A stretch of 39,448 nt of DNA from Ktedonobacteraceae bacterium (GTDB lineage Bacteria; Chloroflexota; Ktedonobacteria; Ktedonobacterales; Ktedonobacteraceae): assembly GCA_013695595.1 (NCBI GenBank), contig JACDAE010000078.1, forward strand, positions 1-39,448, written 5' to 3'. The notes below the pieces were generated by a model. It was not told the origin of the DNA, ran no database searches, and worked only from the letters and a program-made list of their open reading frames with translations. Position 1 is the first letter of the stretch. Each line of letters starts with the position of its first letter. The translations under genes were made by a program, and so were the position numbers. Of the stretch, positions 1 to 39,448 are shown piece after piece.

Positions 1-2
1 CC

Positions 3-464
3 GAGGTACAGGCCCACGGGCGCACGCAAGGTGACGCCCCTACCCTGATGCCTGATGATGCACAGAGAGCAACCGAAGAACCCGTCGAAATAAACGATAG
101 CATAGAAACTATCGATGAGGCTGAAGATCCTGCTACAGAAATGATATACACCAGCGATGTACTCGAGTTTCCCTGGGAGCAAGAGGTTACTGAACCCTAT
201 GTAGAGGCTCCCATTGACTCCTACTTCTCCTCAGAGGATGCAACAACAGAGCAGAATATACCTGAATTTCCTGAACCAGATGCTCAAGACGTGCCATTTC
301 CAGCTGACTTTGCGCCAGAGAAAGAAACCGATACAACTAACGCAACTGAACAGACAGAAAATGCGTTACTCTATACAGAGAGACCGTCTACTACAAAAGT
401 ACCAAACCGCGCACGACCACGGACACGCAAAAAAAATACCCGGCCTTCCGTGGAAAGACGATAG
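3..464 (+). CDS. C-terminal fragment of an acidic low-complexity protein with a basic tail (5' end outside window)
   Basis: Frame is open from the window edge (no stop before the listed ATG at 48); composition rich in E/D/T/P, ends in RARPRTRKKNTRPSVERR. Confidence 0.5.
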   Translation, partial: EVQAHGRTQGDAPTLMPDDAQRATEEPVEINDSIETIDEAEDPATEMIYTSDVLEFPWEQEVTEPYVEAPIDSYFSSEDATTEQNIPEFPEPDAQDVPFPADFAPEKETDTTNATEQTENALLYTERPSTTKVPNRARPRTRKKNTRPSVERR

Positions 465-574
465 GTATAGGTTTTTCATTTTATCCCTGATTACCTTTTG
501 CGAATTATGCCTATATTGCACATCTTTTTTATTTCATCTATGATTACAACGATATTCATTCACGGAGAACATAC

Positions 575-1999
575 ATGACAATGAGCGATCAGCAGCCCTC
601 CGCCAATACTTTGAGAGATAATGCCAAGAACCCATCTGTTTTATCGGGACAAGTACCATCTAAAGCGGAAACTCAACAAAGAAGCGCCGCATTTATTACA
701 AAGCCTCCACAACGTCCGCAACGTCGCATGGGCATACGCCTTTTGTTGACGCTTCTCTTGCTCGCTATCATCGTTGCATTAGGAAGCTTCGTTGGGCAAC
801 GTATGTTAAGCGGTGCCCCTGCTATTGGTTCTTCCCCGCTAACGACCTTACCTCAACATGCTGGTGCTTTCGTGCAGCAGCCTCTTAATACTCACCAGAT
901 TGATAACCTCAGGAATCTCGTCTCCCGTATGAAATATAAGCAACTGGCAAGCCTTTATGTCTCGCGCATGTCACTCGACGAGGAACTGGGACAGCTCATT
1001 ATGGTTGAATACGGCGATACAACCTATTCAGATGACTTAAATACCATGGTCAATACTCTGCACGCTGGCGGCGTGATCATGTATGAATTCCAGATGTTAA
1101 CTGCCCCTCAAACACGCAGCGACATCGCCCAGATGCAGAAGAATGCGACGTTCCCTCTACTGGTCTCCACCGATGAAGAGGGAGGCATTGTCCACAGGTT
1201 AATAAATATCTACCCACCACGTCCCTCGGCCCTGTCGATCTATGATTCAGGGAGCCTCGATTACGCGGCACAGCAAGGGCATCTGGTTGCCCACGACCTG
1301 AAAGCTCTGGGCATCAATGTCAATCTAGCCCCCGATGTAGATGTGGCTTTAATACCGGATGCACCTGACCAGGTCACGCGTACATTTGGGTTCACCACAG
1401 ACTCAGTCATCAAATATGCCGGAGCTTACATGAAAGCCATGCAGGGGGATGGTGTACTGGCAACGATCAAGCATTATCCAGGCTTAGGGGATGCAAATAT
1501 CGATGCTCACTTCGGATTACCGGTCGTCAATCGTACGAAAGCGCAGATCTATGCCACAGAACTGGCACCTTTCAAGTACTTTATCCAATCGCCGAATAAA
1601 CTGGAGAACCCCGGCTTGATTATGCCAACAGATGTGCTGATGCCGGCTATCGATCCTACCTATCCCGCTGAACTCTCGCACATCTTTATGACCGATATTC
1701 TCCGTAAGCAACTGGGCTACGATGGGGTGGTATTGACCGATGCGCTTTACATGAAGGGTGTTGAGATCAATGGGCAGCAGATCGATATGGGGCAGGCCGG
1801 TGTGCTGGCTTTGAAAGCTGGCGATGATATGCTGCTTGGTCCGACCGGGACCGGCCAGATGCTTGACATGCTCAACGCCATCAAAGCAGCTTTACAAAAT
1901 GGGACACTTTCGAAGGCTCGTGTTGATGAAGCTGCCACGCGTATCATCGCTCTCAAGATGCAGAGCCACCTGATGCCAGCAGTAGCACCGCTCAACTAA
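575..1999 (+). CDS. Glycoside hydrolase family 3 (beta-N-acetylhexosaminidase/NagZ-like), N-terminal membrane anchor
   Basis: LLVSTDEEGG, KHYPGLGDANIDAHFGLP and GVVLTDALYMKG motifs typical of GH3 N-terminal domain; one hydrophobic segment LLLTLLLLAIIVALGSFVG. Confidence 0.88.
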   Translation: MTMSDQQPSANTLRDNAKNPSVLSGQVPSKAETQQRSAAFITKPPQRPQRRMGIRLLLTLLLLAIIVALGSFVGQRMLSGAPAIGSSPLTTLPQHAGAFVQQPLNTHQIDNLRNLVSRMKYKQLASLYVSRMSLDEELGQLIMVEYGDTTYSDDLNTMVNTLHAGGVIMYEFQMLTAPQTRSDIAQMQKNATFPLLVSTDEEGGIVHRLINIYPPRPSALSIYDSGSLDYAAQQGHLVAHDLKALGINVNLAPDVDVALIPDAPDQVTRTFGFTTDSVIKYAGAYMKAMQGDGVLATIKHYPGLGDANIDAHFGLPVVNRTKAQIYATELAPFKYFIQSPNKLENPGLIMPTDVLMPAIDPTYPAELSHIFMTDILRKQLGYDGVVLTDALYMKGVEINGQQIDMGQAGVLALKAGDDMLLGPTGTGQMLDMLNAIKAALQNGTLSKARVDEAATRIIALKMQSHLMPAVAPLN

Positions 2000-2022
2000 T
2001 AGGACTATGAAGATTATGATGA

Positions 2023-2052
2023 TAGGGGTCTGGACGCTCAATCAGACCCCTA
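2023..2052. terminator. Hairpin between convergent GH3 and hspR genes
   Basis: taggggtctg (2023-2032) / cagaccccta (2043-2052), 10-bp arms, 10-nt loop; overlaps the hspR stop codon. Confidence 0.5.
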
Positions 2053-2418
2053 CGCCGATCCACGTTGGAGGCGTTCAATAATTTCTTTTAAACGACGCAT
2101 TTCCGTTGCGTGTTGATCGCGGAGTTGCATCATTTCTTTTTCCAGGTCATCCTGCAACTGCTCCATACGATCCTTCATATGCAGGATGGCCTCGACACCG
2201 GCGAGGTTGACGCCCAGATCGCGCATTAAAGCACGAATATGGACAACCCGTTCGATATCACGATCCGAGTACAGGCGTGGGCTATGAGGACTATCACCCT
2301 TACGAGCAGGTGCAATCAATCCTAAGCGTTCGTAATGGCGCAGCGTCTGCTCATGCACCTCGGCCTTCTGTGCAGCCACGCTGATAATATACCATGCGCC
2401 ATCACTCTTCTCAGGCAT
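2050..2418 (-). CDS. hspR: MerR-family heat shock repressor HspR
   Basis: MerR HTH (EVHEQTLRHYERLGLIAP) plus SPRLYSDRDIERV; last gene after dnaJ. Start set at MPEKSDG because AAAGGAGAG lies just upstream; ORF track start is 2442. Confidence 0.88.
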   Translation of the reverse strand: MPEKSDGAWYIISVAAQKAEVHEQTLRHYERLGLIAPARKGDSPHSPRLYSDRDIERVVHIRALMRDLGVNLAGVEAILHMKDRMEQLQDDLEKEMMQLRDQHATEMRRLKEIIERLQRGSA

Positions 2419-2441
2419 GATACTACTCTCCTTTCGCCTCA

Positions 2442-3470
2442 TTACGGATGCACTTCCACACCTCGACTACGCGCCAATGTTTCGAATAGCGCACGCTCTT
2501 CTATCGAGAGCTGCATCGGTAAGACGACTTTGACACGGGCATAGAGGTTGCCAGCTCCCTCACCACGTAGACGGGGCATCCCCTTGCCAGCCAGGCGAAA
2601 TGTGCGGTTATTCTGTGTCTCCGCCGGTATAGTGAGCGCCATACGCCGTCCATCGGGTATCGGTACAGGCACCTCTCCACCAAGCATCGCCTTTACCAAT
2701 TCAACGTCAACATCTGCATAAAGGTCATCGCCCTTACGTTCAAACGCGGGGTCGAGCTTGACAGTGATAACAAGGTAGAGATCTCCACGTGGGCCACCAC
2801 CTATACCTGGTTGCCCCTCGCCTGCAACGCGGATCTTCGAGCCATTATCGACGCCAGCGGGAATCTTGACCTGAATACGCTTGTTGCGTGGGACCATGCC
2901 CTGGCCGCTACAGGTAGCGCATAGGCGACCATTCGTCTCACCAGTTCCCTGACAGGTGGGGCAGATCTCAGTCGATTGGATATTGAATGTACGAGAACCA
3001 CCGAGGTACGCTTCTTGCAGCGTAATCTCCACTGGTTGCTCAATATTATCGCCCGCACGTCTGCGCATATCACGGGTAGGGCCCCCGGTACTTCCTTTCC
3101 CACCATTTGCATTGTTACGCCCAAAAAGTGCCTCGAAAAAGTCTGAAAAACCGGGACCATTTGGATCAAACTCAAATGGGGTGCCACCACGACTGCCACT
3201 GTATTGATAGGTACGCCGGCTGCCGGCTGGGCTTGGACCAAACTGTTCCTGCCAGTTAGGACCGAGCGTATCATACTTTTTGCGCTTGTCAGCATCAGAA
3301 AGTACCTCGTATGCCTCATTAATTTCTTTGAACTTTTCCTCCGCTTTCTTGTCGCCGGGATTTACATCGGGGTGATACTTGCGAGCCAATTTACGAAAAG
3401 CCTTTTTGATCTCATCCGCGTTCGCTCCACGAGCAACGCCGAGAATTTTATAATAGTCTTTATAGTCCAT
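2442..3470 (-). CDS. dnaJ: DnaJ-family co-chaperone with reduced zinc-binding region
   Basis: J domain [36 protein letters not shown] with HPD; G/F-rich linker; only two CxxCxGxG motifs; CTD. Start chosen at [11 protein letters not shown] (ORF track start 3512). Confidence 0.93.
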
Positions 3471-3542
3471 ATCCCAGCCCTCTTCTTTACGAAAAGAATT
3501 ACCAGGACTCATGCTCCGTGTAGCAAGAGTCCTTCATGATGT

Positions 3543-4106
3543 CTACTTATTTCCCATACTCACCTTGACGCGGGCTGGTCGTAGCGTTTCATCACCAAGC
3601 GTATAGCCTTTACGGGCCTCTTCAATAATGGTCCCTTCAGGCTGATCACTATTTTCGACAGCCTCAATAGCTTCATGCAGATAAGGATTGAACGTCTCAC
3701 CAACAGTGGCGACTGCATTAACGCCTTCGCTCCGCATCACTTCGTTCATCTGCCAGTTAAACATGCGCAATGTCTGCTGCAACTGCTGCTTATCCATTGT
3801 CTCCTGGTACTGAAGTGCCCGTTCCACGTTATCTATCACATCTAGCAATTTATTAAAAATCGCCTTCTTCTGATGTTGAATCCGGTCCGCGATTAGACGT
3901 TCCTGCCGCTTGCGAATATTATCTACATCAGCACGCTCACGCAGATATTTATTCCAATTATCTGCCGCCTCTTGACGTGCCTTGTTCAGTTGCGCTTCTA
4001 AATCGGCTATCCTCTTTCCTTCGATAGAAGGGGGGGTATTGGGCTGCTCTCCCTGGTCCTTCGCCTGCTGTTCAGCTCCAGACATCTCTTGGGGCTCTTC
4101 CATCAC
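3543..4106 (-). CDS. grpE: Nucleotide exchange factor GrpE
   Basis: Coiled-coil N-term, DNIRKRQER, LLDVIDNVERAL, FNPYLHEAIEAVE...KGYTLGDETLRPARVKVS; GTG (4106) or ATG (4103) start. Confidence 0.93.
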   Translation of the reverse strand: MMEEPQEMSGAEQQAKDQGEQPNTPPSIEGKRIADLEAQLNKARQEAADNWNKYLRERADVDNIRKRQERLIADRIQHQKKAIFNKLLDVIDNVERALQYQETMDKQQLQQTLRMFNWQMNEVMRSEGVNAVATVGETFNPYLHEAIEAVENSDQPEGTIIEEARKGYTLGDETLRPARVKVSMGNK

Positions 4107-4179
4107 GACACTATTCTCCTTTATATGGCATTATCTAATAAGCATAAGGATGCTTCAAAGTAAGCTTTATTAATGCTAC

Positions 4180-4209
4180 ATTATAAACTTTGAGTCACTT
4201 GTTGTCAAG
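4180..4209 (-). promoter_or_regulatory. Sigma-A-type promoter of grpE-dnaJ-hspR overlapped by HAIR-like HspR operator
   Basis: Minus strand TTGACA-N17-TATAAT; plus strand 4189-4209 TTTGAGT-N7-TGTCAAG versus HAIR consensus CTTGAGT-N7-ACTCAAG. Confidence 0.75.
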
Positions 4210-4286
4210 ATTTTAGAAGATGGCATTATTGGGGCAGAGATACATCAATATATTCCGCGCTTGTTTACGTTATATGACTCTCCCTT

Positions 4287-5120
4287 CTACCAATCTTCCA
4301 TGCCGTCCATCGTTTCCTGTCCAGCATCACCCCACCTCTCCCCACGCTCCAGCATAATCGGTCCTAATAACTCGCTCTGACGAACATTGATGCGTTGCCA
4401 TTTCCAGAGTTCAAGCACAGCTAAGAAGGTGACGATAATGACAAGGCGCGAACGCTCGTTTGCAACAACTTCGGTCAAAGGAAGCTCTGGTTGTTCGTGT
4501 AGATGAGTCATAATCTCTTCAATACGGTCACTGACGCGCACACGAGCAACGGGCATCAAGCTCGTATCATTTTCCTCGTCGCGGGCCTGTAGTTCGAGCA
4601 AGCGTTGAAAGGCACGCGATAGGGATTGCACTTCCATATTCACAAGCGTGGGAGGGGTCCAGGTAAGCTGCGCTTCGATCCCCGCCAGCAGGCCTGAACG
4701 ACCGTGCGTCTGCATACCAGCTTCCTCACGCTGGCGCAGGATGGTTGCAATCTCCTTCGCCATCTTATATTCGACGAGGTGGTGCTGCAACTCTTCAGCC
4801 ATGGTTACAGCGTTCTCTCCCTCTTCATTCGCCTCTTCTTTGTTATTTTGCGGCAACAGGCTTTGCGATTTGATGAAAAGAAGCCGGGCGGCGATAGAGA
4901 CAAAGGCTGCCATATTTGCAAGAGGTAACTTCTCAGCCTCCCACTGATGAAGGTATGCCAGATACTGATCGGTCACAGCTACAAGTGAGATGGTCGTAAT
5001 CTCCATCTGTCGCTTCTCAATCAGGTGGAGCAACAAGTCAAGGGGTCCTTCAAAAATAGGAAGATGCACAACATAACGCGCCTGTTCACGCGCGGAAAGC
5101 TCTTCGGCCTGTTCTAACAT
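4287..5120 (-). CDS. scpA: Segregation and condensation protein A
   Basis: VHLPIFEGPLDLLLHLIEKRQMEITTISLVAVTDQYLAYL is the ScpA N-terminal signature; C-terminal winged-helix region. Confidence 0.93.
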   Translation of the reverse strand: MLEQAEELSAREQARYVVHLPIFEGPLDLLLHLIEKRQMEITTISLVAVTDQYLAYLHQWEAEKLPLANMAAFVSIAARLLFIKSQSLLPQNNKEEANEEGENAVTMAEELQHHLVEYKMAKEIATILRQREEAGMQTHGRSGLLAGIEAQLTWTPPTLVNMEVQSLSRAFQRLLELQARDEENDTSLMPVARVRVSDRIEEIMTHLHEQPELPLTEVVANERSRLVIIVTFLAVLELWKWQRINVRQSELLGPIMLERGERWGDAGQETMDGMEDW

Positions 5121-5122
5121 AC

Positions 5123-5674
5123 CTACGATACCTCGTCAACTTCATGTAACAGAGCCGCAGGACCATCGGGCTGATGATGCGTACGGATATAGAGGACAGC
5201 ACGTTCTGAAAGCCCTGCTGAAGCAGCGAAATCTGCTCCCACATCGGCATGCCACCATGCATAACTCAAAGCACGCCGCCAGCCTGGAATACGCTGGCTT
5301 TCAAACATAGATGGGGATATTACAAGGCGAGCAAGCAAGCGTGGTGCAAAATGCTTGCCCAGGACAATTGCCGGGCGCGTCCAGAAAGGAACACGTCCCT
5401 GTGCCTTGCCAACATCATGCAACAATGCGGCGGCTAATAGATCATTCTCTTTACAACCACATTGCTGCAAACCACGACACACACGTAGACTATGTTGCTG
5501 ATCAGCATCAGACATGGTCTGAAAAAGTGACAATGCCGAAGATGGCAACCAGCGCTCCACCTCCACAATATCTTCAAGGGAAAGCGCTGTTGTAAAGCCC
5601 AGTTGCTGACGTACCTGTGTCAGGCGATACCGTATTATATAAAAAAGGGTGTGCCTCTGTATACTTCTATGCAA
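5123..5674 (-). CDS. HD-domain phosphohydrolase-like protein
   Basis: AAALLHDVGKAQGR (HD motif) and later RTHHQP; directly upstream of scpA. Confidence 0.75.
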   Translation of the reverse strand: MHRSIQRHTLFYIIRYRLTQVRQQLGFTTALSLEDIVEVERWLPSSALSLFQTMSDADQQHSLRVCRGLQQCGCKENDLLAAALLHDVGKAQGRVPFWTRPAIVLGKHFAPRLLARLVISPSMFESQRIPGWRRALSYAWWHADVGADFAASAGLSERAVLYIRTHHQPDGPAALLHEVDEVS

Positions 5675-5689
5675 GATCGCTTGTATCCA

Positions 5690-6412
5690 TTAGATCTTAT
5701 AAAGAGAACCAATATCGACCGGTATATTTCCAACCACAAGAGAGATCAGATCCATCGCACCAAGCCAGATGTAGTAGGACAGATGAAACAAGGGAAAATC
5801 TCCAAGTCCCGCCAGGCCCGCCAGAAAGGGCACCAGAAAGAACAAAGCAAGAATCGCAAACTGACCATAAGGCGCGGATTTCGCAAATTGAACCGCCTGC
5901 TTACTTGGAAGGAGCGTGTACACAATCTGATATCCATCGAGGGGATAGAGTGGGATCAGGTTGAAGAGTGCGATACTGATATTCACGCATGCAAAAACGA
6001 TGAGTAACTGGAGTACACGCACAATAAAAGCATTTCCCAGCAGGTAGGGCGCTGCAAAATGCGCGATCAGCGCGGTAAGCAATCCAATAATCAGGCTAAA
6101 GACAGGGCCAGCCCATGCCACCACAAATACACCTGCATTGGGTCCAATGCGCATCTTCCAGGGATCGGGTTTCACCGGTTTACCCCAACCCAGTCCCATT
6201 GCCGGGGCAGAGACGACTTGAAAGGCCAGAACCACGCACATAAGCATACCCACAGGGTCGATATGTGCAGGTAAACTGAGTGTCTGTCGCCCTTCAGCAC
6301 GCGGCGTTGTATCACCAAGCCAGCCAGCCATCAATGTATGACCCAACTCGTGTAGTATAATTGCCACGAGAAATGAGCCAATAATCATCAATGCCAGCAA
6401 AACATTTATCAT
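5690..6412 (-). CDS. Site-2 protease family (M50) membrane metalloprotease
   Basis: IILHELGHTLMAGWLGD (HExxH) and NLIPLYPLDGYQ (NPDG-like) motifs, multiple TM segments. Confidence 0.9.
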   Translation of the reverse strand: MINVLLALMIIGSFLVAIILHELGHTLMAGWLGDTTPRAEGRQTLSLPAHIDPVGMLMCVVLAFQVVSAPAMGLGWGKPVKPDPWKMRIGPNAGVFVVAWAGPVFSLIIGLLTALIAHFAAPYLLGNAFIVRVLQLLIVFACVNISIALFNLIPLYPLDGYQIVYTLLPSKQAVQFAKSAPYGQFAILALFFLVPFLAGLAGLGDFPLFHLSYYIWLGAMDLISLVVGNIPVDIGSLYKI

Positions 6413-6421
6413 TGCTTGTCC

Positions 6422-7330
6422 TCACTTTATGTTTTTGAAAAGATCTATTTCCATTCCCTCATATGCAGAACGTGTGCATGCAAAACGCTCCCGCGCTGTC
6501 TTCTCCATAGCGTCCAGTTGGCTATCATTATAGGTCGGTTCATGATGAAATAGGATCAACTCTTTCACATGAGCTGCCTGAGCTGCCTCTACAGCCATCT
6601 CCACAGTGCTATGCCCAAAGCCATGCTTGCCTTGCCGATAGTCGTCCACCGTATATTGTGCATCGTGAATTAACAGGTCCGCTCCCTCTATAAAGGCCAG
6701 AAACTCTGGCTCACAGCCGTTGTGCCATTCTACATCGGTTGCATACACGACACGCCGACCAGCATATTCTACACTATAGATAACCGCTCCATTGAGAGGA
6801 TGACTGTGCGTAAATTTTGCCATGACACATACCTCTTCTTCGCTCTCTCGCTTCTCATTTCGCGTCCCATCTAGCAACGGCTCGCCGCTATCTGGATGCC
6901 ACATCACACAGAGATCATCAGTTACAGTATGAAACGTACGTCGTGAAGGTAATTTACGCATGTCTACTGGGAAATACGGTGGAGACATCATTGGGGTTAC
7001 GATCTGCTCAATATTCTGACCTGCGAGTTGAGGGCCGAAAAGATGAATATTGGTACGAGCATCGAAGAGGGGTGAAAAAAAAGGGAAGCCAACCAGGTGA
7101 TCTGCATGAGCGTGTGTAAAAAACAATGCGATATGCGCCGTTCCGTTCATACCCCGTAGAAGCTCGTCACCCAGGCGAATGATACCGCTACCAGCGTCAA
7201 AAATGAGCGTATGTGTACCTGCCTGAACTTCGACACACGAGGTATTTCCCCCATGTCGAAGCGTGTGTGGTCCTGGCGTGGGATAACTTCCTCGTACACC
7301 CCAAAAACGAACCAGAAAACGCTGTGCCAT
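6422..7330 (-). CDS. MBL-fold metallo-hydrolase
   Basis: FWGVRGSYPTPGPHTLRHGGNTSCVEV, FFTHAHADHLVGFPFF (HxHxDH), YATDVEWHNG, LIHDAQYTVDDY. Confidence 0.9.
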   Translation of the reverse strand: MAQRFLVRFWGVRGSYPTPGPHTLRHGGNTSCVEVQAGTHTLIFDAGSGIIRLGDELLRGMNGTAHIALFFTHAHADHLVGFPFFSPLFDARTNIHLFGPQLAGQNIEQIVTPMMSPPYFPVDMRKLPSRRTFHTVTDDLCVMWHPDSGEPLLDGTRNEKRESEEEVCVMAKFTHSHPLNGAVIYSVEYAGRRVVYATDVEWHNGCEPEFLAFIEGADLLIHDAQYTVDDYRQGKHGFGHSTVEMAVEAAQAAHVKELILFHHEPTYNDSQLDAMEKTARERFACTRSAYEGMEIDLFKNIK

Positions 7331-7419
7331 ATTCTTTTGCTCCTACGGCAATATCAGTGAAGAGATTAAGCCCTCCTATTATAACTTGCAATGGAAGCAT
7401 TGAAAAGGTTTCTTCCACC

Positions 7420-8202
7420 TTATACATCTTCATCCAGCAATAATCCATGTCTCAAGGCAAAAATGGCGACCTGGGTACGATCACGCAGGTGGAGTTTCTG
7501 AAAAATCGTGGAGAGATAGTTCTTTACCGTTTTCTCAGAATAGGACAGCTTCTCTGAGATCTCCTTGTTACTCATACCCATCGCGACATAACGCACAATC
7601 TCCACTTCCTTTGGCTGCAATGTCTCGATAGTCTGACGTCCCGTGGCACCTTCAGATAAACGACGATACTCTTTGATGATCATATCCGTCATTTCCGGTG
7701 CTACAAATACGCTACCTGCACGCACCATCCTGATTGCTTCCGCAACTTCACGAGCCGATGTCGTCTTCAAAAGATACCCTCTAGCACCACTCTTCACCGC
7801 CTGCAAGACCAGCTGATTCTGCTGCTGCATACTTAATATAATCACGGCTATTTCAGGAAACTCCTGCATAACCTGCCGGGTTACCGCGATGCCATCCATA
7901 CCAGGCATATGGACATCCATCAGCACCACATCCGGACGTAAATGGCGTATCTTTTGTAGCGCTTCTACGCCATCAACGGCTTCTCCGACAACGCGAATAT
8001 CTTTTTCTAAGGAAAATAGTTGACGTAATCCTTCGCGCATCAACAGATGATCATCCACAAGTAATACACTGACCACATCGGTATGCTTCGTATCTTCTAT
8101 GCGCTTATCAAAGTTCGCAACCGTATGTGCATCCTCACTTGTGGTAGGAGAGAAAAAACCTGCCGTCGTGTACTTTCTATCATCTACATTGGGGTGGCTC
8201 AC
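7420..8202 (-). CDS. NarL/FixJ-type response regulator (REC + LuxR HTH), no adjacent histidine kinase
   Basis: VLLVDDHLLMREGLRQLF, DVVLMDVHMPGMDG, LQPKEVEIVRYVAMGMSNKEISEKLSYSEKTVKNYLSTIFQKL; GTG start at 8202 preferred (GGAGGG upstream) over TTG 8217. Confidence 0.93.
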   Translation of the reverse strand: MSHPNVDDRKYTTAGFFSPTTSEDAHTVANFDKRIEDTKHTDVVSVLLVDDHLLMREGLRQLFSLEKDIRVVGEAVDGVEALQKIRHLRPDVVLMDVHMPGMDGIAVTRQVMQEFPEIAVIILSMQQQNQLVLQAVKSGARGYLLKTTSAREVAEAIRMVRAGSVFVAPEMTDMIIKEYRRLSEGATGRQTIETLQPKEVEIVRYVAMGMSNKEISEKLSYSEKTVKNYLSTIFQKLHLRDRTQVAIFALRHGLLLDEDV

Positions 8203-8310
8203 AAGGAATCCCTCCAATCCTCATTGGGTTTTATGCTTCTTCGTGCACTGATATATCCGCTCGTTTGCTCTCTCTTTAGTATAGCAAGCGCACAATGGAA
8301 TACATCTTCC

Positions 8311-8805
8311 CTACACGTTATGTTCTTGAAACCGTGCTTTGATGCTGGAAAGTTGGCGGGCATGTTGCTGATCATGTTGAGGAAGGACATTCACAAATTG
8401 GTAAAATTTTATTGGTCCCCAGGCAGAATGCTGCGCTGGTCGCATCCAGGACTCCGCAGGAAGTGCGGAAAGATAGGCGAAAATCGCTTCACGTCGGGCC
8501 GCCATTCCAGCCAGGACAGATTCTAAAGAGACTGGTAGCTCTGCCTTGCGCGTCAATTGTGGAACTATTACACCCGTATCGGTAAGCAAAGGGTTATCTT
8601 CATTTTGTATCTGCTGCATCTGCTCCATTGCCACGCCATCGGCAATATAAAGATGATGAGCCAGTTGCAAAGGGGACCACTCTTCATCGGTAAACTGCTT
8701 CATTAGCTCTTCGTTGCTAAATTTTGCAAGCTGGCTCATGAATTCGATACGCGCCGATACGAGTTTGACGCGCACTTTTTCAAACGGATTTTCAACGATC
8801 GTCAT
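8311..8805 (-). CDS. DinB-like superfamily protein
   Basis: EEWSPLQLAHHLYIADG and later HDQQHARQLSSIKA metal-ligand pattern; start at MTIVENPFEKV supported by gggagag RBS; ORF-track start 8865 lies inside a direct repeat. Confidence 0.75.
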   Translation of the reverse strand: MTIVENPFEKVRVKLVSARIEFMSQLAKFSNEELMKQFTDEEWSPLQLAHHLYIADGVAMEQMQQIQNEDNPLLTDTGVIVPQLTRKAELPVSLESVLAGMAARREAIFAYLSALPAESWMRPAQHSAWGPIKFYQFVNVLPQHDQQHARQLSSIKARFQEHNV

Positions 8806-8818
8806 TGTATCTCTCCCA

Positions 8819-8920
8819 TACCCACACGGGATTATAAATGGCACCCCTACACCAGGTAAAACCATTTATTGCGTACCCACACGGGATTATAAATGGCACC
8901 CCTACACCAGGTAAAACCAT
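8819..8920. repeat. Tandem direct duplication, 47 bp identical, 55-bp period
   Basis: tacccacacgggattataaatggcacccctacaccaggtaaaaccat at 8819-8865 and 8874-8920. Confidence 0.97.
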
Positions 8921-8941
8921 GCGATGAATATCGACAGAGCG

Positions 8942-9958
8942 TTACTCTTCTCGTTTTACTAGCCGACCATAAAGACTATCCAACTCATCCTGACTGTTAA
9001 AATGCAGAACGAGGGTTCCTTTCCCCTTTGGATTGCATTTCAAGTCCACTTTTACCATTAGAGCATCGCGAAAATGTGTCTCCAGTTCTGTCAACTCAGG
9101 TGCACGTTTTGGTGAAGCCGTGACTTGCTGTACTGCCATTTCGATGTCCTGTGACGCCTTGATCCTGGATGCCAGCTCTTCTGCCTGCCGCACATTGAGA
9201 TGCAATGTCACAACCTGATTCATCGCGGTTATCTGGTCCTCTTCCCGCGCAATCCCAACCAGGGCACGAGCATGACCCTCACTAAAATTTTCTGGTTGAT
9301 TGATCAGTGCATCACGGACTTTAGGGGCCAGTTGCAACAGGCGCAATGAATTGGTCACAGTAGTACGATCTTTTCCAACCTGTTTTGCCACCATCTCTTG
9401 CGTCAGGCCAAACTCCTGAATCAATGACTGGTATGCCAGTGCCTCTTCAATAGGGTTCAAGTCGGCGCGTTGAATATTCTCGATCAAGGCCATCTCAAGC
9501 ATCTGTTGAGGCGTCACATCTTTGATTACCACAGGCACTTTCGCCAGACCAGCCAGGCGAGCCGCCCGCCAGCGACGCTCACCTGCGATTATCTGATATT
9601 GAGCGGTGTGAGATACTTCCTCTTTCCCTGCATTGTAAGGCTGCGGCTCTTCTGCCAGCCATGAGGAACCAACGCTCTTCCCGGTATCTACTGGAGCACT
9701 ATTCAAACGCGTCACAATTATAGGCTGAATAAGGCCATGTTCTTTAATGGACGCACTGAGTTCTAGCAATTTGGGATCATCCTCACGAAATACTCTACGT
9801 GGTTGACGTGGATTGGGAATGATGCTCTCAAGTACCACCTCAGGCATTGCCTCCTTCAATTCAGTGGAAGCAGTTTGTGTCTGTGCAGCGAGCGTCTCAG
9901 AAGCACCAGAGAAAAGAGCATCCAGGCCACGTCCAAGGCCGGATTTTTGCTTAGCCAC
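8942..9958 (-). CDS. parB: Chromosome partitioning protein ParB
   Basis: [67 protein letters not shown]. Confidence 0.96.
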
Positions 9959-10721
9959 GAGCCATTACCTCCTCGGCCAGCGCACGGTAGGCCAGAGCTC
10001 CAGGAGAAGTAGGATCATAATCCAAAATAGCCTGCCCAAAACTGGGGGCCTCACTTAAACGTACATTACGATTGATAATAGTCTGAAAAGCTTCCTCTGG
10101 AAAATGGTTACGCACCTCGCGCACGATATCTCCCGCCAGGCGTGTACGCGGATCGTACATCGTCAGCACCACACCCACTATATACAGAGCAGGATTGAGC
10201 TTATTTTTGACTAGATTAAACGTATTCAACAATTGAGTTAACCCTTCCAGGGCCAGATATTCGCATTGTATAGGTATCAGCAAACCATCAGCCGCAACAA
10301 GAGCATTGATGGTAAGCAGACCAAGCGAGGGAGGGCAATCTATAATAATATAATCACAACGGTTACGAATCGGTTCTAATATCTGACGTAAACGGTACTC
10401 ACGAGCCAATGTCCCAACCAGTTCAATCTCCGCTGCCGCCAGATCTACCGTACATGGAGCAACCACTAATTCACGTCTGGGAGAGGGCACAATCGCATCA
10501 AATATTGTGAGGTTTTCCTGGTCCTGTATAAGAAGATCGTAAATTGTACACGGACGCTTATTCTTAAGAACGCCGATACCACTGGAGGTATTTGCCTGGG
10601 GATCCATATCGACCAGCAACACCTTGCGCCCTGCCGCTGCAAGATAGGTAGCAAGGTTGATAGCCGTTGTCGTTTTCCCTACCCCCCCCTTCTGATTGGC
10701 AATCGCATAGACTTTTGACAC
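9951..10721 (-). CDS. parA: Chromosome partitioning ATPase ParA/Soj
   Basis: [26 protein letters not shown] deviant Walker [33 protein letters not shown]. Confidence 0.97.
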
Positions 10722-10815
10722 AGACCGCTACCGTACCTTTCCTCTGCCATGGCAAAAAAGACAACGCGAAACGTTGTACACACTGTAGAGACATTGTAGC
10801 AAATGTACTTGCTAT

Positions 10816-10835
10816 AAGCAAGAAATTTCTTGCTT
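10816..10835. promoter_or_regulatory. 20-bp perfect palindrome AAGCAAGAAATTTCTTGCTT upstream of parA
   Basis: Self-complementary sequence in the parA upstream intergenic region. Confidence 0.6.
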
Positions 10836-10838
10836 GTG

Positions 10839-11345
10839 CTATAACGTCACGCGATTACCGCCCGCTGGCATAGTGAAACGTAAAAATCCTCCCATCGCTA
10901 GACGCGTACAGATCACAGCTAGCGTGTACAATGCAAATAATAACGCACCCGTCCTTAACTCATAAACGCCCAGATCGAGCAACGCCAGATGATTACGCCC
11001 GGCAGTAAACAGGCGAGCAAGGGCTGGCCCCTGAGGCGCACTAAAACTACCAACCGCCATGCCAAACACAAGCGTGATCACTATATCAATACCAAAACAG
11101 ATCGCCGCCAGACGTGGCCCTAGCAGCCAGAAACGCCTGCTTAGACGTTCGCGCTTTGTCGATGTCATACGCCGCGTAGCCCAGACGGGGGCAATGAGAT
11201 ATTGCAACAGAAGGAACAATAGAGGAACAGCTACATACGTCCAATCAGGAAAAATAATTGGATTCATCAATGCACCAAGACGACCAAGCGTGTAGAGAAT
11301 AACACCCTCTAGCACGCCACGCCGATAACTGACTTTATTAAACAT
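10839..11345 (-). CDS. Predicted integral membrane protein of unknown function
   Basis: Several hydrophobic segments (VAVPLLFLLLQYLIAPVWA, AAICFGIDIVITLVFGMAVG, ALLFALYTLAVIC). Confidence 0.65.
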   Translation of the reverse strand: MFNKVSYRRGVLEGVILYTLGRLGALMNPIIFPDWTYVAVPLLFLLLQYLIAPVWATRRMTSTKRERLSRRFWLLGPRLAAICFGIDIVITLVFGMAVGSFSAPQGPALARLFTAGRNHLALLDLGVYELRTGALLFALYTLAVICTRLAMGGFLRFTMPAGGNRVTL

Positions 11346-11393
11346 AATAACTGATTTCCGTTTCGGATTATGGAAGGTGAAGCGATGCTATGC

Positions 11394-11627
11394 CTAGTGG
11401 CAGCCACACCCGCCGCCACCACACCCACAATTTCCCATGGCTGGCTGAACATCATCGTACGAACTGTCCTCACTTCCACCACCACGTTGCGCGGCGAATA
11501 CTGAGAGCAGGCGACGCACTTTTTCACCCCGGCATTTCGCACAAACCACGTCGTCAGCAAGTTTGTGACTGACCAGCATCTCAAATTTTGATTGGCAGTC
11601 TGAGCAATAGTACTCGTACATTGGCAT
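11394..11627 (-). CDS. FmdB-family zinc ribbon protein
   Basis: MPMYEYYCSDCQSKFEMLVSH...VCAKCRGEKVRRLLSVFA, C-terminal CGCGGGGCGCH; overlapping ORFs 11309-11668 and 11390-11572 rejected. Confidence 0.9.
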   Translation of the reverse strand: MPMYEYYCSDCQSKFEMLVSHKLADDVVCAKCRGEKVRRLLSVFAAQRGGGSEDSSYDDVQPAMGNCGCGGGGCGCH

Positions 11628-11829
11628 CGAAAGGTACCTCCTGTTATAGAGAACGCGTATCTAATCATAGATATTGTAGTGGGTCGAGGTGAGAGTCGTC
11701 AAGCTATAAAGAATTTAGAGATGCTGAAATATTACAATTATCTTCCTACTACAGAGAGTGCTTCTACAACAGCTTATTGCATGTTTCTCTCACTATCAAT
11801 AATAACACTTACTACGCAAAAATAAAAGG

Positions 11830-13011
11830 CTAGACATGTTGCGTCCCAGAGCTGATCTTTTTCACTAGCCCACTCAATAGTGCAATTCTTACTGGCAACG
11901 AATCCAACTCCACATACTCATCTGGATTATGTGCCAATCCACCACCGGCTCCCAGGCCATCGATTGTGGGCACACCCAGCGGCGCAGTATTATTAGCATC
12001 AGAAGCGCCACCACTCGCCAGATCCTTTATCTCCAATCCCAGTTCTTTGCCAGCTTCCTGGGCAGCTCGCACTAACGGTGCATTTTGCTCCGAGCGCTCA
12101 AATGGCAAACAACGCATATCGCCAGTTAACGTAATCTGTGTGCCATCCATTATTTTGCGTGAAGCCACTCTCCGCATTGCCTCCTCAATCGCCTGGATGC
12201 CCGCCATACTGCTGGCACGCACGTCCATTTCCAGATAAGCGGCATCGGGAATTACATTGCTGCGCTCACCTCCACGTATTACCGTTACTGAGAGCGAGGT
12301 GCCGGGGATAGTCCCCTGTAGCGCCTGCATCCTCTGGACCTGATAGGAGAGTTCGAGAATCGCGTTAATACCCTTCTGAGGCTCAACGCCAGCATGTGCC
12401 GAGCGTCCACGGACTTCGACGCGGTATAGTCCCGAACTTCGCCGCGAGGAGACAACCTGATTCGTTAAACGTCCTGGCTCTAATACAATCACTGCGTCAG
12501 ATTGGCGTCCCAGTTCTTGAATGAGCGCCTTGCTGGCAGGAGAGCCTATCTCTTCATCACTATTAAGCAAAAAAGTCACGCTTTTGTAGTTCGCTTCTCC
12601 ACCCAAAATAAGCTGGTGAACGCCGTACATACCAATCAAGACGCCCGATTTCATATCAAGCACGCCGGGACCTTTTGCGACACGCATGCCATCCTGCTCT
12701 TCGATAGAGAATGGACGCCGCTCAACTTCACCATCGGGAAAGACCGTATCCATATGCCCGATCAGCAAAATACGCGCTCCATCGGGCGCATTTCCCTGAT
12801 GGGTAGCGACAAGATGATTGCCGTATTCTTGCTGCACATCAAAATAGGTTGAGAAGCCAAAACTATGAAAACGCTCCTGCAAATATCTTCCCACATGGTC
12901 CACGCCGATCTTATTGTAGGTGCCCGAATCAATATTCACGACGGCCTTCACGTCGGCAAGATATGGTTCCATAATCTGCTCGGCTCGTTCTACAAGATAA
13001 TGTTTCTGCAC
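11830..13011 (-). CDS. M20-family metallopeptidase (carboxypeptidase G2-like)
   Basis: LLIGHMDTVFP, GPGVLDMKSGVL, LNSDEEIGS, SGGASDANNTAPLGVPTIDGLGAGGGLAHNPDE; GTG start. Confidence 0.92.
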   Translation of the reverse strand: MQKHYLVERAEQIMEPYLADVKAVVNIDSGTYNKIGVDHVGRYLQERFHSFGFSTYFDVQQEYGNHLVATHQGNAPDGARILLIGHMDTVFPDGEVERRPFSIEEQDGMRVAKGPGVLDMKSGVLIGMYGVHQLILGGEANYKSVTFLLNSDEEIGSPASKALIQELGRQSDAVIVLEPGRLTNQVVSSRRSSGLYRVEVRGRSAHAGVEPQKGINAILELSYQVQRMQALQGTIPGTSLSVTVIRGGERSNVIPDAAYLEMDVRASSMAGIQAIEEAMRRVASRKIMDGTQITLTGDMRCLPFERSEQNAPLVRAAQEAGKELGLEIKDLASGGASDANNTAPLGVPTIDGLGAGGGLAHNPDEYVELDSLPVRIALLSGLVKKISSGTQHV

Positions 13012-14193
13012 TTAAATAATCCTCTCTTCCCGAAATTGAGTAATCTCAGCCTCACTATAACCAATGTCCCGCAATATTTCTTCCGTGTGTTGGCCCAGGC
13101 GAGGAGGGGCATAGCGCTGCTCAACCTTCACATCCGAAATACGTGGAAAGCTTGTCAACGATTCAAATGGCTCACCATCTATATCTCCAGTAACACTCAC
13201 ATTCTTCGCCTGTGCCTGAGGATCCTGCAATGCCTCACCAATATCATAGACAGGGCCGACACACGCATCTATCTCAGCAAGCTCAGTTACCCATTCGTCA
13301 CGAGTGCGCGTTTTAAAGATTGCCTTCAGTATATCTCTTGCTTCGCTACTCTCTGCTGATCCAACTGGCGTGTGAAAGGGAAGCAATTCAAGATGTCCAA
13401 TACGCGTACAGAATGTTTGCCAGAATTTTGGCTCCAGGGCCGCCAGGGTTATATGTTTACCATCTCGCGTCTCATAAATGTTATAGCAAGGTAGTCCCCC
13501 ATCGAGCGTGGACTGACCAGGTTTTGGCACCTTACCCTTATTGAGATACGTAGTAGCGCTCAGCGAGAGCAACGATAGTAGCCCTTCGGTCATTGAAGCA
13601 TCAATCTTGCGCCCTTCTCCCGTTTGCGCACGGCCGACAAGAGCCGTCAAAATACCGATCACAGCCATTTGTCCACCACCAGCCAGATCACCGAACTGCG
13701 TGGGAGGCATGACAGGTTCGCCATGGATGCTTCGATTATAATGCAGTAAACCTGCGTAGCCTGCATAATTTAAATCATGCCCGGCCCGTTGCTGATATGG
13801 TCCATCTTGCCCATAACCACTGATTGCACAATAGATGATCCCTCTATTCTGTTTTTTGAGCTGTTCATATCCCAATCCTAGACGCTCAAGCACGCCCGGT
13901 CGAAAGCTTTCTAGAACAACATCAGCCTTGTCTACCATACGTAAAAATATCTCGCGTCCACGCTCAGTTTTTAGATTCAAGGTTATGCTACGTTTGTTGC
14001 GATTAAGCGCAAGAAAATAGAGTCCCATTCCCCCAGGACCAGATGGCTGCATCGAACGACTATAATCGCCGTTCCCAGGCTCCTCTATTTTGATAACATC
14101 AGCTCCAAAATCTGCCATCATCTGCGATGCATATGCACCTGGCACCAGGCGAGATATGTCAAGAATACGTATGCCGTTGAGAGGTAAATCCAT
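13012..14193 (-). CDS. CaiB/BaiF family CoA-transferase
   Basis: PLNGIRILDISRLVPGAYASQMMADFGADVIKIEEPG...NRNKRSITLNLKTERGREIF; start set at MDLPLNG (ORF track start 14277). Confidence 0.93.
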   Translation of the reverse strand: MDLPLNGIRILDISRLVPGAYASQMMADFGADVIKIEEPGNGDYSRSMQPSGPGGMGLYFLALNRNKRSITLNLKTERGREIFLRMVDKADVVLESFRPGVLERLGLGYEQLKKQNRGIIYCAISGYGQDGPYQQRAGHDLNYAGYAGLLHYNRSIHGEPVMPPTQFGDLAGGGQMAVIGILTALVGRAQTGEGRKIDASMTEGLLSLLSLSATTYLNKGKVPKPGQSTLDGGLPCYNIYETRDGKHITLAALEPKFWQTFCTRIGHLELLPFHTPVGSAESSEARDILKAIFKTRTRDEWVTELAEIDACVGPVYDIGEALQDPQAQAKNVSVTGDIDGEPFESLTSFPRISDVKVEQRYAPPRLGQHTEEILRDIGYSEAEITQFREERII

Positions 14194-14261
14194 GTGCATC
14201 CCCCTGTGTGCTAAAATGTAGACAAAGGCAACACTGGCTGTAGCGTAGCAGGGAGGGGTAT

Positions 14262-15131
14262 ATGTTGTCAACGTCACGTCAAGTGGCGAATGATATATTC
14301 AAAAGTAATGGTGTAGTTTCAGACCAGCAGGGGATTTTGCTCGTGACATTTCCGCATATGTTGATACTTTTTCTCTTAGCCATTGTGGGAGGAACACTCA
14401 ACTCCGTTGCCGGAGGTGGGAGCTTTTTCACTTTTCCGGCGCTCATATTTGTTGGCATTCCAGCTATTCCAGCCAATGCAAGCAATACGGTAGCACTCTG
14501 GCCCGGTTCGGTTGCAAGCATGTGGGCATATCGTCAGGAGCTTGCGCAACAGAAGCGAAGTTTCCTGATCTTGATGGTTGGCACAAGTATCATCGGCGGT
14601 ATTATTGGCGCTCAACTTCTATTGCATACACCAGCATCAATCTTTCAGAGCTTAATCCCCTATCTTTTGTTGCTTGCCACCCTGCTCTTTGCACTTAGTG
14701 GACCTATTACAACCCGACTACGGATGCGTAACGTGGGCAAAGCACGTCTCACTCCCCATGTGCTTATTACGGTTGCGCTGGCACAATTGGTTATTGCTAC
14801 CTATGGCGGCTATTTTGGTGGGGGCATCGGCATTCTCATGCTGGCGACACTATCGATGATGGGTATGGAAGATATTCACGTCATGAATGGCCTGAAGACG
14901 GCACTTGCATCATGCATCAACGGGGTAGCTGTTGTCATCTTCATTCTTGCCAATGCTGTCGTGTGGCCTGAAACAATTTTGATGATCGTCGGTGCAGTAA
15001 TTGGAGGTTACGGAGGTGCCTACTACACGCGTAAAGTCAACCCCAGACTGGTACGTGGCTTTGTGATTATTGTTGGTTTTGTGATGAGTGCGTACTTCTT
15101 TATCAATATCTATATTGTCCACCACCCATAA
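14262..15131 (+). CDS. TSUP/TauE-SafE family anion exporter
   Basis: GGTLNSVAGGGSFFTFPALIFVGIPAIPANASNTVALWPG, YGGYFGGGIGILML, NGLKTALA; start may be an internal ATG. Confidence 0.92.
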   Translation: MLSTSRQVANDIFKSNGVVSDQQGILLVTFPHMLILFLLAIVGGTLNSVAGGGSFFTFPALIFVGIPAIPANASNTVALWPGSVASMWAYRQELAQQKRSFLILMVGTSIIGGIIGAQLLLHTPASIFQSLIPYLLLLATLLFALSGPITTRLRMRNVGKARLTPHVLITVALAQLVIATYGGYFGGGIGILMLATLSMMGMEDIHVMNGLKTALASCINGVAVVIFILANAVVWPETILMIVGAVIGGYGGAYYTRKVNPRLVRGFVIIVGFVMSAYFFINIYIVHHP

Positions 15132-15196
15132 TGGAGGCTACATATATATCCTGATACTCTATTCAAGAACGATTAACCATACTTATGCGTGTAACT

Positions 15197-15212
15197 TTTA
15201 TGTACACATAAA
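15197..15212. promoter_or_regulatory. Inverted repeat TTTATGT-AC-ACATAAA upstream of MFS exporter (candidate operator)
   Basis: 7-bp perfect arms, 2-bp centre, 36 bp before the MFS start. Confidence 0.35.
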
Positions 15213-15247
15213 GAAGTGCTTGCAAAAGTATCGTTCTACCTTAGAAG

Positions 15248-16786
15248 ATGGATACAATTATGAAACAACAAGAAACTGAACCCACAAAGTTTAATAATAC
15301 CTCTGATACACAAAATATATCGAATACAGCCCACTCTGAGAAAAAGCCCGCAGATACCAGTGAGCATGCAGGCAAATGGGCGGTGCTCGCAGTTGTGGCC
15401 ATTGGCGTCTTTATGGCAACTCTGGATTCATCGATTGTGAATATCAGTCTTCCAGCAATCGCCGCCTATTTTGGTACTCCTCTTAATGGAGCTATCTCCT
15501 GGGTCATTATTGGCTACCTGGTCGCTACGGCTGCTATCCTGCTAACAGCGGGACGGCTATCTGATATGATCGGGCGCAAAGCGGTCTGGCTCACCGGCCT
15601 CATTCTTTTTACTGGTAGTTCGGCGCTCTGTGGCCTGGCTCCCTCTCTTGTATTCTTGATTGCTGCGCGTGCTTTACAAGGACTGGGTGGAGCTCTTCTT
15701 ATGGCGGTAAGCCCTGCAATACTCACATCAGCCTTTCCCTCTAATGAACGAGGACGTGCTCTGGGGCTGAATGCCGTTATTGTTGCTCTTGGTGTGAGTG
15801 TCGGTCCTACGCTTGGTGGCTTCATCACAGCTTATTTTTCCTGGCGCTGGATATTTTATGTCAATGTTCCTCTGGGCATCATCGGTCTTATCTTAACATT
15901 GCGCGTCCTCACCGAGCGTTTGCATCGTAACCCTGGCCGCTTTGATCCTCTGGGTGCCATCCTGCTGGCTATCGGCCTGGCTGGGATCACTGCTGGTTTA
16001 TCATTTGGACAGGAGTTGGGATGGAATTCGCCGCTGCTTATCGCTCTGCTCGTCGTTGGGGTACTTGCCCTGATAATATTGCCTTTTGTTGAACAACGTG
16101 TACCTAACCCGATTATTGTTCTCTCGCTGCTGCGGCGACGTGTTTTTCTTTCGGCCAATCTGAGCCTGATTTTGAGCTTTCTGGCCCTTTTTGCGGTCAG
16201 TTTCATGATGCCTTTTTACTTTGAACAGCTACGTCATTTCCCCACTGAGGAAGCAGGTCTATTACTGACACCTTTACCTATTACATTGGCTATTGTCGCA
16301 CCATTCAGTGGTTCACTTGCTGATCGTATCGGCTCCCGCTGGCTTGCTTCCGGGGGACTGGCAATATCCTGCATAGGGCTGGTCTTTATCAGCCAACTGA
16401 ACGCGCAAAGCTCCATTCTTGATATCGTCTGGCGTCTGGTCTTGATTGGCCTGGGTCAGGCATTGTTCCAATCTCCCAATAACAGTGCTCTGCTCGGATC
16501 AGCTCCACGGGATCTGCAAGGGAGTGCTTCTGGTTTCCTTGGCACAGGTCGTGTTATGGGACAAAGTCTTAGCGTTGCTCTTTCAGGAGCCATCTTTGCA
16601 GGGCTGGGCGGTTCTGCCGCCGGTGCATTGCTGACTACACATCCTGACGCTGCTCAAATCAGTTCATTACAACAAACATTTGTTTATGGTTTTCATGTTA
16701 CATTTATTGTCTGTGCAGCTATTGCGGCCATCGGAGTGTTTACGTCATTGGTTAGAGGCAAAGAGGAAAAGAAGAAACAGGTGTAG
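15248..16786 (+). CDS. MFS transporter, DHA2 (14-TM EmrB/QacA-like)
   Basis: FMATLDSSIVNISLPAIAAYFG, GRLSDMIGRKAVWLTGLILFTGSSALCGLAPS, GLGGALLMAVSPAIL, LGVSVGPTLGGFITAYFSWRWIFYVNVPLG. Confidence 0.95.
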   Translation: MDTIMKQQETEPTKFNNTSDTQNISNTAHSEKKPADTSEHAGKWAVLAVVAIGVFMATLDSSIVNISLPAIAAYFGTPLNGAISWVIIGYLVATAAILLTAGRLSDMIGRKAVWLTGLILFTGSSALCGLAPSLVFLIAARALQGLGGALLMAVSPAILTSAFPSNERGRALGLNAVIVALGVSVGPTLGGFITAYFSWRWIFYVNVPLGIIGLILTLRVLTERLHRNPGRFDPLGAILLAIGLAGITAGLSFGQELGWNSPLLIALLVVGVLALIILPFVEQRVPNPIIVLSLLRRRVFLSANLSLILSFLALFAVSFMMPFYFEQLRHFPTEEAGLLLTPLPITLAIVAPFSGSLADRIGSRWLASGGLAISCIGLVFISQLNAQSSILDIVWRLVLIGLGQALFQSPNNSALLGSAPRDLQGSASGFLGTGRVMGQSLSVALSGAIFAGLGGSAAGALLTTHPDAAQISSLQQTFVYGFHVTFIVCAAIAAIGVFTSLVRGKEEKKKQV

Positions 16787-16813
16787 AGGTACTGCTTCTT
16801 TTGCATCCAAAGA

Positions 16814-17557
16814 CTACTTCTCAGTGCGCGAACGTCGTCTACGGACCCAGCGAAAACCAGGATAGAGGAGAGTTAACGCGGCAATAACTAGAAATACGAT
16901 AATATAGATCACGATCGACCACCAGGGTGCTTCATTTGGCAGGAGGCCAAACACATCGTTATTGTTCACAATCATATTAGCCGCTGTGATGGCCAATATA
17001 ACACCTACAACCCACATCAGCCACGAAAGGCGTTCAATAATAAAAGAGACAAAAGCGCTCCCTATAAGCAAAAGTATGATGCTGATAACCAATCCAGCGA
17101 ATAACAATGAAGTTTGATATTTTGCCAGTGCGGCAACTGCAATAATGTTATCCAGGCTCATAGTTACATCGGCAACGAGAATTGTGAGAATAGCACCCAC
17201 AATATGATTTTTTTTTAAATAACTACCAGGCCCTTTTTTGTCATCTATATCCTCTTCGTTTGCAGAAACAGCGGTTCCATTTTTATCATTCCACCATTGT
17301 AAGAGGAGCCGAACCGTGATAATAATAAGAATGACGCCCCCAAACACCTCTATATACGGTATGTGCAGCAAAAGGGTAACGGAATAGGTAAGCAATATGC
17401 GAAGTAGAATTGCTCCACCACCTCCGACGAAAAATGCGATCCAGCGCAACTTTGTTGGGATACCAGCGGCAACTGCTCCTATGACAAGTGCATTGTCGCC
17501 ACTAAGTACGAGATCAACTAAAATAATACTACCCAGAACAGGTAGCCAACTCGCCAT
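16814..17557 (-). CDS. TerC-family (YjbE-like) integral membrane protein
   Basis: LGSIILVDLVLSGDNALVIGAVAAGIP and DVTMSLDNIIAVAALA motifs; start at MASWLPV preferred (ORF track start 17584). Confidence 0.92.
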   Translation of the reverse strand: MASWLPVLGSIILVDLVLSGDNALVIGAVAAGIPTKLRWIAFFVGGGGAILLRILLTYSVTLLLHIPYIEVFGGVILIIITVRLLLQWWNDKNGTAVSANEEDIDDKKGPGSYLKKNHIVGAILTILVADVTMSLDNIIAVAALAKYQTSLLFAGLVISIILLLIGSAFVSFIIERLSWLMWVVGVILAITAANMIVNNNDVFGLLPNEAPWWSIVIYIIVFLVIAALTLLYPGFRWVRRRRSRTEK

Positions 17558-17656
17558 ATCTAGCTCCTTATTGAGAAAATACACATAGAGAAATCATATC
17601 ATATGAGTGCTCCTTTTATTGCTTTTTTTATGCTTATTTTCCACTTATTATAATTA

Positions 17657-20600
17657 TTAGCGAAACACCCCTGCTTCTTGTAGTACTTGCTCAAGATTTT
17701 TTTCTTTTAGTAACCATTGTCGAATAAGACCAACAGCTATTCTAAAACGTGCACCATCAACCAGATGTTCGCGCAGATCATCGGCTATTTTTTCGATAGC
17801 ATCAACTACTATAAGTTCTTTTAAGGATACCGTTATCAAATCGCGCTTATAAGGTATATGGTAATGGCGATAAATTTCCTCAATTTCCACCAGTGACAGT
17901 GCCCGTCCATCTTCTCTACCTCCTTCCGCCAGGGCAGCTAAGATAATATGCTCCTCAGATGTAAGCTGATCCCAGAGCCAATCAAAGTGAAATTGCCCTG
18001 TCTCCATGACTTCTCGTAGCACAATATTCACATCGTTGATAGTGACATACGCCTTACATTTCTCGTTGCAATGATCCACCAGGGATCGACACACAAGATG
18101 CAATAAATAGGGCTGATCAGCGGTCAAGTCACGAATCTTTCGTAGAGCATATGGCTCATATTCTAGATATCCCGCGACCGGGTTAGTAATAAGCCCAATG
18201 GCGCTCTCTGCGCTCAGGCGTGAGAGTCGATGATGAAGCGCTATATTGAAGAAGACCGACCAATACCCTCTGGTAAGCTCCTCTATTTTGTGGGTACCAG
18301 AAAGGAGGAAATTGATACTGATATGATGCTGCATCAGACTGCGCAGATATTCAAATAACTCTGGTTCCAGCTTCCCATTTTTGACCTGTGTCTCCAGCAC
18401 CTCAAACTCATCAATAAGCACGATGATCTTTTGATCGACGAGTTGTGCCTCTACCTCATCTAAAAACTGGTCGAAGGCAAAAGTAGCCTGACGATCAAAA
18501 TCCTCTTTTTGAGGTTTTTCGAGGGCAATACCTCGTTTACGACACTCCTTAAAAATGTAAAACGCCAGATTATGAAAAAACGTACTGACACTGATCTGAT
18601 ACGACTCTTTTTGCATATCGACCAGAACAGGTATGTGGCGACCTAACACAGGTGTATTCACCAGATGGAGCAGCAGTGATGTTTTACCAGAACGCCGTTG
18701 TCCGTATAATACGATGACCGTCTTTGTTTCTGCTCGTGTCAGGTTATCCTTGAGGAACTCTATATCTCTTTCTCGTCCAAAGAACATCTTTTTATCGTGT
18801 GTAGGAGTGCCGGTTGAATAAAAATTTGGAATGGGTATAAATTCCGAAGCTTTCACCTGAAGTTCAAGTCGCTCGCCTTTAATGATCGTTTTCATAACTG
18901 CTTCGGCATCATCATAAATAATCTCAAAGTTCAACACCAACATTTCTGCCGCCGTATGGGGTCGAATACTAAATTCTGCATATGCTTCTTCTTGCGCAAA
19001 AATGACTTCGGTTTCAAAAGAATTTCGCCCCACTACATCGAACTCTCGATTATGCAATAGACTGATTTTTACATTGTTGGCCGCACTACGCCCGGCATTA
19101 CTGATCATCAACCAGATACCAATCTGTTCTTCATGAGGTACGCTGCGTGTCTTCAAATCTGCCGTCAATTCGGCTCTCCCGCGTAATTCCCGTAATTGTG
19201 TTGCAATGATCGCGCCCCAACGATGAAAAAGTAGTACAAAAAATTGATAATCTGGCAAGCGTGCTCTGGCATCATAGGTGAAAATTGTAGCATACTCTTG
19301 TGCGGCAAACCTGGAGATACTTTCTATCGTGCTACTAGCTTCGAGTAAACTGGAGAGGCGATCATTCAATCCTTCCCGTTTGAGATAGATACGTAGCAAT
19401 CGTGTGATGATACTCAAACGCTGGCAAATACGCAAAATGATAGAGGAGTGGAAATCATCCTGCGCAAATTCGCCTCCATCCAGATGAGGGTGATAGTCTG
19501 CAATTGCACTTAGTGTACACATCTGAAAAAGCCTATAAAATTCTTTGTAAATCAAAGATATCTCTTTGCCTTTTTTTAGGTTTTTCACCTCTTCGATTAC
19601 GCTTACCGCATACTCTATCTTCTGCAATGCGTTGGTATCATCCAGATTATCTAGCAGAGGGATGAAAGCACTAAAAACATGCTGCACAACCGATATCTTT
19701 GCATTATCCAAAAGATGGTGCAAAATACGTGTATCAATTCCTTCTGTAATGCATCTGAAGAGATTGACGAGGAGATCTTCAGGATAGTGATCCATAAAGT
19801 GTGATAGCGTGCGTGCAGCTTCTTGCCTGACCCACTCCGCCTCCCCATCCAGCGCAGCCCTGAGCACCATACTCAGAAGCAACTCTTTATAAGGAGCATT
19901 CGTGTGATCTACAAGGGAATATAACTGCCGCAGCACCAGACGGCGCACGAAACGATTGCTATTCTGAGAAAAACCTTCCAGGTACTCAAACCCTGTTGCC
20001 CAATCGTGTATGATAAGATCCTGAATTTGCTCCACAATAACCTGGCGAACCTCTTCATAGGGATCTATAGTAAACTGTGTGAGAAGACGTTTTCCCTGCT
20101 GTGGATCTTTTGCATAGCAGGCAATGATAGCACGAATCAACGCTTTACGTACTTCAACTGAACTATCTTGACAAAATGTTTCGAAAATCTCAAATGTTTT
20201 TGAGTCAAAATAGAGAGGTTCAGCAAGTTTCTGTAACGCAAATGCACGTGTAAGAGCCTCCGGTTGTGCTAGTAGCAAAGAGATAACTTCTCGTGCAGAG
20301 CGTTCTTTTTGTAATGCCTGCCAACATCGATCGATGCGTTGTTGTACCTCTCGCTGGTCTACAACCTGCAGAACTTCCAGTTGATCTTCCGCACCCAGGG
20401 CAATCTCGACGTTTCCATCATCATCAATATCTTCAACCTTGACCACGCGAATACGATCCGTTGCCCAATATTTCCAGAGAAAATCACCATCACTACTCAA
20501 TACATACAAATTGCCGTCGGCGCAGCCAAGAAAGATTTCTACTTTACCGTCACGATCTGCATCGATCGCATCAACAGCTAAAATACTATGAGGCAACCAG

Positions 20601-22612
20601 TAACGCCACCTCAAACGCCCTCTGCTATCCAGCACATGCACATTGCGATCTTCGGAACCAATCACAATCTCAACCTGACCATCCCCATCGATATCATTCA
20701 CACAGACAGCACTGACACGATCCTGGGTAGCATACTGCCACAATTCCCTCCCACTCCTGGTGTAGGCATAGACAGTATTTTTAAGGCTTCCTGCAACAAT
20801 CTTCGGCATCTCTCCCTCAGCGTGTGCGTGTGCATAGATGGTTTTAATCCCCTGGGGTGTTTCGATAATGCCAGATGGAGTTGTAAAATTCTGATCGTAA
20901 AGGAGGATCTTTTTGTCTGCCGACCCAATAATAATCTCAATGGCTCCTTGCCTTTGCTCAGCTAAAACATGAAAGCCTGTCATCCATTCATCAACAGAGG
21001 AGATACGTTTGATCTTCGGCTCACGTTTATGTTGTCCTTTTATTCCAGTAACGCCACTTACAATGGAGATACTATGATCGCTAGAACATACAACAATATC
21101 TTCCCAGCGCCCTCGATTTATGTATCCCGTCTGTACAGAGAGAATTTCCTCTCCTAGCTCCTGCGTCCAGAGCGACCGACCACTATTGGTAAAAGCATGA
21201 AGCGTCCCCTCGCTGGTACCTAAAACAACCTCACGTCGTGAATCCCCTGAGATATTGCCAAAGGAAAGGCTGCGAATGTGTCCATAATCGTCTTTTCTCC
21301 ACAACACCTGCACTTTTTGTTGCTGCAAGCGTAGGAGATTCGAGAGCGCATAGAGGTAATCCTCGTTGTCTATCAATTGCTCGACGTGTTTCAGCGTGAC
21401 CTGTTTGAGGGTCTCATGTTCCTTCATGTCTTCATCCAACAGGTCTTGCAAAAGCGCACGTTCGGCATGGGAAAGCGTCGTTAATGTCGAAATCGGTGGT
21501 TTGTCGATATGCAGATAATTACGATGGATTTTCTTAATGAGATCTCTCACCAGATGCACACGAAAGACATGCACACTGTTATCTTCGGCACCTACCAGGA
21601 TTTCTTTCTGCCCATCATTATCAATATCATTGGCATATATACTAAATACACGGGAGTCAGTTTGATGCTGCCAGATAACTTTACCCTTACCATCCAGAAA
21701 GTAGATATGTTTGTCTTCCGAACCCGCAACGAGCTTACATCCTCCATCTAGAGAAGTTTGATAAAGAGAGAGCAGGCGATTTTCAAAAGATTGACGCCAC
21801 TTTGGCTCTAGATCGGCAGTTAAAGCGGTTAATTCCTTGCCATCAGTTCCTATCAGAATTTCGATCTTCCCATCGTCATCAATATCTCCCGCTGCAAGGG
21901 TGTAGATCGAATGCTGCATACGTTTTTTTGCAAGGCAGATACCATCCTGATTAAGTACATAGATATGTTTATCTTTTGATCCAAGTAATATTTCAATGGC
22001 CCCATCATTATTGATATCATAGGCACAAAGGGCACGTATCCAACCATTCGTCGCAAATTTCCAGCGTACCGTACCATTTTCAAGATCAAGCAGGTATACA
22101 TGGCGATCTTCCGAGGCAATGAAAATATCTGTTGGTTTTTCGGGGTTAACAAGAACTTCGCGTATCACATGTTCACTTTGGAACCAGAAAGCATCCTTCT
22201 CTTGAGGATCTAACGCTTTGCCATCTTTCGCAAACCCATAGTGTTCGCCTGTCTTTGCAATTGTTTTGCCATCTTTATCCAATACATATACCCGGCCATC
22301 GCGCGTTCCTACGATGACACGCATAGGCATATCTTTCCCCTCAGTGATTCTATTTTGGGGAATAATAGCAACCGTTCCCACCCAGTCCTTCGTACCAATA
22401 ATACGTTCCCAGCGCACATCGCCTTGTTTTGTCAATGCTCTTACTCGGCCATCACGTGAACCTGCAATAATTTCGATGTCGCCATCACGATCGATATCGC
22501 CTGCACAGACACAAGTAGTCCAATTTTTCGTTTTATAGGTCCAAAGTTCCGTTACTCCGGCCAATCCTTGCGCCAGGTATCCCTGTAAATTTATATTCGT
22601 TTGTACTGGCAT
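17657..22612 (-). CDS. 1651-aa multidomain protein: FG-GAP/VCBS/PQQ-like propeller repeats, HEAT-like helices, beta-sandwich, Orc/STAND-like P-loop ATPase with C-terminal winged-helix-like region
   Basis: Seven DxDxDG-type repeat motifs (DIDRDGDIEI, DINNDGAIEI, DIDDDGKIEI, DIDNDGQKEI, DIDGDGQVEI, DADRDGKVEI, DIDDDGNVEI); VRKALIRAI/VRQVIVEQI/VRQEAARTL HEAT-like units; FFGRERDIEFLK, VLYGQRRSGKTSLL Walker A, IIVLIDEFEVL Walker B; no N-terminal signal or TM segment. Confidence 0.9.
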   Translation of the reverse strand: MPVQTNINLQGYLAQGLAGVTELWTYKTKNWTTCVCAGDIDRDGDIEIIAGSRDGRVRALTKQGDVRWERIIGTKDWVGTVAIIPQNRITEGKDMPMRVIVGTRDGRVYVLDKDGKTIAKTGEHYGFAKDGKALDPQEKDAFWFQSEHVIREVLVNPEKPTDIFIASEDRHVYLLDLENGTVRWKFATNGWIRALCAYDINNDGAIEILLGSKDKHIYVLNQDGICLAKKRMQHSIYTLAAGDIDDDGKIEILIGTDGKELTALTADLEPKWRQSFENRLLSLYQTSLDGGCKLVAGSEDKHIYFLDGKGKVIWQHQTDSRVFSIYANDIDNDGQKEILVGAEDNSVHVFRVHLVRDLIKKIHRNYLHIDKPPISTLTTLSHAERALLQDLLDEDMKEHETLKQVTLKHVEQLIDNEDYLYALSNLLRLQQQKVQVLWRKDDYGHIRSLSFGNISGDSRREVVLGTSEGTLHAFTNSGRSLWTQELGEEILSVQTGYINRGRWEDIVVCSSDHSISIVSGVTGIKGQHKREPKIKRISSVDEWMTGFHVLAEQRQGAIEIIIGSADKKILLYDQNFTTPSGIIETPQGIKTIYAHAHAEGEMPKIVAGSLKNTVYAYTRSGRELWQYATQDRVSAVCVNDIDGDGQVEIVIGSEDRNVHVLDSRGRLRWRYWLPHSILAVDAIDADRDGKVEIFLGCADGNLYVLSSDGDFLWKYWATDRIRVVKVEDIDDDGNVEIALGAEDQLEVLQVVDQREVQQRIDRCWQALQKERSAREVISLLLAQPEALTRAFALQKLAEPLYFDSKTFEIFETFCQDSSVEVRKALIRAIIACYAKDPQQGKRLLTQFTIDPYEEVRQVIVEQIQDLIIHDWATGFEYLEGFSQNSNRFVRRLVLRQLYSLVDHTNAPYKELLLSMVLRAALDGEAEWVRQEAARTLSHFMDHYPEDLLVNLFRCITEGIDTRILHHLLDNAKISVVQHVFSAFIPLLDNLDDTNALQKIEYAVSVIEEVKNLKKGKEISLIYKEFYRLFQMCTLSAIADYHPHLDGGEFAQDDFHSSIILRICQRLSIITRLLRIYLKREGLNDRLSSLLEASSTIESISRFAAQEYATIFTYDARARLPDYQFFVLLFHRWGAIIATQLRELRGRAELTADLKTRSVPHEEQIGIWLMISNAGRSAANNVKISLLHNREFDVVGRNSFETEVIFAQEEAYAEFSIRPHTAAEMLVLNFEIIYDDAEAVMKTIIKGERLELQVKASEFIPIPNFYSTGTPTHDKKMFFGRERDIEFLKDNLTRAETKTVIVLYGQRRSGKTSLLLHLVNTPVLGRHIPVLVDMQKESYQISVSTFFHNLAFYIFKECRKRGIALEKPQKEDFDRQATFAFDQFLDEVEAQLVDQKIIVLIDEFEVLETQVKNGKLEPELFEYLRSLMQHHISINFLLSGTHKIEELTRGYWSVFFNIALHHRLSRLSAESAIGLITNPVAGYLEYEPYALRKIRDLTADQPYLLHLVCRSLVDHCNEKCKAYVTINDVNIVLREVMETGQFHFDWLWDQLTSEEHIILAALAEGGREDGRALSLVEIEEIYRHYHIPYKRDLITVSLKELIVVDAIEKIADDLREHLVDGARFRIAVGLIRQWLLKEKNLEQVLQEAGVFR

Positions 22613-22733
22613 GGCAAATGCCCCTTTTCACTACCAACAGGTTACTCGTTTGCATAAAAACGGAAATGATTTTCTATAGAGAGGCTGTCACAACCAAAAA
22701 CACGCACCATGATGCACATCGTTCCACCTATTG

Positions 22734-22793
22734 ATACAATCATACTAACTTGTCTCTGTCAATCACTGACTGTAATGTGACAAATTTGTGCCA
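22734..22793 (-). promoter_or_regulatory. Promoter region of the 1651-aa gene: TGGCACA-N4-TGTCACA direct repeat (22776-22793) upstream of TTGACA-N17-TTGTAT
   Basis: Read on minus strand; same 11-bp-period direct repeat as at 22835-22852 and 24528-24545. Confidence 0.6.
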
Positions 22794-22834
22794 ATAACGA
22801 AATGCTAATTGTTTTGCTTTTTTGAGTATCATTC

Positions 22835-22852
22835 TGGCACAATTTTGGCACA
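22835..22852 (+). promoter_or_regulatory. TGGCACA-N4-TGGCACA direct repeat upstream of second ATPase gene
   Basis: TGGCACA at 22835-22841 and 22846-22852. Confidence 0.6.
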
Positions 22853-22980
22853 GATCAGTCAGAAATAGTCATAGCTGTGCTATTACAATAACATAATACA
22901 ATGGATTGATTTATAGATTTGTGCTCTACTATCCTGTATGGCATAATCTAGAGCAGCGGGACTATGACAGGAGGATGAGA

Positions 22981-24369
22981 ATGGACGGCAAAATGGACAA
23001 TCCTTATTACAATACCTCGGCTCTCCGTAACGCAAAAATGCTCTTTGGACGTATTCTTTTGCTGCGTCGCATCTACTCGGCTCTGGCGAACCAGCAAAGC
23101 ATCTCATTAGTGGGCTTGCGTCACATGGGCAAATCCTCTTTGCTGCATTGCCTGCGACAACCTGAGCTGCTGCAACAATTTGAGTATGATTTTAGTCGCT
23201 ACATTTTTGTTCTTATTGATTTACGAGAATATCGACATAAGAATAGCGAAGATTTTTTTGCGGCGATCAGCCGACAGATTATCTTACAAAGCCGGGGACG
23301 CCTTGGGAAATTGAGCCTGGACCATGATAGTGAACATATATTTAGCTTCCTTCTTGATCAAATCTCTGAGCAGAATTTTCATACTGTTCTGCTCATGGAT
23401 GCTTTTGATAATGTGACGCGCAATAGTAACTTCGATCTGTCTTTCTTCTCCTACTTGCGCTCGCAGGCGACCCTTGGCAAGGTGTCCTATGTCACTGCAA
23501 CCATTGCTCCTTTAAATAAAGTTTGCCATAGCAGCATTGAGGAATCCCCTTTCTTCAACATCTTCGGCAAATATACGTTGTCTCCCCTGGCATCAGACGA
23601 TGCTTATGCGTTGGCAACGCAACCAGCTATGCAAGCGGGTTTATCTTTTACGGAGCAGGAAGTTGCCTGTGTCCTTGAGATTGCTGGCCATCACCCATTC
23701 TTCATTCAGCGCGTTTGCTACATCCTTTTCGAAGAAAAATATCGTCTCAATGGTGCCCAGGTAGATCGTAATCGCCTCATTGCTCTGGCCTACGCCGAGT
23801 TAGAGCCATATTTTGAGAGTATCTGGGAACGCTTAGAGCTTGAAAAACAAGAGATCTTGAAAAACCAGGTGCTCTTTCAAAACGGTTCCAGCGCCGAGAT
23901 ACCAGAATTTAGTGAAAGCTCACTGTTTCGCCGCTTCGTTTCTGAAAAATTTGCGTTGCAACGCTATACTCCAACTTTTGAAGTTCTGGAGGAGGCTCTA
24001 GAAAAATTGCAAGATCCTTCTGCCCTCGGCGAAACGAAATTGCAATATCTCCGCACTGTCTCTCTCCGGGCCAGGCGTGCAGCATTAACATCTGCAGAAA
24101 AAGGGATAGCCATTCGTGAAGTACTCGCTGAAGCATTCGAGCACTTGCGTGGTACCGGCTATCGCAACGATACAGAACCCGCCTGGCAAGCATATAATAT
24201 CCTGTACTATCGTTTTTTTAAGCACCACTTGAAAAATGATCTGGTCGTTGCTCGTCTAGGCTTCACAAGTAACCGACAGTATTTTCGCGCAAGAAAGAAA
24301 GCCATTGAAGCACTACTCACTATTTTGCTTGAAATGGAGGCCCATCCAACCGAGGCCAACAAAATATAA
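22981..24369 (+). CDS. P-loop (Orc/STAND-like) ATPase with C-terminal helical/HTH-like region
   Basis: KMLFGRILLLRRIYSAL, SLVGLRHMGKSSLLHCL Walker A, HTVLLMDAFDN Walker B-like; C-term LGFTSNRQYFRARKKAIEALLTILLEME. Start at ATG 22981 has ggagg 6 nt upstream; ORF track start 22906. Confidence 0.82.
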   Translation: MDGKMDNPYYNTSALRNAKMLFGRILLLRRIYSALANQQSISLVGLRHMGKSSLLHCLRQPELLQQFEYDFSRYIFVLIDLREYRHKNSEDFFAAISRQIILQSRGRLGKLSLDHDSEHIFSFLLDQISEQNFHTVLLMDAFDNVTRNSNFDLSFFSYLRSQATLGKVSYVTATIAPLNKVCHSSIEESPFFNIFGKYTLSPLASDDAYALATQPAMQAGLSFTEQEVACVLEIAGHHPFFIQRVCYILFEEKYRLNGAQVDRNRLIALAYAELEPYFESIWERLELEKQEILKNQVLFQNGSSAEIPEFSESSLFRRFVSEKFALQRYTPTFEVLEEALEKLQDPSALGETKLQYLRTVSLRARRAALTSAEKGIAIREVLAEAFEHLRGTGYRNDTEPAWQAYNILYYRFFKHHLKNDLVVARLGFTSNRQYFRARKKAIEALLTILLEMEAHPTEANKI

Positions 24370-24527
24370 TCAGCTTCAAAAGCATTGCCCCATCGTTCTT
24401 TCGTTCTGAAATACTCACAACAATATACGAACGTGACTTACACATGCCTCAAAGCGATCTATAATCGTATCAGCAGGTATGTATTGTGGTTTCATTTCCA
24501 GAAAAAATTTTATTGATCTTATCTTTC

Positions 24528-24545
24528 TGGCACACTTCTGGCACA
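24528..24545 (+). promoter_or_regulatory. TGGCACA-N4-TGGCACA direct repeat upstream of histidine phosphatase gene
   Basis: TGGCACA at 24528-24534 and 24539-24545; followed by a weak TTGATC-N17-TACTAT promoter-like pair. Confidence 0.6.
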
Positions 24546-24630
24546 GTTCGTCATTGATCGCTGAGTACAATGTAGATACTATAGCAATTTAAATATAAAC
24601 AACTTTGTTGAATGGGAGGGGGACTCTACA

Positions 24631-25290
24631 ATGCCCACTGTTTTGTTTATCAGGCACGCTGAAAGTGAAGCCAACGCAGGTAAGCCAACTGCATATCCTG
24701 CAACTATTCAAATTACCCCAAAGGGATTTAAACAGGCAAATGCTATTGCTTCTTTTTTTACAAAAAAACCCGGTTTAATTATTACATCATCTTATAAACG
24801 TACCTATGAAACTGCTCAACCGACATTCGCTCGCTTTCCTGAAGCGCGTCACGAAGAATGGCCTGTTGAGGAATTTACCTATCTCACCCCACTCGATACT
24901 CTTACTACTTTTATTGAACGTAAACCTATGGTAGAAGCCTTTTGGCAAAAAGACGATCTATCATATGCAGATAGTGATGAAGTTGAATCCTTCACCACAT
25001 TTATAGCTCGTGTCCAAAGGGTGCTTCAACGTCTCAGACAAACCAGAGAAGATACGATCGCCGTTTTCAGCCATGAGCAGTTTATGTGTGCCATCCTGTG
25101 GCTCTTTTTGAAAAACAAGCTCGAACCAGACTCTCCTCTCTGTTCTAATAGTAAGAAGCAATTTAGAGATTTTTTAGCACTATGCCGCTTACCTAATGGT
25201 GCAATTCTACCTGTCCAGTTACAAGACGGCAACGAAACCTGGGTCAGGAATATTATTACCTCTCACCTCTCATTGGAATGCCAGTACTAA
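24631..25290 (+). CDS. Histidine phosphatase (phosphoglycerate mutase-like) family protein
   Basis: VLFIRHAESEANAGK (RHG motif variant), ITPKGFKQANAIA, VFSHEQFMCAIL; GGGAGGGGG upstream of ATG. Confidence 0.9.
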   Translation: MPTVLFIRHAESEANAGKPTAYPATIQITPKGFKQANAIASFFTKKPGLIITSSYKRTYETAQPTFARFPEARHEEWPVEEFTYLTPLDTLTTFIERKPMVEAFWQKDDLSYADSDEVESFTTFIARVQRVLQRLRQTREDTIAVFSHEQFMCAILWLFLKNKLEPDSPLCSNSKKQFRDFLALCRLPNGAILPVQLQDGNETWVRNIITSHLSLECQY

Positions 25291-25300
25291 ACTGGCATTC
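25276..25300 (+). terminator. Hairpin at the end of the histidine phosphatase gene
   Basis: gaatgccagt-actaa-actggcattc, 10-bp perfect arms, followed by ttctacctt. Confidence 0.6.
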
Positions 25301-25314
25301 TTCTACCTTCCACT

Positions 25315-26484
25315 CTATTTCCCTACATTGAAACGGAAGTGGACAATATCTCCATCCTGGACGACGTACTCTTTTCCTTCAAGACGTAACAGGCCCTTTT
25401 TCACCGCTGCGGGGAACGAACCCACTTCCATAAAATCTTCAAAGCGGGTCACTTCTGCACGAATAAAGCCTCGCTCAATGTCCGAATGGATCTTGCCCGC
25501 TGCCTCAGGCGCTTTCGCTCCCTTTGTGACGGTCCAGGCACGCACCTCGTCCTCGCCGGCTGTCAAAAATGTAATCAGATTGAGTAGCCGATACCCAACC
25601 TGAATCACACGATCTGCACCAAGTTCTGGCAATCCAAGCGATTCCAGATACTCGTTTGCGTCCTCTTCAGGTAGTTCAGCCAGTTCCGCTTCCAGACGTG
25701 CTGAAACAGCGACAACTTCCGCGCCCTCGGCCTTTGCCCGTTGTGCAACCGCGAAGATGCCTTTCAACTCTCCTTCTTGTGGACCCACCTGCGCTCCTGA
25801 GCGCATCTTCTCTAGCAGCTCATTGGCGCTTCCCAGGGCGTCTTCGCTTACATTGAGAACATACATGCGTGGTTTCATTGTTAACAAGAATAGTTCGTTC
25901 AGTAGTGGACGATCCTGCGCATCCAACTCTACTTCGCTTGCCAACTTTAATTCATTGAGCACATTCTGATAGCTGCGCAAGACTTCCAATTCGCGCTGAT
26001 ACTTTTTATCGCCCGATTTCGCAGCCTTGGCTGTGCGATCGATACGCCGCTCGACTGAAGTGAGATCGGTCAGGATCAGCTCGGCATTCAAGCTGTCCAG
26101 GTCACGTTCAGGATCGATGGTGTTGTAGATATGTGGTACATTGTCATTCCCAAACGTACGCAAGACAATCGCCAGTGCGTCTGCATTGCGAATATGTCCC
26201 AGGAATTCTGCGCTCAGTCCCTCGCGCTTTTCTTTTCCTGCCTGTACATTTTGCCCCATACCAGCTACATCTACAAATTCAACAGTCGTGTATGTAGTCT
26301 TCTTCGGGTTAAAGATCTCTGCTAGTGGTCCCAGGCGCGTATCTGGCACTTGAACCACCGCTATGTTTGCTTGCACGGTACTCGTCGCATAGCCGCCAAT
26401 CGGTGCGTTTGCTTTTGTGAGTGCATTAAACAATGTCGTCTTGCCACTCTGTGGCAGGCCGATAATACCTATAGTAAGAGCCAT
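25315..26484 (-). CDS. ychF: Ribosome-binding ATPase YchF (Obg-family)
   Basis: IGIIGLPQSGKTTLFNALTKANAPIGGYATSTVQANIAVVQVPDTRL...VEFVDVAGM; C-terminal TGS region. Confidence 0.96.
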   Translation of the reverse strand: MALTIGIIGLPQSGKTTLFNALTKANAPIGGYATSTVQANIAVVQVPDTRLGPLAEIFNPKKTTYTTVEFVDVAGMGQNVQAGKEKREGLSAEFLGHIRNADALAIVLRTFGNDNVPHIYNTIDPERDLDSLNAELILTDLTSVERRIDRTAKAAKSGDKKYQRELEVLRSYQNVLNELKLASEVELDAQDRPLLNELFLLTMKPRMYVLNVSEDALGSANELLEKMRSGAQVGPQEGELKGIFAVAQRAKAEGAEVVAVSARLEAELAELPEEDANEYLESLGLPELGADRVIQVGYRLLNLITFLTAGEDEVRAWTVTKGAKAPEAAGKIHSDIERGFIRAEVTRFEDFMEVGSFPAAVKKGLLRLEGKEYVVQDGDIVHFRFNVGK

Positions 26485-26675
26485 TGAAGTTCCTCTGAAT
26501 ATTCTTTCTTAACAATCTGAAGCATTCTCTTTTGCGTTTGACATCTATCATATCAGATATCATCAAGCACTACTACTCTGATGTCTGTTTACACTCTCCC
26601 GATTACTCTCAACGCAACCTTTATAGCGCTTTCCCAACATCAGTGCGGGCCTGCCAGCCTTCTTATACACACCCC

Positions 26676-27524
26676 TTATTTATAGGCGACTACTCCAAAT
26701 GCTTCTGGTCTGCGCACCACACGCGTAAATCCCGCTTCCTGCAGCCTCTTCAGCGCCCCTTTTGTTACCGTTCCACTTGACTTGCTTTCCAGGTTGCCTA
26801 TGTAGTGAAACAGACGCCCTCCACGTTTCAATATTCTGTACAACTGTTGATAGAAGGTTCCTGAATAGAGTTCTCCCGCCAGACTAAAAACTGGGGGATC
26901 ATGAATGATGCGGTCAAAACTATTATCGTCAAAGGTTGGAACAACCTCAAAGGCATCTCCCATGATCTGTCTGATCTTCGGATTACCAAAAAGATCCCGT
27001 GACCACGGATTGAGATGCGCAATCTCCTGCGCCCCTGGATCAAGCTCAATGGTAATCACCTGTTCAGCCGTCTTTGCAGCCTCAATCGCAGTGTAACCCA
27101 GGCCAGTAGCCGTATCCAGAACACGACCCACAACAGGTGCAATTGTAGCAATTTTTTTGCGTGTATCCTGCATGGGATCGATATCCACAATACGGTGCAT
27201 TGTAAACCCTGCGATCAGCATGCTTGGTGTATGCTTTGTGGGCAAAAGACTACACACGCGATTGGTATACTCCGAGAACGTCTGAATCATCTGCACACCA
27301 CTTTCTTTGACGATAAAGCAGTTCGTTGTAGCCTTCTTTATTCTTTCTATATCGGGCCATCTCACGTGCCCTCCCTGCGGAAATTCCACACCATCATCCG
27401 ATAGGTTCACCGTTACAGTTGTGATGCCAAGATCAGGTGAAACTTCCAGCGCCGTATCTCCCTGCCGCCTGGCAACCAATAGTACCTCTGCCTGGATATA
27501 CGAAAGAATAATAGGATATGACAT
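26676..27524 (-). CDS. SAM-dependent methyltransferase-like protein
   Basis: [82 protein letters not shown]. Confidence 0.85.
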
Positions 27525-27665
27525 AGAAAATTACTCCAACCACTTTCACTCATCAATGTATTGTGCATGTGCACTGTACCATACAGTCTTGATTGAGGCA
27601 ACATTCATTTGTTATTGCTTTGTATATTTTAGAAAACGACCTTGCAGGTTTATTGCACAGAGGTG

Positions 27666-28121
27666 TTACAGTTGAAGAGAACATATCTCTTCCAGTCTGG
27701 AAACGATATATGTTGGGGGACCTGTCTTCCTATCTGATTCCTCACTCATAAACTTCCCCTGCTTTAACCAGATCGTTGTAGCTCCATTGGCATTTCCCCA
27801 CCTGATACCACGTACAACGCGATCATCAACAATCGCGACCTCCCTGGGTGTCAGTGCAAGGCGCAACAAAGCCATTGTATATAAGCTATCCTTATCATTC
27901 TGGGCAAAGTACACTGCCGTGAAATACTTCTCGATCCCACATTCACGTATAATCTGAAGCCTCTTTTCAATATTTCCATCGCTGGCAAGCGAAACGATCA
28001 CCAACAGATACAACTTTGAAAGAATTTGTAAGATGACCTCAGTCCCTGGAAACAGCATCTGATTTTCACTATCATACAGCGTTCTTCCCCAATCAAATAT
28101 GATTGCTTTAACCATACCCAT
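27666..28121 (-). CDS. HAD-family hydrolase-like protein
   Basis: AIIFDWGRTLYDSE (DxxxT variant), IVDDRVVRGIRWGNANGATTIWL. Confidence 0.8.
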   Translation of the reverse strand: MGMVKAIIFDWGRTLYDSENQMLFPGTEVILQILSKLYLLVIVSLASDGNIEKRLQIIRECGIEKYFTAVYFAQNDKDSLYTMALLRLALTPREVAIVDDRVVRGIRWGNANGATTIWLKQGKFMSEESDRKTGPPTYIVSRLEEICSLQL

Positions 28122-28265
28122 ATCCTCTCCATCTCTTCCTTATGTATAAGATACTACTTAATACATTTGACAACTCTACTTCCCCACACTAGAGGGGCAC
28201 ACTATATAGATACGGATGATGTGCAAAAAATAGGAAATTATGATCTAAATACAAATCAAATACAC

Positions 28266-28337
28266 AGGAGAGGCGCACTTGATACGTCTGTGAGCCTCCT
28301 CGGGCCAATAAACGAGCGTATCAAGTGCGCCTCTCCT
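28266..28337. repeat. 21-bp perfect inverted repeat with 30-nt loop
   Basis: AGGAGAGGCGCACTTGATACG (28266-28286) / CGTATCAAGTGCGCCTCTCCT (28317-28337), 11 bp past the MerR-type gene's stop. Confidence 0.95.
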
Positions 28338-28348
28338 ATTCTTGTCTC

Positions 28349-29182
28349 CTACCTCTGGCGTTCGCTGTAAATTTCGAGCGCCCTATTAAGAAACTCCTGT
28401 TCCTCCCCGGTATACGTATACATCGACATATCAAACGGCTTTTGACCCTCTGGTAACGCATGAAATTCCTCCCACCACTTTCCTACACTCGCCTCTACAT
28501 CCGCGTCCCCCTGTGAAAATCCTACGCTAAGCTCGTTCTTAATCTGAGCAACATTTTGCGCTTCCGCAGAGGTGGGATCAGCCCCTTGAGCAACTAAACG
28601 CCCCAATTCCTGTTTTACGAAGCGATATTGCTCATCAACCCGCTTCTGATCTTCCTCAGTCCATTCGTTAGAGTGAAGAGTATTGAGCTTCTGCCTCGCC
28701 TCCTCAGTGTAAGACTTTCTGCTTAACTCCTCCATCGTTTTCTGTTGCTCAGGTGTAAAGTATTTTGCCGACCAGTGTTCGTTCTGTTGGCCCATTTGAA
28801 TCACCTGGATCACTCGTGCAATAGACTCCCAATTGCACCGTTCTGTTTGCAGTAATAGTTCGGTCTCCTCAATAGCTGCGATGATGGTATCGAGTTGCAC
28901 GCGCTTCTCTTCCATCATTGCCTTCTGTTGCGCTAAAACTTCTTCCAGGCACTTCGGTCCTGTCTTCAGCAACGCTCGTATCTCCTCCAGCGAAAATCCT
29001 AAAAACTTGAGTGCCAGAATATTCTGCAATCTCAATAGATCTTCGTCAGTATATAATCGGTACTTTGACTCCGTATACAGCGAAGGCGATAACAGACCCA
29101 CTTTGTCATAATAACGCAACGTACGCACCGTTACAGATGCCTTTTGAGCAAACTGACTGCTATGATAAAAACGCTGATCCAA
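28349..29182 (-). CDS. MerR-family activator with TipAS-like effector domain
   Basis: KASVTVRTLRYYDKVGLLSPS..YRLYTDEDLLRLQNILALKFLGFSLEEI; C-term TipAS-like helices. TTG start at 29182 with AAAGGAGGA 6 nt upstream preferred over ATG 29218. Confidence 0.88.
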   Translation of the reverse strand: MDQRFYHSSQFAQKASVTVRTLRYYDKVGLLSPSLYTESKYRLYTDEDLLRLQNILALKFLGFSLEEIRALLKTGPKCLEEVLAQQKAMMEEKRVQLDTIIAAIEETELLLQTERCNWESIARVIQVIQMGQQNEHWSAKYFTPEQQKTMEELSRKSYTEEARQKLNTLHSNEWTEEDQKRVDEQYRFVKQELGRLVAQGADPTSAEAQNVAQIKNELSVGFSQGDADVEASVGKWWEEFHALPEGQKPFDMSMYTYTGEEQEFLNRALEIYSERQR

Positions 29183-29206
29183 GGTGCTCCTCCTTTCACT
29201 ATCAGG

Positions 29207-29237
29207 AGTGTAATGCATGACGTAACGTCACAGTCAA
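29207..29237 (-). promoter_or_regulatory. MerR-type promoter TTGACT-N19-TACACT with palindromic operator TGACGT-T-ACGTCA
   Basis: Read on minus strand; elongated 19-bp spacer and spacer palindrome are characteristic of MerR-family autoregulated promoters. Confidence 0.75.
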
Positions 29238-29257
29238 GCCCTTTTCAACAGCAATTA

Positions 29258-30646
29258 TCAAACACGTGCCTCAATGGCGTTCTCTTTTTCCGCATTACTA
29301 GAAGCCGCCTTTATAGTCATTGGTACTGCATGCTTTGGCCGTAATGTGATCAATGGAACCAGTTGCAATCGATAGTCCGGCACAAGTTGCAACCTGTATT
29401 GCTGTAAGATGGTAGCCAACAGTAACTTCGCCTCCAACTGCGCAAAAGGCATACCAATACACATGCGCGGACCGCCTCCAAATGGGAAGTAGGCCCATTG
29501 TGGAATCTTCTGTCCAGAAACAGGATCCCAACGCTCCGGGCGAAACTCTGTTGGGGCCTCCCAGATATCAGGCAACCTATGTACAACCCACTGACTAAAG
29601 AGTAATACCGTACCTGCGGGAAAATGATAGCCATCAAGATCAAATGCTTCAGTCGCCCGTCTTCCCTGGGTCCAGGCAGGAGGATACAGACGCATTGACT
29701 CATTCAGCACCCACTCCAGGTAAGGTAGCTTCCCAATGTTGTCAATAGTTGGAGTATCACTACCCAATACACTCTGTAATTCGTTGAGCAATTTTTCGTA
29801 TGAGGCCGGATATTTTGATAGCAGATAAAATGTCCACGTCAGAGCCAGGGAAGTGGTCTCATGACCGGCGGCGACAAATGTCATAGTATGATCACGAATC
29901 TGTGTATCGGTTAGAGTATCTTCCCCTTCATGCGTCATAAGCAACATGGAAAGTACATCTCCTGCATCCTGCTTATCAGCTCGCCTCTGCTCGATAAGCT
30001 GATAGATAAACGTATCCAGTGTGCGTTTAGCAGCCATCCTACGACCATAGGAAGTAAACGGTTTGTCGATCTGCAACCCAAAAAATCCCTCAAGCAGGCT
30101 TACAGGATTACTAATCATCGCATTAAAAGAGGAACCCAGATCACCAAACCCATCACTCAGGTCAACATTAAAGAGGCACTTTCCCACAATGCGTAGCGTC
30201 AACTCCTGCATTGCACGAGTAATATCTATCGTTTCACCTTCATGCCAGTTCTTTAGCATATCCAGTGTATGCTTCACCATAATATCTGCGTAACCCTCAA
30301 CACGCTTTTTATGGAATGCAGGTTGAACCATACGTCTTTGCAGACGATGAGTCTCTCCATCGATCGTTAATAATCCATCACCGAGCAATTGGCCTAGATT
30401 CTTAGCTACCTCTCGGCTAGTAAAGTTGCGTGGATTTTCTGTCAATATATAACGTACATGCTCTGGCCGAAAGAGCAATACAATAGGTGCCTTTCCTACA
30501 TAGATGGTCGCCATATTTCCATATGTTTGTTGCAATTGTTGCAAATAACCCAACTGATCACGACGAAAACTCAGAAGGTTGCCAAAAAGAGGTAAGCGCC
30601 GGGAGGCCGGTGGCAGTTGCGTAGCTGTATGTTGTGTTGTGTTCAT
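29258..30646 (-). CDS. Cytochrome P450
   Basis: FVAAGHETTSLALTW I-helix, NESMRLYPPAW (ExxR), FPFGGGPRMCIGMPFA heme-binding loop. Confidence 0.97.
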   Translation of the reverse strand: MNTTQHTATQLPPASRRLPLFGNLLSFRRDQLGYLQQLQQTYGNMATIYVGKAPIVLLFRPEHVRYILTENPRNFTSREVAKNLGQLLGDGLLTIDGETHRLQRRMVQPAFHKKRVEGYADIMVKHTLDMLKNWHEGETIDITRAMQELTLRIVGKCLFNVDLSDGFGDLGSSFNAMISNPVSLLEGFFGLQIDKPFTSYGRRMAAKRTLDTFIYQLIEQRRADKQDAGDVLSMLLMTHEGEDTLTDTQIRDHTMTFVAAGHETTSLALTWTFYLLSKYPASYEKLLNELQSVLGSDTPTIDNIGKLPYLEWVLNESMRLYPPAWTQGRRATEAFDLDGYHFPAGTVLLFSQWVVHRLPDIWEAPTEFRPERWDPVSGQKIPQWAYFPFGGGPRMCIGMPFAQLEAKLLLATILQQYRLQLVPDYRLQLVPLITLRPKHAVPMTIKAASSNAEKENAIEARV

Positions 30647-30901
30647 AGGTGTCTTCTTCGTCCTTGTATACTATTCACCTTGCTCTGCTCATATCATAGC
30701 GCAATCAGACTCTCATTTGCAGATCATTATGTCAATATCATACGATTACACACCAACATTCTTATCCCATATGCAGCACAAAAAGACGAATATACAATGC
30801 ATGTCCAAAAATTTTTCCGCTTTTTCCTTCTTTCTCCGTATCTTTTCTCACAGAGGAACACAAATTCTATTCCTCAATACACATACAAGAGGATATACAT
30901 A

Positions 30902-31498
30902 ATGGGCAAACGTGGTAAGAAGCGGAAATTTTCTGATGTATGGGCAACACAGACACAGCTAGGTAACATGTTTAACCTTTCGGCAAAAGAAATAGGTCAG
31001 AAGCTGAACGAACTTGAATTACGTACATATAGTGCTGATCAACATAAATATATACCAACTCAACGTGCCATCAACGATGGTTTCTGCACTTCCACGCCAT
31101 TGAAACATGGCATACCCTTCTACATGTGGCAGCGCGAAAAGGTCTCCTTGCTGTTACAAGAGAAATTCCAGATGGTGCCGTTGAGCGATACCGATATAGA
31201 ACATCGTGAAACCGCTCTCTATCTTATCGAGACTGAGAAAGAAGCCGATGAAGGTTATGACAAAATGTACTATCTTTTCTTCGATACTATCTCGCCTGAA
31301 GATCTTCCTCCCATTATCGCATGGTCACTTATCGAAGCACGTAAAAACGCCGATCCAGTCTATCAGCGTCTCGTTGATGGGATTGCAGTAGAGGATTTCG
31401 CCATTATTAATTACCAGTTGGAGCGTCTAGGTTCTTCTATCCGCTTGCGATCAAACTCTAGCGCTGCACCTACTGAACAATCAGATGCTCCCACATAA
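30902..31498 (+). CDS. Hypothetical protein, basic N-terminus, no family recognised
   Basis: ORF MGKRGKKRKFSDVWATQTQLGNMFNLSAKEIGQKLNELELRTYSADQHKYIPTQRAI...; upstream part of ORF track (30617) is probably non-coding. Confidence 0.65.
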   Translation: MGKRGKKRKFSDVWATQTQLGNMFNLSAKEIGQKLNELELRTYSADQHKYIPTQRAINDGFCTSTPLKHGIPFYMWQREKVSLLLQEKFQMVPLSDTDIEHRETALYLIETEKEADEGYDKMYYLFFDTISPEDLPPIIAWSLIEARKNADPVYQRLVDGIAVEDFAIINYQLERLGSSIRLRSNSSAAPTEQSDAPT

Positions 31499-31648
31499 TG
31501 CGTATAGAAATTATTTTGCAGCAAAAACCTGATCATCAGCATAGAACTACGCACTCCATTGCGCACTATGCTGAAGAAATTCCCTTGCTCAATTGCTTCA
31601 GGCAAATTATAATAGCAATGTTTTCACCATACACGCAGAGGAAATAAC

Positions 31649-32197
31649 ATGCAAATTAGTGAACCGGCTGAATATGTTATCCTGGGCTTGCTTAAAGGTA
31701 AGTCTATGCATGGCTACGAAATGTTTCAGCAGTTCCAAAGTGGGGCGCTGGGTCAGATAGTTCACATCGAAATGAGTCAGTTGTACGCATTTCTCAAAAA
31801 GTTGGAGCGCATGACTTATATTGAGGCCGATCTGGAGCCACAAGGTATGCGTCCACCACGCAAAATTTTTCACCTTACAGAGGAGGGTCAGAGTACATTC
31901 TTGCACTGGCTGACCTTGCCTGTTGAAAAACCACGCGATATTCGTATACTCTTTCTGGTCAAATTATATTTTGTGCAGTTGTATCTTCCCGCCCAAACGC
32001 TCTATCTCATAGAACAACAGATACAGGCATGCGCACATTTCCTTGAACATCTGGAGGCAAAACATTTCACTATCACAGACCAGGCAAACGATGAGGCATT
32101 CTTTAACCATGTTGTACTACGTAGTCGTATTCATCAAACGCACTCTCTATTAGAATGGTTACACGAGCTTCAGAATGAGTTGGCAATCCCTCATTGA
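31649..32197 (+). CDS. PadR-family transcriptional regulator
   Basis: YVILGLLKGKSMHGYEMFQQF...QLYAFLKKLERMTYIEADLEPQGMRPPRKIFHLTEEG. Confidence 0.93.
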   Translation: MQISEPAEYVILGLLKGKSMHGYEMFQQFQSGALGQIVHIEMSQLYAFLKKLERMTYIEADLEPQGMRPPRKIFHLTEEGQSTFLHWLTLPVEKPRDIRILFLVKLYFVQLYLPAQTLYLIEQQIQACAHFLEHLEAKHFTITDQANDEAFFNHVVLRSRIHQTHSLLEWLHELQNELAIPH

Positions 32198-32200
32198 TGC

Positions 32201-32881
32201 CTATGTATAGAGCATTGTTTGGGACAAAAGCAATTTATGCTGTGGATTGTAGCTTTTATCACAGCTACCACACGATACCGACTGCGAATACCGTCTTGTT
32301 CTGGGATAGGTTTTACCACAGCTCGGACATTCATAGAGGTAACGGATTGGACGACGTTCACGGCGTTTCTGCTCTCTACGCACACTCTCTTCATGTAGTA
32401 GCAGACGCAATTCTTCTAGTCCATATCCAGTGATTGCAGCCTCATCCGCAGCAATCGCATCATAGCCATGGTGATGATGACGGCGTGGCGTTCCATTCAC
32501 GCGATCAGCAAGGTGAATTAACTCATGCGCGATAGTCACTTCAATTGACTTCGGTTGCATATCAGGCTCTATAAAGATAACGTGGCGATGCGTTGCATGC
32601 TCCTCGTATCCCGGAGTTTTACGTTGCCGTGGGGGAAATGCTGGAATATAACAGTAACAACCCAGCGTCATTGTGTTAAGCCGCTTGCCTGTCCATAATC
32701 CATACTCCTGACGATCTTGCGTTAGCGCTAGAAGGCATAATTCTTGTGCTGATAGTTGTAGCTTTTGCCAGTAGTGGGTTAGCCAACGCCACACCACAGC
32801 TTGATCGCCATGAACAATCGGTTCCGCTTGTAATAGCGGGAGGACAGGGACTTTATGTCTTGTCAGACGTGCGTTCGCCAT
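32201..32881 (-). CDS. SprT-like zinc metalloprotease-type protein with C-terminal zinc ribbon
   Basis: IEVTIAHELIHLADRVNG (HExxH) and YECPSCGKTYPRTRRYSQSVSCGSCDKSYNP. Confidence 0.72.
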   Translation of the reverse strand: MANARLTRHKVPVLPLLQAEPIVHGDQAVVWRWLTHYWQKLQLSAQELCLLALTQDRQEYGLWTGKRLNTMTLGCYCYIPAFPPRQRKTPGYEEHATHRHVIFIEPDMQPKSIEVTIAHELIHLADRVNGTPRRHHHHGYDAIAADEAAITGYGLEELRLLLHEESVRREQKRRERRPIRYLYECPSCGKTYPRTRRYSQSVSCGSCDKSYNPQHKLLLSQTMLYT

Positions 32882-33068
32882 AACCGCTTTTCAACTCCTG
32901 ATGAGCTGTCAGAAAACCCTTTTATTAACGCAGCCACCTGCAGCCTCATCCTGGGAGGCGGATTCTCTATAACAGCCACCTTCCCTTGCGAAGTTGCCTT
33001 ATCAGTATAACAAGCACAACGTATAAATGCAAATCTGTATTTTTCTGTTCTCCGTCGTACTTCTTACA

Positions 33069-33692
33069 TCACAACCGTTCGTAACTCCAACTGACCATCT
33101 CGCCGTTATGATAAGGCATGGATCCATGAAAAGGGCGTGGATCATCATCAAAAACCATTGGCAGGAAAAAACGATCACTAGGCCAGAGCGATAGGGTGGA
33201 AAGAGAAGTAAGTGGCACCCATTCGAGTGTACCCTCGTGGTTACCAGTAGAGGCATCTCCATGCCAACTCTCAATACGGAAGATAAAACCAAACCAGTCT
33301 TCACCATTTTTCCCAAATCCAGGCCAGGAAATCGTTCCTCGCAATGCCATACGTTCTGCCATCAGGCCCGATTCCTCCAAAATCTCACGGCGCATGCCAC
33401 TCACAATATTCTCATCTGCCTCTATTCGGCCACCGAGACCATTATATTTACCGAAATGGATATCATCGGGCCTTTTATTGCGATGAATCATTAATATTTC
33501 GTTACCATCGGGTGACAGAATATATCCCAAAGTAGCCAAAACAGGTTTAAACATTCCTCTATGCATCCTTTCCTGACGCCTTGCTGTAAAATACAAAAGT
33601 CCACGTTCTTTTATCAAGTTATAAAGAGCAGGCATGATATACTGTTGATCTGTTACAATAGAAAAAGATTGGTATAAATATGACTCCTCCAA
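33069..33692 (-). CDS. Nudix hydrolase (8-oxo-dGTP diphosphatase-like)
   Basis: Nudix box GLGGRIEADENIVSGMRREILEESGL; true start likely internal (e.g. MPALYN or MFKPVLATLG). Confidence 0.9.
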   Translation of the reverse strand: MEESYLYQSFSIVTDQQYIMPALYNLIKERGLLYFTARRQERMHRGMFKPVLATLGYILSPDGNEILMIHRNKRPDDIHFGKYNGLGGRIEADENIVSGMRREILEESGLMAERMALRGTISWPGFGKNGEDWFGFIFRIESWHGDASTGNHEGTLEWVPLTSLSTLSLWPSDRFFLPMVFDDDPRPFHGSMPYHNGEMVSWSYERL

Positions 33693-34525
33693 CGTCTAAT
33701 AATCATAACGAAACTGACCAACAAACGGTAGATTCCGTAGTAATGCCCTCCGACGAATTTTTACAAGCGCTCGTTACTGAATTCGACAATGGCGATACGA
33801 TAGGCATCATTCTTGATGGAAGCTACGCTCGAGGGAATGCGACACCTTATAGTGATATAGATCTGACCCGTTTCTATAAAGATGAGGCATCCCTACTTCC
33901 ACACCAACTCCTCTACAAAAATGGACTCCTGATAAGTGTAAACACGAGAAGTGTTGCAGGTATTCGTGCTGATCTTACCAGGCCAGAAAAGGCTATCTTC
34001 CTGGCTGCTACACGGCGACGTATTCTCTTAGATAAAGATGGCTCAGTGACAGAACTGGCTCAGGAGATTGCTACATTTCACTGGGAACCGTTGCGGCAAA
34101 AGGCATTTGAGTATGCGAGTTTCCAGATGATGCTTGCAGCTAAACTCGTTCACAAAATATTAAGCGAAATACTGAGACGCAATGACATGGCAATTGCATA
34201 TACAACTACCAATCTCCTCTCCTCCTTGACAGAAATTGTCACCGTACAGGGCGGTATACCTATCATAAGCGAGAGCGTTTATTATCAACAGGTCGAGGCG
34301 GCAGTAGGTATGAACACGGCCTGGACCCATTATCACAGACTGGTGGCCGGGGTCGATACGTTACCTGCAAATGTGTCTTTTATTACAATACGCGCTGTTG
34401 CCGCGCTCCATCTCTATCAAGAGACGATTTCGCTCTTAAAACCTACCATGCAACCCAAACATATAGCAGTTGCAGAGCAAGCCATGCGCGTTTTTCAGGA
34501 AGCAGGGCCGCGCCTCAGATTATAA
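33680..34525 (+). CDS. Nucleotidyltransferase-fold protein
   Basis: GIILDGSYARGNATPYSDIDLTRFYKD matches GS(x)xRG...SDxDL NTase motif. Confidence 0.8.
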   Translation: MTPPTSNNHNETDQQTVDSVVMPSDEFLQALVTEFDNGDTIGIILDGSYARGNATPYSDIDLTRFYKDEASLLPHQLLYKNGLLISVNTRSVAGIRADLTRPEKAIFLAATRRRILLDKDGSVTELAQEIATFHWEPLRQKAFEYASFQMMLAAKLVHKILSEILRRNDMAIAYTTTNLLSSLTEIVTVQGGIPIISESVYYQQVEAAVGMNTAWTHYHRLVAGVDTLPANVSFITIRAVAALHLYQETISLLKPTMQPKHIAVAEQAMRVFQEAGPRLRL

Positions 34526-34568
34526 TCAGTGGTGCTTCCTGAATATCGGCTTCTGGAAGCACCACTGA
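34526..34568. terminator. Hairpin between convergent genes
   Basis: tcagtggtgcttcc (34526-34539) / ggaagcaccactga (34555-34568), 14-bp perfect arms, 15-nt loop. Confidence 0.7.
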
Positions 34569-34580
34569 AAAACTGTTGCA

Positions 34581-35048
34581 CTAGTGAGTTATTGTTTGTT
34601 GCGGTTGATAAGTACCAGGCTCACTCCGAAAACTTATGGCAAAGCGGTTCCAGGCGTTGATGGTAACTACCGCAAGGGTAAGATTAGCCAATTCCTCCTC
34701 AGCGAAGTGAGCTGCAACTCGTTCGTAGATATCATCAGGAACGTGATTATCCGCAATCAAAGTCAGTGCTTCGGTCCATTCCAGCGCGGCACGCTCTCGC
34801 TCACTATAAAACGGTGCTTCTCTCCAGGCAAAAAGGAGATAGATGCGCTGTTCACTCTCTCCAGCGGCGCGAGCGTCTTTTGTATGCATGTCAATACAGT
34901 AAGCACATCCATTAATCTGGGAAGCGCGTATCTTAACGAGTTCAATGAGCGATGACTCTAAACCGCAATTTTTTACTGCATGTTCAAGCTGTGACATCGC
35001 TCGATAAGCTTTTGATCCAGTTGTAGCGTAATTAAGACGGGTAACCAT
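34581..35048 (-). CDS. Carboxymuconolactone decarboxylase/AhpD-like family protein
   Basis: LIELVKIRASQINGCAYCIDMHTKDARAAGESEQRIYLL (CxxC...H core), EWTEALTLIADNHVPDDIYERV. Confidence 0.92.
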   Translation of the reverse strand: MVTRLNYATTGSKAYRAMSQLEHAVKNCGLESSLIELVKIRASQINGCAYCIDMHTKDARAAGESEQRIYLLFAWREAPFYSERERAALEWTEALTLIADNHVPDDIYERVAAHFAEEELANLTLAVVTINAWNRFAISFRSEPGTYQPQQTITH

Positions 35049-35118
35049 ATGATGATTCTCCTCGTATATGTTGCTTTCCTCATGGCACCTTTGCAGATGC
35101 CATGAAAAAGAACACTTA

Positions 35119-36846
35119 TTATCGCAACATCGTTGCCGCTGCCTGTTGCGCCAGATTAATCAGCCAGAATGGGAGCAAGGTGCCCATTCCCAGAGTACCA
35201 AGCACGGCAATACCCAGACCAAGCCATGAGAACCAGCTAAGCCCACTACTATCCGACTCCTGCTCAACAGTTTTATCTCCGACAGCTGCTGTTTGTGAAA
35301 GCTTCACACTGGGCGTTCTTACAGCTACTGCTGTGGCACTACCAGATGTTGCAAGGCCACCAGTTCTCCCTTGTGTCCTTGCAGCAGTACGCCTTACACC
35401 AGAAGGAGTTGCAGGTATAGGAGAGGCCGGAATCTGGGTCGCAGCTATCTCCGTACTACTCTCACGCTCCATGAACATAGTAGCAATAGTTCGCAGATAG
35501 TAGTAGATACCCAGGATGCTGGCAAGCACGCCGATAATCAATAATTCTGGATGTCCACCGACAAGTGCGGTATAAAACAGGTAATATTTGGCGGCAAAAC
35601 CACCCATTGGAGGGAAACCTGCCAGGGCAAATAGAAAGAATGCCAGCAATCCAGCAAGCACAGGTCTACGATACCAGAGGCCACGTAGATCTTTCACATC
35701 ATTGCCAGAGTTGTCCACACGCTCCAAAAGGGAGACGACGCCGAATGCTCCCAGGTTCAGAAAGGCATAACAGAGCAAGTAAAAGAGAATCGCCCCAGTG
35801 CCCAATGTTCCTCCGACAACGACGCCTATTAGCAGGTAACCAGCATGTGCAATGCTAGAATAGGCGAGCAGGCGCTTAACATTGCTTTGTACAAGCGCCA
35901 TGATATTGCCGCCCACAATAGTTAGCACTGTGATCGCCCAGACAACTGGCATCCAGTCAGCCTGAACAGGTAAAAAGACTAGACCAAAGACGCGTGCAAA
36001 AGCGACGAGTGCAGCAACTTTCGTTCCTACAGACATAAAAGCAGTTACCGGTGCTGGTGCTCCCTGGTACACGTCTGGTGTCCACGCCTGGAAAGGGAGT
36101 GCAGAGACCTTAAATGCGAAACCAACGCTCAACAATCCGAGCGCAATAATCAGCAGTGTAGGACTCTGGAGAGCGATGCCGATTGGATGACTGTGTGTCG
36201 CGATATTTCGTACAATCGCAGCTACACCATTAAATGCTGTATTACCCGTAGCTCCATACGTCATTGCAATACCATACAGCAGGAATGCAGATGCAAATGA
36301 GCTAAGCAGAAAATACTTCATGCCCGATTCTTGCGAACTCTTGCGTTGAGCCACAAATCCGCACAGGATATATAGGGCCAACGAGAGCATTTCCAGGCCA
36401 ACAAAGACAATCAAGAAACTGGTTGCCGCCGCAAGTAACATCATGCCGGTAGTAGCAAGCAACATAAGTGCATAATATTCACCCTGATGCACCAGTTTTA
36501 AACGTTTGAGGTAGACTGGAGAGAATAGAATCCCTAGACCACCGGCAGTCAGAATAATGAGATAAGCATAAAGCGAGCCCCAATCTGAACCTACCATGTT
36601 ATTAAATGCTGTATGCTGATCTCCCACAAGGAACAGGGTGATCGTTGCTGCAAGCGCGCCCAGGATACCTAGAAAGGATAGGGTAGGCAGAATAGTATAG
36701 TTCGCGGGACCCCTATGCTTGAGGCTTTCTCCTGCCTGGGGTAGCAAAATATCCACGATCATCACGATCAGCGTTATACCTATCAGCACTAGCTCAGGTG
36801 CGATACGCCCCCAATCCGCAGGGGCAACTGTAAATGTAAATGTCAT
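35119..36846 (-). CDS. nuoN: NADH-quinone oxidoreductase subunit N
   Basis: Proton-antiporter family; ALLVAFARVFGLVF, LLAYSSIAHAGYLLIG, AGFPPMGGFAAKYYLF; gene order L-M-N. Confidence 0.94.
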   Translation of the reverse strand: MTFTFTVAPADWGRIAPELVLIGITLIVMIVDILLPQAGESLKHRGPANYTILPTLSFLGILGALAATITLFLVGDQHTAFNNMVGSDWGSLYAYLIILTAGGLGILFSPVYLKRLKLVHQGEYYALMLLATTGMMLLAAATSFLIVFVGLEMLSLALYILCGFVAQRKSSQESGMKYFLLSSFASAFLLYGIAMTYGATGNTAFNGVAAIVRNIATHSHPIGIALQSPTLLIIALGLLSVGFAFKVSALPFQAWTPDVYQGAPAPVTAFMSVGTKVAALVAFARVFGLVFLPVQADWMPVVWAITVLTIVGGNIMALVQSNVKRLLAYSSIAHAGYLLIGVVVGGTLGTGAILFYLLCYAFLNLGAFGVVSLLERVDNSGNDVKDLRGLWYRRPVLAGLLAFFLFALAGFPPMGGFAAKYYLFYTALVGGHPELLIIGVLASILGIYYYLRTIATMFMERESSTEIAATQIPASPIPATPSGVRRTAARTQGRTGGLATSGSATAVAVRTPSVKLSQTAAVGDKTVEQESDSSGLSWFSWLGLGIAVLGTLGMGTLLPFWLINLAQQAAATMLR

Positions 36847-36869
36847 AAAAACCCTCGTTACCCCACAGA

Positions 36870-38399
36870 TTATTTGATAAACAGACTACCAAGATTCTGC
36901 ATAATGTTGGTGACTGATGGCTCCATTAAAGCAGTGAGTGGTGCTGGATACAGGCCAATAAAAAAGATCAGAACCAGTAATGGGAGTAAGGCAACAAACT
37001 CGTCTACACGGATATCAACCAGTGTGCCTTTACGAAGTAGTACTCCTACATTCCCATCAGTCTTGCGTGGCCCCTCCATCACATTCTGGAAAAAGCGAAT
37101 CATATACCAGGCAGCAGGTACAACAACAATCGTACCTAACACACCAAAGGTAACATTATTGCGGAACGTGCCAAGCAGAGCTGGGAACTCGCCCGCAAAG
37201 CTATTCAATCCAGGCAAGCCAAGCGAGGAAAGCGAGGCAATGAGCATAACCGTCGCCAGGACAGGAATACGTGTCGCGAGGCCGCCAAAGTCACCAATGC
37301 GGCGCGTCCCAGTACGCTCCTCAAGGAAGCCAACGAGCAAGAAAAGCGCAGCGATGGTAATACCATGATTAACCATTTGTAGCACTGATCCCTCAACCCC
37401 TTGCGTATTGAAGGCAAACATGGCAAGTATGATGACACCCAGGTGACTGATGCTCGAATAGGCCAGGATGCGTTTGAGATCCGTCTGAGTTAATGCCTGC
37501 CATGCACAGTACAAAATACCGATGACAGCCAGTATTCTGAACAGAGGGGCAAGCGTCTGAATTGCATTTGGAAAAAGTGGGATGCAGAAGCGCAGAAAGC
37601 CATAAGCACCCGCCTTTGCCATCGCACCAGCAAGCATTGCGGTTACAGGTGCAGGTGCCTCAGTATAAGCATCAGGCAACCAGCTATGGAATGGGACCAG
37701 CGGAACCTTGACAGCAAAAGCAGCAGCGAAACCTAGCAGCAGCCATACCTGTATCCCATTATCCAATTTGCCATTGAGTAAGGTGATCAGGTCAAGTGTG
37801 TAGCCGCCTCCGCTGGCTTGCTGATGAAAGTAGCCCAGCGCAATAATAGCGGCCAGCATGAGAAAACTGCCGACCGAAGTGTAGAGTACGAACTTGAATG
37901 CCGCATAGATACGATGTTCGCCACCCCAGGCACCCACCAGGAAATAAGCAGGTATGAGCATCACTTCCCAGAAGATGTAGAACAGGAAGAGGTTGCTAGC
38001 AAGAAAGACGCCGATTAAGCCCCCTTCCAGAAGCAACATGAAGGCCATATAGTTCTTGACCTTCCGGTCGATACGGAACGAGGCACCGATACAGACCACA
38101 GTTAGAAGCGCCGTTAACAAAACTAACAGGGCACTGATGCCATCTATAGCCAGGCTATAATTGATACCCAGAGATGAGATCCACGTCACATTCTGGACGA
38201 GGTAGAAAGTGCTACCCGTGAACGGTGCACTCAAACTCACCTGAGAGTAGATAAGTACTGCGATGATGCTGACCACAAGGCTTGCGATTGCGATACCAAG
38301 CGCCGTCCAACGAATGACGTTAAGTTGATCTTTCGGAAAAAACAAGAGAACGATTGCTCCCACGATGGGAAGAAACGTGATAAGTGAAAGCATGACCAC
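36870..38399 (-). CDS. nuoM: NADH-quinone oxidoreductase subunit M
   Basis: FLFYIFWEVMLIPAYFLVGAWGG, VPFHSWLPDAYTEAPAPVTAMLAGAMAKAGAYGFLRF, RILAYSSISHLG. Confidence 0.96.
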   Translation of the reverse strand: MVMLSLITFLPIVGAIVLLFFPKDQLNVIRWTALGIAIASLVVSIIAVLIYSQVSLSAPFTGSTFYLVQNVTWISSLGINYSLAIDGISALLVLLTALLTVVCIGASFRIDRKVKNYMAFMLLLEGGLIGVFLASNLFLFYIFWEVMLIPAYFLVGAWGGEHRIYAAFKFVLYTSVGSFLMLAAIIALGYFHQQASGGGYTLDLITLLNGKLDNGIQVWLLLGFAAAFAVKVPLVPFHSWLPDAYTEAPAPVTAMLAGAMAKAGAYGFLRFCIPLFPNAIQTLAPLFRILAVIGILYCAWQALTQTDLKRILAYSSISHLGVIILAMFAFNTQGVEGSVLQMVNHGITIAALFLLVGFLEERTGTRRIGDFGGLATRIPVLATVMLIASLSSLGLPGLNSFAGEFPALLGTFRNNVTFGVLGTIVVVPAAWYMIRFFQNVMEGPRKTDGNVGVLLRKGTLVDIRVDEFVALLPLLVLIFFIGLYPAPLTALMEPSVTNIMQNLGSLFIK

Positions 38400-39448
38400 T
38401 ACCCCCTCACCGTATAATATAGAACAATCAGTACGACACCAATCATAATTGCCAGAGCATAATTTCGCATATAACCGGTTTGTAAACGGCGTAATCCTGT
38501 GCTACTACCCCGGAAAATTAAAGCGATACCACGCGACGCACCGTCAAGCGTAAAGCTTTCGACAGCACGCGTCGCACCTCGACTCAATGCCAGGATAGGA
38601 CGAATGAGAACAAGCGTAAGCGCTTCATCAACGTAATACTTATGGAGTACTAATTGATAGAATGGATTACGGCTTTCTTTATATTGGAAGCCACGCCCAT
38701 ATAGACGCCAGGCCAACAAGATACCCGCAATGGCAAGCACAAGGCTCAATCCAGTTGAGACCCAGCTCAGGCCAATAGATGCGTCTGGCACCTTTACAGC
38801 GCTGAAACCCTGAACAGGTGCCAGGAAGCTCGCCAATGGATGCCATTTCGAGGCACCAAAAAGTGCCAGCGAGCCAACAAATCCACCAACGATCGAGAGG
38901 ATGCCCAGAATAATCAATGGGACAGTCATTACGCGTGGAGCTTCATGAATATCATTGTAGTGCACAACACCTGAATGATGTCCGCCGCCAGCAGGTTCTT
39001 CATCCTGCTCTTCATGAGTCTGAGCCGTCGCAGTCGCACCACGATATGTTCCCATAAAGATGCCAAAGAAGAGACGGAACATATAGAATGCGGTGAGTGC
39101 GACCGTTAACAACCCGACAATCCACAGAATGTAAACGAGAGGATTGCCGGTACTCTGTGCATAGGCCAGCACGGAACCAAGAATTTCGTCTTTACTCCAG
39201 AAGCCTGCAAAGGGGAATATCCCACTGATTGCCAGAGTCGCGATCAGAAATGTCCAGAAGGTTATCGGCAACCGGGAGCGTAAGCCGCCCATTTTACGCA
39301 TGTCCTGCTCACCCGCAAGCGAGTGAATCACGGCTCCCGCGCCCAGGAAGAGCAACGCTTTAAAGTATGCATGAGTGGTTAGATGCAAGATACCAGATGT
39401 ATAATTATGCACGCCCTCACCCATGAACATGTAGCCAAGCTGGCTGAT
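38399..39448 (-). CDS. nuoL: NADH-quinone oxidoreductase subunit L (partial; N-terminus beyond window)
   Basis: LTTHAYFKALLFLGAGAVIHSLAGEQDMRKMGGLRSRLPITFWTFLIATLAISGIFPFAGFWSKDEIL; frame open to window end. Confidence 0.95.
   Translation of the reverse strand: MSQLGYMFMGEGVHNYTSGILHLTTHAYFKALLFLGAGAVIHSLAGEQDMRKMGGLRSRLPITFWTFLIATLAISGIFPFAGFWSKDEILGSVLAYAQSTGNPLVYILWIVGLLTVALTAFYMFRLFFGIFMGTYRGATATAQTHEEQDEEPAGGGHHSGVVHYNDIHEAPRVMTVPLIILGILSIVGGFVGSLALFGASKWHPLASFLAPVQGFSAVKVPDASIGLSWVSTGLSLVLAIAGILLAWRLYGRGFQYKESRNPFYQLVLHKYYVDEALTLVLIRPILALSRGATRAVESFTLDGASRGIALIFRGSSTGLRRLQTGYMRNYALAIMIGVVLIVLYYTVRG

Follow-up and report, generated by a model that had tools for sequence, protein, structure and literature searches.

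Gene content of the P1–P2 locus

The DNA analysed here is a 39,448-nt stretch from a member of Ktedonobacteraceae (the window), in which two STAND NTPase genes, P1 and P2, are divergently oriented and accompanied by a gene for a TerC-family membrane protein and a histidine phosphatase gene, P3. P1 (17657..22612, minus strand) encodes a 1651-aa protein consisting of FG-GAP/BBS/PQQ-like beta-propellers (residues ~1–760), Pfam HEAT repeats (~770–860) and a C-terminal STAND/ATPase_2 NTPase domain (~1272–1500) in which the Walker A (GQRRSGKTS) and Walker B (LIDEFE) motifs are both intact; the same held for all nine aligned P1 orthologues. P2 (22981..24369, plus strand) encodes a 462-aa NTPase that matched Pfam nSTAND2 (PF20702) at 61 bits, against a cut-off of 24, and its AlphaFold model (mean pLDDT 86) resembled archaeal Orc1/Cdc6 and related AAA+ proteins. 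Start codons were set by homology, and translation of P2 most likely begins at ATG 22981, located behind AGGAGG, rather than at TTG 22906; its homologues all align from about this ATG. Alignment of 12 P2 proteins revealed an intact Walker A motif and replacement of the Walker-B glutamate (MDAFD and similar). Loss of this glutamate is not a constant of the P2 family, since a second P2 copy in the same genome (contig C608; truncated at the contig end) retains it in the sequence LLLDEFES.

The description of the locus in the first-pass annotation, although its gene calls were correct, omitted the C-terminal tail of P2 (residues ~325–462). This tail is a helical domain that was also found elsewhere in Chloroflexota. 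Its three best sequence-profile matches in the PDB were sigma factors (E 0.011–0.2), the alignment falling on the helix-turn-helix; Pfam Sigma70_r4 matched four of the 16 tail-domain members at lenient E-values and reached its cut-off in one homologue (L134; 24.1 bits), and a structural search of the PDB with the isolated tail returned no significant match. These scores are weak and point one way, to a likely DNA-binding domain resembling sigma-70 region 4. In other proteins the domain accompanies a receiver domain (L134), precedes an AAA-TPR region (L125) or follows 7TM/GAF sensor regions (L123 and numerous further proteins), partners that suggest an output domain. The domain was also present at the C-terminus of ~600–700-aa proteins of other Chloroflexota, usually once per genome (L105, L123, L131, L133, L135–L156); those scanned showed HisKA_7TM or weak GAF matches, and the proteins resemble one-component membrane regulators of no named family. 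No TGGCACA-type repeat of the kind described below was found upstream of other tail-domain genes in 20 loci.

The TerC-family gene (16814..17584, minus strand) follows P1 at a distance of 72 nt, is encoded on the same strand and is likely co-transcribed with it. The same order and orientation was found at five loci: the window, G004, G010, G002 (copy c) and G014 (copy c). P3 (24631..25290, plus strand) encodes a 219-aa histidine phosphatase of branch 1 and has its own repeat-bearing promoter. The unit of P1, P2 and P3 envisaged in the first-pass annotation thus missed TerC directly 3′ of P1, and the histidine phosphatase is less supported as a core member: close P3 homologues were detected in only four of 29 family genomes, all of which were among the nine that carry the pair, and adjoined the pair in three (the window's own, G004 and G002), the G002 copy containing an internal stop codon. 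Other genes were also seen around the pair. Genes for an AAA_33/zeta-toxin-like P-loop kinase, a phosphoribosyltransferase or a polyphosphate kinase lay at or near the histidine phosphatase or TerC position in L057, L058 and L060; a conserved radical-SAM gene was convergent to the P1 end in L062, L063, L064 and L066 (in L064 behind TerC); and two Dictyobacter loci contained a 1041-aa gene within ~3 kb (NACHT-HEAT in L066; the L063 version is 45% identical).

Direct repeats and their promoter context

Analysis of the upstream regions confirmed three exact TGGCACA-N4-TGKCACA direct repeats, with the positions and strands reported in the first-pass annotation: TGGCACA-N4-TGTCACA upstream of P1 (22776–22793, minus strand), and TGGCACA-N4-TGGCACA upstream of P2 (22835–22852, plus strand) and P3 (24528–24545, plus strand). 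The similarity that it had noted 3′ of the repeats was also present (TTACAGTCAG, GATCAGTCAG and GTTCGTCA). Weaker half-sites follow the repeat at P1 (AGTCAGT, TGACAGA) and at P2 (AGTCAGA, AGTCATA), and by eye each of these two promoters contains four half-sites, the later two degenerate. The P1 repeat is followed by a -10-like hexamer, TATGAT (22739–22744, minus strand), 31 nt past the second repeat and 10 nt past the last weak half-site TGACAGA. At P2 the hexamer TACAAT (22884–22889, plus strand) likewise lies 31 nt past the second repeat; at P3 the hexamer TACAAT (24566–24571, plus strand) lies 20 nt past it and an alternative, TACTAT (24577–24582, plus strand), 31 nt past it. A standard -35/-10 scan of the window was uninformative. 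A sigma-54 promoter, considered by eye from the likeness to TGGCAC-N5-TTGC, was rejected because a -10-like hexamer follows the repeats at a set distance and the P1 copy lacks the -12 GC.

Comparison with dinucleotide shuffles of the window revealed three exact matches to the repeat pattern against 0.00 expected; at three mismatches there were eight matches against 6.65 expected, and hence only near-exact copies are informative. Five exact copies were present across the 809 contigs of the assembly (6.75 Mb), three of them in the window. The repeat is concentrated at the P1/P2/P3 locus, since the shuffles gave none and the only two other copies in the assembly (C49 and C605) both lie within long ORFs. 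The near-exact TGGCAC version was similarly rare in this genome: only four intergenic copies were clear, and three of these lie at the locus. The fourth, a near-exact copy (TGGCACAAATTTGGCACG, contig C100, G000:C100:10120-10137), lies 322 nt upstream of a gene for a 1283-aa protein with a NACHT/nSTAND3 match (L192:10459-14310, plus strand), from which it is separated by a long, hairpin-forming, MITE-like inverted repeat; this copy is a lead and says nothing on enrichment before STAND genes. Relaxed genome-wide patterns returned mostly coding matches or YafY-type sites and could not define a wider regulon. The promoter statistics below refer to targeted loci. Two related arrangements were seen in other genomes. 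One (G025, which has neither P1 nor P2) contained tandem TGGCACRTAAC units with an exact 11-bp period outside long ORFs (G025:C206 ~8194–8232; L175), and many Ktedonobacteraceae genomes had several promoters of the form TGACA/TGTCA-N5-TGTCA-N12-TATACT, for example at L070 (G021) and L072 (G007).

The element recurred at orthologous promoters, and in G004 (Ktedonosporobacter) all three genes bear it. Promoters were scored for TGKCA-N5/6-TGKCA followed by a TATAMT-like hexamer, with a gap of 9–11 nt measured from the 7-nt half-site. For the 26 promoters that lie outside the window, the combined Fisher p was 2e-13 against dinucleotide shuffles and the Mann-Whitney p was 9e-7 against controls. Both values are optimistic, since sister copies contributed some of the promoters and the rule was drawn up with the data already in view. 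Scores of at least 14 of 16 were reached by 12 of the 26 orthologous promoters and by 4 of 112 upstream regions used as controls; no clear element was visible in about half of the orthologous set. The element was also missing from L060/L061, whose recognition helix (RQVDRD) is divergent, an observation in favour of the model proposed below. An unlinked P3 homologue in G010 is preceded by TGTCAGA-N4-TGTCAGC-N3-TGACATA-N10-TACAAT, which has the same architecture. As a working rule, the last half-site (TGKCAnn) ends ~10 nt before a TATACT-like -10 hexamer, with further half-sites 10–11 bp upstream.

Distribution of the pair

P1 (at E ≤ 1e-30) and P2 (as close homologues) were present in exactly the same nine of 29 Ktedonobacteraceae genomes, among them Ktedonosporobacter rubrisoli, Dictyobacter arantiisoli, D. 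kobayashii and several Ktedonobacteraceae MAGs. Outside the window, 12 P2 loci were examined, among them paralogous copies from a single genome, and each had P1 as its divergent neighbour; the assemblies are drafts, several P1 genes are truncated at contig ends, and on contigs that stop short P1 is only partly visible beside P2. The distribution in the family was patchy. The genes flanking the pair mostly differed from those of the window and were mostly unshared between genera, so the pairing is more than general synteny. In other Chloroflexota, a P2-type gene adjoined a P1-type ATPase gene at most loci examined, in tandem on one strand, and the P2 profile matched the partner ATPase of these distant pairs at E 1e-9 to 1e-25; at a few loci no partner was found within the stretch fetched. 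The genome of the window itself contained at least two further paired STAND loci, namely a propeller-type divergent pair on contig C608 (L067) and a tandem pair of 894 and 370 aa on contig C34 (L126).

The proposal that the NTPase genes are tied together by one promoter element is thus upheld for P1 and P2, which co-occur perfectly and adjoin at every locus, with an element that recurs in other genera. Neither a scatter of the repeat over the genome nor a failure of the genes to co-occur, the two findings that the first-pass annotation had named as speaking against its proposal, was observed for this pair.

A possible transcriptional switch and its relation to known systems

The P1–P2 pairing is conserved, as are the promoter element and its spacing, and together with the domain content they led us to a tentative model, favoured here at rather less than even confidence: the locus would be a two-component STAND NTPase switch with transcriptional output, in which P2 binds the tandem half-sites. 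P1, whose STAND ATPase looks active and is preceded by propellers and HEAT repeats, would sense a ligand or partner and change its nucleotide state, as its domains suggest. It would then engage P2, a related STAND protein expected to bind ATP but lacking the catalytic glutamate; this step is drawn from the homology of both ATPase domains and from the conserved pairing. The helix-turn-helix tail of P2 would bind the tandem TGGCACA half-sites that immediately precede the -10 hexamer and recruit RNA polymerase. As a result, P2 itself, the P1–TerC unit and the histidine phosphatase, whose repeat promoters are present in the sequence, would be turned on, giving positive feedback. P2 is proposed as the activator because of its missing Walker-B glutamate and its sigma-region-4-like end, and its putative binding of the repeats is the weakest step of the model. 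Several observations speak against the model: other tail-domain genes have no such repeats upstream, the isolated tail had no structural counterpart in the PDB, the C608 copy retains the Walker-B glutamate, and many ortholog promoters, about half, show no clear element.

Little is known of how bacterial NLR-like STAND NTPase systems are regulated, and this locus brings together a conserved pair, a promoter element of its own and a candidate DNA-binding partner. The pair, which looks like a sensor-to-gene-switch system of the soil bacteria Ktedonobacteraceae, allows one to ask whether such STAND pairs act as gene switches, and it occurs in culturable organisms (Ktedonosporobacter, Dictyobacter). 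A broader version of the model appears possible, if somewhat doubtful: a NOD-like pair, in which a STAND sensor and a weakened partner turned DNA-binding activator act on the promoters of the pair, TerC and the histidine phosphatase, would constitute a conflict-type system that drives expression instead of cell killing. From the associations of the family one might guess at a stress or anti-invader role, and an anti-phage role is possible.

A serious alternative, plausible though short of an even chance, is that the pair is a real unit whose promoters answer to a separate chromosomal regulator of TGNCA direct repeats near the -10 hexamer, of the WYL/YafY or PhoB/OmpR type, the tail of P2 serving otherwise. 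The spacing rule (~10 nt to the -10, 10–11 bp period) is common to many TGACA-N5-TGTCA-N12-TATACT sites in the family, which also occur in genomes without P1/P2 and, at two loci inspected, upstream of or beside WYL/YafY genes; these sites share both the period and the -10 distance of the window promoters, but their half-site sequence is different. The E. coli pho box, with TGTCA-like direct repeats at 11 bp and the last half-site ~10 nt before the -10, is nearly identical in geometry; the consensus here is TGGCACA. A PhoB/OmpR-type regulator, as suggested in the first-pass annotation, is only one of several candidates. However, a search for a WYL/YafY gene beside the pair detected no homologue of the L070 YafY protein in 13 P1/P2 loci, the near-exact TGGCAC version is rare in this genome, and P2 has a likely DNA-binding domain of its own.

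Ktedonobacteraceae includes filamentous, multicellular-like members, in line with a second alternative, in which the NTPases kill or arrest the infected cell and the promoter only co-expresses the genes. Such a counter-invader, abortive-infection-like role, following the nSTAND2 pairs of Kaur et al. 2021, would also fit the relatedness of the two STAND NTPases, the nSTAND2 score of P2 and a pairing that is phylum-wide yet patchy in the family. We consider it unlikely, since no toxic effector domain, whether GT4, HEPN, nuclease or another, occurs in P1 or P2 and the genes are divergent rather than in an operon; PADLOC, moreover, returned no fitting defence model, only weak partial matches to PDC-S27 and PDC-S01 (NTPase modules), HEAT-ARM_XIII and mad8. 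That the repeats arose by chance or local duplication and have no regulatory meaning is very improbable: the AT-rich upstream flanks of the P2 and P3 repeats are similar, as local duplication could also produce, but the shuffles exclude a local chance origin and orthologous promoters in other genera keep the repeats at a fixed spacing.

The switch model has a counterpart in STAND transcription factors such as MalT, in which an NTPase is joined to a helix-turn-helix output domain of the LuxR type. As in MalT, a STAND NTPase is joined to a helix-turn-helix and would be part of a sensor-activator acting on repeated sites near the promoter; unlike MalT, sensing and DNA binding would be divided between two NTPases, and the helix-turn-helix appears sigma-region-4-like rather than LuxR-type.

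The closest resemblance is to the predicted mobile two-gene counter-invader system of paired nSTAND2 NTPases (Kaur et al. 2021, eLife 10:e70394, PMC8195603, Fig. 6C), and the description of the window locus as undescribed was therefore too strong. In that system the genes form a same-strand operon, a conserved arginine finger is present in both partners, and one NTPase, with eroded NTP-binding motifs, is weakened and carries a fused effector that varies (GT4 or HEPN; PMC8195603). The window locus likewise consists of two adjoining, related STAND NTPase genes, of which P2 matches Pfam nSTAND2. P2 looks catalytically weakened by its replaced Walker-B glutamate, but its Walker A is intact and the C608 copy retains the glutamate; P1 has both motifs. 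In contrast, the pairs of the window and of the family are divergent, whereas the distant Chloroflexota pairs are in tandem; the weakened partner has a sigma-region-4-like helix-turn-helix tail in place of GT4 or HEPN; the active partner contains propellers and HEAT repeats; both promoters have a common direct repeat; and TerC and histidine phosphatase genes are attached at some loci. Because the core is common but the same-strand operon and the effector fusion are absent, we regard the window pair as a variant of the nSTAND2 system rather than a strict member, one that is divergent and apparently transcription-coupled.
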